From positions 1,302,001 to 1,366,000 of the forward strand of contig NZ_CP139035.1 of assembly GCF_029854705.2 (NCBI RefSeq): DNA of 64,000 nt. The letters are read 5' to 3'. Positions within the stretch are counted from its first letter, which is position 1. Each line of letters begins with the position of its first letter. This document shows positions 1 through 64,000 of this stretch, in pieces. This stretch comes from Akkermansia sp. N21116 (GTDB lineage: Bacteria; Verrucomicrobiota; Verrucomicrobiia; Verrucomicrobiales; Akkermansiaceae). The notes under the pieces were generated by a model, which was given only the letters and a program-made list of their open reading frames with translations, was not told where the DNA came from and ran no database searches. Position numbers and translations under genes: made by a program.

Positions 1-491
1 AATTGTTCAAAACACTGCCGTTTACAGTAGAAAGTGGGGTGAGCCGGGCTCCAGCCTTTCTGGAACGAACCGGGAGTGTATTCTTTTCCTCTCCAGGATC
101 GGACTACCTTTCGTTCTTTGTTGATGTAGTCCAGATCCCCGTGGATAGCATCTGCTTCTGGATTGGCACAGAAGGCTTGAGCAATATCTCGCAAGACGTG
201 GTTGTCTTGATAGTAGTCATCGGCATTGAGGAATCCGATTACCTCTCCCGTGGCCATACGGATACCTTTGTTCATGGCATCGTAGATACCTTGATCCGGT
301 TCTGATATCCATCGCATGCGTCCAGAAAATGCCTTTTCGCTACTGCGTATTATCTCGACAGTTTTGTCGTTACTATTCCCGTCGACAATAATGTACTCGT
401 AGTCCTTGTTGCTCTGATTGAGGACGCTGTGTATGGTGTCGCCCAGAGTAGCCTCACTGTTATAGCAGACTGTGATAACGGTAATTTTCAT
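1..491 (-). CDS. GT2-family glycosyltransferase, 3' end cut by window edge
   Basis: Reading the minus strand from the ATG at 491 gives an open frame of 163 codons that runs off the left edge, so only the N-terminal half is visible. It starts MKITVITVCYNSEATL, the usual beginning of a GT-A fold inverting transferase. It continues with an IIVDGNSNDKT segment (nucleotide-sugar site) and a FLNADDYY segment, where the DxD-like acidic pair should bind the metal. The product should add a sugar from a nucleotide donor to the lipid-linked capsule repeat in the cytoplasm. It lies 20 bp after the PglC-like transferase and is probably the next gene of the same operon. The acceptor and sugar cannot be read from sequence. 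Confidence 0.85.
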   Translation of the reverse strand, partial: MKITVITVCYNSEATLGDTIHSVLNQSNKDYEYIIVDGNSNDKTVEIIRSSEKAFSGRMRWISEPDQGIYDAMNKGIRMATGEVIGFLNADDYYQDNHVLRDIAQAFCANPEADAIHGDLDYINKERKVVRSWRGKEYTPGSFQKGWSPAHPTFYCKRQCFEQ

Positions 492-511
492 CTGTTATCT
501 ATTTTCTAGTT

Positions 512-1273
512 TCAGTGTTGCAGGTGAGTAGGTTCGTTGCCGCGAATTCCTCGTGTTTCGGTGTCTTTGGGAAGAATGCAACGTTGAGCGGAGACAAGCG
601 CGTTCTGGCACTGTTCGATGCCTTCGCGTTTGAACACTTTATAGAAGGTTCGAAAGAGGATGCAGACATCTGAGAACAGGGAGGCGTGAAGGATGTAATC
701 CAAGTCGAAACAGACGCGTTGGCGAAATGTGAGGTTATTGCGTCCCTGAATTTGGGCGAGGCCGGTGATACCGGGGCGCATCATCATTCTTCTCTCTTGT
801 GTGGAGGGTGCAAAATTGGACATTTGCTCCGGGATCCACGGTCTGGGGCCGACGAAGCTCATGTCGCCTTTGAGGACGTTGATGAGTTCGGGGAATTCGT
901 CGAGCGAAGTTGATCGAAGAAATGCTCCCAGCTTGGTGGTGCGTTGTTCGTCGGGGAGAAGATTTCCATCGGAGTCACGTTCATCGGTCATCGTTTTGAA
1001 CTTGATGATCTGGAAGGGTTTTCTGTGTTGTCCGATACGCGTTTGGCGGAAGAAGGGAGAGGCTCCGGTTTTAATTCTCAGGATGATGTAGATGGGGAGG
1101 ATGAGGAAGGGGATGATGAAAATGAGGCTTGTACACGCGACGATGAAGTCGAGGGGCCGTTTAATATATCTGGCGTAAAAGGTGATATGTTTCCGTTTGT
1201 GTTGATGAGGCAGGTGTTGGGGAGTAGTGCTTCCTGAAGGAATGGAGAGGTCGGAAGCGTGTCTGGTGGGCAT
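512..1273 (-). CDS. Undecaprenyl-phosphate sugar phosphotransferase (PglC-like, monotopic)
   Basis: The 253-residue protein has one hydrophobic segment (about residues 38-68) followed by the bacterial sugar-transferase catalytic domain. Visible motifs are KFKTM, the SLDEFPELINVLKGDMS segment carrying the catalytic Asp-Glu pair, SFVGPRP and RPGITGLAQIQGRN. Known family members transfer a sugar-1-phosphate from a UDP-sugar to undecaprenyl phosphate, the first membrane step of capsule or O-antigen repeat synthesis. Its size fits the small PglC class rather than the large WbaP/WcaJ class with an N-terminal membrane domain. The basic, polar N-terminal 30 residues are unremarkable, and a later start is possible. 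It is the fourth gene of the capsule operon. Confidence 0.9.
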   Translation of the reverse strand: MPTRHASDLSIPSGSTTPQHLPHQHKRKHITFYARYIKRPLDFIVACTSLIFIIPFLILPIYIILRIKTGASPFFRQTRIGQHRKPFQIIKFKTMTDERDSDGNLLPDEQRTTKLGAFLRSTSLDEFPELINVLKGDMSFVGPRPWIPEQMSNFAPSTQERRMMMRPGITGLAQIQGRNNLTFRQRVCFDLDYILHASLFSDVCILFRTFYKVFKREGIEQCQNALVSAQRCILPKDTETRGIRGNEPTHLQH

Positions 1274-1326
1274 GGCTTTTGTTATGAGGAAGTTTGTACG
1301 GAAAGGTTCCTGTCATTGGAGTGGAA

Positions 1327-1995
1327 TCATGCTCTGCTCCGTACGTGTTCGGGGCGGTGGGCATCGGTTCCGATCCAGTTGCAGAGACCTTTTTTCCGCA
1401 GTGTTCGGGCCAATTTCTGGATATGCCGTCCTCGCATTCCGATGAGGGATGAGAGGTTGATCTGGAACTCGACTTCGTTTTGATGGAGAAGTTCCAGGGC
1501 TTCCAGGTCGAGTATGGAGCCGTATCGTTCCGGGTGTGCCAGGACGGGGATGTAGCCCTGAGCCTGAACGAGGAAGATCATTTCTTCCCAGTTGCCGGGG
1601 AGTGAGATACGAGAAAATTCAATCAGCAGACGCTTGCCATCGTAGGTGAGTAGTTTTTCCGAGTTGTCCTTGAGCCGGGGCAGGAAGCTTTCGTCGAGCA
1701 TGTATTCGGCTGCCAGCCGGAGGTCGAAGCCGTTGAGGTCGAGTGTTGCCAAGGCCTCGTTGTACCTCTTGCGGAGATTGCTGGCAGTGTTGTCGGGCAG
1801 CTCGGCCATGACGTGCGGAGTACACCAGGCTCCCCGGAGACCGATTCGGCGCATGGCGTTGATGATGGCCTGGCTGTCTTCCGGGCTTTGTGCTCCATCG
1901 TCTATTCCCCAAAGGATGTGACTGTGCCTGTCCATGCCGTCGGGAAACAGCACGGACAGGTCAGCCGGATTCCTATGAAAGAAGGGTAATCGCAT
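1327..1995 (-). CDS. cpsB: CpsB/YwqE-type PHP-domain tyrosine-protein phosphatase
   Basis: The 222 residues carry the metal-binding motifs of the PHP phosphatases that act on bacterial tyrosine kinases: DRHSHILWGIDDG near residues 22-34, an AEYM motif near 100, HPERYG near 155 and GTDAHRPEH near the C-terminus. Known relatives are manganese-dependent and dephosphorylate the tyrosine tail of the capsule autokinase. The kinase gene lies just upstream (41 bp gap), so this protein and the Wzc-like protein probably form the phosphorylation cycle controlling polymer assembly. This phosphatase family is best known from Firmicutes; Proteobacterial Wzc systems usually use a low-molecular-weight phosphatase (Wzb). 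Confidence 0.9.
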   Translation of the reverse strand: MRLPFFHRNPADLSVLFPDGMDRHSHILWGIDDGAQSPEDSQAIINAMRRIGLRGAWCTPHVMAELPDNTASNLRKRYNEALATLDLNGFDLRLAAEYMLDESFLPRLKDNSEKLLTYDGKRLLIEFSRISLPGNWEEMIFLVQAQGYIPVLAHPERYGSILDLEALELLHQNEVEFQINLSSLIGMRGRHIQKLARTLRKKGLCNWIGTDAHRPEHVRSRA

Positions 1996-2035
1996 CGATG
2001 GACGGAGGATGGGAGGGAGCAGTAATGAAAAGGAC

Positions 2036-4396
2036 TTATTTGTCTTTTGTGGAATAGCCGTATCCGTAGCCGTAGTAGTGGTAGCGAGCGCGTTTGAAAT
2101 CGACGTCGTTTAAGACGAAGGCTGCGCCGGGGAGTTTCCCTTCATCGGCCAGTTTCTGGATGGAGGGGACGAAGCGTTTGTCGATTTTATTGCTTCGGAT
2201 CACATACAGGGTGACGTCGGCAAATCGTGCGATGATAGAGGAATCTGCCAGAATACCGAAGGGGGCTCCGTCGATCACGATGCGGTCATAGATGGATTGC
2301 CAGTGATGGATCAGATTAGCCAAGTGGGCTTGGTCGAGCAGAGGGACGGGATTGGGGGGCAGGGGACCGATAGGAAGAACGTCCACGCGGGCGGATTCCT
2401 CTTCCAGAGTGACAAATGGAGATTTGCCGTCTTCAAGCTCTAACGAGGTGTTGAGCAAGAGATTGGATAACCCCGGCTTCCTTCGCAGATTGAGCCTTTT
2501 GGTGAGTGTACCCTTGCGGAGGTCGCCGTCGATGAGAAGCACTCTTTTACCTGTTTTGCCAAAGGAAACCGCCAGATTGGACGAGGTGAATGTTTTGCCC
2601 TCCCCGCTCATTGTCGATGTGATCAGGATGAGCATGGAGGAGTTTTTCTTGTTGGGTACCATGAGCTCCAGATTGTTTCGTAGAATATGGAAGCTCTCGA
2701 CTATGAAGGAGCGGTCATTGCGCAGAATGAGGGTGTTCTCTTTTTTCTCTCGCTTGGTGAGAGGGGGGAATTCGGAGACGACTGGGATGGTAGTGAGCCC
2801 CAGGAGGTCCTGTTTCGTCGTCACCTTGGTGTCTAAAGCGGCGGCTCCTAAAAGGGCGAAGATGCATAGTGCGGCACCACCGCATGCTCCGGCCGCAACA
2901 AAGAGTTTGGTTTTCGGTGCGACGGGGATGTCTTTACCGAAAGCTGCTTCGAGGATGCGGGCGTTGGGTTCCGTGGTAGCGAGGGAAAGCGCGTTTTCTT
3001 CACGCTTGCCCAGAAGCATGATGTAGAGCTCTTCTTTCACCTTTTGTTCCCGGAGCATGGGAACGAGTGCTTTTTCGTGGGAGGCGGTTGCAACGAGTTT
3101 CTTACTGAGTTCGTTTTTCTTGTTGTTTACTTCTTCAAGTTGCAGGGTAAGGGCTCTATGATGGTTATTGATGGAACGGTTCAGTGCGTTGATCATGGAA
3201 TCCATATCTTTGACCAGGGATGAGACAAGAGGGTTTTTAGAGCCTGCGCTGGCAACGAGTCTCTGATATTTCAGGAAGGCTTCATTGTATTGCTCGATCT
3301 GGTGTGTGATGGCGGGGTCATTGATGCCATGACTGGCGGAGAACATTTGCCTCTTGGAATTTTTGGCGGATGCCAGGATGTTTTGAAGGGATTCGACTTG
3401 TTTGATTTGCGTATCGATATCGAAAGCATTTTTATCCAGATCCTGGACTTTAAGATAATTGGTTCCGAGTTCTGTCGTCATATCGAGAACCAGTTCATTA
3501 TTCTTTTTGAAATCGAGAATGCGCTTATCGACTGTGCCAAGCTCTCCCCCGAGTTTTTTGAGGCGTTCGAGGATAAATGCTTCCGCTTTGCGGGAAGCAA
3601 GGAGCTTTTCTTCAATTGACTGATCGTTATATTCCTTGATCAATGAATTAAGAATATCGGCTGACTTCTTTGCATTTGAAGTGGTGATTTGAAGTTCAAT
3701 GAGGCTCGTCTCTTTGGCATCTGGGCGGGTGATGTTGAGCTTTCCGAGAATTTGATCTGTAGTTTCCCGCTGGGATAAACGACGGACGATGATGGGGGTT
3801 TGATAGTAATCGGCGTTGAAATAGGATGTCGGGCGTACGACGAGTTGTCCAAAGGGCAGGCTTCCAACAGTGTTGAATGTCCCTTCGAAAGAGACTGGGA
3901 CATCATTGGTGTCGTTGTAGGTCAAGGTGTAAGTGGTTTCGTCCCTGGGCGTAATCGTGAGTGTGAGTTGGCGTTGTTCGTCAATTTGAGGGAAGTCGAC
4001 TGCTATCGGGGACTCATCGTAGAGGTCGATTTGCCTGATATCGTGGGTGCGCCAGTAGCTGACATTGAGTTTGAGGGACTCGACGACATTATTCATGAGT
4101 TCCGTCGATTTCACGACGTAGCTTTCGTTGGCAATGTTGACGTTACCCGACCCAATCCCCAATTCCGTTAGAACCATGTCTGATGCCGAAGCATTTTTTT
4201 GATTGTCGTCCCGCAACATGATGCGGGCTGTTTTCTGGAAGGAGTAACCCTGTTTGGCTGCCACATAGAAAGCGGCAGATGCCCCAACGAGAGAGGAGAG
4301 AAGTATCCAGAACCAATATCGGCGTATGATGCCAATGATTGACTCAATCGAAAAAACGTCGGATTCATCTTGTTGGGGAAGAATGTCGAGGGGCAT
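2036..4396 (-). CDS. Wzc-like polysaccharide co-polymerase and tyrosine autokinase
   Basis: The 786-residue inner-membrane protein has a Wzz-type N-terminal part with a first membrane helix near residues 30-50. A long periplasmic coiled-coil region follows, then a second helix near 497-520 and a cytoplasmic BY-kinase domain. In the kinase, Walker A is MSGEGKTF (about 592-600), the A' motif is VLLIDGDLRKG and the Walker B-like motif is IVIDGAPFG. The C-terminus ends in a tyrosine cluster (YHYYGYGYGYS), the expected autophosphorylation tail. It is a fused PCP plus kinase, as in Wzc and Bacteroidota relatives, and should govern polymer length and export with the Wza-like protein encoded just upstream. 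The CpsB-type phosphatase follows. Confidence 0.93.
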   Translation of the reverse strand: MPLDILPQQDESDVFSIESIIGIIRRYWFWILLSSLVGASAAFYVAAKQGYSFQKTARIMLRDDNQKNASASDMVLTELGIGSGNVNIANESYVVKSTELMNNVVESLKLNVSYWRTHDIRQIDLYDESPIAVDFPQIDEQRQLTLTITPRDETTYTLTYNDTNDVPVSFEGTFNTVGSLPFGQLVVRPTSYFNADYYQTPIIVRRLSQRETTDQILGKLNITRPDAKETSLIELQITTSNAKKSADILNSLIKEYNDQSIEEKLLASRKAEAFILERLKKLGGELGTVDKRILDFKKNNELVLDMTTELGTNYLKVQDLDKNAFDIDTQIKQVESLQNILASAKNSKRQMFSASHGINDPAITHQIEQYNEAFLKYQRLVASAGSKNPLVSSLVKDMDSMINALNRSINNHHRALTLQLEEVNNKKNELSKKLVATASHEKALVPMLREQKVKEELYIMLLGKREENALSLATTEPNARILEAAFGKDIPVAPKTKLFVAAGACGGAALCIFALLGAAALDTKVTTKQDLLGLTTIPVVSEFPPLTKREKKENTLILRNDRSFIVESFHILRNNLELMVPNKKNSSMLILITSTMSGEGKTFTSSNLAVSFGKTGKRVLLIDGDLRKGTLTKRLNLRRKPGLSNLLLNTSLELEDGKSPFVTLEEESARVDVLPIGPLPPNPVPLLDQAHLANLIHHWQSIYDRIVIDGAPFGILADSSIIARFADVTLYVIRSNKIDKRFVPSIQKLADEGKLPGAAFVLNDVDFKRARYHYYGYGYGYSTKDK

Positions 4397-4454
4397 GGTG
4401 AAGGGGTAGATAGCTATGAATGAGACACGACATTTGAGATCAGAGGGAGTGCGG

Positions 4455-5225
4455 TTAGACGCTCAAAGCAATGATAGCGATGACGATACCAAGACCTGAG
4501 AGCCCCCATCCGTACCACTGGGCAGCGTCACTTCGCGTGTTGACCTTTCGTTCCGAGGGAGAGACGTAGATGGTGTCGTTCTGCTGGATATAATAGTAGG
4601 GAGAGTTGAAAAGGTCCTTGCTGCGAAGGTCGATGTTGGCGATCTGGCGCTGACCGTTCGTTTCTCGGATGAGCGTGACGTCGCGGTTACCGTCGATATT
4701 CAGGTCGCCGGCACGGGAAATGGCTTCGAGGATCGTCACCCGCTGGCCTTCGATGGAATAGGTGCCGGGTTTGTTGACTTCGCCAATGACAGAGAACTTG
4801 AAATTCATGATCTGCACGTTGACGGAAGCGTCCTTAATGTAATCATTGGAACGAAGTTTTCCCGCGATATCTTTGGCGAGTGTCGTGCAGGACTTTCCGG
4901 CAGCTTTCATGGTACCAATCACGGGCAGGACGATATTGCCGTTGGCGTCGACGAGGTAACCTTTCGGTTTGTTGGTATTGTTGGAACTCGTTGTCGCGTT
5001 GCCCATTTCCGCCATGATGAATGGGGCTGTGAGTTCCGGCTGCTTGCTGCTGACGGAGATGTAGAGCTGGTCGTCCTTTTGGATGAGGGTTTCGTAGTTC
5101 TTTCTGATCGTTTCCCGGGTATTGTCCTGGGCATCCTGTAAATAGAGAACTTCTTTGGGATTGACGCAGGAGTTCAGGAGAGCAGTGCAGGCGATTAAAG
5201 CAAAAAGGTGGGCTGTGTGTTTCAT
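4455..5225 (-). CDS. Wza-like polysaccharide export lipoprotein
   Basis: The 256-residue protein begins with a lipoprotein signal ending in LLNSC (Cys20). It contains the Poly_export domain (about 45-130, with YLVDANGNIVLPVIGT) and one SLBB-like beta-grasp domain (KPGTYSIEGQRVTILEAI). The C-terminus is a hydrophobic helix (GLGIVIAIIALSV), where E. coli Wza has the amphipathic helices forming its outer-membrane pore. It is much shorter than E. coli Wza, as in Bacteroidota-type exporters. It should form the periplasmic/outer-membrane ring of the capsule channel docked to the Wzc-like protein. It is the first recognisable gene of the operon, with 570 bp of untranslated sequence upstream. Confidence 0.9.
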   Translation of the reverse strand: MKHTAHLFALIACTALLNSCVNPKEVLYLQDAQDNTRETIRKNYETLIQKDDQLYISVSSKQPELTAPFIMAEMGNATTSSNNTNKPKGYLVDANGNIVLPVIGTMKAAGKSCTTLAKDIAGKLRSNDYIKDASVNVQIMNFKFSVIGEVNKPGTYSIEGQRVTILEAISRAGDLNIDGNRDVTLIRETNGQRQIANIDLRSKDLFNSPYYYIQQNDTIYVSPSERKVNTRSDAAQWYGWGLSGLGIVIAIIALSV

Positions 5226-5697
5226 GTGGATAGGTTGAGTGTAAGAATGGTTATTGATAAAATTGGTGATGAATGATGAAGTTTGGAGTTGTCAGAAATC
5301 TGTAATGTTACATCAATGTTAAATTTTCCCCATATAATGTCCTGATGAGAGTGGGATAGGTATGGTTGATTATTGTTTTGCCTCGAAAAGAAAATCGCTG
5401 GAAAGTCCAAATCCAGGTGATTGAATACGGGATTTTTGAAAAGTTATAATTATTTGAAAATAAATAAATTATAGTATTTTTTAATGCCATGGGTTCTTGA
5501 AGAGACCTTGGATGTATGCATCCGTTGCGCGTATTAAAGCGGATTGTAAATCCGTTAAAATAACTCATTTTTTTATTATTTTAAACGTTTGTATGGTTTT
5601 TGAATTTCCGTAATTTGCTTATAATGAGTCCAATATGGAAAATTGGTTATATTGGGGCTGGATGAAGCCAAGAATTTGGGAATCCGGTGGGGAATAG
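5226..5697. other. Non-coding region upstream of the capsule operon
   Basis: About 470 bp without a credible gene separate the capsule operon from the phosphoglucomutase terminator. The part at 5400-5600 is conspicuously AT-rich, with runs of A and T. It holds a short inverted repeat at about 5539-5555 (GCGGATT, 3-base loop, AATCCGT). The promoter and leader of the capsule operon must lie here on the minus strand, but I could not pick a convincing -35/-10 pair. Short open frames in the region have no recognisable features. Confidence 0.5.
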
Positions 5698-5701
5698 ACG
5701 C

Positions 5702-5737
5702 AAAAAGCCCCGCCGGGGCGATACCTCGGCGGGGCTT
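5702..5737 (-). terminator. Rho-independent terminator of the phosphoglucomutase gene
   Basis: Perfect 11-bp stem: AAGCCCCGCCG at 5705-5715 pairs with CGGCGGGGCTT at 5727-5737, with an 11-base loop. On the minus strand the stem is followed by five T (complement of 5702-5706). It lies 60 bp beyond the stop of the minus-strand gene at 5798. Confidence 0.9.
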
Positions 5738-5797
5738 GGTGAATGGTGTTCCCGGCGGGTTTCCGGGTGGGAACAATAAAGTGATGTAGAAGGGCCG

Positions 5798-7741
5798 TCA
5801 GGCGTTGTTCGTACGGCGGACGGCGTCGGCTTCGACATCCTTCCAAAGGGCATCCAGAGTAACTTGGACGGCGTTCATGGAGGAAGGAACGTCTTCTCCG
5901 GGGTTACCTTTGCCGAAGAAGTAATACTTGATTTTCGGTTCTGTGCCGGACGGACGGACGGCAAAGGAGTACCCTCCTTCGAGATCCATGAAAATCATGT
6001 CGGACGGGGGGATGGGGTCGCCTTCTTCATCGTACATGTCTCCCTTGGTGAAGTCGCGGACGGCGACGACTTTCATGCCGTGGACTTCGGTCATAGGGGA
6101 GGAAACGTAGGATTTGGCTAGGGCGGCTATTTTGGCAGCACCGTCCGCGCCTTCCATGACGAGAGACTTGCCCATTTCGAGATGGACGCCGTATTCGGAG
6201 AAGAGTTCATCGAGGAGTTCCGGGATGGTCTTGCCGATGGAGGCTGCATAGGCGGCGAGTTCGGCAAAGAGGAGGGCGGCGGCGTTGGCATCCTTGTCTC
6301 GGACGAAATCCTGAGCAAGGTACCCGTAACTTTCTTCTCCTCCGAAGACGAAGAAGCGGCTGTATTCGAGGCGGAGGGCTCGTGTAGCTTCTTCCGTCAT
6401 TGTCCTGTAGTTACTGCGTTTGGCAGCAGGGATGGCTTCTTCGTATTTGCCGAGCTTCTGAGCGATATATTTGAACCCGGTGAGGACATTGACGACTTCA
6501 ATGCCGTAGCGATGTCCGATTGCATCCTGGAGCTGGGACGTGACGAAGGTTTTGATCATGACGGCATGGGACCGGGTGGCATCGTTGATCCACCCGAGTT
6601 CCGTCATGGTCTTGCAGCGGTACCAGGCAAGGAGGGACCCGACCTGGTTGCCGGTGAGGAGGCGCATGTTGCCGGAAGCTTCCCGGACAGCTACACCCAT
6701 GCGGTCACAATCGGGGTCGGTGGCAATGACGATGTCTGCACCAGAGGCATTGGCTTGATCAATAGCGAGAGTAAGGGCTTCGGAATTTTCCGGGTTAGGT
6801 GATTTAACCGTGGGGAAACGTCCGTCCTGGATATCCTGGGAGGCAACCGTTGCAACATCGCATCCGATCTCGCGGAGGAGGGGAACGATGATATGTCCGC
6901 CAGTGCCGTGGAGGTTGGTATAAACGACTTTAGCTCCGCCGTTGGAGAAGAGGCCGGGTTGGAGGGTGATGGACTTGAGGCGGTCCATATAGATGCGGTC
7001 GAACTTGGCTCCGAGTTCGGAGAGTGTTCCCCGGAGGTCGGCGGGGAGAGGTTCGTAGGCTTCGGAAGCGAGGCGATTGACTTCATCAATGACACCTTTG
7101 TCGTGCGGAGGGACGAGTTGGGCTCCGTCGTCGAAGTAGGCTTTGAACCCGTTGTCGTGAGCGGGGTTGTGGCTGGCGGTGAGGACGATGCCGGTGTCGG
7201 CGTTGAGTTCGCGGATGGCGAATGAAATTTCCGGTGTAGCGCGCGGAGCATCGAAGAGGTAGGCGTCGCACCCGAGATCGGTGGCGATTTTAGCGCAGTA
7301 TTCGGCGAAGTCCCGTGAGAAATGGCGGGTGTCGTGTCCGATGACGATTCGCGGTTTACGGTCGGTGCCTTGCGATGCGACATGCCGCTTGACGTAGATG
7401 ATGAGGCCTTGCATGGCTCTGCCGACATTGAAATAGTTCATGCAGGCGGTGCCGATGCAGGGAAATTCCGGTCGACCGTTGGGGCCGCCTGCTCCTTGTT
7501 CGGCAGAGGTGACAATGGATCCGATGGTTCGTCCTCGAAGGCCGCCCGTACCGAAAGCGAGCGTTTTATAGAATCTGTCGTTGAGTTCGTTCCATTCGCC
7601 ATGTTCGGCAAGTTCGGCGATGGCTGCTGCGGCGATGGGGCTGGTGGTTCCGGAGAGGAGGAGATTAATGTTGGTGCGGGAGGCGGGCAAGAGTTGCCCT
7701 GTCGCAACGGCGTCCTGAAGCAAAGTATCCAGCTGTTTCAT
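5798..7741 (-). CDS. pgm: Phosphoglucomutase/phosphomannomutase (phospho-sugar mutase)
   Basis: This 647-residue cytoplasmic enzyme has all four landmarks of the alpha-D-phosphohexomutase family. They are the phosphoserine loop TASHNP (about 189-194), the metal loop DPDCDRMGVAV (about 342), the sugar-binding GGEESYGY loop and the phosphate-binding RPSGTEPKIKYY near residue 600. The family interconverts sugar-1- and sugar-6-phosphates. Its length and the GEES loop resemble the PgcA type acting on glucose phosphates. It probably feeds UDP-glucose supply, which would suit the neighbouring capsule operon, but it is separately transcribed and has its own terminator. The substrate preference is inferred. 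Confidence 0.92.
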   Translation of the reverse strand: MKQLDTLLQDAVATGQLLPASRTNINLLLSGTTSPIAAAAIAELAEHGEWNELNDRFYKTLAFGTGGLRGRTIGSIVTSAEQGAGGPNGRPEFPCIGTACMNYFNVGRAMQGLIIYVKRHVASQGTDRKPRIVIGHDTRHFSRDFAEYCAKIATDLGCDAYLFDAPRATPEISFAIRELNADTGIVLTASHNPAHDNGFKAYFDDGAQLVPPHDKGVIDEVNRLASEAYEPLPADLRGTLSELGAKFDRIYMDRLKSITLQPGLFSNGGAKVVYTNLHGTGGHIIVPLLREIGCDVATVASQDIQDGRFPTVKSPNPENSEALTLAIDQANASGADIVIATDPDCDRMGVAVREASGNMRLLTGNQVGSLLAWYRCKTMTELGWINDATRSHAVMIKTFVTSQLQDAIGHRYGIEVVNVLTGFKYIAQKLGKYEEAIPAAKRSNYRTMTEEATRALRLEYSRFFVFGGEESYGYLAQDFVRDKDANAAALLFAELAAYAASIGKTIPELLDELFSEYGVHLEMGKSLVMEGADGAAKIAALAKSYVSSPMTEVHGMKVVAVRDFTKGDMYDEEGDPIPPSDMIFMDLEGGYSFAVRPSGTEPKIKYYFFGKGNPGEDVPSSMNAVQVTLDALWKDVEADAVRRTNNA

Positions 7742-7891
7742 GGTAGGATCAGATTAGCGCATTTTTTTTGACTGGCAATCATGCAATGCGTGTATGCCGT
7801 CTGCCTGTGTTGGTTCATTGCAGAGAGGCGGTGGGGGAACACGCATTCTTGTCTTGTCTGTCTTGTCCGTTTGAGGCGATAATGAACAGGT

Positions 7892-8692
7892 ATGGCAAAT
7901 GGTGAGATCGGGAAAACGGTGGTGCTTGTGGCGCATGGATCCGGCATGGCTGCATATGATGCGCTGTGGCGGGAACGTGTACTGAAACATTTGGGAGAGG
8001 AATTTCCGAGGGTGCGTTTTCATATGGGGGTTTTGAATGGGGAACTTGAGGCGTGGGAGGCTTTTCCCAAGGATGTGAGGGGAGGATGGGCAGTGATGCC
8101 TCTCGTGCTGTCGGATGGTGTGGTAACGCGGGTGCAGTTGCCTTCAGCCTTGTCCGAGTATGGAAGAAGGCTAGGTTGTGTGCCGGATGTGGAAATGCTG
8201 CCCCTGCCGGGTGTCCGGACAGAACTGGATGGAGCGGTTCGCCGCGTTTTGGAAGGATGGCGGGAGCGCGGAGGTGCCGAATGCGGGAGGAAAGGGGTGC
8301 TGGTTATCCAGCACGGAAGCATGCGCCATCCGGTGAGGAGCGGTGAGGCGATGGCTCGGCGATGGGCCGGAGTGTATCCGGAATACGGAGGATTTTATGC
8401 GGGGTATCTGAGCCAGGAACCGGGGATGGATGCCGTGCTGGCGGAAATACCGGAGAAGGAAGTGGTGGTGGTGAATTGGTTTTTGAATTGCGGCAATCAT
8501 GTGATAGAGGGAATTCCTTCCATGCTGGGATTGAAGGATGTGGAAGTTTGCGGGAAAGACGTGTTCGGGTGGCGCAATGCCGGGGATAAACGTATTTTTT
8601 ATACAACACCGGTAGGGGAATCCCCCGAATTTATGAAAGCGGTGACCGGGGTGGTGAGGGATTGGCTGGCTGGGAGCGGAGGGAAAGTGTAA
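7892..8692 (+). CDS. CbiX/sirohydrochlorin-chelatase-like protein
   Basis: The 266 residues form two similar halves, each starting with the chelatase signature: VVLVAHGS near residue 10 and VLVIQHGS near 138. The histidine of each HGS motif is the usual metal/tetrapyrrole ligand. The layout fits long-form CbiX/SirB proteins, which insert cobalt or iron into sirohydrochlorin. The second half keeps NWFLNCGNHVIEGIPSM, which resembles the chelatase C-terminal PxFLxxGxHV..DIP motif. No cobalamin or siroheme genes lie next to it, so the substrate is uncertain. It may instead be one of the uncharacterised CbiX-domain proteins. It stands alone between divergent and convergent neighbours. Confidence 0.65.
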   Translation: MANGEIGKTVVLVAHGSGMAAYDALWRERVLKHLGEEFPRVRFHMGVLNGELEAWEAFPKDVRGGWAVMPLVLSDGVVTRVQLPSALSEYGRRLGCVPDVEMLPLPGVRTELDGAVRRVLEGWRERGGAECGRKGVLVIQHGSMRHPVRSGEAMARRWAGVYPEYGGFYAGYLSQEPGMDAVLAEIPEKEVVVVNWFLNCGNHVIEGIPSMLGLKDVEVCGKDVFGWRNAGDKRIFYTTPVGESPEFMKAVTGVVRDWLAGSGGKV

Positions 8693-8757
8693 TTTTTTTG
8701 CTCTTGAATGCGTTTGTTTCTTGAGCGGAGGTAGATGATGTTTTAGTGGTATGGGGT

Positions 8758-10026
8758 ATGAAGTTGAAGTCTCTCTTGATCGGTTCTGTGATGGCGGCTG
8801 TTGTGTTGCCTTTGGTTTCGGTGTCCCAGGAACCCTCCGGCGGTGATGTCCTGCAGGAGGCCAGGAAACTGGCTGAGTTCAACCCGGTACGGAAGTGGAC
8901 AAGTGCGGATGGAAAACGCAGTTTTACGGGAAAGATTACGTCGGTGGTTGCCAATCAGGTAACGATTGCTCCTCAGGTTCCGGGAGCCCCGGAAGGGGAG
9001 TTCGGAGAGGGGAAATCCTTTGCCGCCGGATTTTTGTCGCCGGCAGACCGGAAGTGGGTGAAGGAAAACCGTGATTTGGTGGGAGTGAGTGATGAGCAGA
9101 AAGCCGAGGTAATGACGAAGGCCCTGATGCCGGCTCTGGAGGCGAAGGATGATGCCCTTCTGGATCTGTTGCTGAAGAATGGCGCTCAAGTGTCGGGGCG
9201 TGACGCGGATCGTGTTTCCACATACCAGATGCTGATGAACAAGGGAAAGAAGGATCTGGCCGAGAAGGTTGCATCGCTATTGCCGAAGACTCCGGGGTAT
9301 CCGGCGGGATCTCTGAGCGCTGCGTTGAAAGGAGTGTTGGAGAAGCAGAAGGATTTGAAGAAGATTATTGCGAAAGCGGGGTATAATGCAGTGAGGATTG
9401 AGAACAAGAATGGTCAATCCCAACTGACGGCGAAGAGTGGTGCTTTTACGCCGGAGATGCTGAAGGAGTATGGCGATGGTGCTCTTCTGGTGTCGGACTT
9501 GATGCAAGAGGCTGTTGGTCGCCTCATTGATGCAGAGCCCGGGGAATTGGCGAATTTGTGGAAGACGAATAAGATAGCCCAGTTTTATCCCTGGCCGCAG
9601 GAGATTGTGTTTGCCGGTGAGAATCCTCCGGAAATCATAGCGATGATTCGCAGTACGGCTTGGTATTCTCCAGAGCAGGATGCGGCGCTGGCGGAGATCG
9701 GCGACGGGTTGGTGAAGGAATGGAAGACTTTGATGGATGATGCTGCCAAACTGGGAGACAAGGCTCCGTCCGAGGAAGACGTGAAGAGAATGCGAAAGAT
9801 GGTGGAAAAGGTGGAGGCCGATGCAACGAAACTGGCTTTGGCGGCTAAAATCCTGCCCCTGTACAAGGGGGAAGAGAAATGGAAGAAGACGGCCACGGCG
9901 CTGGAAGCGGCAACTAAGGCCGTGTCCCAGCCGCGCAGCGAAGATGCAGATGCGTTCTTTCTCCAGAATCAGCCGGATGTTCGTAAAATGGACGATCACC
10001 TCCGTTCTTTGCCCCTTTCCCGCTGA
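8758..10026 (+). CDS. Secreted protein with N-terminal SHD1-like domain
   Basis: I chose the ATG at 8758 (422 residues) because it starts a clean signal peptide (MKLKSLLIGSVMAAVVLPLV). An in-frame GTG at 8746 sits nearer the GGAGG at 8727-8731. After the signal comes RKWTSADGKRSFTGKI and later FLSPADRKWVKEN, the start and end of an SLA1 homology domain 1-like (SHD1) module, here with an inserted GAPEGEFGEG loop. The rest is largely helical and charged, without a motif I recognise; KNGAQVSGRDADRVSTYQMLMNKG is faintly ankyrin-like. The function is unknown. The same SHD1 pattern recurs in the thioredoxin-like protein at 26656. Confidence 0.7.
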   Translation: MKLKSLLIGSVMAAVVLPLVSVSQEPSGGDVLQEARKLAEFNPVRKWTSADGKRSFTGKITSVVANQVTIAPQVPGAPEGEFGEGKSFAAGFLSPADRKWVKENRDLVGVSDEQKAEVMTKALMPALEAKDDALLDLLLKNGAQVSGRDADRVSTYQMLMNKGKKDLAEKVASLLPKTPGYPAGSLSAALKGVLEKQKDLKKIIAKAGYNAVRIENKNGQSQLTAKSGAFTPEMLKEYGDGALLVSDLMQEAVGRLIDAEPGELANLWKTNKIAQFYPWPQEIVFAGENPPEIIAMIRSTAWYSPEQDAALAEIGDGLVKEWKTLMDDAAKLGDKAPSEEDVKRMRKMVEKVEADATKLALAAKILPLYKGEEKWKKTATALEAATKAVSQPRSEDADAFFLQNQPDVRKMDDHLRSLPLSR

Positions 10027-10104
10027 ACCGGAACGGGGGATTGTCTGGATGAAAACGTTTTTCTTCCTTGATTCAGGGAAGAATATCCGTCAGTTTGTTG
10101 CGCA

Positions 10105-10638
10105 ATGAGGGTTGACGTCCGACATGGTCTGTTTTGCGTTTTGGCGTTCGTTTTGGCAATGCTGTTTGTTTCGTGTTCGAACCAGCAGGTGGAGGCTCCT
10201 GAGAGTTTGCCGGAGTATCATTATGTGCAGGGGAAGACGGCGGCGTTGCGCAACGGGCGTGCCATTCCCCCGCCTAATGTTCCCCCTCAGGTGAAGAGGG
10301 CAATTTATGCGGCGAATTCGATTGTGGGGAAGCCGTATCGAATGGGAGGCGGGCATAAGCGACATTATGATTCTTCCTATGATTGTTCCGGAACGGTATC
10401 GTTTGTCTTGCGGGAGGCTGGGTTGATGACGTCGATTCGGCATTCGAAGTTGTTTTTGAATTATGGAAGCCGAGGTCCCGGCAAGTGGATTTCCATCTAT
10501 GCCAAGAACGGACATGTGTTCATGGTAATCTGCGGAGTTCGTTTTGATACGTCGGGACGTGGCAGAAAGGGGCCTGCGTGGAGGACCGAACCGCGGAATA
10601 CGAAGAATTTCGTGGTTCGCCATCCGACGATGTTGTGA
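10105..10638 (+). CDS. NlpC/P60-like cysteine peptidase lipoprotein
   Basis: The 177 residues begin with a lipoprotein signal ending at Cys24 (LFVSC). The mature part has GKPYRMGGGHKRHYDSSYDCSG, where the Cys of DCSG is the expected nucleophile, and KNGHVFMVICG, where the His is the expected second catalytic residue. This is the pattern of NlpC/P60 peptidases, which cut peptide bonds in peptidoglycan stems. The layout differs somewhat from classical members in the spacing before Cys, so the substrate is inferred. It is probably anchored to the outer or inner membrane facing the periplasm. The gene follows the SHD1 protein by 78 bp on the same strand. Confidence 0.65.
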   Translation: MRVDVRHGLFCVLAFVLAMLFVSCSNQQVEAPESLPEYHYVQGKTAALRNGRAIPPPNVPPQVKRAIYAANSIVGKPYRMGGGHKRHYDSSYDCSGTVSFVLREAGLMTSIRHSKLFLNYGSRGPGKWISIYAKNGHVFMVICGVRFDTSGRGRKGPAWRTEPRNTKNFVVRHPTML

Positions 10639-10737
10639 CGTGGCTCGCGTTCCCCGCAGGAATGCGCAGTTCCCGAATGAGGCGGAATTGTCACTCGGGA
10701 TCCATACTGTTGTGTGGTATGTTATCAGCCGAATGTG

Positions 10738-11358
10738 ATGGAACGGCTGGCTGCACTGAATTACCGGTATTATGCGAGAGACGTGTGCAAGCTGTTGCTG
10801 GGAACCGTATTGCAGACGGCTGCCTATGCGTTTGTGATGGTGCCCTTGCGGGTAGTGAATGGCGGAGTGACGAGTTTTTCTCTAGTATTGCACGGGGTAA
10901 CGGGACTGGATGTCGTGGTCTTGGCCAATATCTTGCTGATGTTTCTGGTGGTGTTGGCGTGGCTGGGTCTTGGGAGGGAATGTATGGTGAAATCCCTGCT
11001 GGGTTGCGTGTTCTACGCGTGGAGCTTTTCTTTATTTCTGGCGATGGAGTGGTCATTGGATTGGCCATTGCCTCTGGGGGTGGTATTGGCTGCCGTGAGT
11101 GTGGGAACGGGATATTATTTGTGTATGGATGCGCGAGGAAGTTCCATGGGGTTCGACGTGGTGGCTCTGATTTTGAACCGGAAAAATCCCCGGGTACGTA
11201 TCGCCGTTGCGATGCGCACCATCAATGTTGCTGTGATCCTGGCGGGATTTGCTGTGTTTGGCCTGGAATCGGTTGCAGCAGGAATTATATTCACCATGAT
11301 TCAGACCTGGGTACTGGGTTTGTGGATCAAGCTCCGTCCGCCAAGTCTGAGGGACTAA
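10738..11358 (+). CDS. YitT-family membrane protein lacking the C-terminal DUF2179 domain
   Basis: From the ATG at 10738 (MERLAALNYRYYARD) the protein has 206 residues and five to six membrane helices. Helix boundaries match the YitT pattern: a first helix ending VMVPLRVVNGGVTSFSLVLHGVTG, then a later GYYLCMDARGSSMGFDVVALIL segment typical of the family (GSTGGxDIxALIL in others). Many YitT proteins carry a soluble DUF2179 domain after the last helix, which is missing here. The function of the family is not established. A GTG at 10714 gives an 8-residue longer frame but starts before any hydrophobic segment and is less likely. Confidence 0.75.
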   Translation: MERLAALNYRYYARDVCKLLLGTVLQTAAYAFVMVPLRVVNGGVTSFSLVLHGVTGLDVVVLANILLMFLVVLAWLGLGRECMVKSLLGCVFYAWSFSLFLAMEWSLDWPLPLGVVLAAVSVGTGYYLCMDARGSSMGFDVVALILNRKNPRVRIAVAMRTINVAVILAGFAVFGLESVAAGIIFTMIQTWVLGLWIKLRPPSLRD

Positions 11359-11364
11359 ATGACA

Positions 11365-11397
11365 CAAGCCGCCCCCAGTGAATGTGGAGGCGGCTTG
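11365..11397. terminator. Hairpin between convergent genes
   Basis: CAAGCCGCC (11365-11373) pairs perfectly with GGCGGCTTG (11389-11397) across a 15-base loop, between the ends of the YitT-type gene (+) and gltX (-). Neither side has a good T-run, so it is a weaker candidate; it could serve both genes. Confidence 0.5.
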
Positions 11398-11429
11398 AAT
11401 GAAGGCTGGCGGGTTTTGCAAAGCCGGGG

Positions 11430-12746
11430 TTATGCCCAGGCTGCAGCAGCGTTACGGAGACGGAGGAGGGATTCCTGTCTGCCGAGAAGCTGGAAGATGT
11501 CCGAGAGATCGGGGCCGCCGTGAACGCCTGTCAGGGCAACGCGAGCGGGGAACATGATGGCTCCTGGTTTTTTATAGCCCTGGGCTTTGGCGGTGGATTT
11601 GAGGATATCGACGATTTCGTGACCGTCCCATTGGGAGAGGCCCTCCAAGGTATCGGCAAGGACTGCCATGAGAGCTCCGGCGCCGGGCTGGAGTTTGGCG
11701 AGTGTTTCTTCGTCCATGACGAGATTGAAGAAGAAAGAAATGAATGCCGGAACGTCCAAGAGGGTTTTAACCTTATGCTGGACAGTGGCGATGGCGGGCT
11801 TGAGGATGGGGGAATCTTGCGGAAGCCCGGCTTCGATGCAGAAGGGGAGAGCCCGGGCGACAAAGTCTTCCGAAGTGAGGGAGGAGATATGCTGCTGGTT
11901 GACCCAGGTGCATTTGGTGATGTCGAATTTGGCGGCGGAGCGGTTGATGGCTTCGAGGGAGAAGCGGTCAATGAGCTGGGCGGGTGAGAAGATTTCCGTG
12001 TCGTCCTTGGGGGACCACCCGAGGAGGGCGAGGAAGTTGACGACGGACTCCGGGAGGAAACCGAGTGCGGGGTAGGCTCCGAGGGCGGCTCCGGTGTCGC
12101 GTTTGGACATTTTGGAACCGTCGGGGTTGAGGATAAGCGGAATATGACCGTAGGCCGGAGGAGTGACGCCCAAGGCTTCGAAAATCTGGATGTGCTTGGG
12201 CGTATTCATGATATGGTCCTCTCCGCGGATGACGTGGGTCATGCGCATTTCAATGTCGTCGACGACATTGACGAAGTGAAAGACATAGCTGCCGTCGGAG
12301 CGCTTGATGACCATGTCGGGGGTATTGGATGCATCCCGGTAGTCGATGGAGATGGAACCGCAGATGATATCGTTGAAGGTGACGGGCTTGGTGCGGTCGA
12401 AACGGAATCGCCAGGCACCGTCGCTTTCGTAAACGCGTCCGGCGTCGACGAGCTTCTGGAAGTAGGCGTCGTAGATATGATTGCGCTGGCTTTGGAAGTA
12501 GGGACCGCAGTCTCCTCCGACCATGGGGCCTTCGTCCCAGTCCATGCCGAGCCAGCGGAGGCCGTCGAATATGGCCTGGGTAGCTTCCTCGGAGTCGCGT
12601 TCCTTGTCGGTGTCTTCGATACGGAGGATGAAAGTACCTTTCATCTTGCGGGCGAAGAGCCAGTTGAAGAGGGCTGTGCGTGCGCCGCCGATATGGAGGT
12701 AACCGGTGGGAGAGGGTGCGAAACGGGTGCGGACCTTGTCGTTCAT
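11430..12746 (-). CDS. gltX: Glutamyl-tRNA synthetase
   Basis: The start MNDKVRTRFAPSPTGYLHIGGART (ATG at 12746) matches the canonical N-terminus; a longer frame to 12782 adds residues not seen in the family. The enzyme is 438 residues, a little short of the usual 460-500. It has the class I signatures HIGG (residues 18-21) and KMSKR in the middle, plus the DEGP and RGEDHIMNT segments that contact tRNA and glutamate. It charges tRNA-Glu in the cytoplasm; whether it is discriminating cannot be told by eye. It is transcribed alone on the minus strand, divergent from tatC. Confidence 0.95.
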   Translation of the reverse strand: MNDKVRTRFAPSPTGYLHIGGARTALFNWLFARKMKGTFILRIEDTDKERDSEEATQAIFDGLRWLGMDWDEGPMVGGDCGPYFQSQRNHIYDAYFQKLVDAGRVYESDGAWRFRFDRTKPVTFNDIICGSISIDYRDASNTPDMVIKRSDGSYVFHFVNVVDDIEMRMTHVIRGEDHIMNTPKHIQIFEALGVTPPAYGHIPLILNPDGSKMSKRDTGAALGAYPALGFLPESVVNFLALLGWSPKDDTEIFSPAQLIDRFSLEAINRSAAKFDITKCTWVNQQHISSLTSEDFVARALPFCIEAGLPQDSPILKPAIATVQHKVKTLLDVPAFISFFFNLVMDEETLAKLQPGAGALMAVLADTLEGLSQWDGHEIVDILKSTAKAQGYKKPGAIMFPARVALTGVHGGPDLSDIFQLLGRQESLLRLRNAAAAWA

Positions 12747-12931
12747 GGAAGATGAGGTTAGACGTGCATGGCGCGAGGTCAAGCACTAGAAGTGCGGGAA
12801 ATGTGAAAATCGGGGTTGATGAGGTATGGATGACGTGGTTTGGCGAGCTTGCCGCTTGCCAAGAGGCGCGAGAATGGATTGACTGTCTCGACGTGTTTTT
12901 TCTAAAACATATATTTCATCTTCGCGAACGG

Positions 12932-14026
12932 ATGCAGATTACCGGGGCGGACGAGGAAAAGCCTTTCCTCGACCACTTGGAGGATCTGAGGACGATGATT
13001 TTGCGGATGGCGATATGCCTGGTGATTACAACGGTGGTGAGTTTTGAGTTTGCTACGGATTTGATGGATATTATCCGCAAACCGGCTGATGAGGTTTGGA
13101 CGACATATGAGAATGCTCATTTGCCGGCTGGGATCACGACTGAAGAATGGGGGGAGGCAAAGACCCTTGCGTATGTACTGCCGGGCTTGCCGGAGAAGGC
13201 TCGTCTGGCTATTGAGAAGAAGGTTTCTGGAGAGAAATGGAAGCTGGCGGAGAGTGCTTTGCTGTTGCGTGCTGCGAGACAGTTGCCGGAGGCTGAGAGG
13301 GAGGCTTTTTTCAAGGAAGCTTCTTCGAATGAGGGCATTGCTCGCTTGTCCATGGAATTGGAGAGGACGGGGGCGGTGATTACGGAAGGTACCGGGCGCG
13401 GGGCTTTGAAGTTGATGGGGGCCTTCCAACCGGGCGAGCCGTTCATGCTTTCCATCAAGCTGGCATTTTACGCGGGACTGGTGATTTCGTTCCCGTTCCT
13501 GATGTATTTTCTGCTCCAATTTATTGTGCCAGGACTGCTGGAGAATGAACGAAAACTCTTGTATAAGAGCCTGTTTATCGGATTCGGACTGTTTTTAACG
13601 GGTGTCGGATTCTGCTACTGGGTTGTGCTTCCTCGCGTACTGACGTTTTTCTATATGTATTCGTTGGATTTCGGGATCGCGAACGAGTGGCGTATCGGAT
13701 ATTATATTTCATTTGCGACGCAGTTGGTGCTGATGTTCGGCATCGGGTTTGAACTGCCGGTGGTCGTGATGCCATTCGTGAAGATGGGGCTCCTGAGCTA
13801 CGAGTTGATGAAGTCCACGAGGCGCTATGCGATTGTAGCAATTACTGTCTTGGCGGCTTTTATTACGCCGACTCCCGATATTCCGACGATGATGTTGATG
13901 GCCGTGCCGATGTATGTTCTGTATGAGGTGTGTATTCTACTGGCCTGGAGGGAGTCGCGCCGGAGGGCGAAGGAGGATGCCGAGGCGTATGCCCGGATGG
14001 AGCATGATTACGGGATTAAGGATTAA
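12932..14026 (+). CDS. tatC: Sec-independent translocase TatC with enlarged first periplasmic loop
   Basis: I start at the ATG at 12932 (MQITGADEEKPFLDHLEDLR), because FLDHLxELR is the conserved N-terminus of TatC; the frame is open further upstream without homology. The product is 364 residues against about 250-260 usually. Helices fit TatC: TM1 near 22-43, TM2 near 172-195, then TM3-TM6 with PFLMYFLLQFIVPGL, FELPVVVMPFVKMGLLS and AAFITPTPDIPTMMLMAVPMYVLYE. The extra length is a charged, helical insert of about 125 residues between TM1 and TM2 (first periplasmic loop). TatC recognises twin-arginine signal peptides; TatA/B genes are not in the window. Confidence 0.92.
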   Translation: MQITGADEEKPFLDHLEDLRTMILRMAICLVITTVVSFEFATDLMDIIRKPADEVWTTYENAHLPAGITTEEWGEAKTLAYVLPGLPEKARLAIEKKVSGEKWKLAESALLLRAARQLPEAEREAFFKEASSNEGIARLSMELERTGAVITEGTGRGALKLMGAFQPGEPFMLSIKLAFYAGLVISFPFLMYFLLQFIVPGLLENERKLLYKSLFIGFGLFLTGVGFCYWVVLPRVLTFFYMYSLDFGIANEWRIGYYISFATQLVLMFGIGFELPVVVMPFVKMGLLSYELMKSTRRYAIVAITVLAAFITPTPDIPTMMLMAVPMYVLYEVCILLAWRESRRRAKEDAEAYARMEHDYGIKD

Positions 14027-14152
14027 GATTCCAGTTCAGCGGTTGGCAATTCCCTTGTGCCTGTGATTAGCGTTGACGTGGAGGATGGTGTGGTGGGCTT
14101 GATGATGCACACGCATGTTGCCTCCGATTTGTCGGTGTTGTCTCCAGATAAT

Positions 14153-14184
14153 AAAAAAGGAGTCCGGTTGGAAACCGGACTCCT
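14153..14184 (-). terminator. Rho-independent terminator of the sulfatase gene
   Basis: AGGAGTCCGGTT (14158-14169) pairs with AACCGGACTCCT (14173-14184) around a three-base loop, 12 bp with no mismatch. On the minus strand it is followed by a T-run (complement of 14153-14157). It lies 31 bp past the sulfatase stop. Confidence 0.92.
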
Positions 14185-14214
14185 GAATGAATGGTTGAAG
14201 GATAGGGTGGGAGA

Positions 14215-15816
14215 TTAGTCGTCCAGCAGGGCGTATTCCCGCAGGTTTTCCTTGTTGACGGGGGACTTTTTGATTTCTTCGAGTTTGTTGTGGAGGTGTT
14301 TGACGATGTCGGGATGCTTGGAGGCAAGGTTGTTGAGTTCCTTGGGATCCTTTTCCAGGTCGATGAGGAGGCCGCCTTCGGGGGCACGTGACATTTTGGC
14401 TCCGAGACCGTTAATCCCATCGCGGATGGGGGTGCCGGCGGGGAGGTATTTCCATTTGCCGGAGCGGATACCGACCATCTTGGCAGAGGAGTTGACGATG
14501 TGATAGTCGCGACCTTTGGTGTCTTTTCCTTCCAGCGCCAGGAGGTGATTTTCACTGTCGGGGAAGGGTGATTTGGCTTTGGGATCAAGGAGGGCAAGCA
14601 GAGTGGCGCCGAGGTCCATCTGGTTGATGAGAGCCTTGCTTTCCATGCCGGGCTTGACGACTCCGGGCCAGCGGACGATGAAGGGGACGCGGGAACCTCC
14701 CTCAAGGATACTGTATTTGCCGGCACGGAAGGGGCCGGAAGGACTGTGCCCCACATTGTCTTTAACGGCGTTGTCGGCATAACCGTCATCAAGGACGGGG
14801 CCATTATCGCTGGTGAAGATGACGAGGGTATCGTTGGAGAGGCCGCATTCGTCAAGAGTCTTCATGAGGCGTCCGACGCAGTCGTCGAGCTGGACGGTGA
14901 CGTCTCCGCGGACCCCGCACTTGCTTTTACCGACGAATCGTTTGTCGGGGGTACGTGGAACGTGTATATCGTGCGTGGCAAAGTAGACGAAGAAAGGCTG
15001 TTTGGCCTGGGCATTGCGTTTGATGAATTGGATGGCTTCATTGGTGATAAAGTCGGCGTTTTTTTCGTCGTCCCAGAGGGCGGCTTTCCCGCCTTTCATG
15101 AAGCCGATGCGTCCGATGCCGTTGATGATGGCATTGTTGTGGCCATGGCTCCACATGAGTTTCAGGAGGTCTTTATTGTCTTTCCCATTGGGGAGGCCGG
15201 GGAAGTTATGCTTGTAGGAAACTTCTATGGGATCGTTGGGGTCGAGGTTTTCGACTTTGTCGTTACGGAGGATGACGCATGGGACACGGTCTCCGGTGGC
15301 GGCGAAGATGCAGCTTTCATCGAAACCGATGTCGTTGGGACCAGGGGAGATGGAATGGTTCCAGTCGATTTTCCCTTTACCGAGGCCAAGGTGCCACTTG
15401 CCGAAGACGGCTGTTTTGTAACCGTACTTCTGCATAATTTTGGGGAGAGTCGGCTGGTCGGTATCAATGATCATGGCTGCATCCCCGGGGAGGATTCCGG
15501 TTCCTTCCTTTCGCCAGGGATACTGGCCTGTGAGGAAGGCGTACCGCGACGGGGTACAGACGGAGGTGGTGGAGTAGGCGTCGGTGAACTTGATTCCTTG
15601 CTTGCAGAGTTTGTCGATGGCTGGCGTCGGAATTTTTTGGGGGTCTGCGCCGTAGCATCCGACATCACCGTACCCGAGATCATCGGCAAAGATGACGACG
15701 ACAGCTTTGGGAAGCTTGGGGGTTTTGCTTATTTCTGTTCCGGCTTGGGCGAATGCTGGTATGGCTGCAGTAGCCAGAAGCAAACCGGAGAAGAGGAGGG
15801 AATTGCTTTTATTCAT
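14215..15816 (-). CDS. Secreted arylsulfatase-type sulfatase
   Basis: The 533 residues start with a signal peptide cut after PAFAQA. The alkaline-phosphatase-fold sulfatase domain has FADDLGYGDVGCYG (metal ligands) and SVCTPSR near residue 86. In CxPSR the Cys is matured to formylglycine, the catalytic nucleophile. GKWHLG, the TSDNG segment (calcium ligands) and GGSRVPFIVRWPG are also in place. It should remove sulfate esters from an extracellular or periplasmic glycan; sulfated mucin O-glycans are a reasonable target in an Akkermansia-like organism, but the sugar is not predictable here. The maturase (anSME) is not in the window. It ends the minus-strand run that also contains the AI-2E transporter. 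Confidence 0.93.
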   Translation of the reverse strand: MNKSNSLLFSGLLLATAAIPAFAQAGTEISKTPKLPKAVVVIFADDLGYGDVGCYGADPQKIPTPAIDKLCKQGIKFTDAYSTTSVCTPSRYAFLTGQYPWRKEGTGILPGDAAMIIDTDQPTLPKIMQKYGYKTAVFGKWHLGLGKGKIDWNHSISPGPNDIGFDESCIFAATGDRVPCVILRNDKVENLDPNDPIEVSYKHNFPGLPNGKDNKDLLKLMWSHGHNNAIINGIGRIGFMKGGKAALWDDEKNADFITNEAIQFIKRNAQAKQPFFVYFATHDIHVPRTPDKRFVGKSKCGVRGDVTVQLDDCVGRLMKTLDECGLSNDTLVIFTSDNGPVLDDGYADNAVKDNVGHSPSGPFRAGKYSILEGGSRVPFIVRWPGVVKPGMESKALINQMDLGATLLALLDPKAKSPFPDSENHLLALEGKDTKGRDYHIVNSSAKMVGIRSGKWKYLPAGTPIRDGINGLGAKMSRAPEGGLLIDLEKDPKELNNLASKHPDIVKHLHNKLEEIKKSPVNKENLREYALLDD

Positions 15817-15823
15817 ATTGTTA

Positions 15824-17041
15824 TTAAATACTTGTGGTGGAAGATGAATCTTTCATGGATTGCCAGATGTATCGCCTGAAGATGACTTTGAGGGCTGCCG
15901 TGAGTGGAACGGCAAGAAGGGCTCCTAAAATGCCTCCTAGAACGAGTGTCCAGAAGAGGACGGAGAACATGACTGTCAGAGGGTGGAGGCCGACGGAATT
16001 ACCTACGATTTTGGGCTGGATGACCCAGCCGTCGAATTGGTTGACGGCAGTGAAGATGCCGATGACCAGAAGGATATGCTGCCAGTCATGCCAGACGAAC
16101 CATGCAATGAGAGCAGCGGGAACGACGGTGATGATGGTGCCGAGGTAAGGAATGATGCCGAGGATGGCGACGGCTGCTCCGATGGTAAAGGCGTAGGGCA
16201 GCCCGATGAAGTAGAGGATGACCGCGGTGAGGGCGCCATCAATGAGGCTGACGAGCATTTGGCCTCGGAGGAAGGAGATGATATAGCCGTTGATTTCCTG
16301 GACGGTGGAGACGACTTCTTCCTTGAATCGGGACTCTTTGATGGGGAGAACATCGTGCCAGTGTTCCTTGATGGAACTGCTTTCCGTGAGGAAGTAGAAA
16401 AGGAAGATGGGAGTCATGACGAGTCCGATCGCGATGCCGATCCAGCCGAAGACAGCTTCGCTGCCGGAGGTGAGCCAGGAGGTTATCTTGGTGAAGAATC
16501 GGGAAGCGTTGAGATCCATGCAAATGGTAAGTTGCTGCTGAGGCGTGGTGGCAGAACGCATTTGCTGAAGTTCTTCCGGGGAGTAGGCGTCGGAGTCCAT
16601 ATCCCGCAGGCTTTTGCGGTAGAATTTGTCGATGGCGCCGGCGACCATGGGTTTTTCCATGGCAGTGAAGACGGCATTGGAGGCGGATTGCCAGATTTGA
16701 GCCCGGTTGTCGACGAGTTCATTCGTTTGGTGGACGAGCGGGGGAACGATCCCCAGGAGGAAAATGACGATAGCGAGTGCACAGGCGCCCATTACTCCGG
16801 AAACGGCAAGGGGACGGGAAATTTTTCGTCGGACCAGCCAGTTGACAAGGGGCTCAAGAAGATAGGCGATGACTGCCGCAACGATGACGGGCAGGAGTAC
16901 GGGTTCAAGGAAGCCGAGGACATGGGAGATGAGCAGGATGGCTCCGACGGCAAGTGCCAGAATAACGGCAAGGGAGACACCGGTGAGAGCGTTCCAGCAT
17001 GTTTGCTTACGGAAGTCGTTCGGGGTGGGGGGAGGAGTCAT
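15824..17041 (-). CDS. AI-2E-family (PerM-type) transporter
   Basis: I start at the ATG at 17041 (MTPPPTPNDFRKQTCWN); the frame extends to 17281 but that part lies inside the neighbouring gene and is low-complexity. The 405-residue product has eight predicted membrane helices. It has the family's large soluble segment after helix 3 and the conserved EINGYIISFLRGQMLVSLIDG, LGIIPYLGTIITVVPAAL and FDGWVIQPKIVGNSVGLHPL motifs. The family includes E. coli TqsA (AI-2 export) and sodium/proton antiporters, so the substrate is open. Its start overlaps the end of the aspartyl-protease gene by 35 bp, suggesting translational coupling, and it is 7 bp from the sulfatase. Confidence 0.88.
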   Translation of the reverse strand: MTPPPTPNDFRKQTCWNALTGVSLAVILALAVGAILLISHVLGFLEPVLLPVIVAAVIAYLLEPLVNWLVRRKISRPLAVSGVMGACALAIVIFLLGIVPPLVHQTNELVDNRAQIWQSASNAVFTAMEKPMVAGAIDKFYRKSLRDMDSDAYSPEELQQMRSATTPQQQLTICMDLNASRFFTKITSWLTSGSEAVFGWIGIAIGLVMTPIFLFYFLTESSSIKEHWHDVLPIKESRFKEEVVSTVQEINGYIISFLRGQMLVSLIDGALTAVILYFIGLPYAFTIGAAVAILGIIPYLGTIITVVPAALIAWFVWHDWQHILLVIGIFTAVNQFDGWVIQPKIVGNSVGLHPLTVMFSVLFWTLVLGGILGALLAVPLTAALKVIFRRYIWQSMKDSSSTTSI

Positions 17042-18290
17042 TGTCGGAAGGAGGCTGTTGATCGGGAACTGTTTTGTTGACGGAATCAATGAATTCGTGA
17101 ATGGCCTGGAGGCGTTCGTAGTCTTCGGGGGTGACAGCTTCGGGAGTGGGATGGTAGTCTCCCGGTTCGGGGCGAGGGGGGACAGTCCATTCGACGGTGA
17201 TGAGCTTGTTTTTGCGTTGGACGGTGACGGTGGCTTCGGCTCCTTCCTGCATGGTGATGTAGTCGAGGACGGAGTAGTCAAGATGTTTGCGTCCGTTCAT
17301 GGAGACGAGTATGTCTCCGGTGCGGAGTCCGGCATTCCAGGCCGGAGACCATTCCGCGACGAATGCCTTGCAGGGCGGATTGCCATTTTTATCGGGGATG
17401 AAGGTGGCTCCGACGAGGTTGAACGAGGACCGGATGTACTGGGATGTTCTCGGGGAACTGAAATAAAGAGTGTTGCCCGGGCCGTCAAGCCAGGCTTCCC
17501 GGCGGTAAAAGGCTTCGATCCCGAGCATGATGTCGATGTCCTTGTCGGTGTTCATGACTCCTTTGTCGGCGAAGCTTTCGCAGGCGACGACATTACGTAG
17601 TTCCAGATCTCCGATTTTGTACGAGGAGATCAAGGTCGATTCATAGGCATAGTAACCTCCGGCTGCGGGGGAGAAGCCGCTGTACACGGAGACGGGGGCA
17701 TCGGGATAGTCCAGTTTGAAGGCTTTCCAGTCTTTGCGGGCGATGTAAATGGCGTAGGGAGCTCCAGTGTCGATGATGATGGTCCGCCCTTTGGGATCCC
17801 TGATTTGTGCATAGTCGGACTTGGGAACGAGCTTGAGATGGTCCCAGCGTTTGACGCGGGCGGGAAGAGTCTCGCTGAATTGATGGTGTCCTTTCGGAAT
17901 ATCGAGGTTCCAGACGTATTTGTTGATTGTCGCCCAGCCGAGGAGGCCGTCGTAGGGAGCTGTTTTGACGATGGAAACATCAACGGTTTCCGCGAGGTGG
18001 GGACCACGTTCGGTGAGGGAAACGGAGACATTGGCAGATTGCATGGTACCCTTCCCGCGGATTCTTTTTCCGAGTTCGGTGACGGCTGGTGAGAAGAGGA
18101 TGGCTTCTTGCGTTGCCCCTGTATCGACGCCCATTTTCAGAGGGGTGTCTTCATACCAGGCGATGGCCATCGGAGTACCGTCAACAGGGTTGATGGCATC
18201 AATGGGAGGGGCTCCCGGAGGGACCGGAACATGCTGAGAACATGAGATGCAGAGCATTGCACCCAAAACTGCTGGGAAAAGCCGAATCAT
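17007..18290 (-). CDS. Lipoprotein aspartyl-protease-like protein with PDZ domain
   Basis: From the ATG at 18290 the 427-residue product has a lipoprotein signal ending CISC (Cys17). Two aspartyl-protease active-site motifs follow, MGVDTGATQEAILF near residue 55 and IIIDTGAPYAIYI near 172, about 117 residues apart. A PDZ domain (EWSPAWNAGLRTGDILVSMNG, about 310-360) comes next, and the C-terminal tail is Pro- and acid-rich. One chain holding two DTG loops could fold as a self-contained bilobal protease; retropepsin-like bacterial proteins usually have one loop and dimerise. PDZ domains often bind substrate C-termini. The substrate is unknown. A start at 18320 adds 10 residues. It is coupled to the transporter gene by overlap. 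Confidence 0.75.
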   Translation of the reverse strand: MIRLFPAVLGAMLCISCSQHVPVPPGAPPIDAINPVDGTPMAIAWYEDTPLKMGVDTGATQEAILFSPAVTELGKRIRGKGTMQSANVSVSLTERGPHLAETVDVSIVKTAPYDGLLGWATINKYVWNLDIPKGHHQFSETLPARVKRWDHLKLVPKSDYAQIRDPKGRTIIIDTGAPYAIYIARKDWKAFKLDYPDAPVSVYSGFSPAAGGYYAYESTLISSYKIGDLELRNVVACESFADKGVMNTDKDIDIMLGIEAFYRREAWLDGPGNTLYFSSPRTSQYIRSSFNLVGATFIPDKNGNPPCKAFVAEWSPAWNAGLRTGDILVSMNGRKHLDYSVLDYITMQEGAEATVTVQRKNKLITVEWTVPPRPEPGDYHPTPEAVTPEDYERLQAIHEFIDSVNKTVPDQQPPSDNDSSPHPERLP

Positions 18291-18454
18291 GGAATCAACG
18301 GACATTAGCAAATGGCTCACGGCTATGCAAGGATCTGGATGGGGCTTTTTGTTTTTATGTGCATCCGGGGATGACGCGGCCGGATGGAGCGGGGCGGAGG
18401 TATGCTCTTGCGGAGGGGCGGATTTGCCATTATGGTCGTTCTTGTTTGTTGAGT

Positions 18455-18841
18455 ATGAATTCCTCTCCGTTTGACCAAGCCATTATGCAGATTGTCCATC
18501 GGGATCCCCGGTATGCGCCGGAGGCTTACCATTTTCTACGCGAAGCATTGGATTTCACGCTGGAACGTGTGATCCGCGCAGAGGGAGGGCTGGGCCGCCA
18601 TGTGAAGGGAAGGGAATTGCTGGAAGGCATCCGCGATTATGCGTTGCAGGAGTATGGCCCGATGGCGTACACGGTGCTGGAACAGTGGAATATCAAGGCG
18701 GGAATTGATATTGGTCGCATTGTTTTTAATTTGATAGACGCCGAGATATTCAGCAAGGAGGATTCCGATTCCATTGATGATTTCGATGGCGTGATGAACT
18801 TGAAGAATGCCTTGGAGCAACCGTATCGACCTACACCGTAA
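18455..18841 (+). CDS. Minf_1886-family conserved protein
   Basis: The ATG at 18455 gives 128 residues (MNSSPFDQAIMQIVHRDPRYAPEAYHFL). I recognise the planctomycete/verrucomicrobial conserved family first named in Methylacidiphilum (Minf_1886). Typical features are the RDPRYxxEAYxFLREAL start, the GRELLEGIRDYALQEYGPMAYTVL segment and the acidic end after NIKAGIDIGRIVFNLIDAEIF. The function is unknown. It is small, soluble and probably cytoplasmic. The longer open frame beginning at 18242 is non-homologous upstream sequence. It is 11 bp before the agmatine deiminase gene and likely co-transcribed. It is one of the stronger taxonomic markers in this window. Confidence 0.85.
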   Translation: MNSSPFDQAIMQIVHRDPRYAPEAYHFLREALDFTLERVIRAEGGLGRHVKGRELLEGIRDYALQEYGPMAYTVLEQWNIKAGIDIGRIVFNLIDAEIFSKEDSDSIDDFDGVMNLKNALEQPYRPTP

Positions 18842-18852
18842 TTTTCTGGATC

Positions 18853-19902
18853 ATGAGTGAAAAGAATTTCAGATGGCCCGCCGAATGGGAACAGCAGGAT
18901 GCGGTATGGCTTTCCTGGCCGCATCGCAGGGATTTGTGGCAGGGCGGCCTTGACCGCTTGCAGCAGACGTTTGGTCGTGTTGCTGCGGCAATTGTACCGC
19001 ATGCCCGGGTGTGCGTGAATGCCTCTTGCGATTTGCATGACGGGATCCGTTCCGTGTTGGCTGGCCTCGGGGTGGGGGAAGAATCGTTCTCCCTGTACGA
19101 TCACCCGACCAATGATGTATGGTGCCGTGACCATGGCGCGATTTTTGTGAAGGATGAGGCTGCGGATGGCCTGGTAGCGGTAGATTGGCAGTTTAATGCA
19201 TGGGGGGGCAAGTTTCCACCCTGGGATTTGGATAACGGGATTCCGCGTCGGATGGCGGAGGCCCTGGGTGTGCCTCGTGTCGAATCTCCGATGATTTTGG
19301 AAGGCGGCGCGATCGAAGGTAATGGCGCCGGGCTTTTGTTGACGACGGAGGCGGTTTTGCTGAATCCCAACAGGAATAAGGAATGGAACCGGGAAGAGAT
19401 TGAGAATGAATTGAAATCGAAGCTGGGCATCGAGTCCGTATTCTGGCTGGGTTCCGGGATTGAGGGGGACGATACGGATGGACATATCGACGATATGGTG
19501 CGTTTCGTGAAGGAAGATGCCGTGGTATCTATTGTGGAAGAGAACCCGAGGTCGCCGCATTACCGCGTTTTGGCTGAGAACAATGAACGGCTGGGTGACA
19601 TGCGCACTGTTGCAGGAAGCCGGGTGGAGGTTATTCCCCTGCCAATGCCGGATCCGATCCTCGTGCAGGACTGGAGATTGGAACAGTTGCCTGCCAGTTA
19701 TGCCAATTTCCTGATTGTAAACGATGCCGTGATTGTGCCTATCTTCATGCAGGAACGTAATGACGACCGTGCCCTGGGGATTCTGCGGGAGGCGTTTCCC
19801 GGCAAGAAGGTATGCGGTGTAGATGCCCGCCTGCTTGTTGTGGAGGGGGGAGCTATCCATTGTATAACCCAGCAGCAACCTGCAGTTTCCGTAAGCCGAT
19901 GA
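18853..19902 (+). CDS. aguA: Agmatine deiminase / peptidyl-arginine deiminase family
   Basis: The 349-residue cytoplasmic enzyme spans the full guanidino-group-modifying fold. It has MPAEWEQQDAVWLSWPHR-type start residues (FRWPAEWEQQDAVWLSWPH), the NDVWCRDHGAIFV loop (substrate acid), LEGGAIEGNG, the EGDDTDGHIDDMVRFV segment containing the catalytic His, and a C-terminal GGAIHCITQQQPA whose Cys337 is the expected nucleophile. The reaction would be agmatine to N-carbamoylputrescine plus ammonia, a step of putrescine synthesis. No N-carbamoylputrescine amidase gene lies next to it. The stop overlaps the start of the FAD oxidoreductase by 4 bp (ATGA), so the two are translationally coupled. Confidence 0.9.
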   Translation: MSEKNFRWPAEWEQQDAVWLSWPHRRDLWQGGLDRLQQTFGRVAAAIVPHARVCVNASCDLHDGIRSVLAGLGVGEESFSLYDHPTNDVWCRDHGAIFVKDEAADGLVAVDWQFNAWGGKFPPWDLDNGIPRRMAEALGVPRVESPMILEGGAIEGNGAGLLLTTEAVLLNPNRNKEWNREEIENELKSKLGIESVFWLGSGIEGDDTDGHIDDMVRFVKEDAVVSIVEENPRSPHYRVLAENNERLGDMRTVAGSRVEVIPLPMPDPILVQDWRLEQLPASYANFLIVNDAVIVPIFMQERNDDRALGILREAFPGKKVCGVDARLLVVEGGAIHCITQQQPAVSVSR

Positions 19903-21497
19903 ATGATGACCGGGAACCATTGTATGCCGATGTCGTCCTGCCCTTGGAACAGGCGGGGGACGATCTTGCCCGCAGGAGAGCTGCCGCCGAAAAGCTCGGT
20001 GTGGAGCCGGGGAGGATTATGGGAGTACGCCTCCGCAAGGAATCCCTGGATGCCCGGCATCGGCCGGTTCGCGTCCAGTTAAGGCTGGAGGTTGGGGTGG
20101 ATGTTGAACTGCCGGAGGAGTCTCTTCCGGTGCGTTCCTATCCGCATGTGAAGGAGGGAGCGCCTGTAGTGCTTATTGTAGGCTTTGGTCCGGCGGGGAT
20201 GTTTGCCGCGTTGCGCTGTCTGGAACTGGGGGCGAGACCTGTGGTGTTGGAACGCGGGAAGGATGTATCTTCCAGACGGTTCGATCTGGCTCCGATCATG
20301 AGGCAGGGGGTGGTGAATGAAGAGTCGAACTATTGTTTCGGCGAAGGGGGGGCGGGAACGTTTTCCGACGGCAAGTTGTTTACCCGTGCGACGAAACGGG
20401 GGCCTGTTCGTGAAATTTACGAGACTTTTGTCGCCCATGGTGCTCCGGCGGAGATTTTGACGGATGCCCATCCGCATATCGGTTCCAATTTGTTGCCGAA
20501 CGTTGTGAAGGCGATTCGGTGTTCGGTGTTGGCAGCCGGTGGAGAAATTCATTTCCAGGCGAAGGTATCGGGATTGATCCGGGGAAAGGACGGGAGATCT
20601 CTGCGTGGCGTGGTATGTGCCGACGGAAGAGTCTTCGAGTCCGGAGCCGTGATTCTAGCAACGGGGCACAGCGCCCGCGATGTGTATCGCCTGCTGCAGA
20701 GGGAAGGGATACTTATGGAGCGGAAGCCATTTGCTGTCGGTGTACGCATCGAGCATCCTCAGTCGTTTATCGACGGACACCAGTACCATTTGAGAGCTGG
20801 TGAAGAAAGATCCCCCCTCCTTCCTGCGGCGAGGTATAATCTTTCGACGAAAATCGCGGGGAGGGGCGTCCATTCATTTTGCATGTGCCCGGGAGGTTTC
20901 ATTGTCCCGGCTGCAACGGAGAATGACGAGGTGGTGGTCAATGGAATGTCGTTGTCGCGCCGGGATTCTCCTTTTGCCAATTCCGGATTCGTGGTGACGG
21001 TGGAGCCGGAGGATACGAACGAATTCGAGAAGGAACACGGTGTGCTGTCCGGCATTGCCTATCAGAAACGCCTGGAACAAGCTACTTCGGCGGCAGGAGG
21101 CGGGCTTCAAAAGGCTCCGGCACAGCGTGTGAAGGATTTTTTGAAAGGGAAGGTCTCGAAGTCTCTTTTGGAGACGAGTTATTTTCCCGGTCTTACGGCA
21201 TGGCCTCTGCATGAATTGCTTCCCGGCGAGGTAATGTGGCGTATGCGAGACGGTTTGCTCCTGTTCGACCACAAGATGCGCGGCTATGCCGGCGAGGTTG
21301 CGCAATTGATCGGATGCGAGACGAGGACGAGTTCCCCGGTGAGGGTACCGAGGCTTGCTGGCTCGCTGGAACATCCGTATCTTTCTGGACTTTTCCCTTG
21401 CGGGGAAGGAGCCGGATATGCGGGAGGAATCGTGTCTGCTGCGATGGACGGCCTCAGATCCGCTGAGGCGGCCGTCGGGAAGCTCTTGTCTCCATAG
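19899..21497 (+). CDS. FAD-dependent oxidoreductase (NAD(P)/FAD, YhiN/FixC-like dehydrogenase)
   Basis: The start is the ATG at 19899, in an ATGA overlap with the preceding stop; the product has 532 residues. An N-terminal domain of about 90 residues precedes the Rossmann dinucleotide site VLIVGFGPAGMFAALRCLELG (near 94-115). The next landmarks are VLERGKDVSSRR, the NYCFGEGGAGTFSDGKLFTR flavin contact, ILATGHSARD and a C-terminal GLFPCGEGAGYAGGIVSAAMDG. This matches the conserved COG2509-type family of uncharacterised FAD dehydrogenases. The substrate is unknown; coupling to the deiminase gene does not by itself show a shared pathway. Confidence 0.85.
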   Translation: MNDDREPLYADVVLPLEQAGDDLARRRAAAEKLGVEPGRIMGVRLRKESLDARHRPVRVQLRLEVGVDVELPEESLPVRSYPHVKEGAPVVLIVGFGPAGMFAALRCLELGARPVVLERGKDVSSRRFDLAPIMRQGVVNEESNYCFGEGGAGTFSDGKLFTRATKRGPVREIYETFVAHGAPAEILTDAHPHIGSNLLPNVVKAIRCSVLAAGGEIHFQAKVSGLIRGKDGRSLRGVVCADGRVFESGAVILATGHSARDVYRLLQREGILMERKPFAVGVRIEHPQSFIDGHQYHLRAGEERSPLLPAARYNLSTKIAGRGVHSFCMCPGGFIVPAATENDEVVVNGMSLSRRDSPFANSGFVVTVEPEDTNEFEKEHGVLSGIAYQKRLEQATSAAGGGLQKAPAQRVKDFLKGKVSKSLLETSYFPGLTAWPLHELLPGEVMWRMRDGLLLFDHKMRGYAGEVAQLIGCETRTSSPVRVPRLAGSLEHPYLSGLFPCGEGAGYAGGIVSAAMDGLRSAEAAVGKLLSP

Positions 21498-21532
21498 AAG
21501 GCGGGAGGATTGCTCTCCCTTCCATGTGCCGG

Positions 21533-21721
21533 TTAGATTTCGTAGTTTCCTGCGTTGTTGCGGGAATCGGAGTCGTTGTCCATATCGGGAGTTTGGAGTT
21601 CGATACGGCTTAGGTCGTCTTCCGGCTTGGGCTGGGAAAGGACTTTGGAAAAGCACCACGTAGCCAGGGTGAGCACCCCGCCTATGGAGAAGATCATGGT
21701 GATCCAGCCTTCAGTCGTCAT
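21533..21721 (-). CDS. Small single-helix membrane protein
   Basis: The ATG at 21721 gives 62 residues: MTTEGWITMIFSIGGVLTLATWCFSKVLS, one clear membrane helix with a short outer N-terminus, then an acidic, Asn-rich tail (PDMDNDSDSRNN). A longer frame from 21760 adds 13 unremarkable residues. The layout resembles small hypothetical inner-membrane proteins or CcoQ-like/symporter-accessory subunits, but I cannot assign it. It is transcribed away from the FAD oxidoreductase gene and towards it convergently, with 35 bp between stops. Confidence 0.6.
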   Translation of the reverse strand: MTTEGWITMIFSIGGVLTLATWCFSKVLSQPKPEDDLSRIELQTPDMDNDSDSRNNAGNYEI

Positions 21722-21785
21722 ATCAATGGCAAGAATGCCTTGTACGAGGGATGATTGCAAGAGGCGAGTTTACCATGAAGGATGT

Positions 21786-23564
21786 TTAAAGGGAGGCCGT
21801 GGCGGCAGGAGCTCTCTTGCTTTGGGTCGGCCTGGTTCCGGTGACAAGCGTGCGCTTCCCGTCCCATGAGACGGCTTCGATGCGTGTGGAGCCTTCGGGA
21901 TACTGGACGAGGGTGCTGGATTTGTCTTCGGAGTTTGTTCCCCAGACAGCAATATGGGTCAGTTCTTCTCCGGCGTATGTTTCAAATGCAACGGCGTTTT
22001 TCCAAATGTCGTGGTTGATGGTTCTGGTACGACCCTGTTCCGTGATTCCCTGATTGAAGAGACCTTTGACAGCGAGGCGTTTTTTATAGAAATCCGTGGT
22101 GCCGGAAGAGATGTAATAGATAACGGGGGATGCCGGAAGGGGATAGCGTTTGGCGTATGCTTCGATGGCATCGCACTGCTCCTGAGTGATGGTCAACTGG
22201 GCTTTGCGATAGTCGATCAGGCGTTTGTCAATGGGTTTGAGCATGCCGACTGCTTTGAAGAATGGCGTGAGATTTTTCTTGGAAACGTCGCAGGCGTACT
22301 TCATGAAGTTGAGTTGGTGGTCCCCGTCGGAGAGGCCTTTGTCATTAGATGTACGGATACGTTCGAGGATGTCTCCATAGAAGTCTCTGTTACCCATGGC
22401 TGCGATGTTGAAGTATTGATGGAGCTGCCAGAGGGGAAGAAGTTTGGAACCATGGTCACCATCGAATTCGTAATTGGCCTGGCGGTCCGGTCCGCGTTGA
22501 CAGAGCCATTGTTCACCGGCAATTAGGGCCGCATGGAGGTAGCAATTGATACCGCCGCCGATGAGTTTGTTTCCGTCCCAGTCTTTAGCTTTCCGTGCTT
22601 CCTGGTTGATCTTGCCTTTGGCGAAGTTGTAGGAAATCCAAAGGGAGTAGAGATTATTGGTGGTTTCCGTGGTACATACCCATTTGAATCCGGGGCGAAC
22701 CTGGTTGACATGACCCAATTCATGGGCGATTCCCCATGAATTGGCTTTTATGTTGTCTACATTGGCTACTTTCCGCATGGTGTTGTTGTTGAAAGCGGCT
22801 CCGATGCCGTCGGCATACATGTAGCCCTTCCAAATGACGCGGGCGAACATGCGGTTCTTCGGGGTGCGCTTGTATTTGCCGAGTCCCATGAAGTTGTGTT
22901 CGAGTGCGACGATGCGATCATAGAGTCCAATAAGCTCCAGACCGTTGTCCGGACATTGTTCCTTGAGGGCCTGGACAGGGAAGGCAAGTTGGATTTTCCG
23001 CCCCTTGATGTCGAGGATGGGGGATACGGCTTCGGCAAGGAGTTTTTTCCATTCCCGATTCGAGTGTTTGACCGGGTCGAAATATCCGTTGGCTTTGCCT
23101 CCCTGAATGGTTATTTTGAGTTTGGGCGCCGTTTTGTAATGGTCGGAATAGTACGAGATATAACCGAGCCCCGGCACCTCGGCCGTGATTTTATTTTCGC
23201 CTGTTTTGAGAGGATAGTCTTTTTTTCCTTTTCCGTCCGGCCCGAAATCCATGATGAGGAGCCTGGGAGATTCTTCCCCTATGTCTGTGGCAACATTGAC
23301 GATAATTGTATCGCCTGCCTGGAAGTAGATGCCGGTGGGATTTTCGTACTGGTTGTAGGTTCCTGTTTTGAGTTGCGAAGCCAGGGATTTCAAAGGCTGG
23401 TATGCTTCATAGACTTGAGTCCTGAAGTTTTTATGGAAAGCGTCTTCCGGCGTTGCGGATGCCATTGCCGGAGATCTGCCGGATAGATTGGTGGAAACTC
23501 CCGGTTCTGCAAAACATAAGGTGCAGAAGGAGAATGCGATAAGAGAAAGAGACAGAGCATTCAT
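21786..23564 (-). CDS. Secreted M60-family metallopeptidase (copy 1)
   Basis: The 592 residues begin with a signal peptide (cut near CFAEP). A beta-rich N-terminal region (about 75-165, with YFQAGDTIIVNV and LGYISYYSDHYKTAPKLKITI) leads to the M60/enhancin catalytic domain. The zinc site is HELGH at 281-285 with the third ligand Glu at residue 300 (TTET), the HExxH(14)E spacing of gluzincins. The C-terminal part (about 500-580) is a small beta module. Known M60 enzymes cleave mucin-type O-glycoproteins, and Akkermansia has several. It is paralogous along its length to the neighbour at 23696. A 15-bp palindrome lies 12 bp upstream of the start. Confidence 0.9.
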   Translation of the reverse strand: MNALSLSLIAFSFCTLCFAEPGVSTNLSGRSPAMASATPEDAFHKNFRTQVYEAYQPLKSLASQLKTGTYNQYENPTGIYFQAGDTIIVNVATDIGEESPRLLIMDFGPDGKGKKDYPLKTGENKITAEVPGLGYISYYSDHYKTAPKLKITIQGGKANGYFDPVKHSNREWKKLLAEAVSPILDIKGRKIQLAFPVQALKEQCPDNGLELIGLYDRIVALEHNFMGLGKYKRTPKNRMFARVIWKGYMYADGIGAAFNNNTMRKVANVDNIKANSWGIAHELGHVNQVRPGFKWVCTTETTNNLYSLWISYNFAKGKINQEARKAKDWDGNKLIGGGINCYLHAALIAGEQWLCQRGPDRQANYEFDGDHGSKLLPLWQLHQYFNIAAMGNRDFYGDILERIRTSNDKGLSDGDHQLNFMKYACDVSKKNLTPFFKAVGMLKPIDKRLIDYRKAQLTITQEQCDAIEAYAKRYPLPASPVIYYISSGTTDFYKKRLAVKGLFNQGITEQGRTRTINHDIWKNAVAFETYAGEELTHIAVWGTNSEDKSSTLVQYPEGSTRIEAVSWDGKRTLVTGTRPTQSKRAPAATASL

Positions 23565-23575
23565 GATGATTTATT

Positions 23576-23590
23576 ACGTACAATGTACGT
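23576..23590. promoter_or_regulatory. Palindrome upstream of M60 copy 1
   Basis: ACGTACAATGTACGT has 7-bp perfect arms with a one-base centre. It begins 12 bp upstream of the start codon of the M60 gene, within the likely leader or promoter. No equivalent was seen upstream of the paralogous copy. It could be an operator; the binding protein is unknown. Confidence 0.4.
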
Positions 23591-23632
23591 TAAGTGTGGT
23601 TAAAATCTATCATGTTATGTGGAAAGATGAAC

Positions 23633-23668
23633 AAAAAAGAGCCATTCCGTCGAAAACAGAATGGCTCT
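23633..23668 (-). terminator. Rho-independent terminator after M60 copy 2
   Basis: AGAGCCATTC (23638-23647) pairs with GAATGGCTCT (23659-23668), 10 bp with an 11-base loop. On the minus strand five T follow. It lies 28 bp past the stop of the M60 gene at 23696, so the two M60 genes are probably separate transcription units. Confidence 0.85.
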
Positions 23669-23695
23669 GAGGAAGTTGTGTAGGGTTTACTTCGG

Positions 23696-25438
23696 TTATC
23701 TCTTGCCTGTAACGAGAGTCCTTTGTCCGTCCCAAGCGACGGCTTCGATGCGGGTGGAACCTTCGGGATATTGGACGAGAGTGCTGGACTTGTCGGGAGC
23801 TCCTGTTCCCCAGATGGCGATGTTGGTCATCTTATCGCCTGCGTAGGTTTCGAAAACAGTGACGTTTTTCCAGACATTGTGGTCGATTTTGCGCGTCTTT
23901 CCTTCTTCCGTGACGCCTTGATTATATGTGCCGGTGACAGGCAGCTTGTCGCGATAGGCATCGACCGAACCGGAGGTAATGTAGTAAACGACGGGAGACT
24001 CTGGCTTGGGATACTTTTTAGCATAGTCTACCAGAGCGTCGCATTGTTCCTGGGTAATGGTCAACTGGGCGCGGGAGTAATCGTCCATGTCTTTGTCAAT
24101 GGGCTTGAGCATGCCGACTGCTTTGAAGAAATCGGTGAAGTCCTGCTTGTTGACGTCGCAGACGTTCTTCATGAAATTGAGTTGATGCTGTCCGTTGGAA
24201 ATACCGGCATCGTTTTGCTTGCGGACAATTTCGAAGATGTCCGGGTAGGTGTCCGGATTACCCTTGCCTGCAACATTGCAGTAAAGCTGGAGTTGCCAGA
24301 GGGGACAGAGTTTGACGAAATGGTCGCCACCGTTCTGGTAGTCGGTGAGTTTGTCCGGCCCCTTTTGGCAAAGCCATTGTTCTCCGTTGATGAGGGCCGC
24401 CTGGAGGAAACTGTTGAATCTGCCGCCAGTGACGTGGTTTCCGTCGCCGTCGTTGTGGTGTTCTTGTTCCAGATTGATGTAGGATGGATTCAGTTTGAAC
24501 TGGATCCAGATGGAATAGATGTTGTTGGTGACTTCCGTGGTAGAAACCCATTTCATGCCGGGACGAACCTGGTTGACATGACCGAATTCGTGAGCGACGC
24601 CCCAAGGGCCTTTCATGAGTTTTTCGATGTTGGCCAATTCCTTCATGGTATCATTGTGGAAGGCGGCTCCGATACCGTCGGCATGCATGAAACCCTTCCA
24701 GATGACACGACCGAACATGCGGTTTTTCGGAACCCGGTTGTATTTGTCCAATCCCATGATTTCATGTTCGAACGTGATGATTCTGTCGTAGAGTCCGATG
24801 AGGCCGAATCCGTTTTCCGGACATTGTTCCTTGAGGGCCTGGACGGGATAGGCAAGTTGGACACGTTTGCCTTTGATGTCCATGATGTTGGAGACGGCTC
24901 CTGCCAGGAGGCGCTTCCATGTGTCATTATTGTGGATGGCGGAATCGAAATAACCGTTGGCCTTACCGCCTTCGATAGAAATTTTAAGTTTGGGCGCCGT
25001 TTTGTAATGGTCGGTATAGTAGCTGATGTAACCGTGGCCTTTGTTGAGAGCCTTAATCTTGTTGACTCCGTTTTTGAGGGGATAGCGTGAGTCTTTCCAA
25101 TCTTCGGAACCGAAGTTGGTAATGCGCAGTTCCGGTGTGACATTGGAGGGGATACCGCTTGCCTTGACAATGATGGTATCTCCTTCTTCAAAAACGATGC
25201 CGGTGGGATTTTCAAACTGGTTGTATCCGCTGGTTTTCAGTTCTTTTGCCGTTGCCGATACCGGAGGGTAAGCTTCGTAGATTTGCTTTCTGAACTGTTT
25301 ATGGAAGGCGTCTTCGGGAGCGTTCGCGACGGTAGAGGACGGTTCGGCTGAAGCGATGGAAACAGTATGTGCTGCCAGAGTGAGGCAGAAGGAAGATACT
25401 GCCAGGGCTGTCAGTATGTGGGATGTGTATTTTTTCAT
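23696..25438 (-). CDS. Secreted M60-family metallopeptidase (copy 2)
   Basis: The 580 residues have a signal peptide (MKKYTSHILTALAVSSFCLTL start, cut near AHTVSIASAE). The layout is the same as in the neighbouring copy: beta-rich N-terminal region, catalytic domain with HEFGH at 283-287 and a TTEVTNN Glu, then a C-terminal beta module ending GTGAPDKSSTLVQYPEGST. Long blocks are identical or nearly so to copy 1 (for example HYKTAPKLKI and VQALKEQCP). This indicates gene duplication followed by divergence, not a recent copy event. It should act outside the cell or on the outer membrane, on mucin-like glycoproteins by analogy with the family. It has its own terminator downstream. Confidence 0.9.
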   Translation of the reverse strand: MKKYTSHILTALAVSSFCLTLAAHTVSIASAEPSSTVANAPEDAFHKQFRKQIYEAYPPVSATAKELKTSGYNQFENPTGIVFEEGDTIIVKASGIPSNVTPELRITNFGSEDWKDSRYPLKNGVNKIKALNKGHGYISYYTDHYKTAPKLKISIEGGKANGYFDSAIHNNDTWKRLLAGAVSNIMDIKGKRVQLAYPVQALKEQCPENGFGLIGLYDRIITFEHEIMGLDKYNRVPKNRMFGRVIWKGFMHADGIGAAFHNDTMKELANIEKLMKGPWGVAHEFGHVNQVRPGMKWVSTTEVTNNIYSIWIQFKLNPSYINLEQEHHNDGDGNHVTGGRFNSFLQAALINGEQWLCQKGPDKLTDYQNGGDHFVKLCPLWQLQLYCNVAGKGNPDTYPDIFEIVRKQNDAGISNGQHQLNFMKNVCDVNKQDFTDFFKAVGMLKPIDKDMDDYSRAQLTITQEQCDALVDYAKKYPKPESPVVYYITSGSVDAYRDKLPVTGTYNQGVTEEGKTRKIDHNVWKNVTVFETYAGDKMTNIAIWGTGAPDKSSTLVQYPEGSTRIEAVAWDGQRTLVTGKR

Positions 25439-25536
25439 GGGGGTCAGAAGGAAGGATAATATATAAGATACGGAAAAGGGAACTTTATCCTATCATGAGA
25501 ATCATTGATGTATGTCATCTTCATATAGTACAAATA

Positions 25537-25579
25537 AGATGCGCCCCTCCCTGTATTGGGCGGGGCGCATCTGTTTTTT
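25537..25579. terminator. Strong hairpin terminator, probably bidirectional
   Basis: AGATGCGCCCC (25537-25547) pairs with GGGGCGCATCT (25562-25572), extended inward by CCC/GGG across one mismatch. The plus strand continues G then six T; the minus strand continues T-rich (TTATTTG). It lies 26 bp past the stop of the minus-strand DUF3472 gene, which it should terminate. Confidence 0.8.
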
Positions 25580-25597
25580 GAAGAGATGTTTCGCGTA

Positions 25598-26497
25598 TTA
25601 TTTCTTCAACGTTTTTTCAACGATGTCCTGCACTTCCTTGGAAGGGGCAGTCATTTTGATTGAGTCGGCGGGAAGTTCTCGCTTTTCCCAGACTTTGAAT
25701 TTACCCATTTTGGTGTCTCCGCCTGTTTGGATGAGGAATCTCTGTTCAGCGGGGATAACCTGTGCGGCAATATGTTCCGAGGGTGTCGGATCTTTGGTGA
25801 AGGTACCGGTGGTGGCAGGAACCCACCCCTTGTCTTTTGTCCAGCTAAAGTTGGGACCGTATTTGGCAGACCGAATGTGTTTGGTGGAGTCGTAGTTGCG
25901 CCGGAAGTCTTCGACGAAGGAGACGGCATAGGAGAGCTCGCCTTCTTTGCTGTGGGTTTTCCATGCGGAAATCAATTCCCATTTTTTCGTATGGTTGTTG
26001 AAAAAGTAGCCGTAGATTTCCTTGAGATTGTCGCCGAGGGGTTTGTTGACAATGAGGAATTGCATCTTTTCTCCGATTTTCCAAGGGTAGGCAAGAAAGC
26101 TTTTACCGCCTGTACCTTCGCCTCCGAAACGGGAGATTTCCGCATTTTGATGTTGTCCGATACATTGGACTTTTTCATTTTCGGGAACCTCATTGGGGTT
26201 GTCTCCATGGGGGATAGGATCCCAAATGGAAAAGATGAGGACTTTTCTGTCCGGTGAGATTTCCTGGAAGCCAATGTAGCAATTATCCATGTTGGCCGCG
26301 CAGAAGTAGGTGCCCGGTGCGGATTGCAGGGCTTCCGCCTGGAGATAGATGGCCTGCGAATTACGCTGGATGGGGGCGTGTCTCAGATGGACGGAACTGC
26401 ACTGACGTTTCGTGAGTTCTTCCGGAGAAGTATCCGCTGTGGCATAGGTAGTAAGGACTGTTGCCAGCAAAATGGATGAAACAAGTCTTTTAAACAT
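25598..26497 (-). CDS. Secreted DUF3472-family protein
   Basis: The 299 residues start with a signal peptide (cut near YATADTS). The body has the DUF3472 hallmarks FQEISPDRKVLIFSIWDP, PNEVPENEKV, SRFGGEGTGGKSFLAYPWKIGE and a C-terminal YGPNFSWTKDKGWVPA segment. The fold is probably a beta-sandwich that could bind carbohydrate, but the family has no established activity. It is likely periplasmic or extracellular and fits the local set of exported proteins (two M60 peptidases upstream on the same strand, thioredoxin-like protein divergent). No catalytic residues can be named. Confidence 0.75.
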   Translation of the reverse strand: MFKRLVSSILLATVLTTYATADTSPEELTKRQCSSVHLRHAPIQRNSQAIYLQAEALQSAPGTYFCAANMDNCYIGFQEISPDRKVLIFSIWDPIPHGDNPNEVPENEKVQCIGQHQNAEISRFGGEGTGGKSFLAYPWKIGEKMQFLIVNKPLGDNLKEIYGYFFNNHTKKWELISAWKTHSKEGELSYAVSFVEDFRRNYDSTKHIRSAKYGPNFSWTKDKGWVPATTGTFTKDPTPSEHIAAQVIPAEQRFLIQTGGDTKMGKFKVWEKRELPADSIKMTAPSKEVQDIVEKTLKK

Positions 26498-26655
26498 GTG
26501 TGTCTATTACACTGACTACCTGGCAAAGTCTTGCCCAAATATACGGGATTCTGTCATGTGAATCTTTCCGGATCCTGTGTTTACCGTTCGCGAAAGAAGA
26601 TATTAGGATACTTTTTTGTTGCCTTTTGATTGCAGGATGTGGTTTATTTTCGATT

Positions 26656-27291
26656 ATGAGAATTGCCTTTCTTTTACTTACATGCCTGGCATGCTTCTGC
26701 TGCAATTCATTTGCCGAATCCCGGACATGGACGAATAGTGCCGGTAAAACGATTGAGGGAGAATATTTGCGTGCAACGGATAAGGATGTTTCTGTGAAGT
26801 TGACTTCCGGCAAGATTGTCAAACTTCCTCTGGCTTCGTTGAGCCAGGAGGATCAGGACTTTGTCAAACAGGAGCAGGAGACGGCCAAATCTGAAGCTGT
26901 GGCTGAAGAGAGAGCCAAGTTGTCGTTCAAATGGTCCAAGAAGCTTGATGCGGCACTGAAAGATGCCAAGGAATACGATCTTCCTGTGATGGTGTTGTTT
27001 ACAGGAACAAGCTGGTGTCCGTATTGCGTTAAACTTGAAAATGAAGTGCTTTCCAAATCGGAATTCAAGAGATTGGCAGGCGGAAAAATGCTGGCTGTCA
27101 AATATGAATGTCCGACTCCCGGAGGCTATACGCCTGAAGGGAAGAAGAAAGCTCAGCAATTCAAAATCAAAGGGGTTCCCCACTATGTGATTTTGAATAA
27201 GGATGGCAAGGTGATTGGCGATGGCGGCTATCATAAGGGCATTACTCCTAAGGAATTGGTGGAGAAGATTTCCCAGGCTGCCGGCAAATAA
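26656..27291 (+). CDS. Exported SHD1-thioredoxin-like fusion protein
   Basis: The ATG at 26656 gives 211 residues with a signal peptide (MRIAFLLLTCLACFCC). Residues about 22-70 match an SLA1 homology domain 1-like module (RTWTNSAGKTIEGEYL, then PLASLSQEDQDFV). A charged linker follows, and then a thioredoxin fold with the active site SWCPYC and cis-proline GVPHY. The WCPYC motif suits a DsbA/DsbC-like or DUF255-type periplasmic oxidoreductase. The Cys-rich signal segment (LTCLACFCC) could be a lipobox but does not fit well. A longer frame from 26500 contains non-homologous sequence. Its role is probably redox handling of exported proteins; partners are unknown. Confidence 0.8.
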   Translation: MRIAFLLLTCLACFCCNSFAESRTWTNSAGKTIEGEYLRATDKDVSVKLTSGKIVKLPLASLSQEDQDFVKQEQETAKSEAVAEERAKLSFKWSKKLDAALKDAKEYDLPVMVLFTGTSWCPYCVKLENEVLSKSEFKRLAGGKMLAVKYECPTPGGYTPEGKKKAQQFKIKGVPHYVILNKDGKVIGDGGYHKGITPKELVEKISQAAGK

Positions 27292-27324
27292 TGCCGCTTT
27301 ATGGATAGTCGTGATTCCGTGGTT

Positions 27325-27341
27325 ACCCACTCGAAGTGGGT
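27325..27341. terminator. Short hairpin between convergent genes
   Basis: ACCCACT and AGTGGGT form a 7-bp stem with loop CGA, between the thioredoxin-like gene (+) and recO (-). The plus strand has only GTTTC after the stem, so termination is uncertain. Confidence 0.35.
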
Positions 27342-27356
27342 GTTTCGGTGGTAGAT

Positions 27357-27890
27357 TTATCCCAGTATTTCCAGAAGAGATTCCCTTTGGCGGATGGGGA
27401 TTTTGCCGAAGTGGTGTCTGATAGCGACATGGGCGGGCAGATTGCTTCCCTGAAGGCCATGGAGCCGGATAATTTCCCTTTCGAAGTGGAGTAAGGCCTT
27501 GCGTGAGGGCTGTTCCTGCTCCAGATAATTGAGGGCGCGGTCCAAAAGATCGTAGAATTCCGGTGCGGGGGTTCCTGCTTCAACAACGAGCAGGATAAGG
27601 CGGGCAAAGTAGGAAGCCAGCGAGAGCTTGGGGTATTCCCGGCGGATGTTGAAACGTGGATGGGCAAGCGTGGCGGACGAAAGTGTATGCAGATCTCCGG
27701 TTCGGGCTTCTTTCCACTGGATGAGGCTGTGAAAGAAGAGATCAAGCTGCCCGATGTAGCGGCTTTGCGGGCGAAGAGCTCCCTTGGCAGCAGTGCGGAT
27801 GATGCCGTGGCTTTCCGTGAACCAGACGACGATCAGACCGGTTTCTCCCAGAGGGTAGGTTTTCAGGAGAGTGGCAAGGCTTTCATTCAC
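27357..27890 (-). CDS. recO: DNA repair protein RecO
   Basis: I take the GTG at 27890 as start, 8 bp inside the end of dxs, giving 177 residues (VNESLATLLKTYPLGETGLIVVWFT). The frame is open to an ATG at 27935 but the extra residues (VLPPPIPTT) look unlike the family. The N-terminal OB-fold shows GETGLIVVWFTESHGIIRTAAKGALRP, the RecO pattern (VLxxxxxGExxxLVxxFTxExGxxxxxAKGARR). The rest is helical. The protein is shorter than the usual 230-250 residues and the zinc Cys cluster of some RecO proteins is absent. RecO loads RecA on SSB-coated DNA with RecR. It is the last gene of the five-gene minus-strand operon. Confidence 0.75.
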   Translation of the reverse strand: MNESLATLLKTYPLGETGLIVVWFTESHGIIRTAAKGALRPQSRYIGQLDLFFHSLIQWKEARTGDLHTLSSATLAHPRFNIRREYPKLSLASYFARLILLVVEAGTPAPEFYDLLDRALNYLEQEQPSRKALLHFEREIIRLHGLQGSNLPAHVAIRHHFGKIPIRQRESLLEILG

Positions 27891-29811
27891 CGCAACCGTT
27901 GTCGGGATGGGAGGTGGCAGCACCCAGGCGAGCATGAAGCCTGTCCAGGATGTCGGGTTCCGTCAGACCGTATTTTTCCCGGAGCGATTTCAGACAGCCG
28001 TGTTCGATGAAACGGTCGGGCCAGCCGACAATTTCCACGGGCGTTGTAACGTTTCCGGAACTGAGACATTCGAGGACGGTTGAGCCGAAACCGCCTTTGA
28101 TCGAGTGATCTTCGATCGTACAGACGAGTTTTGCCCGGCGGGCGTATTTCAGGATGCATTCTTCATCCAGTGGCTTGATGAAGCGGGCATTGATGATGGC
28201 GACGGAGTAGCCTTCCCGTTCCAGTTGGTCAGCGATATTGCGTGCAAGGACGATCATGTCTCCCAGAGTGACAAAGACGATGTCCGTGCCGTTGCGTTCG
28301 ATTTCCGCCTTGCCAATGGGGAGGAGCTGAGGAATCTCCGGGATGGGGGCGCCGATGCCGCATCCCCGGGGGTAGCGGATGGAAGATGCCCGGTCGTCGA
28401 TTTCATTCATTGTGTACAGCATATTGACGAATTCGGTTTCGTCCTTTGGCTGCATCATGACGAGGTCGGGAAGGCAGCGGAGCATGGCAATATCAAAGAG
28501 GCCGTGATGAGTGGGACCGTCGTCGGGAGACAGCCCGGCCCGGTCCATGCAGAATTTAACAGGCAGTTTTTGAAGAGCTGCATCGTGCTGGATCATGTCG
28601 ACACAGCGTTGCATGAAGGTGGAATAGATAGCGACATAGGGCTTGAGGCCTTCGGCAGCCATGCCGCAGGCAAAAAGGGCGGCGTGTTCTTCTGCGATCC
28701 CGACGTCGAAGAACCGGGAAGGGTGGCGTTCTTTGAAGAGATCAAGCTTGGTTCCACTGGGCATGGCTGCTGTGACGGCTACGACGGATTCATCATGGTC
28801 CGCCAGGTCGGCAATGGTGCGTCCGAAGATTTCCGAGTATGTTGGAGAGGGTGGAGAGTCCGTGTTGCCGTTGTCAATACAGTAGGAACCGAGTCCGTGG
28901 AATTTAGTCGGGTTGTCGAGGGCGGGCTGGTATCCGCGGCCTTTTTCCGTGACGATGTGGAGAATGACGGGTTCGTTGAGGTTTTTGATGTGCTCAAGTG
29001 TCTTGATGAGCAAGGGAATATCGTGACCATCGATCGGACCGAAGTAGCGGAGCCCGAATTTGTCAAACAGAACGGAGGGGAGGATGAGGCCTTTTGCGGA
29101 TGATTCTATTTTATTGGCGAAGGATTTGGCCTGCTGACCGCCCAGGCGTTCTACAAATTCGGCTGTTTTTTTGCGGACCCATGCATAGGTATCCGACGTT
29201 TGAAGGGAGTTGAAGTAGTTGGCCAGGGAACCGACGTTTTTATCGATGGCCCACTCGTTGTCATTAAGGATGGCGATGAAACGCTTGGTCGTCTGGGCGA
29301 TGTTGTTGAGGGCTTCCAGCGTGGTACCGCAGGTAAAGGCGGCATCACCGGCGACGGCGACGACATTGAAGTCGTCGTGCTTGCGGTCGCGTGCGGCACA
29401 AATGCCTAAAGCTGCTGAGAGCGCTGTACCGGCATGGCCCGCTCCGAAAGCGTCGTGATCCGATTCGGAACGTTTGAGAAAACCGGAAAGGCCTCCGAAC
29501 TGGCGGATGGTGGACATGCGGTTGGCCCGGCCCGTCAGGATTTTGTGGATGTAACCCTGATGGGAAACATCGAAGAGGATTTTGTCCTTCGGCGTATTGA
29601 AGACGTAATGCAGCGCAATAGTGAGCTCGACGACACCCAGGTTGGGACCGAGATGGCCTCCGGTGACAGAGAGGGTATTGATGAGCAGGTCCCGAATCTC
29701 TTGAGCGAGAATGGGCAGTTTGTCCGGCGGCATGCTTTTGACATCCTCCGGAGAAAAGATGGAGGCCAAAAGTTCCGGAAGCTCAGGAGAGGGAGAAGGT
29801 GTCTGGTTCAT
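27883..29811 (-). CDS. dxs: 1-deoxy-D-xylulose-5-phosphate synthase
   Basis: The 642-residue thiamine-diphosphate enzyme joins pyruvate and glyceraldehyde-3-phosphate in the first step of the MEP isoprenoid pathway. Landmarks are TGGHLGPNLGVVELTIALHYVF, DVSHQGYIHKILTGR, the thiamine motif GDAAFTCGTTLEALNN...LNDNEWAI, DGHDI, FDVGIAEEHAALFACGMA and the C-terminal transketolase domain ending in IEDHSIKGGFGSTVLE. One notable local difference is ILNDNEW, with a Glu where many enzymes have MSI. The ATG at 29811 overlaps the end of xseB by 29 bp, and the stop overlaps recO. Confidence 0.95.
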   Translation of the reverse strand: MNQTPSPSPELPELLASIFSPEDVKSMPPDKLPILAQEIRDLLINTLSVTGGHLGPNLGVVELTIALHYVFNTPKDKILFDVSHQGYIHKILTGRANRMSTIRQFGGLSGFLKRSESDHDAFGAGHAGTALSAALGICAARDRKHDDFNVVAVAGDAAFTCGTTLEALNNIAQTTKRFIAILNDNEWAIDKNVGSLANYFNSLQTSDTYAWVRKKTAEFVERLGGQQAKSFANKIESSAKGLILPSVLFDKFGLRYFGPIDGHDIPLLIKTLEHIKNLNEPVILHIVTEKGRGYQPALDNPTKFHGLGSYCIDNGNTDSPPSPTYSEIFGRTIADLADHDESVVAVTAAMPSGTKLDLFKERHPSRFFDVGIAEEHAALFACGMAAEGLKPYVAIYSTFMQRCVDMIQHDAALQKLPVKFCMDRAGLSPDDGPTHHGLFDIAMLRCLPDLVMMQPKDETEFVNMLYTMNEIDDRASSIRYPRGCGIGAPIPEIPQLLPIGKAEIERNGTDIVFVTLGDMIVLARNIADQLEREGYSVAIINARFIKPLDEECILKYARRAKLVCTIEDHSIKGGFGSTVLECLSSGNVTTPVEIVGWPDRFIEHGCLKSLREKYGLTEPDILDRLHARLGAATSHPDNGCGE

Positions 29812-30058
29812 CGGGCGTCTGTTCCTGGGGAGCGTCCAAAGTGGTTGTCGGGGATTCGGGATTTTCCAGGGCTTCTATGCGGAGCTCCGCCTTTTTCAGG
29901 ATGGACCGGCAGTGGCGGATGATTTTGGTACCTTCTTCGACGAGTGAGATCATGGATTCCAATTCGGTGACGGGAGCGTCCGTCAATTGGACGATTTCCT
30001 CCAGCCGGGCGATGGATTGCTCGAAGGTGGGTGTTTCCTTGGATGATTTTGATGCCAT
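29783..30058 (-). CDS. xseB: Exodeoxyribonuclease VII small subunit
   Basis: The 91 residues show the XseB pattern PTFEQSIARLEEIVQLTD...LESMISLVEEGTKIIRHCRSILKKAELRIEAL, two helices forming a coiled-coil hairpin, plus a Pro/Glu-rich tail. XseB partners with the large subunit XseA in an ATP-independent single-strand nuclease. xseA is not in the window. It sits between the response-regulator gene (23 bp gap) and dxs (29 bp overlap), an arrangement with dxs seen in many bacteria. Confidence 0.88.
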   Translation of the reverse strand: MASKSSKETPTFEQSIARLEEIVQLTDAPVTELESMISLVEEGTKIIRHCRSILKKAELRIEALENPESPTTTLDAPQEQTPDEPDTFSLS

Positions 30059-30081
30059 GGATGTGATGAAGAGGTAGGAGG

Positions 30082-31521
30082 CTATTGGTTTGCCTGGATC
30101 CCGCGGGTATCCGATTCCGAGGTCTTGGTTGGGTCGAAGTCTTCGGCGATTTTCCTTTGGAGTGTTCTCCGGCTGATACCCAGGAGTTTGGCTGCCGCCG
30201 TCCGATTGTCTCCGGTGATCCGGAGAGCCTGGCGGATGGCTTCCTTTTCAAGGGATAATAGGTTCAAACTGCCTGGATGGACAAGCTGAATATGCGTTAT
30301 GGGTTGAGAAGGCTGATCCGGGGGAGGACTTTCCGGTTGTTCCTGTTGTGTTGTCCGCAGCTGGGCGGGGAGATGGGTGAGGTCTACGGTGCTTCCATTA
30401 CTCATGACGACACCGTGTTCGATGGCTGTACGCAGTTCCCGGACATTGCCGGGCCATGGATAGGAGAGTAGAGCCCGGGTTGCCTGATCGGAGAGCGGTT
30501 TGACGGTTTTTCCGTTTTCTCCGGCAAATTCTTTGAGGAAGGCGTTGGAAAGGAGAATGATATCCTCTTGGCGCTCGCGCAAAGGAGGCATATCGATTTT
30601 GACGACATTGAGGCGGAAGAAGAGGTCTTCCCGGAAGGTGCCTTCTTCGACGAGTTTTTTGAGAGATTTGTTGGTGGCGGCAATAACGCGTACATCGATG
30701 GGGACCGGGGTGTTGGAACCGACGCGTTCAATGGTACGTTCCGAGAGGACGCGTAAGAGACGAACCTGGGTGGCAGGATCGATTTCTCCGATTTCATCAA
30801 GGAAAATGGAACCTCCGTTAGCTTCTTCAAAACGGCCGATTCTTTTCTGGACGGCTCCGGTGAAGGCGCCTTTCTCATGACCGAAAAGTTCGCTTTCCAA
30901 CAGTTGTGGGGAAAGAGCGGCGCAGTTGACGACGACGAATGGCTTGGAAGCACGGGGGGAGAGGGCGTGGATGGCATGGGCGACAAGTTCTTTGCCGGTA
31001 CCGCTTTCTCCCTCAATCAGGACAGTGGTTTTGCCTGGTGCCACCTGACGAATGATGCGAAAGACTTTTTCCATGGCTTCGGATTTGCCGAGAAGCCTGT
31101 CGAGTCCCTTGTGGGGATGGAGGGTAGCCTCCAGTTCGCGGTTGGCAGATTCCAGGGAACGCGTGCGCTGGGCACGTTTGAGGAGGAGTTCTACTTCGTC
31201 AAGGTTCAGGGGTTTGGTGACGAAATGGTAGGCCCCTCGCTTCATGGCTTCCACGGCGGTATCAACGGAGCCGTAAGCTGTCATGACGATGCAGACGGGC
31301 GGGTGTTCTCGGGCGGAGGCGGAGTCGAGGAGATCCATGCCGTTTTCTCCACCGAGGCGGAGGTCGGTAAGAATCAAGTCGACGGGTTCGGCGTCCAGAA
31401 TGTTGGCGGCTTGTGTCAGGTTGGAAGCCGTGTATACGTCGTATATGTCTTCCAGCGCCATGCGGAGGGCATCGCGCGTGGGCTTTTCGTCATCGACAAT
31501 TAACAGGATCGGCTGGCTCAT
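30082..31521 (-). CDS. Sigma-54-dependent response regulator (NtrC family)
   Basis: The 479-residue protein is a complete NtrC-type regulator. The receiver domain has the phospho-acceptor Asp in LILTDLRLG (about 53), with the conserved DDE at 11-13 and a KPLN Lys near 103. The AAA+ domain has Walker A GESGTGKE near 170, the sigma-54 contact GAFTGA near 222 and FLDEIGE. A Fis-type helix-turn-helix at the C-terminus reads NRTAAAKLLGISRRTLQRKI. It should activate sigma-54 promoters after phosphorylation by the kinase encoded immediately upstream (28 bp gap). Targets are unknown. No sigma-54 promoter was recognised by eye in the window. Confidence 0.95.
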   Translation of the reverse strand: MSQPILLIVDDEKPTRDALRMALEDIYDVYTASNLTQAANILDAEPVDLILTDLRLGGENGMDLLDSASAREHPPVCIVMTAYGSVDTAVEAMKRGAYHFVTKPLNLDEVELLLKRAQRTRSLESANRELEATLHPHKGLDRLLGKSEAMEKVFRIIRQVAPGKTTVLIEGESGTGKELVAHAIHALSPRASKPFVVVNCAALSPQLLESELFGHEKGAFTGAVQKRIGRFEEANGGSIFLDEIGEIDPATQVRLLRVLSERTIERVGSNTPVPIDVRVIAATNKSLKKLVEEGTFREDLFFRLNVVKIDMPPLRERQEDIILLSNAFLKEFAGENGKTVKPLSDQATRALLSYPWPGNVRELRTAIEHGVVMSNGSTVDLTHLPAQLRTTQQEQPESPPPDQPSQPITHIQLVHPGSLNLLSLEKEAIRQALRITGDNRTAAAKLLGISRRTLQRKIAEDFDPTKTSESDTRGIQANQ

Positions 31522-31549
31522 GGATTGTTGGCGAAGGGAAGGTCATTTA

Positions 31550-32689
31550 CTATTGAAGGAGTCTGGCTGCGGAATCCGTCCGGGGGAAGAACATGGTGAT
31601 CGTGGTACCTTCTCCGGCATGGCTGGCGATGGTGAGGTTGCCTCCGTGATCTTTGACGATGCGGCGGACAATGAGGAGCCCCAGTCCTGTCCCTTCCGAT
31701 TTGGTCGTCAGGAAGGGTTCGTAGATGCTGCCCATGACTTCGTGGGAAATGCCGCTGCCGGTGTCGGAAACGGTAACGCGGACTTCGTAAGCATTGCACT
31801 CCGTTTTGATGAGGATGGAACCACCCCCGGAAGGAATGGCCTGATAGGCGTTTTTGACGAGATTGTAGAAGACTTGTTTAATCTGGACGGGATCCATGTC
31901 CATGACAGGCATGGGAGAACAGAGATCAAGGACGATGTGGATGTTGCGTTCTTCGATTTCCGGACGGAGGAATTGGATGATTTCTTCGATGAGAGCATTG
32001 ATTTCCAATCTTTCCCGGTTGGGCTTGGTCGGGCGGACGGCTTGGAGGAATTGACGGAGGATGGCATCGAGGCGTTTGACTTCCGAGCGGGAAGTTTGGA
32101 CGAGTTCTCTCAGTTGTTCGGCTTCCGGAGATTGGAGTTGTCGCGTTTTACGGTCCAGCAACTGGAGATGAAGACCGATGGAATTAAGAGGATTTCCGAT
32201 TTCGTGGGCGACTCCGGCGGAGAGCAGAGTCAGGGAGTTGAGTTGCTCTGCTTCGAGAATCTCTTCCGTGTGCAGATAACGGGCTGTTTCGTCGCGGATG
32301 AGGATGAGATAGCCGGTTGTGGTTTCCTCGCCGATGGGGGCGATGTAAAGATTGAGGTAGCGATGTTCCGGGTAGTGGATTTCCGTGTCGTGGGAGACAG
32401 CCCCTCCTTCCTTGGCAACTTCTCCCCAGGCGTTATTGCGCCCGAAGAGGATGCCGAGGTCGTCCGTCGTGACGTCGCGCACTTCCTTATTGAGAATTTT
32501 GGCGGCAGCCTTGTTGACGTACACGACATGGCCCCCCGTATCCAGCAGGATGATGCCTTCCTGCAATACTTCGAATACCTGCTGGAAGAATCCTTTTTGT
32601 TCGGAAAGCTTCAGCAGGAATGCTTGCAATTCCTTGTTCTCCAAGTGACCAATACGGTCAATGAGCTTTTCAACGGTTTCCTTTTTCAT
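31550..32689 (-). CDS. PAS-domain sensor histidine kinase, soluble
   Basis: The 379-residue protein has no membrane helix. A PAS domain (about 38-130, VLQEGIILLDTGGHVVYVNKAAAKIL) leads to a dimerisation/phospho-acceptor domain with the H-box AGVAHEIGNPLNSIGLHLQLL (His near 160). The ATPase domain follows, with N-box FYNLVKNAYQAIP, G1 VSDTGSGI and G2 EGTGLGLLI. This is the NtrB class, which senses a cytoplasmic signal and phosphorylates an NtrC-type regulator, here the gene just downstream. It is the first gene of the operon that continues to recO. A 15-bp palindrome at 32754-32768 lies 65 bp upstream of its start. Confidence 0.94.
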   Translation of the reverse strand: MKKETVEKLIDRIGHLENKELQAFLLKLSEQKGFFQQVFEVLQEGIILLDTGGHVVYVNKAAAKILNKEVRDVTTDDLGILFGRNNAWGEVAKEGGAVSHDTEIHYPEHRYLNLYIAPIGEETTTGYLILIRDETARYLHTEEILEAEQLNSLTLLSAGVAHEIGNPLNSIGLHLQLLDRKTRQLQSPEAEQLRELVQTSRSEVKRLDAILRQFLQAVRPTKPNRERLEINALIEEIIQFLRPEIEERNIHIVLDLCSPMPVMDMDPVQIKQVFYNLVKNAYQAIPSGGGSILIKTECNAYEVRVTVSDTGSGISHEVMGSIYEPFLTTKSEGTGLGLLIVRRIVKDHGGNLTIASHAGEGTTITMFFPRTDSAARLLQ

Positions 32690-32753
32690 GGACGGAGGAG
32701 GTGGGAAGATACGTGTTTATAGCATAAATCCCTCCGGTAAATCAAGAAGAGCT

Positions 32754-32768
32754 GTGACAAATTGTCAC
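32754..32768. promoter_or_regulatory. Palindrome upstream of the histidine kinase operon
   Basis: GTGACAAATTGTCAC has 7-bp arms (GTGACAA/TTGTCAC) around one base. It is 65 bp before the kinase start and 211 bp before the thioesterase start on the other strand, in the shared divergent promoter region. It may be an operator; the regulator is not known. Confidence 0.45.
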
Positions 32769-32979
32769 TATTTATCCGTGATGATAGTATCAACGGGATA
32801 GATTACAAAGCTGAGGCTTCTTTTGTATCGTCCTGGAACATGAATCCGTAGCGTTTTTGTTTGATCAATAGATAGAAATTCCTAGATGCTCAAATCGGTG
32901 GATCAGAGTCTGGAAAGAAATGTTGCGGAGGCGCAGATGTTTCTGGACGAGAGCTGGCGAGGTATCCTAGTGTGGAACT

Positions 32980-33390
32980 ATGAATCAGGAGGAAATTCTT
33001 GGAAACGGGGCGGGGTTTTACTACCGTCGCGAGGTGAGTTTTGCCGATACGGATGCAGGCGGAGTAGGCCATTTTGCACGGTTGTTGTGCATTTTGGAAG
33101 AGGCGGAGCATGTTTGCATGCGCGGGTTGGGGTTTCCGATGTATGCTCCGGGGCACTCTTGGCCGCGCGTGCATGTGGAGGTGGATTACAAGTCCCCGGC
33201 GTATGCGGGGGACTTGGTGGATGTACAGGTCGTTCCGTCTCACATCGGTGAGTCGGCTTTGACTTGGTCGTTCACTGTGACGAAGGGTGATGTGGTGGTC
33301 ATGAGTGCCTCGTATACGGTGGTGCGCATGCTGAACGGCCGCAAAAATCCGTTTACGGATGGCGAACGTCAGCTCTTGGAAAGTCTGTGA
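32980..33390 (+). CDS. YbgC/4-hydroxybenzoyl-CoA-type acyl-CoA thioesterase
   Basis: The 136 residues form a single hotdog fold. The family motif is VSFADTDAGGVGHFARLLCILEEAEH, where Asp is the catalytic acid of the DxDxxGxVxHxxYL pattern. It continues with PRVHVEVDYKSPAYAGDLVDVQ. Relatives hydrolyse short- or medium-chain acyl-CoA, and the Tol-Pal operon member YbgC is one of them. No tol-pal genes lie here. The protein is cytoplasmic and probably tetrameric. The start ATG at 32980 lacks a clear Shine-Dalgarno sequence; a ribosome site is not needed to support the frame. Confidence 0.85.
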   Translation: MNQEEILGNGAGFYYRREVSFADTDAGGVGHFARLLCILEEAEHVCMRGLGFPMYAPGHSWPRVHVEVDYKSPAYAGDLVDVQVVPSHIGESALTWSFTVTKGDVVVMSASYTVVRMLNGRKNPFTDGERQLLESL

Positions 33391-33857
33391 ACCGCATGCC
33401 GATACGGTGAAGTTTGCAGGGATGAGTTTATAGCCGGAGAGAAGAAGGTTCTGGTAAGGCCGGTTCGTCATCAGCTATGAATGAAAGAAGGGCCGGGGGA
33501 TATACAGGATGACGAGGCATGGAATCAGGAGGCATACCGCGAGAGAATAAGGGGGATATGTGCGATATTCTGGCGGATTCCGGTTGAAATTCCTGCCGAG
33601 AATCCGACGGGAGGAAGGCACGAAATTCGAAGCCTTTTTGAATGGCGCATGAACTGCATGCTGCTACTGTAATGCCTGCAATGATGAGTTGGATGATGTT
33701 ATGGGGGCGGTGGATTCTGGAGAGGCTGGGTCTTTATGAGTTCGGAGGCTGTCTGATATTTCTATAGATATAGGCAAGGAGATCGAATGGTAATGCTTCA
33801 TACCAGGAAGCGATTGGCAGGTGGAGGGAGGGAAGAGGGACGAAGCATGGCGATCGG
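33391..33857. other. Non-coding region between thioesterase gene and tandem repeat
   Basis: About 470 bp contain only short open frames without recognisable domains, for example 63 codons at 33481-33672 (+). I saw no tRNA, no known structural RNA and no strong terminator. The region may hold the gpmI promoter or a small RNA. Confidence 0.4.
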
Positions 33858-33925
33858 CATTTTCCCTTCTATATCTTGTAGATCTTGATATCATTTTCCC
33901 TTCTATATCTTGTAGATCTTGATAT
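33858..33925. repeat. Perfect tandem duplication of a 34-bp unit
   Basis: A 34-bp unit beginning CATTTTCCCTTCTATATC occurs twice without mismatch (33858-33891 and 33892-33925). The start of a third copy (CAT) follows. Each unit contains ATATC and GATAT arms separated by 11 bases. It ends 117 bp upstream of gpmI and could be a duplicated regulatory site or a slippage product. Confidence 0.85.
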
Positions 33926-34042
33926 CATGCAAGCTAGGAGGCTTTCGTTTTAGGACCGTGTTGATTCATGAGTCAACACGATAAAATGCGAATAGTCGCA
34001 ATTCCGGCTTTTCAAACGGAGGAGTCAGGGATAAAGAGGGGC

Positions 34043-35581
34043 ATGTCAAAAAAGCCAGTCGTACTGATTATCCGGGATGGTTGGGGTCGCAATCCCCTGG
34101 GCCCCTCCGTTGCCGAACAATATGGTGACGCCACCGTTCTTGCTGAAACTCCCTTTACCGATTCTCTGCTGGAAACCTGCCCTCATTGCATGATCGGGGC
34201 TTCCGGTAGTGATGTAGGACTTCCTGACGGGCAGATGGGTAACTCGGAAGTGGGGCACTTGAATCTGGGGGCCGGGCGAGTGGTTTTCCAAGATCTCTGC
34301 CGCATTGCGAATGCTATTCAGGATGGATCTCTTGCGGCGAACCCCGTTTTGATGGAAGCCTATGAAAAGGCCAAGACGTCTCGCTTGCACTTGATGGGGC
34401 TGGTGAGCGATGGCGGTGTCCACAGCCATATCGACCATTTGATCGGCCTGGTGCGCCTGGCTTATGAAGCAGGTGTGCGCGACATTTGCATCCATGCTAT
34501 CACGGATGGCCGAGACTGTTCCCCGACGAGCGGTGCCGGCTACCTGAAGCAATTGGAAGAAGCAGTGGCTCCGTACGGTGCCAAAATCGCTACGGTGATC
34601 GGCCGCTTCTATGCCATGGACCGCGACAAGCGCTGGGACCGCAACAAGCTGGCCTGGGATGCCATTGTCCTTGGCCGTGGTGAACAGTGTTCCTGCACTC
34701 CCCATGAGTATATCGAACAGCGTTATGACGAGAAGGAAACGGACGAGTTCCTCAAGCCTGGCATCTTTGCCTATGGCGACGAACAGCGCATCCGGGACAA
34801 CGATGTTGTCTTCTTCTTCAACTTCCGAGCCGACCGTGCCCGTCAGATGTCGGACGCGTTCCTCTACCCCGAGTTTGACGGCTTTGACCGTGAAGTGATG
34901 CCGAAAGTTCATTTCGTGACGATGACCGAGTATGATGCGAAATATCCTTCTCCGATCGTATTTGCTGCGGAAGAACTCGACAATATTCTGGGTGAGGTGA
35001 TTTCTTCCGCCGGACTCAAGCAGCTTCGTATCGCCGAAACGGAAAAGTACGCGCATGTTACCTTCTTCTTCAACGGCGGGGTGGAAACCCAGTTCGAAGG
35101 GGAAGACCGTATTCTTGTCCCCTCCCCTCGCGAAGTGGCTACATACGATTTGAAACCGCAGATGAGCGCCGAGGGCGTGGCTGACAAGTTTGTGGAAGCC
35201 ATCGGTAATTACGATGTGGCGATCCTCAATTTTGCCAATCCGGACATGGTGGGGCACACGGGTTTCGTGGAAGCCGGCATCAAGGCCTGCGAAGCTGTGG
35301 ACAAGGGATTGAAACAGGTTGTCTCCAAGGTTCTGGAACTGGGTGGAAAGGTTTTGATCACTGCCGACCACGGCAATTGCGAACACATGCGCAATGAAGA
35401 CGGTTCTCCGAATACGGCTCATACGACTAATCTGGTGGATCTGATCTATGTAGGCGCCGACAAGGATGATGTGGTTCTTAAGGATGGCATCCTGGCCGAT
35501 ATCGCACCGACTATTCTCGGGTTGCTCGGCATTGCCCAACCGGCTGAAATGTCCGGAAAGAGTCTGGTGGAACGGAAGTAA
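34043..35581 (+). CDS. gpmI: 2,3-bisphosphoglycerate-independent phosphoglycerate mutase
   Basis: I start at the ATG at 34043 (MSKKPVVLIIRDGWG), just after AGAGGGGC; the open frame begins at 33968 but the 25 extra residues are not family-like. The 512-residue enzyme interconverts 3- and 2-phosphoglycerate without bisphosphoglycerate. Landmarks are the metal Asp in RDGWG, the phosphoserine in MGNSEVGHLNLGAGR (Ser near residue 64), the DGRDCSPTSG substrate loop, FFNFRADRAR and the metal-binding NPDMVGHTG and TADHGNCEHM. It is monocistronic with a strong terminator. Its codon choice is biased like the ribosomal genes that follow, suggesting high expression. Confidence 0.95.
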   Translation: MSKKPVVLIIRDGWGRNPLGPSVAEQYGDATVLAETPFTDSLLETCPHCMIGASGSDVGLPDGQMGNSEVGHLNLGAGRVVFQDLCRIANAIQDGSLAANPVLMEAYEKAKTSRLHLMGLVSDGGVHSHIDHLIGLVRLAYEAGVRDICIHAITDGRDCSPTSGAGYLKQLEEAVAPYGAKIATVIGRFYAMDRDKRWDRNKLAWDAIVLGRGEQCSCTPHEYIEQRYDEKETDEFLKPGIFAYGDEQRIRDNDVVFFFNFRADRARQMSDAFLYPEFDGFDREVMPKVHFVTMTEYDAKYPSPIVFAAEELDNILGEVISSAGLKQLRIAETEKYAHVTFFFNGGVETQFEGEDRILVPSPREVATYDLKPQMSAEGVADKFVEAIGNYDVAILNFANPDMVGHTGFVEAGIKACEAVDKGLKQVVSKVLELGGKVLITADHGNCEHMRNEDGSPNTAHTTNLVDLIYVGADKDDVVLKDGILADIAPTILGLLGIAQPAEMSGKSLVERK

Positions 35582-35606
35582 TTTTCCGTTGTCCTCTGTC
35601 CGTTTT

Positions 35607-35650
35607 CAACCGCTTCATCTCTGTCTCGGAGATGAAGCGGTTGATTTTTT
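35607..35650 (+). terminator. Rho-independent terminator of gpmI
   Basis: CAACCGCTTCATCTC (35607-35621) pairs perfectly with GAGATGAAGCGGTTG (35629-35643) over a 7-base loop, followed by A and six T. It starts 26 bp after the gpmI stop. Confidence 0.95.
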
Positions 35651-35833
35651 GTGCCATGGTGTGGAAGGCGATACTTGGTGGCAAATGCCCCATGGGATCG
35701 TCCCCGATGACGAAAGGGCAGGGTAAAAAGCGGAGGAAAAGGGCGGAAACAAACATAAAATAACCATTAAGTTGCTGATTAATAGTATGTTGTGTTTGTG
35801 TTAAAGAATGATTGAAAATTCCTAATAAAAGTC

Positions 35834-35861
35834 TTGTCATAGAATGATTAATCGGTATATT
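35834..35861 (+). promoter_or_regulatory. Sigma-70-type promoter of the str-S10 ribosomal operon
   Basis: TTGTCA at 35834-35839 and TATATT at 35856-35861 are separated by 16 bp, close to consensus. Transcription would begin near 35868 and give a leader of about 140 bases before rpsL. The leader contains a G-rich, structured stretch (GCACCGCAGGGTGC at about 35876-35890) that may regulate translation. This is the only strong promoter I can see before the cluster, and the intergenic region 35651-36008 holds no gene. Confidence 0.6.
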
Positions 35862-36008
35862 TGTTGCCCCACACGGCACCGCAGGGTGCAGGAAAATAAG
35901 TTTTCTATCGGGGGTGCCTCCGGAAAAAAGGCCGGTTCCTGCTCAGCAAGGATCGTTCGTTTTGATACCGGAAAAAGCACTCCGACGAACTAAAACCAAG
36001 CAGGAAAC

Positions 36009-36392
36009 ATGCCGACAATCAATCAGCTCGTCCGCAAAGGACGCATTACTCCGGAAGAGAAGTCCAAGTCTCGTGCCCTCCACAGCTGCCCGCAGCGTCG
36101 TGGTGTTTGTCTCCAGGTGATGACTCGTACGCCGAAGAAGCCTAACTCCGCTCTTCGTAAGGTCGCCAAGGTCCGTTTGACCAATGGTGAAGAAGTAATC
36201 GCCTACATCGGCGGTGAAGGACATAACCTTCAGGAACACTCCATCGTTCTTGTCCGCGGTGGTCGTGTCAAGGACCTTCCCGGTGTCCGTTATCACATCG
36301 TTCGTGGCGCTCTTGACTGCCTCGGTGTTGACAAGCGTCGTCAGGGTCGCTCCAAGTACGGTGCCAAACGCCCGAAGGTTGCTGCCAAGTAA
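36009..36392 (+). CDS. rpsL: 30S ribosomal protein S12
   Basis: The 127 residues match S12 along their length: [12 protein letters not shown] start, [31 protein letters not shown], the [13 protein letters not shown] loop and [18 protein letters not shown]12 lines the decoding centre. The Lys of TPKKPNS is the usual wild-type residue at the position where streptomycin resistance changes occur. First gene of the cluster, 148 bp downstream of a good promoter. Confidence 0.97.
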
Positions 36393-36429
36393 AGCCTTAA
36401 CAACCAATTAATCCTCAAAATCTGATATC

Positions 36430-36903
36430 ATGGCCCGTCGTAAGCGCGTCTATAAGAAAATCGAACGTCGTGACCCCCGTTACGACAGTGTCCTTGTTGG
36501 TAAACTGATCAGCAAGGTAATGTTGAGCGGCAAGCGCTCACTTGCGGAACGTATTGTTTATTCTGCAATCGATCTTGCCAATGAAGGTACGGATACGGTT
36601 GATCCTCTGGAAGTTCTCACCCGTGCCATTGAAAATGCCAAGCCGCGCGTTGAAGTGAAGAGTCGCCGTGTAGGTGGTGCCACGTACCAGGTGCCTCTGG
36701 AAGTGGATCCTGCCCGTTCCGAATCACTGGCTATGCGCTGGGTTGTCAATTATGCCCGCAGCCGTCGTGGTGTGCCGATGCATAAGGCTCTTGCCAATGA
36801 AATCAAGGAAGCCGCCAACAACCAGGGTTCCTCCGTTCGCAAGCGTGACGATGTGCACAAGATGGCCCAGGCCAACCGTGCTTTCGCCCACTTCCGCTGG
36901 TAA
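36430..36903 (+). CDS. rpsG: 30S ribosomal protein S7
   Basis: The 157 residues carry the S7 pattern: [20 protein letters not shown] start, the [14 protein letters not shown] helix, [26 protein letters not shown] and a C-terminal [29 protein letters not shown]7 organises the 3' major domain of 16S rRNA near the exit site. It lies 37 bp after rpsL, in the standard order of the str operon. Confidence 0.97.
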
Positions 36904-36957
36904 ATGACCGGTGTGTAACACACCACCTTAACAAGAACATTCCACTTTAGCTTAGAA

Positions 36958-39105
36958 ATGTCCGACAATATCAACAGCCCCAACCGCAAGTGCCCGTTGC
37001 AGCGTTACCGCAACATCGGTATCTCCGCACACATTGACGCCGGCAAGACGACCCTTTCCGAACGTATCCTGTTTTACACGGGTATGATTCACAAGATTGG
37101 TGAAACGCACGACGGTTCCACCACGACTGACTGGATGGAGCAGGAACGCGAACGCGGCATCACCATTACGTCCGCCGCTGTGAGTGCCAACTGGAAGCAG
37201 CTCCATGATGATGGGGTTTACAAGGTTTTCGAAAACGAGCAGTTCCAGATCAACATCATTGACACTCCCGGACACGTTGACTTCACAGCTGAAGTGGAAC
37301 GTTCCCTGCGCGTGCTCGACGGTGCTATCGTCGTGTTCTGCGGTGTTGCCGGTGTGCAGCCTCAGACTGAAACCGTCTGGCGTCAGGCTTCCAAGTACAG
37401 CGTTCCCCGCATTTGCTTCGTCAACAAGATGGACCGCGTCGGCGCCAACTTTGCCAATGTCCTTGCCGACATTCAGAACAAGCTCGGCGCCAATGCCGCT
37501 GCCATTCTGATTCCGATCGGTTCCGAAGACACGCTTCGCGGTCAGATCGACGTCGTCAACCAGAAAGCCATCATGTATAGTGATGACGATCGTCTCGGTT
37601 CCACCTACACTGTTGTCGACATCCCCGAAGAACTCAAGAGCGAGGCCGAAGAAGCCTATGAAGATCTTGTTTCCCGCGTGGCCGATGTTGATGAAGAACT
37701 TGGTGAAAAGTTCCTCATGGAAGAACCGATCTCGACGGAAGACCTCAAGAAGGCTATCCGTCGTGCCACGATCGCCAACGAGTTTATTGCCGTTGCCGGT
37801 GGTTCCGCTTTCAAGAACAAGGGCGTACAGTACCTTATGGACGCCGTGATCGACTATTTGCCCTCGCCGCTTGAAACGAAAGCCATCGAAGTTGAAAGCA
37901 CTATTGATCCCGAAGAGAAGAAAAATCTCTGCGTTAGCGATAATGAAAAGCCCGTTGCTCTTGCATTCAAACTTTGGGCTGACAAGTTTGTCGGTAAGCT
38001 GATCTTCATTCGCGTGTACTCCGGCGTGATCAAGAAGGGTGATACCGTCTACAATCCCCGTACCCGTAAAACGGAACGCGTGGGTCGCCTCATCCAGATG
38101 CAGGCCGATACCCACAACGACATCGATGCCGTTTATTCCGGTGACATCGCCGCTATCGTCGGCCTCCGTAATGTGACCACGGGTGACACTGTCACCTGCG
38201 ACGATAACGACTACGTTCTCGAGCCTCCGACCTTCCCGGAACCGGTTATCGCCATGGCCGTGGAACCCAAGACCAAGGCCGACCAGGAAAAGATGTCCAA
38301 TGCTCTTGCCCGCCTGTCTGAAGAAGACCCGACCTTCCAGGTCAAGACGGACGAAGAAACCGGACAGACCATCATTGCCGGTATGGGTGAACTTCACCTC
38401 GAAATCATCATTGACCGCCTGATGCGCGAATTCAAGGTGGAAGCCAATGTCGGCAAGCCCCAGATCGCCTATCGCGAAAGTATCGCCAATCCCGCTCACG
38501 GTGACGGCAAGCTCGTCAAGCAGTCGGGTGGCCGCGGCCAGTACGGTCACGTTGTGATCGATGTCGCCCCCAACGAACGCGGTAAAGGCCTTACCATCGC
38601 CAACAAGATTGTCGGCGGCGCTATTCCGAAGGAATACATGAACGCCGTTTATGCCGGGCTGAACGAAGCCATGACGACTGGTGTCGTTGCCGGCTATCCC
38701 GTCGTTGACGTTCATGTCGATGTGGTCGACGGCTCCTACCATGAAGTCGACTCCAACGAAAACGCGTTCAAGATGGCTGCCATCTTCGCCATGAAGGATG
38801 CCTTCAAGAAGGCTAAGCCCTTCATGCTCGAACCGATCATGTCCGTTGAAGTGACGACTCCCACCGATTACCAGGGAGACGTCATGGGTGACCTTAACCG
38901 TCGCCGCGGCCAGATCAGCTCCATGGAAACCAAGGGTACGGTTTGCATCCTTAAGGCCATGGTTCCCCTCGCCGAAATGTTCGGTTATTCCACCGTTGTC
39001 CGTACGCTCTCCAGTGGCCGTGCTTCCTACTCCATGGAACCGTCCCATTTCGAGCAAGTGCCGCAGAACCTTGTTGACCAGATCGTCAACGAACGCGGCA
39101 AGTAA
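36958..39105 (+). CDS. fusA: Elongation factor G
   Basis: The 715-residue GTPase drives translocation on the ribosome. G1 is AHIDAGKTT, G2 lies in TTTDWMEQERERGITITSAAV, G3 is DTPGHVDF and G4 is NKMD. Domains III-V follow, with domain IV beginning near GGRGQYGHV and IGGAIPKEY-like VGGAIPKEYMNAV. The length and motifs fit EF-G1, not the shorter EF-G2 types. In many bacteria tuf follows fusA, but here rpsJ comes next after 38 bp. A long antisense open frame over this gene is a codon-bias shadow. Confidence 0.97.
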   Translation: MSDNINSPNRKCPLQRYRNIGISAHIDAGKTTLSERILFYTGMIHKIGETHDGSTTTDWMEQERERGITITSAAVSANWKQLHDDGVYKVFENEQFQINIIDTPGHVDFTAEVERSLRVLDGAIVVFCGVAGVQPQTETVWRQASKYSVPRICFVNKMDRVGANFANVLADIQNKLGANAAAILIPIGSEDTLRGQIDVVNQKAIMYSDDDRLGSTYTVVDIPEELKSEAEEAYEDLVSRVADVDEELGEKFLMEEPISTEDLKKAIRRATIANEFIAVAGGSAFKNKGVQYLMDAVIDYLPSPLETKAIEVESTIDPEEKKNLCVSDNEKPVALAFKLWADKFVGKLIFIRVYSGVIKKGDTVYNPRTRKTERVGRLIQMQADTHNDIDAVYSGDIAAIVGLRNVTTGDTVTCDDNDYVLEPPTFPEPVIAMAVEPKTKADQEKMSNALARLSEEDPTFQVKTDEETGQTIIAGMGELHLEIIIDRLMREFKVEANVGKPQIAYRESIANPAHGDGKLVKQSGGRGQYGHVVIDVAPNERGKGLTIANKIVGGAIPKEYMNAVYAGLNEAMTTGVVAGYPVVDVHVDVVDGSYHEVDSNENAFKMAAIFAMKDAFKKAKPFMLEPIMSVEVTTPTDYQGDVMGDLNRRRGQISSMETKGTVCILKAMVPLAEMFGYSTVVRTLSSGRASYSMEPSHFEQVPQNLVDQIVNERGK

Positions 39106-39143
39106 TCATCAAGTTTACAAAGTAATTTAAAGCACTGCACGTC

Positions 39144-39452
39144 ATGCAAAGTCCTAAAATCCGCATTAGACTCCGCGCTTTTGATTCCCGCGCTATCGAC
39201 CGTTCCGCCCAGGAAATCGTCGAAACCGCCAAGCGCACGGGAGCCAAGGTAGCCGGCCCGATTCCGCTTCCGACCCGCATCGAGAAGTTCTCCGTGAACC
39301 GTTCCGTTCACGTCAACAAGAAGTCGGCCGAACAGTTCGAAATCCGTACCCACAAGCGCCTCCTCGACATCGTCGATCCTACGGCACGTACGGTGGATGA
39401 GCTCAAGAAGCTCAATCTCCCGGCCGGTGTCGACATCACGATCCGCATCTGA
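39144..39452 (+). CDS. rpsJ: 30S ribosomal protein S10
   Basis: The 102 residues match S10: [64 protein letters not shown] and [25 protein letters not shown]. Besides ribosome assembly, S10 pairs with NusB in antitermination. It follows fusA by 38 bp without a detectable terminator, so str and S10 genes are likely one unit. Confidence 0.97.
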
Positions 39453-39505
39453 TCAGGTGTGAGCTCCAGGATAGGTTAATTCAAGAAAAAGAAAGACACA
39501 ATACA

Positions 39506-40150
39506 ATGGCTCTAGGACTTATCGGTAAAAAGGTCGGTATGACCCGCCTCTTCGACCAGGAAACGGGCGCCATGGTTCCCGTGACCGTGATCGATGTGGC
39601 CGGCAATACCTTTGCCCAGCGCAAGACGGAAGACAACGATGGCTACACCGCCATTCAGGTTGCCTTCTCCGCCCAAAAAGAAAGCCGCCTTTCCCGCCCC
39701 GTTGCCGGACATTACAAGAAGCTCGGCATCCAGCCTTCGAAGCTTCTCAAGGAATTCCGCGTTGAAACTTCCGAACTTCCGGAAGAAGGCGCTGAACACC
39801 CCGGAGTGAATCTCTTCACGGACGGCCAGTGGGTCGACGTGGTTGGTACCTCCAAGGGTAAAGGCTTCCAGGGCGTTATGCGCCGTCACAACTTCCACGG
39901 TTCCCCGATGACGCACGGTTCCATGATGCACCGTCGTACAGGTGGCGTGGGTGGTTGCTCCACTCCCGGCCGCGTTTGGAAGGGACAGAAGATGCCCGGA
40001 CAGCACGGCAATTTCCGTCGTACCGTTCAGAATTTGAAAGTCGTCCAGATTCGTCCGGAAGACAACGTCATTCTCGTTTCCGGTGCCGTACCCGGTGCAC
40101 GCGGTTCCTACCTCGTCATCCGTCCGGCCAAGAAAAAGCAGGCTAAGTAA
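39506..40150 (+). CDS. rplC: 50S ribosomal protein L3
   Basis: The 214 residues have the L3 landmarks MALGLIGKKVGMTRLFDQETG, the GKGFQGVMRRHNFHGSPMTHGSMMHRR loop reaching the peptidyl-transferase centre and PGRVWKGQKMPGQHGN with the conserved methylatable Gln region. It is preceded by an AAGAAAAAGAAAGACAC leader without a classical Shine-Dalgarno. Confidence 0.97.
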   Translation: MALGLIGKKVGMTRLFDQETGAMVPVTVIDVAGNTFAQRKTEDNDGYTAIQVAFSAQKESRLSRPVAGHYKKLGIQPSKLLKEFRVETSELPEEGAEHPGVNLFTDGQWVDVVGTSKGKGFQGVMRRHNFHGSPMTHGSMMHRRTGGVGGCSTPGRVWKGQKMPGQHGNFRRTVQNLKVVQIRPEDNVILVSGAVPGARGSYLVIRPAKKKQAK

Positions 40151-40175
40151 AGCTTAACCAGAGGAAATAGATTCC

Positions 40176-40784
40176 ATGTCAGCCAATACTTTTACACTCG
40201 AAGCCGCCGCCGCCGCCAACATTCAAGTTGTCGGTAGCGACAAAGGCTCCCAGGCCGTGCACGATCTGATCGTTGCCTACCAGGCCAACCGCCGTACGGG
40301 TTCCGCCAACACCAAAACCCGCGGTGAAGTGAGCGGCAGCAACAAGAAGATCTTCCGCCAGAAGGGCACAGGTAATGCCCGTCACGGCGACAAGCGCGCC
40401 CCCATCATGGTTGGTGGTGGTGTGGTCTTCGGTCCCCGCCCCTGCGACTACACCAAGAAGGTCAACAAGACGACCCGTCGTCTGGCTCTTCGCCGCGTCC
40501 TCGGCGACATTATCTCCGCCGGCGCTGTGAGCGTGGTGCCCTCCTTCTCCATTGAAGATGGCAAAACCAAGAGCTTTGTTTCCGCCGTCAAGGCTTTGAC
40601 GGATTCCGACAAGGTTCTTATCGTCGCCGCTTCATTCGATGAAAAGACCTACCTTGCCGGTCGTAACGTGCAGGAAGTCCTCCTCATGACGGCCGCCGAA
40701 GTCAATATCGAACAACTCATGAACGCCAAGGCTGTCATCTTTGTTGAAAGCGCTTTGGAAACCCTCGCAAGCCGCACCGCCTAA
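40176..40784 (+). CDS. rplD: 50S ribosomal protein L4
   Basis: The 202 residues show the L4 exit-tunnel loop: [38 protein letters not shown], with the Arg/Lys-rich tip conserved. The C-terminal helical domain ends in the usual Ala-rich stretch. The N-terminus ([19 protein letters not shown]) is more Ala-rich than in E. coli. In gamma-proteobacteria L4 represses its own operon; whether that applies here is unknown. Confidence 0.96.
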
Positions 40785-40788
40785 GGCC

Positions 40789-41073
40789 ATGAAAGACATT
40801 TATCAAATCATTAAGAAGGTCCGCATCAGCGAAAAGGCGACCATGCTGCACGAAGCTGCCGGCGAAATCGTCCTTGAAGTCCAGTGCGACGCCACCAAGA
40901 TCGAAATCAAGCAGGCTGTGGAAAAGGCTTTCGGCAAGAAAGTTGCTTCCGTTCGCACCGCCAACTACGATGGCAAGTTGAAGCGCAAGCGCCGCTCCGA
41001 TGCCGGTAAGACCGCCAATTGGAAAAAGGCCTATGTGAGCCTTGCCGATGGTGAAACCCTTGATCTCGTGTAA
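40789..41073 (+). CDS. rplW: 50S ribosomal protein L23
   Basis: The 94 residues start at [20 protein letters not shown] (ATG 40789, 4 bp after the rplD stop). The open frame upstream is rplD in another frame. [27 protein letters not shown] is the L23 signature. L23 is at the tunnel exit, where SRP and trigger factor dock. Confidence 0.96.
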
Positions 41074-41102
41074 CCCCTGAATCCAGGAAGGAAAGAGTTA
41101 TC

Positions 41103-41939
41103 ATGTCCCTCAAGTCATTCAAGCCTGTCACCCCCTCCAACCGATACAAGGTTTGGTCCTCCTTCGATGAGATTACGAAGACCACTCCTGAAAAGAGCCT
41201 TTGCACGCCCCTGAAAAAGTCCGGCGGTCGTAACAACAATGGCCGTATCACAACCCGTCACATTGGTGGCGGCCACAAGCGCAAGTATCGCCTTGTCGAC
41301 TTCAAGCGCAGCAAGTGCGACGTTCCTGCAACGGTGCTCGCGATCGAATATGATCCGAATCGTTCCTGCCGAATCGCCCTCATTCAGTACACCGACGGTG
41401 TCAAGTCCTACATTCTGGCTCCGGTCGGTCTGCAAGTTGGCGCTACGGTTCAGAGCGGTAAGACTGTCGCCCCCAAGGTCGGCAACGCCATGCCCCTGAA
41501 AAACGTGCCCCTGGGTACCGCGGTGCACAACATCGAAGTTCGTCCGGGAACGGGCGGCAAGGTGGCTCGTGCTGCCGGTCAGCAGGCTATCGTCTCCAAC
41601 CGTGAAGCCGGTTATGCCCTGGTCAAGATGCCCTCCGGAGAAATCCGTCGTTTCAACGATGACTGCTACTGCACGATCGGCCAGGTCGGCAATACCCAAC
41701 ACATGAATGAAATGTCCGGTAAAGCCGGCCGTACCCGCTGGCTCGGCGTTCGTCCGACCGTCCGCGGCATGTGTATGAACCCTGTCGACCACCCGAACGG
41801 TGGTGGTGAAGGTAAGTCCAAGTCCGGTGGTGGCCGTCAGCACCTCAAGTCCCCGTGGGGACATGTCAAGGGCCAGAAAACCCGCCGCCTGCGCAAGCCA
41901 AGCGATGTTTCCATCGTTCAGCGCCGCAATGCCAAGTAA
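41103..41939 (+). CDS. rplB: 50S ribosomal protein L2
   Basis: The 278 residues match L2: [61 protein letters not shown] and the C-terminal [31 protein letters not shown], including the conserved His of [10 protein letters not shown] near the peptidyl-transferase centre. It has an AGGAAGG Shine-Dalgarno 10-16 bases before the start. Confidence 0.97.
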
Positions 41940-41967
41940 TTTCAACTAATATAAAGGATCAACTACA

Positions 41968-42237
41968 ATGGGACGTTCTCTTAAAAAAGGCCCCTTCGTC
42001 AGTCAGAAGCTTCTTGCCAAGATTGACGCTCAGATCGAAAGCGGCGACCGCAAGCCCATCAAGACGTGGAGCCGCGCATCCATGATTACGCCTGACTTCG
42101 TCGGCCTCACCTTCCTCGTCCACGCCGGCAAATCATTTGCCACCGTGTACGTCACGGAAAACATGGTCGGCCACAAGCTTGGTGAATTTGCCCCCACGCG
42201 TATCTTCAAGGCGCACGGCGGTATCGGCAAGAAGTAA
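41968..42237 (+). CDS. rpsS: 30S ribosomal protein S19
   Basis: The 89 residues match S19: [75 protein letters not shown]19 binds S13 near the head of the 30S subunit. It is followed after 21 bp by a gene that does not belong to the ribosome set. Confidence 0.97.
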
Positions 42238-42258
42238 TCATTAAGTTAATCATTCACA

Positions 42259-42975
42259 ATGTCGATTTCATCCTCCAGCATATACAAGACATTCCTTGCC
42301 GTCTCCGTGGCGGCAACGGGGTGCCTTGCCCATGCAGAGGATGAGACAACGGCAGAACTGACGCGCAGAATCGAGCGCCTCGAAAAGCAGAATGCAACGC
42401 TCCGGGTATCATATGCCCAGGCTCGCAAGGACGCTGACGATGCGACTGCCAAGCTGGTGGAAATACGCTCCCGCTTGGAAGCCCTGGGAGGCGCAGCGCT
42501 CGGTAACAGCGAAGAACGACTGGTGCAAGCTGTCTCGGACCTGGAAATCCTCAACAAAAAAGTGCAGGATTTGGAACAGGTTGCCGTCAAGCTCTCCGGT
42601 GCTGTTATCGCTTATATGAAACAAGCCATTTCCGAGGAATCGGCTACCAGGCTTGCGGTGGAAAGTTCCCTCCGCGAACTGGATTCCGTCCTTGGATTCA
42701 GGCAGGCGCCCGTGCGGGATGGCGCGGGTAATTTGGCGGAAGCCCAGGTTTTGAGCATTGACAGCGACTCCGGTTTGCTGGTACTCAATGCGGGCCGAGC
42801 CGCCGGAATGCGAATCGGGATGCCGTTGGTGGTATCGCGTGGAGCTCAAATCATCGGAGAAGCCGTCGTCACCGACGTCCGCAAGGAAGTCTGCGGCGCG
42901 CTAATCCAGAAACTCCAGACGCCCGCGGAAACCGTGCGCGTGGGAGATTCTGCCTCAGTAAAGACTATCAACTAA
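42259..42975 (+). CDS. Exported coiled-coil protein inserted in the S10 operon
   Basis: The 238 residues have a signal peptide (cut near CLAHAEDE), a long coiled coil (about 30-120, with repeated Arg/Glu/Leu heptads) and a small beta domain (about 165-235). That domain contains VLSIDSDSGLLVLNAGRAAGMRIGMPLVV and reads like the second half of MreC-type or tail-fibre-like beta modules. I recognise no family and no catalytic motif. Its codon usage is not as strongly biased as that of the ribosomal genes on either side. It lies between rpsS (21 bp) and rplV (44 bp) in the same direction, where most bacteria have none. It should be periplasmic. Confidence 0.8.
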   Translation: MSISSSSIYKTFLAVSVAATGCLAHAEDETTAELTRRIERLEKQNATLRVSYAQARKDADDATAKLVEIRSRLEALGGAALGNSEERLVQAVSDLEILNKKVQDLEQVAVKLSGAVIAYMKQAISEESATRLAVESSLRELDSVLGFRQAPVRDGAGNLAEAQVLSIDSDSGLLVLNAGRAAGMRIGMPLVVSRGAQIIGEAVVTDVRKEVCGALIQKLQTPAETVRVGDSASVKTIN

Positions 42976-43019
42976 ATCATACCTTCTCTCAACCAACCCC
43001 CGACCACGAGGAAAAACCC

Positions 43020-43358
43020 ATGGAAGTGAAAGCTGTTTATAAATACGCACGCATCTCCGCAAAAAAAATGCGTGATGTGGCTCGCGAAATCCAGGGCTTG
43101 AGCGTTTCTCAGGCTACTGACATTCTTACCTACACCCCCAAGAAGGGAGCTTATCTCCTGAACAAGACGTTGAAGTCCGCCGTTGCCAACGCGGAAAACA
43201 ACAACGAACTCTCCGCTGACGAACTCGTTATCAAGTCCGTCACTGTCGATGAAGGCCCCATGATGCGTCGCACCATGCCCCGCGCCCGAGGATCCGCCAA
43301 TATGATCCAGAAGCGCATGTCCCACATCACCGTCGTCCTTGCCAGCACAAAGGACTAA
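43020..43358 (+). CDS. rplV: 50S ribosomal protein L22
   Basis: The 112 residues match L22: [88 protein letters not shown]. The loop with PRARG reaches the exit tunnel and is a macrolide-resistance site in other bacteria; no such change is evident here. Confidence 0.97.
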
Positions 43359-43401
43359 GACATTCTCAACTCATTACACACTATTCAGCTCAACTAATAT
43401 C

Positions 43402-44100
43402 ATGGGACAGAAAGTAAATCCGATCGGGTTCCGTCTCGCCGTGAATAAGGACTGGCGCTCCAAGTGGTATGCTACCGGGCAGGACTTTGCCAAGAAGCTC
43501 CACGAAGACCTTAAGATGCGCGATTACATCAAGAATCGCCTCATGACCGCCGCCGTTTCCAGCATCGTGATCGAACGTGCATGGAACAGCGTCCGCATCA
43601 CCGTCCACACCGCACGCCCCGGTCTTGTCATTGGCCGCAAGGGTGAAGAAATCGAAAAGATGCGTCAGGATCTCCAGACCATCTGTGGTACGACCACCCA
43701 GGTCAACATCGACATCGTCGAAATCCGTACGCCTGAAACAGACGCTCAGCTCGTCGCAGAAAACGTTGCCGTTCAACTTGAACGCCGCGTCTCTTTCCGC
43801 CGCGCCATGAAGCGTGCCGTTCAGATCGCTATGGAACGCGGAGCCGATGGTATCCGTATCCGTTGCGCAGGTCGTCTCGGTGGCGCCGATATCGCCCGTG
43901 CCGAATGGTACCGCGAAGGCAAAGTGCCGCTTCAGACGCTTCGTGTGCCGATCGACTATGGTTTCGCCGAAGCCAATACGGTGTACGGTAAGATCGGTGT
44001 GAAATGCTGGGTCAACAAGCGCCCGGAAGAACAGGGACAACAGTCGCAGAGCAATCGCCCGCAAGGCCCCCGTGGTCCGCGTCGCGCCCCCCGCTCCTGA
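43402..44100 (+). CDS. rpsC: 30S ribosomal protein S3
   Basis: I use the ATG at 43402 ([14 protein letters not shown]), the canonical S3 N-terminus; the open frame to 43339 is not homologous. The 232 residues include the KH domain ([18 protein letters not shown]) and the S3 C-domain ([69 protein letters not shown]) ahead of a short Gln/Arg/Pro-rich tail that lies outside the conserved core. S3 helps form the mRNA entry helicase. Confidence 0.97.
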
Positions 44101-44153
44101 GGAGTCCGTCCCCCACAACAAGCTTAAACAATATATACTAGGAGGAATAAGAC

Positions 44154-44579
44154 ATGCCCTTAATGCCCAAAAGAGTGAAGCACCGCAAAATGCATCGCGG
44201 TAGCCGTTCCGGTAACGCCACGAGCGGTACGACGGTTGCTTTCGGTGATTTCGGTCTTCAAACACTTGACCGTGGCTGGATCACCAACAACCAGATTGAA
44301 GCCTGCCGTATTGCCATCAACCGTTATCTCAAGCGTAAAGGTAAAGTTTTCATCCGCATTTTCCCGCAGAAGTCCTTTACGTCCCGTCCCCCGGATACCC
44401 GTATGGGTAAAGGTAAGGGTGCCGTTGAAGGCTGGGTGGCCGTTGTCCGCCCCGGCAACATCCTGTTTGAAGTAGGTGGCGTTTCCGAGTCCCAGGCCCG
44501 TGAAGCTATTCGTTTGGCTTCCAACAAGCTTGGCGTCAGAACCCGCTTCGTCACTCGTCCGGGTACCCACATCGGCTAA
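44154..44579 (+). CDS. rplP: 50S ribosomal protein L16
   Basis: The 141 residues match L16: [95 protein letters not shown]. The first ATG (44154) is supported by an AGGAGG eight bases upstream. L16 helps position tRNA in the A site. Confidence 0.97.
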
Positions 44580-44606
44580 AATTCAACACGGAACATATTT
44601 AATACA

Positions 44607-44810
44607 ATGTCTGACAAGAATTCTGCCAAAGACCTTCGCGCCATGTCTGCCCAGGAGCTTTCCGCTCACATCCGCAGCCTTCGTGAAGAATCCTTCAATC
44701 TCCGTATCCAGCTCTCCACTGGTCAGCTGGAAAACAACCAGAGAATCCGCGCCGTCCGCAAGGAACTTGCTCGTGCCCTCACCATTCAGGGTGAATCCGC
44801 CGCTCAGTAA
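44607..44810 (+). CDS. rpmC: 50S ribosomal protein L29
   Basis: The 67 residues show the L29 helical hairpin: DLRAMSAQELSAHIRSLREESFNLRIQLSTGQLENNQRIRAVRKELARALTI. L29 sits beside L23 at the tunnel exit. Standard position between rplP and rpsQ. Confidence 0.94.
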   Translation: MSDKNSAKDLRAMSAQELSAHIRSLREESFNLRIQLSTGQLENNQRIRAVRKELARALTIQGESAAQ

Positions 44811-44850
44811 GGTCACGGTCGTTTAACACATAAACATTTGAGATAGCAAT

Positions 44851-45123
44851 ATGAGCGAACAAACTGAAACGGCTAAAAAGCCCGGACTTCGCAAGACGCG
44901 CGTCGGTGTTGTCATTTCCACCAAGATGGACAAGACCATCGTTGTGGAATACGTCGCCCGCGTTCCCCATCCCAAGTTCAAGAAGATCGTCAAGAAGAGC
45001 AAGAAGTTCTATGCTCACGACGAAGATAGTAAAGCCAAGGTTGGCGATAAGGTGCGTATCATTGAGACTCGCCCGCTTTCCAAGCTGAAGCGCTGGCAGC
45101 TCGTGGACATCATCACGCACTAA
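44851..45123 (+). CDS. rpsQ: 30S ribosomal protein S17
   Basis: The 90 residues match S17: [67 protein letters not shown]. It is an OB-fold protein binding 16S rRNA helices 7 and 11. Confidence 0.96.
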
Positions 45124-45169
45124 GCCCTGATTGGACGAATAACCATTAACTAGAAGGAGACTTGATACA

Positions 45170-45535
45170 ATGATCCAGATGGAAACAGTTCTTCAGGTGG
45201 CCGATAACACGGGCGCCCGTTCCGCCAAAATGATTGGCGTTCTCGGCAAGCGTACCCGCCAGGCCCGCATCGGAGACATTATTACGGCTCACATCCGCGA
45301 ATCCATTCCCACGGCTGCCGTGAAGAAGGGTTCCGTTGTACGTGCCGTCGTCGTCCGCACTGCAGCCCCGATCCGTCGTGACGACGGTTCCGTGCTTCGC
45401 TTTGATGGTAACGCGATCGTTATCATTGATAAGGACAACAACCCGCGCGGTACCCGTATTTTTGGACCGGTCGCTCGTGAACTCCGCGAAAAGCAGTTCA
45501 TGAAGATCGTATCCCTTGCCCCCGAAGTTCTCTAA
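45170..45535 (+). CDS. rplN: 50S ribosomal protein L14
   Basis: The 121 residues match L14: [88 protein letters not shown]. An AAGGAG lies shortly before the start. It is the last gene of the run; a strong terminator follows and the usual downstream spc genes (rplX onwards) are not there. Confidence 0.97.
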
Positions 45536-45558
45536 AGAACCTCGATACGCGTTTTGTA

Positions 45559-45594
45559 AAACCTGTCCCGGCCACAGTCGGGACAGGTTTTTTT
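45559..45594 (+). terminator. Rho-independent terminator of the str-S10 cluster
   Basis: AAACCTGTCCCG (45559-45570) pairs perfectly with CGGGACAGGTTT (45579-45590) over an 8-base loop, then four further T. It starts 24 bp after the rplN stop. Confidence 0.95.
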
Positions 45595-45663
45595 ATAGTG
45601 ACGGGAGACGAATAGGAACCCTGGGGTACTCTTACTTCTTGGGAATGCTGCGACAAGGCAATG

Positions 45664-45701
45664 AAAATCCCCCTGGCGATTTTATGGCGCCAAGGGGATT
45701 T
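45664..45701 (-). terminator. Hairpin terminator of the NUDIX-type regulator gene
   Basis: AAATCCCC-TGGCG pairs with CGCCA-GGGGATTT (arms 45665-45678 and 45688-45701, one internal mismatch). The minus strand ends in four T. It is 56 bp beyond the stop of the minus-strand gene at 45757. Confidence 0.7.
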
Positions 45702-45756
45702 GAGGGGAGGAGCAAGATTTCAGAGGGTGCGTTTGAGCGCAATCCTATTCGTTCTT

Positions 45757-46479
45757 TTATCTGAAACAGGAGTTATATTTCCGCTTGTCGAAGTGGTAGT
45801 AGCGCGCAGCCCTGTGGGTGACATTGGTTTCCCATTCGTCCAGAGGGACGATGTAGGGCGTACTCATGACTTTTTTGTGGAAGTTGCGGATATCGAGCTT
45901 TTTCCCAAGGATAGTTTCGTGGAGGCAACGCAGTTCCTGAATGGTGAATTTGGGAGACAGGAGTTTGAAGAGGTTGTCCGGAGCGCTTGTGAGCTGTTCC
46001 CTCAAAGTCCCCAGGGCCGTGGTGATGATCAGGCCGTTGTCGAATGCCAGTTCGGGCAGTTCGTCGATGGGATACCATTTGGCAAGATAGGTCGATGAAA
46101 GCTGGCGCAATTTGGTGGAAATGCGGATCGTTGCCATGTAGGCAACGGTGATGACCATGTCTATATCCATACCCGAATCATAGCGGATCCATTTGAGATC
46201 TTCTTCGTTGGCCATGCGGGACGGAGAACCGAAAGTATGGAATTGTTTGAGCTTTTGGCGGGTAATGCCCGTGTAGGATTCAAGGATATCACTGGCAGCA
46301 TCGTCCGGGTCCTCGCCTGTGAAAATCAATCGACCTGGAAGTTTATGCTTTCTGGTGACGGTGATTCCGGTCGGTAGATTGGTTTTTTCAATCAGGATGA
46401 CATGGAGGCGCGATCCATCGAAACCAAATAGAACGCAGTCTGTGGAGACGTGAGGGTTGTGTGGGGGGGATTGGGTCAT
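45757..46479 (-). CDS. NUDIX-fold transcriptional regulator (NrtR/AraR-like) with degenerate Nudix box
   Basis: The 240 residues have an N-terminal NUDIX fold (about 12-145) and a C-terminal winged helix (about 165-225, LLSPKFTIQELRCLHETILGKKLDIRNFHKKV), the layout of NrtR and Bacteroidota AraR-type regulators. The Nudix box reads GRLIFTGEDPDDAASDILESYTG: the REUxEE core is not intact (SDILES), so pyrophosphatase activity is doubtful and a ligand-sensing role is more likely. Candidate ligands are ADP-ribose derivatives or sugars; the target genes are unknown. It stands alone, in front of dapF on the same strand, with its own terminator. Confidence 0.8.
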   Translation of the reverse strand: MTQSPPHNPHVSTDCVLFGFDGSRLHVILIEKTNLPTGITVTRKHKLPGRLIFTGEDPDDAASDILESYTGITRQKLKQFHTFGSPSRMANEEDLKWIRYDSGMDIDMVITVAYMATIRISTKLRQLSSTYLAKWYPIDELPELAFDNGLIITTALGTLREQLTSAPDNLFKLLSPKFTIQELRCLHETILGKKLDIRNFHKKVMSTPYIVPLDEWETNVTHRAARYYHFDKRKYNSCFR

Positions 46480-46535
46480 ACGGAAGGATATGAATGTGAC
46501 TTTTGAATAAAATAACGGAGGAGAAAAAATGAGAC

Positions 46536-47357
46536 TTAGATTTCTACGTCTCCTTCGAAGACAAAGTCGGCCGGCCCGGTCAAGTGCACCTTGGTAAATG
46601 AATCTCCGTTCCGCTGGAAGCTGACCTGGAGGGTATCTCCCCCGGCAACGTCTACGGAGATAGGAGAAGGAGCTCCTGTTTTGGCCGCATGGATGAGGGC
46701 TGATGCAGTCATGCCGGTGCCGCAGGCAAGGGTTTCGTCCTCGACGCCGCGTTCGTAGGTACGGATGGCGATGTGGTCGGGTGCAAGAACTTGGACAAAA
46801 TTAACATTGGTTCCTGCAGGGGCAAAGGCTTCGTGGTAACGAAGGTATGGCCCCATGGAGGCGATGTCGATGTTTAAGATGTCATCCAGAAAGACGACTG
46901 CATGGGGAACGCCCGTATTCAGGGAATGGACGGGAGCAGGAATTACTTTGTCTGCTCCGATTTTGTCCAGTTCCAACGAGTGGGGCGTGGGAAGGCTGAT
47001 CGTGATGTTGCCTTCTTTCCCAAAACGTGCCCGGATGAGGCCGGCCTGTGTATCGAAGCAAAGGGTATCGGCTTCATCGTCTGTCAGGGCAGAGGCAAAG
47101 GCAGCGAAGCAACGTGCCCCGTTACCGCACATTTCGGCTTCTCCTCCATCGGCATTGTAGTAGCGCATCCGGCAGGATGCTTCCTGGCTCAGCGGAGATT
47201 CTACGGCGATGAGTCCATCGGCGCCGATGCCGAAACGGCGATCGCAAAGTGCTTCGATGGTTTCTTGATCAAGGGCGGAAGTCAGAGAAAGATCCCGGTT
47301 GTCGACCATGATGAAATCATTGCCGGCTCCGGTCATTTTATAGAAGTGTAGAAGCAT
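46536..47357 (-). CDS. dapF: Diaminopimelate epimerase
   Basis: The 273 residues match DapF. The two active-site cysteines lie in NADGGEAEMCGNGARCFA (Cys near 76) and GVEDETLACGTGMTASA (Cys near 213). The start MLLHFYKMTGAGNDFIMVDN is canonical. The enzyme converts LL- to meso-diaminopimelate for lysine and peptidoglycan, in the cytoplasm, without a cofactor. It is transcribed with neighbours on the minus strand but with 74 bp before it and 56 bp after it. Confidence 0.95.
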   Translation of the reverse strand: MLLHFYKMTGAGNDFIMVDNRDLSLTSALDQETIEALCDRRFGIGADGLIAVESPLSQEASCRMRYYNADGGEAEMCGNGARCFAAFASALTDDEADTLCFDTQAGLIRARFGKEGNITISLPTPHSLELDKIGADKVIPAPVHSLNTGVPHAVVFLDDILNIDIASMGPYLRYHEAFAPAGTNVNFVQVLAPDHIAIRTYERGVEDETLACGTGMTASALIHAAKTGAPSPISVDVAGGDTLQVSFQRNGDSFTKVHLTGPADFVFEGDVEI

Positions 47358-47431
47358 ATCGGTGTAAAGGAAATGGATGCGCTGCGAATGTCATCATGCT
47401 CTCGGAACATCCTGACGTCAAGCTAGAGACG

Positions 47432-49654
47432 TTACATGAATGTGTGTGCGTCAATATCGAGAACAGCAGTGACATCTTCGCCCAGAGGGAGATTGTCTAA
47501 AACAGTTCTGACGGTCTTCGAGATGAGACGGGCACGGGGAGCTTTCATCGTGATCTGGTACCGGAATTGACCGTGGGCTTTGGGGATGGGAGCCGGCATC
47601 GGTTCTGTGACAGACATGCCGGGAGGAGCGGCTTCGTTGATTTTCCGGTAGAGTGTTTTTGTCGCGAATGAAGCCAGATTGTCGTGGGCCGACCGGACCG
47701 TGAGCAGGGCGATGTGGGAGAAAGGTGGGAGATCGAAGGCTTGGCGCAATTCAAGTTCCTGCTCGGCAAAGCCGTCGCAATCATGGTGCCGTGCATATTG
47801 GATGGCCGGAGATTGGGGCGTGAATGTCTGGATGATGACTTCTCCGTCCAGATCTCCGCGCCCGGCTCGTCCCGCGACCTGGGTCATCAGTTGGAAGGTG
47901 CGTTCTCCAGCTCGGAGATCGGGGATATAGAGGCTAATGTCGGCATTGAGGACTCCGACGAGAGTGACGTTTGGGAAATCCAGCCCCTTGGCGATCATCT
48001 GGGTACCGAGCAGGATATCGATTTTGTTGGCCCGGAAACGGTTCAAGATGTCGCGAACGGCGTTTTTCCGTTTGGATATATCGGCATCGATGCGTGCGAT
48101 TCGTGCGGATGGGAAGGTTTTCCTAAGGACTTCCTCGACTTTTTCCGTACCGTATCCCTGCAGCAGGATATTGCCTGACTTGCAATCCGGACAGACTCGC
48201 GGAGTGATAGCCTGGAATCCGCACATATGGCAGACGAGGCGGTTTTCGGTTTTGTGGTAGGTAAGGGGAAGAGCACAGTGGGGGCAGGTCATGACCAAGC
48301 CGCACTCCGGGCATTGCAGGGAGCGGGCAAATCCTCTTCTGTTGAGAAGCAGGATGACTTGCTCTCCTTTGGAAAGGCGGGAATCAACCGCCATGCGGAG
48401 ACGTTCCGAAATGATGGACGGCCCTTGCTTGTTGCGGCCTTCCGTTTTCATGTCCAGAACGCGGATAAGAGGTAGTTTCTGCCCGTCGGCGCGTTCATCC
48501 AGGCGGAGCATGGCATATTTGCCGGAGATGGCGTTTTGCGTGCTTTCCATGGATGGAGTTGCGGAACCGAGAATGATGGACGCGTGTTCCAGATGGGCAC
48601 GGAGGACGGCGAGATCCCTGCCATGGTAGCGAGGGGAGTTTTCCTGTTTATAGGAACCGTCGTGTTCTTCATCGACGATGATAATGCCGAGGTTTTGTAC
48701 CGGAGCGAACACGGCGGAACGCGGCCCGATGACGATCCGGGCTTTACCTTGGCGAATGGCATGCCATTCGTCGAAGCGTTCCCCGGCGGACAAAAGGCTG
48801 TGAAGAACGGCGACGGAACCGGGGAGGGATGCGAACCGCGATTTGAATCTCTGGAGAGTTTGGGGTGTCAGTGAAATTTCCGGCACGAGAATGAGTGCGG
48901 ATTGTCCCTGATTGACGATGTGCTCGACGGCTTGAAGATAGACCTCCGTTTTGCCGGATCCGGTGACACCTTGCAGGAGGATAGGTTTTTGTCCGGGGGA
49001 GCTGTGGTTATCCAGAATGCCTCTTAGAGCGGCTTGTTGGCAGGGATTAAGTGGAAGAGGGCTGCTTTCGACGAACTGTTCGTCCGCACAGGGATCCCGG
49101 TGGACAGACTCTTCTTCGAGACTGATCCAGCCTTTACGGACAAGAGCCCGGGCTGGTTCCAGAAAGGAAGTGCCGCCGATTTCCTGCAGGGGGAGACCTT
49201 CTTCTCCAGCTCCGGCAAGGGCATCGAGGATGGATCCCTGTTTGGGAGCTTTGGCAAACAGGGTGGAGATGTCGTCGTCAGACGGATGTTTGAGAAGGCG
49301 GAGGACTTTCCGCGTCTTTTCGGCGGTTCGTTCCTGCCGGACGGTTTCCGGGAGGAGGCAGCGGATCATTTGTTCCAGGGGGACGACGTAGTAGTCGGCA
49401 GCCCAGCGGGCCAGTTCCATCAAAGGGGAGGAAATGAGGGGCTCCGGGTCGATCAGGCGGAGCAAGGGTTTCAGGCGGTCCCTCCATTCCTCCGGAGATT
49501 CATGAACAAGCAGGACAGTACCGTTAGCCGGGCGGTTGCGCAAAGGTACCTGGACACGGCATCCGGGCTGGAGGGTAGTGATTCCTTCCGGGATGGCGTA
49601 GTCGAGAACGAGGTCGGACGCCCCGTCTACCAGGACTCGTACGGCTTGTGTCAT
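47432..49654 (-). CDS. priA: Primosomal protein N' (replication restart helicase)
   Basis: The ATG at 49654 gives 740 residues (MTQAVRVLVDGASDLVLDYAIP). The open frame extends to 49870 but that part overlaps prmC. Landmarks are the DNA-binding N-terminal domain, Walker A GVTGSGKTEVYL, the DEEH box in IIIVDEEHDGSYKQ, and an eight-cysteine zinc cluster (CPEC...CPHC...CHMC...CPDC). Helicase motifs GTQMIAKGLDFP and QVAGRAGR follow. PriA restarts collapsed forks. The start codon overlaps the prmC stop by 4 bp (ATGA), so translation is probably coupled. Confidence 0.95.
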   Translation of the reverse strand: MTQAVRVLVDGASDLVLDYAIPEGITTLQPGCRVQVPLRNRPANGTVLLVHESPEEWRDRLKPLLRLIDPEPLISSPLMELARWAADYYVVPLEQMIRCLLPETVRQERTAEKTRKVLRLLKHPSDDDISTLFAKAPKQGSILDALAGAGEEGLPLQEIGGTSFLEPARALVRKGWISLEEESVHRDPCADEQFVESSPLPLNPCQQAALRGILDNHSSPGQKPILLQGVTGSGKTEVYLQAVEHIVNQGQSALILVPEISLTPQTLQRFKSRFASLPGSVAVLHSLLSAGERFDEWHAIRQGKARIVIGPRSAVFAPVQNLGIIIVDEEHDGSYKQENSPRYHGRDLAVLRAHLEHASIILGSATPSMESTQNAISGKYAMLRLDERADGQKLPLIRVLDMKTEGRNKQGPSIISERLRMAVDSRLSKGEQVILLLNRRGFARSLQCPECGLVMTCPHCALPLTYHKTENRLVCHMCGFQAITPRVCPDCKSGNILLQGYGTEKVEEVLRKTFPSARIARIDADISKRKNAVRDILNRFRANKIDILLGTQMIAKGLDFPNVTLVGVLNADISLYIPDLRAGERTFQLMTQVAGRAGRGDLDGEVIIQTFTPQSPAIQYARHHDCDGFAEQELELRQAFDLPPFSHIALLTVRSAHDNLASFATKTLYRKINEAAPPGMSVTEPMPAPIPKAHGQFRYQITMKAPRARLISKTVRTVLDNLPLGEDVTAVLDIDAHTFM

Positions 49655-50604
49655 GTGCGGACGTTTAGGGCTGATTCTGTCGGTCTTTTGCCCATGGGAA
49701 AGCGGGGAATTCCATTGAGATCCCTTAGAATTGCGATACTGCGGTAGCCAAGGGAGAGCATGATTTCTTCCACCTTCCGGTCCTGGTCGTAGCCTATTTC
49801 CAGAGCCACCATGCCGTCCGGAGTGAGGTAGGCAGGGGCTTCGGACAGGAATCTCTCGATGATTTCCCATCCCTGGGGACCTCCGTAAAGGGCGCTGGCG
49901 GGGTCGAAGGTTACTTCGCGATCCAGGGGTTCATGATCGGCGATGTAGGGAAGATTGGCCACAATGATATCGAACTTCTGCGGAGGAGAGAATGAGTGCT
50001 CTTCCTTGATGCCGGATGCTTCCGATTCTTGCTTTCCGATTTTGACCGTGTTTGCCGCCGAAGGATCTTCCTGATCAAATGCTTCAAAAAGATCGGTCTG
50101 AACCGTCGCTGCCTTGACGCCTAGTCTCATGGCATTTTCCAGGGCTAGGTCAAGAGCTTGGCGGGATATGTCCGCCAGTGTGACGTCTTGTAACCGGGAG
50201 CCAAGCTCCAAGGCGAGGGTGATGCCGATGATCCCGGAGCCCGTTCCCATGTCCAATACACGGAGACCGGAACCTGTGGCGTATTTCAGCACAAATTCGA
50301 CAAGTTCCTCGGTTTCGGGCCGTGGAATCAGAGCACGAGAATCCGTCAGGAACTCCCGTCTGTAGAATTCCGTCGTCCCGAGCAGATGCTGGAGAGGGAT
50401 GCCTTGGGCTTTTTTCTTTAAAAGTTCCCGCAGGGGGAGGAGCTCGCCTTCGCTGAGAGGGCGGTCAAAATGGGAATAGAGGTACGTTCTGTTGCATTGC
50501 AAGACATGTGCCATCAAATGCTGCATGACGGAACGGGCCTCCGGACAGCCCTGTTTTGTCAGATACTCGGTACCGCTATTGAGGACTTCGAGGAGAGTTT
50601 TCAT
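49651..50604 (-). CDS. prmC: Peptide chain release factor N5-glutamine methyltransferase
   Basis: The 317 residues have the helical N-terminal domain and the Rossmann methyltransferase domain. The AdoMet site is VLDMGTGSGIIGITLA. The catalytic NPPY-type motif reads NLPY (IIVANLPYIADHE), with Leu where most PrmC proteins have Pro. There is an extra segment of about 30 residues before it (DPSAANTVKIGKQESEASG). The enzyme methylates the Gln of the GGQ motif in release factors, and prfA lies directly upstream (9 bp), a common pairing. Its stop overlaps the priA start. Confidence 0.92.
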   Translation of the reverse strand: MKTLLEVLNSGTEYLTKQGCPEARSVMQHLMAHVLQCNRTYLYSHFDRPLSEGELLPLRELLKKKAQGIPLQHLLGTTEFYRREFLTDSRALIPRPETEELVEFVLKYATGSGLRVLDMGTGSGIIGITLALELGSRLQDVTLADISRQALDLALENAMRLGVKAATVQTDLFEAFDQEDPSAANTVKIGKQESEASGIKEEHSFSPPQKFDIIVANLPYIADHEPLDREVTFDPASALYGGPQGWEIIERFLSEAPAYLTPDGMVALEIGYDQDRKVEEIMLSLGYRSIAILRDLNGIPRFPMGKRPTESALNVRT

Positions 50605-50612
50605 GGCATTCT

Positions 50613-51692
50613 TTACTGTTCCAGTCCGGCTTCGACCAAGCGTTCCTGCATTTCTGCGTGCTGGAGGCGTTCGATGACTTCCTGGAGTTCTCCCATCATG
50701 ATGCCTTCCAGATTGTACGACGTGTAGCCGATGCGATGGTCGGTCATGCGGTTTTGAGGGAAGTTATAGGTACGTATTTTTTCTTCGCGTCCGCCGGAAC
50801 CGATCAGGCTTCTGCGCTGGGCGGAGTATTTTTCGTGTTCCGCTCTTTGCTTCATTTCAAACAATTTGGCGCGTAGGATTTTCATCCCCTTATCCCGGTT
50901 TTTCATTTGGCTGCGTTCTTCTTCGCAACGTACCATCAAGCCCGAAGGAAGGTGAAAAATTTGTACGGCGGATTCCGTCCGGTTCACATGCTGTCCGCCA
51001 GCTCCGCCGGAACGGCAGGTTTCAATGCGCAGATCCTCCGGACGGATTTCGATATCCACTTCTTCTGCTTCCGGCAGGACGGCCACCGTCGCCGTCGATG
51101 TGTGAATGCGTCCTTGGGTTTCCGTCTCGGGCACGCGCTGGACGCGGTGGACGCCACTCTCGTACTTCATGAAACGGAACACTTCGCTGCCGGCAATGCG
51201 GCAAACGACTTCCTTGAAGCCGCCGACATCAGACGGGCTACTTTCCATATGCTCGAACTTCCATCCGCGTTGCTCGGCATAGCGTTCGTACAGGCGCAGG
51301 AGATCTCCTGCGAACAGGGATGCTTCGTCTCCTCCGGTTCCGGCGCGTATTTCCACGATCGCATCGCGGTCTTCCGTGGTATCACGGGGGAGGAGGCTAT
51401 ATTGAATCTCCGTAGTCAGGTGGTCGATTTTCTTCTCGAGAGCGGGAATTTCCAATTCGGCAAGTTCGGCGATTTCCGGGTCTTCTTCTTTGGCTAGTTC
51501 ACGATTGTCCGCCAATTCCCGTTCGGAATTCTTGAGATCGTTCCACGTTTCCATCATCTTTTTCAGATGGGCGTGTTCGCGCATCGTTTCCGACGCCTGC
51601 TTCTGGTCGTTGAAAAAGTCCGGCTGGGAAATAATCGTTTCCAATTCCTCCAGCCTCTGCTGCCGCTTTTCGATGAGAGAAGAATAATCCAT
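50613..51692 (-). CDS. prfA: Peptide chain release factor 1
   Basis: The ATG at 51692 gives 359 residues (MDYSSLIEKRQQRLEELE); a GTG at 51707 would add five. RF1-type anchors are the PxT codon-recognition tripeptide (as PET in QRVPETETQGRIHT), the GGQ motif in CRSGGAGGQHVNRTESAVQI, and SGGREEKIRTYNFPQNRMTDHRIG. It reads UAA and UAG. The downstream prmC gene encodes its modifying enzyme. The run prfA-prmC-priA is one transcription unit by spacing. Confidence 0.96.
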   Translation of the reverse strand: MDYSSLIEKRQQRLEELETIISQPDFFNDQKQASETMREHAHLKKMMETWNDLKNSERELADNRELAKEEDPEIAELAELEIPALEKKIDHLTTEIQYSLLPRDTTEDRDAIVEIRAGTGGDEASLFAGDLLRLYERYAEQRGWKFEHMESSPSDVGGFKEVVCRIAGSEVFRFMKYESGVHRVQRVPETETQGRIHTSTATVAVLPEAEEVDIEIRPEDLRIETCRSGGAGGQHVNRTESAVQIFHLPSGLMVRCEEERSQMKNRDKGMKILRAKLFEMKQRAEHEKYSAQRRSLIGSGGREEKIRTYNFPQNRMTDHRIGYTSYNLEGIMMGELQEVIERLQHAEMQERLVEAGLEQ

Positions 51693-51842
51693 ATCGGGAA
51701 CCGCCACATTGGAGCGTCCCCCATACTAAGGTACTTTGAAACTAACGTGAAGACAAAACGTCAAAAGAGAACGGAATTTTCTTGCCATTCACATGTAAAT
51801 ATGATTTGTTCTCCCCGCGCTTGTACCTCAAGCCCAGTCAAA

Positions 51843-51917
51843 AGCCCCATAGTGTAATTGGTAACACACCTGATTTTGGTTCAGTATTTCTAGGTTCGAG
51901 TCCTGGTGGGGCTACCA
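51843..51917 (+). tRNA. tRNA-Gln (UUG anticodon), CCA encoded
   Basis: The 75 bases fold into a full cloverleaf. The acceptor stem is AGCCCCA/TGGGGCT, the D arm GTGT/ACAC with loop AATTGGTA, and the anticodon stem CCTGA/TCAGT (one mismatch at the outer pair) with loop TTTTGGT, so the anticodon is TTG. The T arm is CTAGG/CCTGG with loop TTCGAGT. The discriminator A and CCA follow. It is followed 9 bp later by a hairpin terminator. The adjacent integrase and island suggest it is or was an insertion target. Confidence 0.93.
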
Positions 51918-51925
51918 TCAGTTTC

Positions 51926-51957
51926 AAAAAGGCATCCTTTCTTAGGGTGCCTTTTTT
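51926..51957 (+). terminator. Terminator after tRNA-Gln
   Basis: AAAAAGGCATCC (51926-51937) pairs with GGGTGCCTTTTT (51945-51956) with one G-T pair and a 7-base loop, ending in six T. Confidence 0.85.
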
Positions 51958-52482
51958 GTGTTTGGGGTGTGTGCTGATACTCAGATTGACGAAAAAGAAT
52001 TTTCAATTCCCGACTTCGATCAATTCAGGAATTGTATAAAACATGACTTAAATGAAGCCAGGAATGAGGGAAAAAGAAAACAGCACGAAGGCTTGGCAAA
52101 CGACCATACTTGTTTTTCTTTTGAACGATACAGTGCTGAGTATCAGGATGAAGGTAATTCCCGGTCCATCAGAAAATACGGGGCGGGAATGCAATGAATT
52201 GTTCCGAAAGGGACCTCGATATCTTCCTGATAGCTGTCCGTGAGAATCCTGCCATGACGTTCGCCCATTTCTGCCATGACTGAGCTGAGAGTCCTGATTT
52301 CACGGGCTTTTGTCGGAGGGGGCACGGCAATACCGTGGCGTGGAAAAAAAGACCTGTTTCTAGTCTTGCATACCAACTCATTGTGGGGACAAGAGCTCTT
52401 TTTTTGATCGGAGGTGGATTGTTTGCAAGAACGGCGAGTTGGTTTCATCTCCGCTCATTTTGACGAAGAACGGAGAAGATAA
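51958..52482. other. Degenerate or non-coding stretch between tRNA and integrase
   Basis: About 525 bp without a convincing gene. A minus-strand frame at 52143-52448 (101 codons, MKPTRRSCKQSTSDQKK start) lacks a recognisable domain; its ATG directly follows GCGGAG, which is too close for a normal Shine-Dalgarno. It may be an island remnant. I found no obvious copy of the tRNA 3' end here by eye. Confidence 0.35.
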
Positions 52483-53508
52483 TTAGACTCCTTTCCAGAA
52501 TCTCTTTGCTTGTGTGTGGGTGATACCGTCCAGGTTGAGATAGCGAGTTCGGAGCAAGTGTGTATCGGAATGCCCCATTTCCAATTGGAGAGTATTCCAA
52601 TTCTTGTAATAAGCGCTGTAGTAACTGGCGAACGTATGTCTTAGAATATCTTGGATCCAGGGTTGCTCTGTTCCCCAACCGGCATTTTGGCGGATTCTTT
52701 TCCATTTGAGCGACCAGTTCCTGGGGCAGATTTTGTGATTATTCGGTTGTGCATTGTCTTTTGGCTTCAATAGTTTTTTGAGAACAGGTTGGATGGTTAC
52801 TTGACGGGCTCCTCCTGTTTTACTGTGCTGAGGTGGGATATAGATAGCATTGTTTTGCAGATCGACTTCTTGCCAAGTCAGTCTTTGGATTTCATGTGGA
52901 CGAATGCCGGCGTACAGCATTATGGCAATAGCAGGAAGACATTCCCCGTTAAATAATCGGGCTGCCGTTTGCAAAAGTATCTTACTTTCTCCCGTAGTCA
53001 GGGTGCGAATGCGGGTTTCCTTGATAAGGGGACTTCTGACCTGGGAAATAGGATTGCTTGAACACCATCCCTTGCGGATTCCAGTCGAAAAGATTCCACT
53101 GAGAATGAGCCTTCCTTTCTGACGTTGCCTGGGCGTAGAAAAAGTTTGATCAATGTATTTACGACAATCTTCCGAGGAAATGCTACGTATTTGACGATTC
53201 GATAGCCCCGGGCAATATTTGATGAATCGATTGGCAATGTACCGGATGTCGGATTGTGTCCTTGCTCTTAAATGGATGCGTTCTTCCAGCGAAGCATGAA
53301 CGCAGTCAATGAATCGGACACTTTTCTCTTTATTTTTGAGCGCTTCGCTTCCCAACCGGATACACTCCATTGCTCGTGAAACCGATTTGCCCCGTCCTTT
53401 GGAGGCAGTAATTAATTCGGTCAGGAGCATGATTGCTTCTGCGATGGAAATGTTCAATTCCCGGGTAATTTCACGGAATGTTATGTCGTTGGTAATGGAA
53501 GTGCTCAT
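52483..53508 (-). CDS. Tyrosine recombinase / integrase
   Basis: The 341 residues have an N-terminal arm-type region and an SAM-like core-binding domain (about 70-155, TQSDIRYIANRFIKYCPGLSNRQIRSI). The C-terminal catalytic domain has the Arg of the RKHRHY set in LYAGIRPHEIQRLTW (Arg203), the Lys in SKTGG, the HxxR box written DILRHTFAS with Asp where His is usual, and GHSDTHLLRTRYL with the nucleophilic Tyr near 320. It points towards the tRNA-Gln gene 566 bp away, as integrases of tRNA-targeted islands often do. A palindromic site lies 20 bp upstream of its start. Confidence 0.9.
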   Translation of the reverse strand: MSTSITNDITFREITRELNISIAEAIMLLTELITASKGRGKSVSRAMECIRLGSEALKNKEKSVRFIDCVHASLEERIHLRARTQSDIRYIANRFIKYCPGLSNRQIRSISSEDCRKYIDQTFSTPRQRQKGRLILSGIFSTGIRKGWCSSNPISQVRSPLIKETRIRTLTTGESKILLQTAARLFNGECLPAIAIMLYAGIRPHEIQRLTWQEVDLQNNAIYIPPQHSKTGGARQVTIQPVLKKLLKPKDNAQPNNHKICPRNWSLKWKRIRQNAGWGTEQPWIQDILRHTFASYYSAYYKNWNTLQLEMGHSDTHLLRTRYLNLDGITHTQAKRFWKGV

Positions 53509-53525
53509 CAGCCTTACATTGTGCC

Positions 53526-53542
53526 TACGAATTCAGAATTCG
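53526..53542. promoter_or_regulatory. Operator-like site 1, before the integrase
   Basis: The 17-bp site is TACGAATTCAGAATTCG; its 15-bp core CGAATTC-A-GAATTCG is a palindrome. The integrase start codon (minus strand) lies 18 bp away. The same sequence occurs in reverse at 53692-53708. Confidence 0.55.
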
Positions 53543-53691
53543 GCATCAAGTCTAAAATGTGGGAATTGATTTTATTTTCTGTTAGCTTGTTGATGATTGA
53601 AAATTTTACAGGAGAAACGGAATTATGATGCCATATTGCAGATTGGAATGGTGTTTCTTATTCATAGTGAACATATAATGAAATAATAGTG

Positions 53692-53708
53692 CGAATTCTG
53701 AATTCGTA
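53692..53708. promoter_or_regulatory. Operator-like site 2, at the exporter operon promoter
   Basis: The site is CGAATTCTGAATTCGTA, the exact reverse complement of site 1. Its last two bases are the first two of a TATAAT at 53707-53712, a consensus -10 for the plus-strand exporter operon (first gene at 53827). No good -35 was found at 17 bp upstream, so an activator, or another start site, is possible. Confidence 0.55.
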
Positions 53709-53826
53709 TAATAGGGGCAGGAAGGAGGAAGTGTGTCGGAAAAGGCTCCATCCTCAGCATAATCGTATGGTTGTCTGAACGGCCTCTTTCCTCTTTCTTT
53801 CCCAACAAATTAATCTAAAAACAACC

Positions 53827-54372
53827 ATGAAAATAACAAAAATCGCATTAATAGCTATTTGTAGCTTATCCGTTGTTATGTTTGATACTTCTTGCCATAA
53901 AAGCAAAGGTGGAGGTGGGAACAAATCTAACAATACTGAAAAAACAGAGGAGAAGGATACTTCTAAGGATGAAACTAAAGAAGATCAGAAAAATCCTATT
54001 GTCGAGATTGATTATGCCCCAGAAAATTTAATTAATGCAGAATTAAAAAATGTAGCTGGAGATATTTTTTATTTCTTTGGTAATTCTGCGAGATGGTCTG
54101 TTGCTGGACAATCTTATAATGGTAATGGTCTTTATGTAAAGGATACATCAACAAAAAACAAGGCAAGACTTAAATTTAGTGATCTTACTTTTGTAATGAC
54201 CCAATATCCTACTTATACGTACATTAAACATTCATTTGATGGAACTATTGTATTTACAGCAGAAGATCGTGCTATTTATACTGCGTCACATACAACTGAA
54301 ACAAAATCTTCGACAGGAGTAAAAAAACAAACTGCTAATGTGTCGTTTTCTTTTACGGTAAAACATGATTAA
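53827..54372 (+). CDS. Unknown lipoprotein, first gene of the exporter operon
   Basis: The 181 residues have a lipoprotein signal ending DTSC (Cys23), then a low-complexity linker rich in Gly, Lys, Asn, Glu and Thr (about 27-60) and a beta-rich domain (about 65-181, DIFYFFGNSARWSVAGQSYNG). I recognise no family. The sequence is markedly AT-rich compared with flanking core genes. Its stop lies within the start region of the adaptor gene (8-bp overlap), so the two are co-translated. It could be an envelope accessory or cargo of the exporter. Confidence 0.75.
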   Translation: MKITKIALIAICSLSVVMFDTSCHKSKGGGGNKSNNTEKTEEKDTSKDETKEDQKNPIVEIDYAPENLINAELKNVAGDIFYFFGNSARWSVAGQSYNGNGLYVKDTSTKNKARLKFSDLTFVMTQYPTYTYIKHSFDGTIVFTAEDRAIYTASHTTETKSSTGVKKQTANVSFSFTVKHD

Positions 54373-55366
54373 TGTTTTTATTTTAATTTTTTTACTTTTA
54401 GAAGTTGCCTCGGCTCATGAGTATTACATCTCCCGACAGCAGGCTAAAATAGTACCTAACCGCATTGAGATCGGCATTGCCGATGAGGCGGGAGAGGTGG
54501 AACTATTTCCTCCGAAAGAGAACCGGGTCAGGAGAGGAACTCTTCTTGCCAAGGTCAATGCCGATGCATTGGCCTTGGAGGAAGAAGAAATTCGGCAACA
54601 GGTTCGGCAAAACAATCTTGATTCTGAAACTACCCTTTTACAATTAAAACGTCAGAAGGAGGAACTAGAATTCATAGCTGGATTGCCGTCTGAGAAAAGA
54701 ATTTTTATCGGGAAAAAGATCGACACTCCTATTGACCAGCGAGCTATCAAATTACTTAACGAAAAAATCAGACTTCTCCAGGATAGAACGAAGTTGGCTA
54801 ATGAAAAAATTCTGACTATTTTTCACAAGAAAAAAGCATTGAAGACGATATGCATGCCTTTTGATGGTCGTGTGCAATATCAAGTTTCTTTACCGGAACA
54901 CAAAGAAGAGAAGGTTTTTGTCCAGGCGTCGACTCCCATTGTAACGGCAGTCGATGATTCTGCGTTTTTCATTGTTGTTGGTATAACGGATCCAGGATTG
55001 GCCAAGCTTGATCCAACCCTTCTATCTGTCCATCTGGAATTGGGTGGTGGTGAAAACTTACATGCTATCTGGGATCACAAGAAGATAGAAAAATCCGGGC
55101 AAGAGGAAGTTTTAGTGTATTTCTTCAAGGTGGGAAACAATGATTCAGACAAAGCTTGGGGACTTCTCGGTTCTAATACCGTGGTTCGGTTATGCTACCG
55201 TGGTGACGATACTTGCCTCTACGAGGCGAAATTTACATTGGCTCGCGAAGCTAAAAACGTTCCTTTCGAAACATGGGAAAAACTAGTTGAAATACTGAGG
55301 CCCGGTTACTGTATTGTTTTTGTAGGGGAAACTCATTTGTGCCTCCGCAAAAAACAGGTTCCATGA
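54365..55366 (+). CDS. Periplasmic adaptor (membrane-fusion) protein
   Basis: The 333 residues start with a signal peptide (MINVFILIFLLLEVASAHE). A lipoyl-like half (NRIEIGIADEAGEVELFPPKENRVRRGTLLAKV) is followed by a coiled-coil hairpin (about 75-165, EEEIRQQVRQNNLDSETTLLQLKRQKEEL). The second lipoyl half is KTICMPFDGRVQYQVSLPEHKEEKVFVQASTPIVTAVDD, and beta-barrel segments follow. This is the HlyD/MacA layout, bridging an inner-membrane permease and an outer-membrane channel. It ends in an ATGA overlap with the permease gene. Confidence 0.8.
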   Translation: MINVFILIFLLLEVASAHEYYISRQQAKIVPNRIEIGIADEAGEVELFPPKENRVRRGTLLAKVNADALALEEEEIRQQVRQNNLDSETTLLQLKRQKEELEFIAGLPSEKRIFIGKKIDTPIDQRAIKLLNEKIRLLQDRTKLANEKILTIFHKKKALKTICMPFDGRVQYQVSLPEHKEEKVFVQASTPIVTAVDDSAFFIVVGITDPGLAKLDPTLLSVHLELGGGENLHAIWDHKKIEKSGQEEVLVYFFKVGNNDSDKAWGLLGSNTVVRLCYRGDDTCLYEAKFTLAREAKNVPFETWEKLVEILRPGYCIVFVGETHLCLRKKQVP

Positions 55367-56496
55367 AATCGACTCTTCTCATTGTCCTCTATTTGATCAA
55401 GGACATGTTTTACCGATGGTTAATGAGAATTTCCTGTCCTCTATCGCGTTTTCTCGTGGTTCTCTTTCTCTGTTTTTGTGCATTTGTTTTCCTAAGTAGC
55501 TACATTATTTCCATTAAGGCATTGGAGGAACGTATCCAGAGCAGTGGAGCGGATTTGATTGTTGTTACGGAATTTGTGTCGGGGACATCTTGTGTCCACG
55601 CTTCCGGTTATACAATTATTCCGTCTCAGTCTGACGAATATGAACTCCATTTATTTCATGAGCCGTTTCTATCTGCTATGATTGGAGAACAGTTTTATCC
55701 TCTTGTTGAGTATATGCCTATTTCTACTAGATTGTTTGAAAATGTACTTGGATGCGGGAATGGAATTTGTATCCTTCCCAAGGAGCCTTGTGAGACTATT
55801 TCTCCCATGGATTGTACTGTGGACGATCATTTAGTCCACGCTGTTACTTTACCTGATTCCTCCTATCCTATGCTTCGAAGGATTTATCAGGGGGGAGCAG
55901 TTTTTTTCCCATATGGGACACTTCATGGAATTTGGAATACTGGATTCACAAGGAAGTATGTTTTGAGGGTAAAATGTGCGGACGAAGTGCATGTAGGGAT
56001 TTTGGAGGATACGATCAATCAGCTTATTCGGCTGGATAAAAAGAGCATGGGTCTTGTCAGCAGCCGTTCTCTTCTGGGAGAGCTGGCGCAGTTGCGTTCG
56101 TCGCAATATTTGTTTCGCGTGTGGGTTTCCATTGGTATTTCAGCAATCATTTGTCTGTTGCTTACGTCGATTTCTTCTCTTGAATTTCGACAGAATGAAT
56201 ATGTATATGCGTTGATGGGGAGTTTTGGGGTGAGCCGTATGATGTTGTTTGGTTCGTTTTTAGTGGAGAATACACTTTTGGTTTCTGGCGGTTTTGCTGC
56301 GTCTCTGGGGTGCTTGTGGGGAGTGAGGAGGTTTATTTCATCGGACCTGTATAAATCACCTGGTTTGACAATTGAATGGTGGGAATTGTCGGACGATATA
56401 CGGACATTTTGTCTGTCGTTTGGCATCTGTATTCTTGTCTCTTGTATTCCCATTGCGTGTTCAATTTATAGGCCGATCGGGAGGGTTTTAAAATAG
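55363..56496 (+). CDS. MacB/FtsX-like ABC permease without fused ATPase
   Basis: The ATG at 55363 (in an ATGA overlap) gives 377 residues. The layout is one helix near 27-52 (RFLVVLFLCFCAFVFLSSYIIS), a periplasmic domain of about 200 residues with several Cys (ADLIVVTEFVSGTSCVHAS, GCGNGICILPKEPC), then three helices in the last 130 residues. This is the FtsX/MacB permease topology. The family normally works with a separate or fused LolD/MacB-type ATPase, but no Walker motif occurs in this operon. The frame upstream of 55363 overlaps the adaptor gene. Confidence 0.75.
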   Translation: MKSTLLIVLYLIKDMFYRWLMRISCPLSRFLVVLFLCFCAFVFLSSYIISIKALEERIQSSGADLIVVTEFVSGTSCVHASGYTIIPSQSDEYELHLFHEPFLSAMIGEQFYPLVEYMPISTRLFENVLGCGNGICILPKEPCETISPMDCTVDDHLVHAVTLPDSSYPMLRRIYQGGAVFFPYGTLHGIWNTGFTRKYVLRVKCADEVHVGILEDTINQLIRLDKKSMGLVSSRSLLGELAQLRSSQYLFRVWVSIGISAIICLLLTSISSLEFRQNEYVYALMGSFGVSRMMLFGSFLVENTLLVSGGFAASLGCLWGVRRFISSDLYKSPGLTIEWWELSDDIRTFCLSFGICILVSCIPIACSIYRPIGRVLK

Positions 56497-56506
56497 TGTA
56501 TCTGCA

Positions 56507-57745
56507 ATGATTTCTTTTATCAGAGTTCTTGTTGTTTTGTGTGTTTTGATAGAGGCGGGGTGTTCTCCTGAACAACGTCTCGAACGCGCTCGTACAGAAT
56601 TGATGGAACAATACGCCAGTATTCCTAATTATGATTTTTTGCCGGAGCGCCGATTGAGCTGGAATGATGCTTTGGCGATGCTGGAGAAGAACAATCTTGA
56701 ATATAATCAGGCACTTAAGGAATGGCGTGATGCGAAAAGTAAGGAGAACAAGGTTTATCGTGATCTGATCCCATTGGTCAATCTCGGTTATTATTACAAT
56801 ACTGCTTTATTGAATCAGGGAGGAATGGGATACGGGGATGAAAAAAATTATAATATGAATATTATATTCAATATTCCGGCGCTGACTCAAATCCCGATTG
56901 ATCATTACACGAGTTCTTTGATTGCATTCAAAGCGCTCAAGAATTGTGAATTGAAGAAGAGGGAACTGGTGGCGAAACTTTACCAGATATTTCGGGAATA
57001 TGATCTTGATGCGAGAGAGAATGCGTTAGCCGGAGATGTATACGTGTACGATGAGATTCTAAGGAAGGAGCAACAGAGACAACATGAACTTGAAATGCGC
57101 AAAAAATGGGGACAGTTATGTATGCTGATCAATGATTATTCGGCAAGATGGCATCCTGTTGGTGCGACGGTACCGGCGGTGTCGTGGAATCAATACAGGA
57201 AACTGGTTACAGTTCCCGGAGATTTAACGCAAATAATGATGGCAATGGAGTTGGAGGCTTCAAGACTTAAAAAAATCGGGGTTCAGTTGCGGTATTGGCC
57301 AACGGTTCAGGTGGATTTTTATAGCCCCAGATTGTTTAGTATGAGCGGCGGTAATGATACGGGATTTATGGGAGGAGGCAATGACGTGCGGATTAATATG
57401 AATTTTTATTTACAATTGGATACTCGCCTTGATGTGTGGAGGGATCTGAAGGAGGCGAAGGCTTCACATGAATTGCTGGTCCGGTTGCTTCGACAAAAAA
57501 TGTTTGAATTTAAGGAAAAGACGGCTTTGCTGGTTAAAAGCTGGGATATGTATCGGGAGTGGAAGTCTGCTATGGAAGAATATGATGCTTTCCGACGGAA
57601 GCATGGAGCATTGGAGCCTGAAAGCCTCAAAAGCCTGTACGATGCATCTCTGGAATTAAAGAAGGAAACCATCGCGCGCGAACGGGAGAACCTGGAACGT
57701 GAATGCGCTCTGATTCAGGAATATGGGATTGGGCAAGGACGATGA
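56507..57745 (+). CDS. TolC-like outer-membrane efflux lipoprotein
   Basis: The 412 residues begin with a lipoprotein signal ending IEAGC (Cys19). Two long helical blocks (about 25-75 and 300-405, LSWNDALAMLEKNNLEYNQALKEW and ELLVRLLRQKMFEFKEKTALLVKSWDMY) surround beta-rich segments, as in outer-membrane efflux channels. The internal repeat of TolC is only weakly visible, and the helical barrel would be short. It completes an adaptor-permease-channel set. A small frame overlaps its stop (ATGA at 57742). Confidence 0.7.
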   Translation: MISFIRVLVVLCVLIEAGCSPEQRLERARTELMEQYASIPNYDFLPERRLSWNDALAMLEKNNLEYNQALKEWRDAKSKENKVYRDLIPLVNLGYYYNTALLNQGGMGYGDEKNYNMNIIFNIPALTQIPIDHYTSSLIAFKALKNCELKKRELVAKLYQIFREYDLDARENALAGDVYVYDEILRKEQQRQHELEMRKKWGQLCMLINDYSARWHPVGATVPAVSWNQYRKLVTVPGDLTQIMMAMELEASRLKKIGVQLRYWPTVQVDFYSPRLFSMSGGNDTGFMGGGNDVRINMNFYLQLDTRLDVWRDLKEAKASHELLVRLLRQKMFEFKEKTALLVKSWDMYREWKSAMEEYDAFRRKHGALEPESLKSLYDASLELKKETIARERENLERECALIQEYGIGQGR

Positions 57746-57936
57746 AGCGAAAGGTAGAACGGACTCTTTTATTTTGCCTGTCTTCCTCCTTTGGAAGATT
57801 GGGAAAGTACTGCATTGAGAAATTCTGGTTTCAGGATATACCCGGAAGAGTTTCCGTAATTAATTCTCTATCCCGGCAGGCAGAATATTTCAAACACCGG
57901 GTTTCCTCAATCCCACCCGGATGTCTCTTGGGGTGA
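57742..57936 (+). pseudogene. Small frame overlapping the channel gene, possibly a remnant
   Basis: The ATG at 57742 overlaps the preceding stop by 4 bp, like the permease start in this operon, and opens a 64-codon frame (MKRKVERTLLFCLSSSFGRLG). I see no domain or membrane segment. Because the start context mimics a coupled gene, this may be the truncated beginning of a lost last gene. It may equally be chance. Confidence 0.35.
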
Positions 57937-58213
57937 AGGGCTTGTAACCTTCTTTGTCGGTCATGTGGTTCGTTCAACTTCAATGATACAGGAGTGTAGT
58001 TCCTGCATTGAGCCCGTCTATTTGGACAGTGGCTCTTGTCGGAGAACTGCAACAATTGATGGTTTGCTTCTTTTTGTTGATGTTCGAACAACAGGAGGAA
58101 TAGTATTGATGTAGTTGTTAAGATGAAATATTTTTGGAAGCTTATCATGATGGTTGGACTTTATTCATTTTTAGATAAAATAATGTTTTCCTATGTTTAT
58201 ATATAAAATAAAA
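57937..58213. other. AT-rich non-coding end of the island
   Basis: About 280 bp of AT-rich sequence with no gene seen. It ends at the terminator of the next minus-strand operon. The island's right boundary is probably in or near this stretch. Confidence 0.4.
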
Positions 58214-58238
58214 CCCCATGAGCCGAAGGCCCATGGGG
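58211..58238 (-). terminator. Terminator of the pseudokinase operon
   Basis: CCCCATG-GCC (58214-58224, one mismatch) pairs with GGC-CATGGGG (58228-58238). On the minus strand a T-rich stretch follows (TTTTATTTTATATAT). It is 33 bp past the stop of the gene at 58271. Confidence 0.8.
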
Positions 58239-58270
58239 AATGATGAATCCAATTGTTGTATAGAATATTA

Positions 58271-59890
58271 TTACGGTTTGCCGAATACTTCCAGTTCTCC
58301 GATAATGAGGGGCTGGTCGGTACCCAGGGATTCGATCCGGAGTCCTCGTGCTTGGACGGGTTCGGGGAGTTCCCATATTTCAGTACCGGGAACGGGAGTT
58401 CCGTCAGAGTGAAATTCTTTTTCAGCGACGATTTCTTTGTTGGCGTTGGCCAATTTGATGGAGAATTTGGTCATGGAACCAAGCTGGGCGTTATCAACGG
58501 GGGCGTGGATGACGATGCGGCTGACGGGACGTTCGTTGTCTTTGCCGAAGTCGACGGCGAACCATGAGGGTTTGTCTGGATCCGGGTTGGTGGCGGCGAT
58601 ACTTTCCTTATCTCCGTCAATGAGTTTTTCCGCTTCGTAAGCGGAGAGGTGTTTGAAGGGTTCGTTGGAGCGTACTTTGACGTTGCTTTCGCGGCACCAG
58701 TTGGTGAGTCCTTTTGTATCGGTGGGGGAAACGTCAACCGGAGCGGGTTGGACGGCGGCCGGAGTAACGGGGGCTGGAGAAGGAGTTGGCGTAGGTGCTG
58801 TAACAGGGGCGGGAGAGGCTGCCGGGGTGGCTGCCTGCTTCCTGGCTTCTCGTGTTTGCGCTTCGCGGATCCAGCCATTCTGGCGTTCTACTTTGGCTTT
58901 TTCAGCTTGGAGGGCTTTGATTTCCTTGCTGGTATCCAGCATGTCCAGCCTGTAAGAAACAGAGATGGCAGCCAAGGCTATGCCGATGATGAGAGCGGGG
59001 ATGAGGTAGAAGTACAGGATGGGGGCTCCCTTACGCTTGGCGGCTTCTTTGCTGAGGGCGGTTACGTTGGGAAGGGCGGATTTGCGGGGTTTCCTGACGG
59101 TTTTGGTGTCGCATCCGGGCAGGATGTTTTCCAGTTCGGAGACGAGTTCCAGGCAGGAAGCAAAACGTGCGTCCGGATTGGGGTTGATTGCTTTGGCTGT
59201 CAGGAGGTCTACTTCTTCGCTGCATTTGCAGTGGTTGGAGGGCATTTCAAAGCCGGTTCCGGAGGGAGTTTTGCCGGTGAGCATGAAGTAGAGGAGGAGG
59301 CCGAGAGAGTAGATGTCGGATTTGGACGTTTTACGGGCCCCGGCGGTCAATGATTCCGGCGCGAAGAATTCGAGTTGGGTTTTATCCGTCAGCAGGGGGG
59401 AGATGTTGAAGGGGATGATTTTGGGAATTTTGCCTCCAACCATGGAAATGAGAGCCGGAGTGATGCGTCCATGGTAGATGCCTTTGTTGTGGGCCAGGGA
59501 GAGGCCGAGGGCGAGGCCGCGGGTGTAGATCAGAGCATCTTTAGGTTTGATGCCTTCTCCCAGGCGGATTTGAATCAGGCTGGGGGCAGGCTCTTCTTCA
59601 GCAGCAATGTAGAGGTATTGTCCGTCTGCTGAGGTACCTGTTTCTGAGATCCCGACGAGATTGGGATGTTGGAATTTGACTGTTTCCGCAACATCCATCA
59701 TGAAGGATTCGCTCCATCCGACGGTGGCGGCCAGAGATGTGGGGACGATGTAAAGGATGAGCTGCCTCTGTCCGCTTGCAGTGGTGACCTGATAGGTGGC
59801 CGGCAGGGAGGCTGAGGAGATAAGCCCCGTGACGATGAACTGCGGAAAGGACTGTTGCAGGATTTCTGCAGAAGGTACGGTTGTTTCCAT
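58271..59890 (-). CDS. Membrane-anchored pseudokinase with discoidin-like domain
   Basis: The ATG at 59890 gives 539 residues; the longer frame to 60115 overlaps the neighbour. Residues about 1-260 follow a Ser/Thr protein kinase plan, but the usual residues are missing: no VAIK Lys, YHGRITPALI in place of HRDLKPxN (no catalytic Asp) and IPFNISP in place of DFG. FFAPESL (APE) and DIYSLGLLLYFMLTGKTP remain. A membrane helix (about 297-319), a coiled coil, an Ala/Pro/Thr-rich linker and a C-terminal F5/8 C-like beta domain (about 415-539, DGDKESIAATNPDPDKPSWFAVDFG) follow. The kinase fold should be cytoplasmic and the beta domain periplasmic. It is last in its operon. Confidence 0.8.
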   Translation of the reverse strand: METTVPSAEILQQSFPQFIVTGLISSASLPATYQVTTASGQRQLILYIVPTSLAATVGWSESFMMDVAETVKFQHPNLVGISETGTSADGQYLYIAAEEEPAPSLIQIRLGEGIKPKDALIYTRGLALGLSLAHNKGIYHGRITPALISMVGGKIPKIIPFNISPLLTDKTQLEFFAPESLTAGARKTSKSDIYSLGLLLYFMLTGKTPSGTGFEMPSNHCKCSEEVDLLTAKAINPNPDARFASCLELVSELENILPGCDTKTVRKPRKSALPNVTALSKEAAKRKGAPILYFYLIPALIIGIALAAISVSYRLDMLDTSKEIKALQAEKAKVERQNGWIREAQTREARKQAATPAASPAPVTAPTPTPSPAPVTPAAVQPAPVDVSPTDTKGLTNWCRESNVKVRSNEPFKHLSAYEAEKLIDGDKESIAATNPDPDKPSWFAVDFGKDNERPVSRIVIHAPVDNAQLGSMTKFSIKLANANKEIVAEKEFHSDGTPVPGTEIWELPEPVQARGLRIESLGTDQPLIIGELEVFGKP

Positions 59891-59964
59891 GGAGAATAAT
59901 GGGACGATGCTTATTAAAGATAACAGATTTGGTTGTACAGGCAAAACAAATGTACACGGACAGT

Positions 59965-61713
59965 TTAGTGGGTGACTGTCCGGGGGAGTTTCATAGGAGG
60001 ATTTGACTGCCAGAGAACAGGTTTGGCGGTGAAGTCCTGACGTGTGAACGGGATGTTGTTGTCTTGAAGATGCAGTCTGAGGATGCGGCGAAGTTCCAGG
60101 GCGGCCGGGATACACTCCTGGACGCTGTGGCCGGCAGGAACGATTTTTTCCGATTGGGCCCAGTCGAGGTGGGATGAGTAGTAGGCTACGATGCCATCGG
60201 AAGAGTTGGGGGTGTTGTTTCGTCCCCGGTCTCCGATGATGGAGTGGACGGGGATTCTATCGGAGGGGCGTATTTCCTGGATGCCCGTGATAAATGGCGA
60301 GGAAGGGGAGAGCTGGCGGATGCTGGTAAGTTCCTCTTCAATTTTCATGGGATTGAGGAGGAGCATATTGTTACTGAGCGTTCCTGTACGGACTACTTCC
60401 AACAGGATGGCTTCCGGGAGAGTGATAAGTTTTTGTCCAATCCGTCCTACCCATGAGTCGGCAAAGCGGGAACCCCGGTGAGGAGTTGCCATGAAGACGA
60501 TGCGGGATGTCTGTTGGGGAGGATTGAAGATGAAGGATTCCCGGAGTTTTTTGTCGTGTTCGAGGTCGGCTTGGGACGAAGGCAGCAGTTCTTCAAGCCG
60601 TGCTGTAACCTGGTCGTACGTCAGGGATCTGGCATTATTCATGCCTTTGATGAGTTTTTCCAGCATTCCCCAGGGGTGTTCCGAGTTGTTCATTCTGGTG
60701 ATAAGGCCGCCCATGGAGTGACCGATCATGAGCATTTTGTTGATGGGGCTGTTACGATCAGGAGTACCGTATTCGTCAAAAATGTATTGAAGGGCGTCGC
60801 GCTGGGCTTGTGCGGATTTGGCCCAGGGAATGCCGGATGGGTAGCCGAAGAACCAGAATTGGTAGTTGTGGCGGATAACGGGATCGGCCAGGAGGCGATT
60901 GGTGATGTTGGCGAATGTAGCCGGGGAGGACATGAGTCCGTGGGTGAAGAGGACGGGTATTTTTTTCGGAGAATAAGGCTCGGAGAAATAAAGGCCCATG
61001 TAGTTGACCGCTTTTTTAGGGCGGAAGGCACCGAGGATACCGGCGTTGGAAATGTCTTCACGATCCCAGAACAGGGAGATAGGGGCGGAGAAGTCGGCTG
61101 CCAGGGCTTGTTGAGTTGATCCGACGTTGACGGAGTCTTCAAGAAGACGGGGGATGAACCGCATGGCGGGTTTGCCGTTGACAGGGTGGTCGAAGTCCAG
61201 GATTGCCGTCAGGGTGTGGATGTTGCCGCTGTCTTTTAGAGATTCGTTTTGTCTTTTGACGGCATTTTTATTTCTTTTGACGATGCCGGCCAGTGGGATG
61301 CCCAGACCTTCAACGGTAACGCGTTCTTCCAAGTGAAAGCTGGTCTGGATTTTGGAACAGGGAATGACGTCTTCGTAGGTGCGGTAGTCGCGGTCGTTGC
61401 CAAGGGCTGAGGTTTCGACGGCGAAAGCTCCGGAAGGGGCTTGGATTCGGTCTCCGGAGTGCTCATTGAGTTTACGCCCGCGTTCCAGAAGGGTGAATAC
61501 CGCATGGTTGTATTGATTGAGGGCACCGGGCCATTCCTTCTTCCTGGAGGGATTCCCGAGGATGTCCCATGCCTTTTTGGCAAGGGCTACCTGGTCAATG
61601 TCGGAGGGTTCTCTGGAGTTGTAGATTTCTCTTGTATCCGGTGCATACGGAGGAGAACATGAAAGGGGCAGAAGGGTGGAGGCAAGAAGGACGATGGATA
61701 AGAGGTGTTTCAT
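59965..61713 (-). CDS. Lipoprotein alpha/beta hydrolase (esterase/lipase-like)
   Basis: The 582 residues have a lipoprotein signal ending LPLSC (Cys19). An unfamiliar N-terminal region of about 230 residues precedes an alpha/beta-hydrolase domain with PVLFTHGLMSSPATF (oxyanion loop), the nucleophile elbow GHSMGG (Ser near 333), ATPHRGSRFAD, an acid in SSDGIVAYYSSHL and the His in VPAGHSVQE. The arrangement resembles PGAP1/lipase-type enzymes. It probably acts in the periplasm or outer membrane on a lipid or ester. It lies between sufS and the pseudokinase on the same strand. Confidence 0.85.
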   Translation of the reverse strand: MKHLLSIVLLASTLLPLSCSPPYAPDTREIYNSREPSDIDQVALAKKAWDILGNPSRKKEWPGALNQYNHAVFTLLERGRKLNEHSGDRIQAPSGAFAVETSALGNDRDYRTYEDVIPCSKIQTSFHLEERVTVEGLGIPLAGIVKRNKNAVKRQNESLKDSGNIHTLTAILDFDHPVNGKPAMRFIPRLLEDSVNVGSTQQALAADFSAPISLFWDREDISNAGILGAFRPKKAVNYMGLYFSEPYSPKKIPVLFTHGLMSSPATFANITNRLLADPVIRHNYQFWFFGYPSGIPWAKSAQAQRDALQYIFDEYGTPDRNSPINKMLMIGHSMGGLITRMNNSEHPWGMLEKLIKGMNNARSLTYDQVTARLEELLPSSQADLEHDKKLRESFIFNPPQQTSRIVFMATPHRGSRFADSWVGRIGQKLITLPEAILLEVVRTGTLSNNMLLLNPMKIEEELTSIRQLSPSSPFITGIQEIRPSDRIPVHSIIGDRGRNNTPNSSDGIVAYYSSHLDWAQSEKIVPAGHSVQECIPAALELRRILRLHLQDNNIPFTRQDFTAKPVLWQSNPPMKLPRTVTH

Positions 61714-61752
61714 GACTCCGACGGTGTTGCAGTTGTAGGGGCTTGGCTGGGC

Positions 61753-62979
61753 TCAGGATAGCATGGATACTGCTTTCTCAACTGCCGTCAGAGCGGTGCA
61801 AATTTCAGTCTCGGTGTTGTAAACGGAGAATGAGAATCGCGTGGTGCCGGTGGCTCCGATGCATGCCATCAGGGGCTGGCAGCAGTGGTGGCCGGTACGG
61901 ACGGCAATCCCCATCTGATCCAGAAGGGTGCCGATATCGTAGTGATGGATGTTGTCGGCGATGATGGAGATGACGGCTCCGTGCTTGCCGTTTTCACCCA
62001 GAATGCGGATGCCGGGGATGGTCCGAAGGCCGCTCAGCATGGTATTGACGAGGTGTTGCTCGTGTTCGGCGATGGCGTCCAGTCCGATGTTTTGGACGAA
62101 GCGGATGGCTTCGGCCATGGCAATGGCGCCTTCGATATTGGGAGTGCCTGCCTCGTATTTGAAGGGGAGGGTGTTGTAGATAGTACCGCCGAAAGTGACT
62201 TCGCGGATCATTTCACCGCCGCCCATCCAGGGGGGAAGACTGTCAAGGAGGTCGTATTTGCCCCAAAGTGCGCCAATACCAGTGGGGGCATAGAGTTTGT
62301 GACCGGAGAAGGCGAGTAGGTCGCATCCGAGTTCTTGAACGTCGATGGCGTGGTGGCTGACGGACTGGGCGGCATCAATGAGCACGATGGTGTCCGGATT
62401 GTTGGCCTTGGCCATGGCGATGACTTGGCGAATGGGGTTGATTATGCCGATGGCATTGGAAATATGGGCGACTGAAACGATTTTCGTCTTCGGTGTCAGG
62501 AGGCGTTCATAGGCCTGAAGATCCCATGTTTGGGAGTCGGTGATGGGGATGACTTTGATGATGGCTCCCGTGCGTTCGGCCATCATTTGCCATGGGACGA
62601 TGTTGGAGTGGTGCTCCGAGGCGGATAGAATGATTTCATCCCCCTTGCCGATTCTACCGGAGAAGCCGATGACGGATGCGGCGAGGTTGATGCCCATGGT
62701 ACAACCCGAAGTGAAGAGGACTTCTTCAGGGCGGCTGGCTCCGATGAAGTTTGCCGTGACGATGCGGGCCTGTTCGTGGGCTTCCGTAGCGATTTGGCTA
62801 AGGTGGTGGGCTCCACGATGGATGTTGGAGTTGTAAAGCTCGTAGTATTTTCGGGAAGCATCGAGGACGGCCAAGGGTTTTTGAGTTGTGGCGGCGTTGT
62901 CCAGATAGATCAGCTGCTTGCCATGGACGATGGTGTCCAGAATCGGGAACTGGGATCTGATATGGGATAGGTCAAGCAT
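61753..62979 (-). CDS. sufS: Cysteine desulfurase (SufS-type)
   Basis: The 408 residues match group II cysteine desulfurases: YLDNAATTQKP start, NIHRGAHHLS, SASEHHSNIVPWQM, DAAQSVSHHAIDVQ, the PLP Lys in AFSGHKLYAPTGIGALWGK and the active-site Cys in VRTGHHCCQPLM. It removes sulfur from cysteine for Fe-S cluster assembly in the cytoplasm. No sufBCD or sufE/U genes are adjacent. A rhodanese gene precedes it with a 2-bp gap. Confidence 0.93.
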   Translation of the reverse strand: MLDLSHIRSQFPILDTIVHGKQLIYLDNAATTQKPLAVLDASRKYYELYNSNIHRGAHHLSQIATEAHEQARIVTANFIGASRPEEVLFTSGCTMGINLAASVIGFSGRIGKGDEIILSASEHHSNIVPWQMMAERTGAIIKVIPITDSQTWDLQAYERLLTPKTKIVSVAHISNAIGIINPIRQVIAMAKANNPDTIVLIDAAQSVSHHAIDVQELGCDLLAFSGHKLYAPTGIGALWGKYDLLDSLPPWMGGGEMIREVTFGGTIYNTLPFKYEAGTPNIEGAIAMAEAIRFVQNIGLDAIAEHEQHLVNTMLSGLRTIPGIRILGENGKHGAVISIIADNIHHYDIGTLLDQMGIAVRTGHHCCQPLMACIGATGTTRFSFSVYNTETEICTALTAVEKAVSMLS

Positions 62980-62981
62980 GG

Positions 62982-63467
62982 CTAGGAGGCGAGGGAAGGG
63001 TTTTTGCGGATTTCATCCCATCCTCCTTCGAGGATGTAGATGGGGGCTTGAAGCTGGAAGCTTTTTAACATTTCGGCGATTTCCGATGCAGCATTGCAAC
63101 TGCGGTCGCAGAAGACAACGATGCATTTGTCATCAATGCCCGCCTGGTGGAGGACTGGCAGGGCTTTGGCCAGAAGGTCCGCTGCTTTTTCATCGTTGCG
63201 GATGGAAAGAACCTGACCGTTTTTGACGGTTCCGCGTTCAAAGGCATCCTGATTTCTTGCATCGATCCAGACGATTTTAGAGTATCCCCATTGTTTGAGG
63301 ACGGTTGTCAGGCAGATATGCCCTTCGGACAGTTTACTCGGGTCGCAGGGAGGGGTTCGGTTGGGCTCCATCCAGCGGTAGTCGGCATAAGCGAGGAGGG
63401 CCGCCAGGACGAGGGCACCGAAGATCAGGCGGAGCGCCTGGTAGATGGTTTCTTTATACTTGTTCAT
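62982..63467 (-). CDS. Membrane-anchored rhodanese-like protein
   Basis: The 161 residues have an N-terminal membrane helix (about 12-28, LIFGALVLAALLAYADY) and a rhodanese-fold domain with IVWIDARNQDAFERG and the active-site loop VFCDRSCNAASEIA. Its first Cys is the likely sulfane-sulfur carrier, and a second Cys follows. It ends 2 bp before sufS and its start overlaps the DUF1573 gene stop by 4 bp (ATGA). A sulfur-relay role with SufS is possible, but the domain should face the periplasm if the helix is an anchor, so the link is only positional. Confidence 0.8.
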   Translation of the reverse strand: MNKYKETIYQALRLIFGALVLAALLAYADYRWMEPNRTPPCDPSKLSEGHICLTTVLKQWGYSKIVWIDARNQDAFERGTVKNGQVLSIRNDEKAADLLAKALPVLHQAGIDDKCIVVFCDRSCNAASEIAEMLKSFQLQAPIYILEGGWDEIRKNPSLAS

Positions 63468-64000
63468 TTGTCCCGGGAGGGAGGCGTAATGGTAAGCATG
63501 CCGACGTAGCGGGAGTAGCGGGGAATTTTACTGTCCGTAAGGACCCAGAATGTATTGCAGAGTGGGGTAGCCGTTTGGAGAGGCGTGATGATGATTTTGT
63601 ACACTTCTCCTTTACGGACGGTTACCGGTTCGTACTTGAAGTCTTTGCCGGCGAGGCTGAATTCTGTTAGTTTGACGCCGGAGGCCGGGTCAACTGTGAC
63701 GGTGATGGTCTGGGGGGCAGCGGGGGAACCTTGGGGCCAGTTCAGCTGGCGCGTTGAGAGGTGGACGATTTCCGGAACGCGGACACGGAGTGTCAAGTCG
63801 TAGGTTTTCCCATCGGCAATGACGGTTAATTTTTTTGCATCGGAACCGGAGAACATGCCGATCTTCATAGTGGCGGAGACAACGCAGCTTTCACCGGGAG
63901 CGAGCACTTTTTTATTGCCGGCGAATCCGGCTTCCGTGCATTCGCAATTGGCTTTGATCGATTCCAGCTTAACCGGAGCATCCGATGTGTTTTTAAACGG
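63464..64000 (-). CDS. DUF1573-domain protein, 5' end cut by window edge
   Basis: The frame enters from the right edge and 178 codons are visible. The first residues (PFKNTSDAPVKLESIKANCECT) match the start of a DUF1573 domain (NTSDxPxxIxxIxxSCxCT), a beta-sandwich thought to act outside the cytoplasm. The rest continues with beta-rich sequence: LAPGESCVVSATMKI, then VRVPEIVHLSTRQLNWPQGS. A signal peptide should lie outside the window. It is the first visible gene of the operon that runs to 58271. Confidence 0.8.
   Translation of the reverse strand, partial: PFKNTSDAPVKLESIKANCECTEAGFAGNKKVLAPGESCVVSATMKIGMFSGSDAKKLTVIADGKTYDLTLRVRVPEIVHLSTRQLNWPQGSPAAPQTITVTVDPASGVKLTEFSLAGKDFKYEPVTVRKGEVYKIIITPLQTATPLCNTFWVLTDSKIPRYSRYVGMLTITPPSRDK

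Follow-up and report, generated by a model that had tools for sequence, protein, structure and literature searches.

What the recombinase does beside an AT-rich export operon is the question raised by one locus of Akkermansia sp. N21116: either it delivered the operon to the neighbouring tRNA-Gln gene as part of an integrative element, or it serves the operon itself. We analysed a 64,000-nucleotide stretch of contig NZ_CP139035.1 (hereafter the window, numbered from its first letter). In our assessment, the locus is probably a phase-variable lipoprotein-secretion module powered in trans and not an integrative island.

Organization and base composition of the locus

The initial annotation had described a tRNA-Gln gene, a convergent tyrosine recombinase and a small export operon of lipoprotein, adaptor, permease and channel genes, AT-richer than its surroundings. 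ARAGORN detected the tRNA, the recombinase matched the Phage_integrase family, and all four exporter/lipoprotein genes were found on the plus strand (Table 1). The recombinase gene is divergent from the operon, and the intergenic region between them carries an inverted repeat. Analysis of GC content and codon usage also bore out the compositional bias: GC amounts to 32-43% across the operon and to 46% for the recombinase gene, compared with 53.5% for positions 1-51800 of the window, and GC3 to 18-47% versus approximately 60% in neighbouring genes. The perfect inverted repeat and the absence of an ATPase gene beside the permease had been overlooked in that annotation.

Table 1. Features of the export locus (window coordinates)
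Feature	Position	Strand	Remarks
tRNA-Gln (TTG)	51843-51917	+	ARAGORN
Two short ORFs	52143-52448 and 57831-58148		
Tyrosine recombinase, 341 aa, predicted dedicated DNA invertase	52483-53508	-	Pfam PF00589
Left arm of perfect 17-bp inverted repeat, TACGAATTCAGAATTCG	53526-53542		17 bp from recombinase
Predicted invertible segment, 149 bp	53543-53691		Position between arms; architecture shared with L032, L033, L034, L035, L095
Predicted -35 half of split promoter, TTGATG	53544-53549	-	Faces away from operon as assembled
Right arm of inverted repeat, CGAATTCTGAATTCGTA	53692-53708		Acts as promoter spacer
Predicted fixed -10, TATAAT	53707-53712	+	Overlaps right-arm end
Lipoprotein gene, predicted cargo	53827-54372	+	First gene of operon
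Periplasmic adaptor, MacA/HlyD-like	54365-55366	+	HlyD_3 E 0.036 (Pfam)
Permease, FtsX/MacB-type	55363-56496	+	PF02687 above cut-off
TolC/OprM-like outer-membrane channel, probable lipoprotein	56507-57745	+	OEP E 0.0011, below Pfam cut-off
Terminator-like hairpin of neighbouring minus-strand gene	58214-58238		

The tRNA-Gln gene as a neighbour

A minimal integrative element, whose recombinase would insert the cassette at the 3′ end of tRNA-Gln with the operon as cargo, had been the initial interpretation. It accounts for a recombinase adjoining a tRNA, for the low GC and for the patchy distribution of such operons in the genus. However, a search for a direct repeat of the tRNA 3′ end found none downstream, at the far boundary, where the best 18-mer match reached 12/18 and the longest exact common word was 10 nt. 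A tRNA lies near one of nine related loci scanned, and that one is a tRNA-Leu; related modules occupy unrelated sites without tRNA-Gln, and the recombinase belongs to a family found beside short invertible promoters. Since the repeats are lacking and related modules lie at unrelated sites, integration at the tRNA end was rejected, and we regard the integrative element as highly improbable. In our judgement, the tRNA-Gln merely happens to lie next to the locus and is no attachment site. In L144 and L147, which represent two other species, a tRNA-Gln adjoins prfA without such an operon. The region upstream of prfA differs between the genomes examined and, because synteny there is broken across the genus, no precise empty site is definable. 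Satellite copies of the exporter, which lack an ATPase gene, were found in 8 of 76 species genomes, a patchy spread that fits horizontal acquisition.

A predicted split promoter across an inverted repeat

The 17-bp repeat is the only perfect one of at least 13 bp at 60-450-bp spacing in the window, and 20 shuffled windows together yielded one repeat of at least 15 bp. Its motif, GAATTCNGAATTC, was found at no other place in the 3.5-Mb genome. Two features of invertons are present, namely repeats flanking part of a promoter and an adjacent site-specific recombinase. The repeat arm itself coincides with the spacer of the split promoter, whose -10 lies outside and whose -35 lies within the invertible segment. 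In the assembly, the -10 is left without a -35; after inversion, the predicted promoter reads TTGATG-N16-TATAAT. From these motifs, the assembled orientation is predicted to be OFF and the inverted one ON. Relatives have TTGACA/T-N17, beside which the -35 of the TTGATG-N16 combination is weaker, and this counts against the switch reading. Compared with those of relatives in both orientations, the segment is too diverged for either orientation to be favoured.

We infer that the segment inverts at this locus and that the operon is then transcribed. In the proposed mechanism, the recombinase would invert the 149 bp between the arms and bring the TTGATG from the far end of the segment to N16 upstream of a sigma-70 -10 fixed on the operon side. 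The ON state would produce the Gly-tethered barrel lipoprotein together with the MacA-like adaptor, the MacB/LolE-type permease and the TolC-like channel. These three components would carry the lipoprotein from the inner membrane to its place on the cell surface, driven by an ATPase that the core copy of this exporter, encoded elsewhere in the genome, provides in trans.

The recombinase scored 47 bits against Phage_integrase (cut-off 27) and retains the catalytic Arg (AGIRP), Arg-His (LRH), His (MGH) and Tyr (RY) residues. An alignment and tree of 38 homologues showed that the box II His is replaced by Asp in the window protein, as in every family member aligned. The family is large in Akkermansia, with up to 22 matches per genome, and its members look like dedicated invertases because they adjoin short promoter-bearing inverted repeats. 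Across the genus, a repeat was present at 28 of 30 recombinase loci, with TTGAN at the inner edge in 23, versus 3.9% at random positions. The recombinases of the other satellites group apart in a clade of their own (100/98) and have different repeats, from which we conclude that the exporter was retained when its recombinase and repeat were replaced as a pair.

A decaying acquired operon with a remnant switch would also be AT-rich, OFF as assembled and below family cut-offs for the OEP and adaptor domains. Such decay is nonetheless very unlikely: all five ORFs are open, the permease is 52-56% identical to most intact satellite relatives, and both the catalytic residues of the recombinase and the perfect repeat have been retained.

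Switches in related operons

At five related loci (L032, L033, L034, L035 and L095), too, a divergent recombinase adjoins the operon. Together with the window, this makes six such satellite operons, and a perfect 13-17-bp repeat stands at the same place in every one. In each of these six switches, one orientation yields a -35 and a -10 on either side of the arm. As assembled, this pair is already present in L034 and L035 (TTGACA-N17-TAGTAT/TAGAAT), while the remaining four complete it only upon inversion. Comparison of L070 and L075, from two species, revealed a natural inversion, a homologous switch being present in opposite orientations: the recombinase-side flanks are identical, and the inner segments reach 96% identity only if one of them is turned round, versus 46% otherwise. 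No switch was found at L029, the second satellite of the N21116 genome, nor at L096.

In A. muciniphila, the sequence preceding a Wza-like gene (L109, 1109-1292) shows the same arrangement, with TTGACA-N17-TAATTA formed only after inversion; this appears to be the cps1 capsule switch. At the published A. muciniphila inverton coordinates, genome G059 contains no repeats, the record origin being likely different; roughly 2 kb from them lies a 13-bp repeat that conforms to the split-promoter rule and may be the published inverton. If true, the rule (arm as spacer, -35 inside, -10 outside) would allow one to predict from an assembly whether an Akkermansia switch is ON or OFF, and would extend to the apparent capsule switch, which is linked to colonisation.

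Exporter family and proposed ATPase supply

The operon is a member of an Akkermansia-only exporter family with a MacB/LolE fold. Permease, adaptor and TolC-like channel are encoded together, the adaptor and channel matches being weak in the window copy; the core homologue of the channel, unlike the window copy, exceeds the OEP Pfam cut-off. The permease ORF is also open from a GTG at 55339. A profile sequence search of the permease against the PDB gave no match, but a Foldseek search with its model (pLDDT 84.6) retrieved MacB (E 1.5e-8), LolE (E 1.1e-7) and a MacAB-TolC chain (TM 0.63), so that the FtsX-like permease fold of type VII (MacB/Lol-type) ABC exporters is present. For the adaptor profile (A3), the best PDB matches were MacA (E 0.03).

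The permease fold is common to MacAB-TolC and LolCDE, both type VII ABC transporters. The ATPase is fused to the permease in MacB and encoded in the operon for LolCDE; the satellites differ from both, as an ATPase gene is absent from the window operon and from all satellite loci. A core copy of the exporter with an ATPase exists in nearly every Akkermansia species, and in 17 of 17 core loci the ATPase gene sits between those for the adaptor and the permease. The core copy with its ATPase is present in all eight satellite genomes. The permease segment SLEFRQNEYVYALMGSFG, which aligns with the coupling-helix region of MacB, is about 50% conserved between core and satellites, against 6-30% for the periplasmic domain. 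We infer that the core ATPase is shared with the satellite exporter in trans; if true, this would constitute a motor-sharing scheme between ABC exporters.

Because no ATPase is encoded in cis, the operon could be non-functional or could use another ATPase. An operon driven by LolD or a further ATPase, or working without one, would agree with the FtsX-family proteins that the genome holds outside this exporter family, for example at 1860010. We consider this rather unlikely, given that the ATPase-facing permease segments resemble those of the core permease and that every satellite genome has the core ATPase.

The lipoprotein as predicted cargo

The window lipoprotein carries Cys23, a GGGG tether, a disordered linker and a conserved AP..L motif (alignments A1/A4). 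Its AlphaFold2 model (pLDDT 75) is an eight-stranded antiparallel barrel. Foldseek gave no match to the model at E below 0.001, and avidin-like barrels matched it with a Z of 11.7, a resemblance which concerns the modelled barrel topology only and implies no claim of biotin binding. It is a diverged member of its family, with 17-25% identity to the others and CHKSKGGGG in place of CGGGG.

Poly-Gly tethers are found on satellite lipoproteins and, in the loci examined, strongly Gly-rich lipoboxes occur only on exporter-linked lipoproteins. Counts of the poly-Gly DNA pattern alone are uninformative, since its frequency in the N21116 genome is not above the reversed control and 1 of 14 occurrences falls in a lipobox. 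The exporters are conserved, but the adjoining lipoprotein genes differ in how many there are and how long they are (tandem copies; repeats of up to 640 aa in L035), the pattern that cargo would be predicted to show. These observations suggest that the lipoprotein is the exporter's cargo and, by analogy, that the Gly-tethered protein may be surface-displayed. Peptides and drugs are substrates of MacAB-TolC, and the permease and adaptor are closest to MacB and MacA, so a phase-variable MacAB-like efflux or peptide exporter with an accessory lipoprotein (e.g. a substrate-binding or adaptor lipoprotein) could be envisaged. The cargo-like variation of the lipoprotein genes and the restriction of the Gly tether to exporter-linked lipoproteins make this unlikely.

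For the genus as a whole, we tentatively propose, at somewhat less than even confidence, an Akkermansia-specific lipoprotein secretion system combining one ATPase-bearing core exporter with interchangeable ATPase-less satellites. Every satellite would bring a Gly-tethered barrel lipoprotein of its own and, in many cases, a split-promoter switch as well. One motor would then be shared while the displayed lipoprotein varies stochastically. No paper on lipoprotein surface transport in Akkermansia was found in the literature searched, and the route of lipoproteins to the cell surface in Verrucomicrobiota appears unexplained. If true, the proposal would provide a candidate machine for surface lipoproteins and, in a Cys with glycines after it, a candidate signature for their export.

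Comparison with known systems

The Aat system of E. coli, AatPABCD with CexE/Aap, displays a small acylated protein on the surface (PMC7943197) and likewise comprises a LolE/MacB-type permease, a MacA-like adaptor and a TolC-like channel. In contrast to its acylated N-terminal glycine, the window cargo has, from its sequence, an ordinary Cys lipobox (invariant Cys) with poly-Gly. The window operon also differs by lacking an ATPase and by having a promoter switch. As for an AatD-like acyltransferase, none of the four CN_hydrolase matches of the genome lies near any of the three exporters.

Slam-dependent surface lipoproteins of known structure consist of a flexible handle and an eight-stranded barrel (PMC5449769). 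The modelled window cargo resembles them in architecture, as a tether with an eight-stranded barrel. Its predicted export partner is instead an ABC tripartite machine, and no Slam (DUF560) was noticed beside the operon.

Invertons control surface functions in A. muciniphila (Jiang 2019, as cited in PMC11892184), among them the cps1 capsule inverton (PMC13343947). They resemble the window switch in having inverted repeats of about 13-17 bp some 150 bp apart. The window switch differs in that it would drive an exporter and a lipoprotein, has its own adjacent recombinase and uses a genome-unique motif.

Putative invertible promoter upstream of the exporter operon

The window operon encodes a lipoprotein, an adaptor, a permease and an outer-membrane channel, in this order, and is divergent from the tyrosine recombinase; gene and domain checks confirmed the gene list of the initial annotation, tRNA-Gln included. 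The recombinase and the operon are separated by a perfect 17-bp inverted repeat whose arms lie 149 bp apart. No other perfect repeat of 13 bp or longer occurs at a spacing of 60-450 bp in the 64-kb window; of 20 Markov-shuffled windows, 15 contained none at all and just one repeat of at least 15 bp arose overall. The core motif of the 17-bp repeat, GAATTCNGAATTC, is not found elsewhere in the genome (3.50 Mb, one contig). In five further operons with a divergent recombinase, the corresponding position holds a perfect repeat of 13-17 bp with arms 109-164 bp apart.

Features around the exporter operon (window positions)
Feature	Position	Strand
tRNA-Gln	51843-51917	+
Tyrosine recombinase, convergent with tRNA-Gln	52483-53508	-
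Inverted-repeat arms	53526-53542 / 53692-53708	
Neighbour of the operon	58271-60115	-

At the operon-side arm, the -10 element is fixed outside and the -35 element lies within the putative invertible segment. Two related loci read TTGACA-N17-TAGTAT (L034) and TTGACA-N17-TAGAAT (L035) as assembled. The window, L032, L033 and L095 have a -35 that points away from the operon. Inversion in silico yields TTGATG-N16-TATAAT in the window, TTGAAT-N17-TATAAC in L032, TTGACT-N17-TATCAT in L095 and TTGCAT-N17-TATATA, with a poor -35 (3/6), in L033.

Across Akkermansia, a repeat is present at 28 of 30 recombinase loci examined and TTGAN, mostly TTGACT, at an inner edge of an arm in 23 of them (random positions, 3.9%), counts that are not 30 independent tests because these loci share kinship. 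The predicted split-promoter rule (-35 inside, -10 outside the arm) holds beyond exporter operons. In genome G059 (2,664,102 bp), presumably the A. muciniphila type strain, a Wza-like capsule gene is preceded by an inverted repeat (L109:1109-1292) that gives TTGACA-N17-TAATTA after inversion. This repeat is probably the cps1 switch, which is reported to be phase variable (PMC13343947).

Two loci from different species, L070 and L075, lie in opposite orientations, which is direct evidence from nature that switches of this recombinase family flip: their recombinase-side flanks are 100% identical and their inner segments 96% identical solely with one inverted, otherwise 46%. The present activity of both recombinases is uncertain, since each match contains one in-frame stop. 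At the contig end of another locus (L056), a 59-bp perfect inverted repeat surrounds a segment resembling a switch; the assembly probably stops there inside a variable switch.

Satellite exporters without an ATPase

In a genome-contig search, permease homologues were confined to Akkermansia (records titled 'Akkermansia', 'Akkermansiaceae', one uncultured Verrucomicrobiales and two uncultured bacteria), and 22 other genomes of the order contained none. The window permease model (pLDDT 84.6) matched MacB and LolE in a fold search; the best relative of solved structure for the adaptor profile was MacA, weakly. The exporter family is represented in 72 of 76 Akkermansia genomes. An ABC ATPase lies between adaptor and permease in all 17 core loci read, with intact Walker A, signature and Walker B in the two sequences inspected. 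None was found in the window operon or in any of the other ATPase-less copies, termed satellites; all eight satellite-bearing genomes also possess a core copy with its ATPase.

In the N- and C-terminal segments of the permease, core-to-satellite identity is ~0.5-0.6; it is 0.5 around SLEFRQNEYVYALMGSFG, a stretch that by our own reading lines up with the MacB coupling-helix region, and 0.06-0.3 in the periplasmic domain. Conserved ATPase-facing segments beside a diverged periplasmic domain are what would be expected of satellites that bind the core ATPase but act on other cargo, as we infer.

The genome of the window has a second ATPase-less satellite (L029, ~2.79-2.80 Mb), with a CGGGG lipoprotein and no recombinase or inverted repeat, which is apparently not phase variable. 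Genome G013, probably A. glycaniphila, has two core-type permease copies with identical scores (C1:65267 and C18:98898), which may reflect a genuine duplication or an error of assembly.

Replacement of the switch

In the recombinase tree, L032-L035 and L095 form one clade (100/98), distant from the window recombinase; the latter clusters, with weak support (90/94), with homologues located next to other genes. The repeats match this grouping (CATTnnnAATG type versus GAATTC type). The exporter is conserved (permease, 48-56%) whereas its switch, recombinase and repeat alike, has been replaced; on this ground, phase control of the operon apparently arose at least twice. All 38 aligned family members have Asp in place of the box II His typical of tyrosine recombinases (DxxRH, residue 287 of the window recombinase).

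Candidate cargo and known systems

Most satellite operons encode one to several lipoproteins with a mature start CGGGG(G)n, beyond which lie a low-complexity linker, the AP..L motif and at least one repeat; those of L096 and L097 lack poly-Gly, and the window lipoprotein carries the variant CHKSKGGGG. Gly was counted in the ten residues after Cys in lipoproteins predicted in the fetched loci: every listed one with at least 5 belonged to a satellite operon or was encoded by the leading gene of the core operon. Of 14 poly-Gly DNA matches in the genome of the window, only one corresponds to a lipobox, that of the second satellite's lipoprotein. The window lipoprotein was modelled as a disordered tether and eight antiparallel strands (barrel pLDDT mostly 74-93), nearest to avidin-type barrels by fold comparison. 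Locus L035 (6590-18938) contains a tandem pair of satellite exporters and five poly-Gly lipoproteins, one of 640 aa with about five barrel-like repeats.

Slam-dependent surface lipoproteins, with a flexible handle and an eight-stranded barrel (PMC5449769), share the tether-plus-barrel layout modelled for the window lipoprotein, a parallel without evidence of kinship. In function, the closest match among described systems is the Aat lipoprotein secretion system of E. coli (PMC7943197), whose permease, adaptor and channel correspond. We do not class the window system as Aat, because no AatD counterpart was found near the three exporters of its genome and the predicted cargo here has an ordinary Cys lipobox. 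Akkermansia invertons are already described (PMC11892184, PMC13343947). The kind of system, an inverton with a type VII exporter, is itself ordinary; what appears new is the combination of ATPase-less satellites, an inferred shared motor, swapped switches and predicted Gly-tethered cargo. The split promoter was not found described in the literature searched, outside which lies the Akkermansia promoter motif reportedly published by Jiang in 2019.

Genomic context

The proposal of a tRNA-Gln-associated island was not borne out: no second copy of the tRNA-Gln 3′ end was found downstream, and a tRNA, namely tRNA-Leu, was within reach at only one of nine related loci scanned. In two other species (L144, L147), tRNA-Gln adjoins prfA without any such operon. 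As genes upstream of prfA differ among the genomes examined, there is no clean empty site to compare. The prfA-prmC-priA block is conserved and the genes next to prfA are species-variable (window 51708 onward; L149-L156), as would be seen at a hot spot of variation, where a tRNA-Glu or tRNA-Gln may be located.

The operon is AT-richer than its surroundings, as initially described, with a GC content of 32-43% (recombinase, 46%) against a background of 53.5%. Because related satellites in other species are near-normal (50-55%, marginally under their surroundings), low GC is a trait of the window copy alone and suggests its recent or foreign acquisition. The neighbour of the operon combines a protein-kinase domain and an F5/8 type C domain in one protein; the closest relatives found in other species share 36% identity with it.
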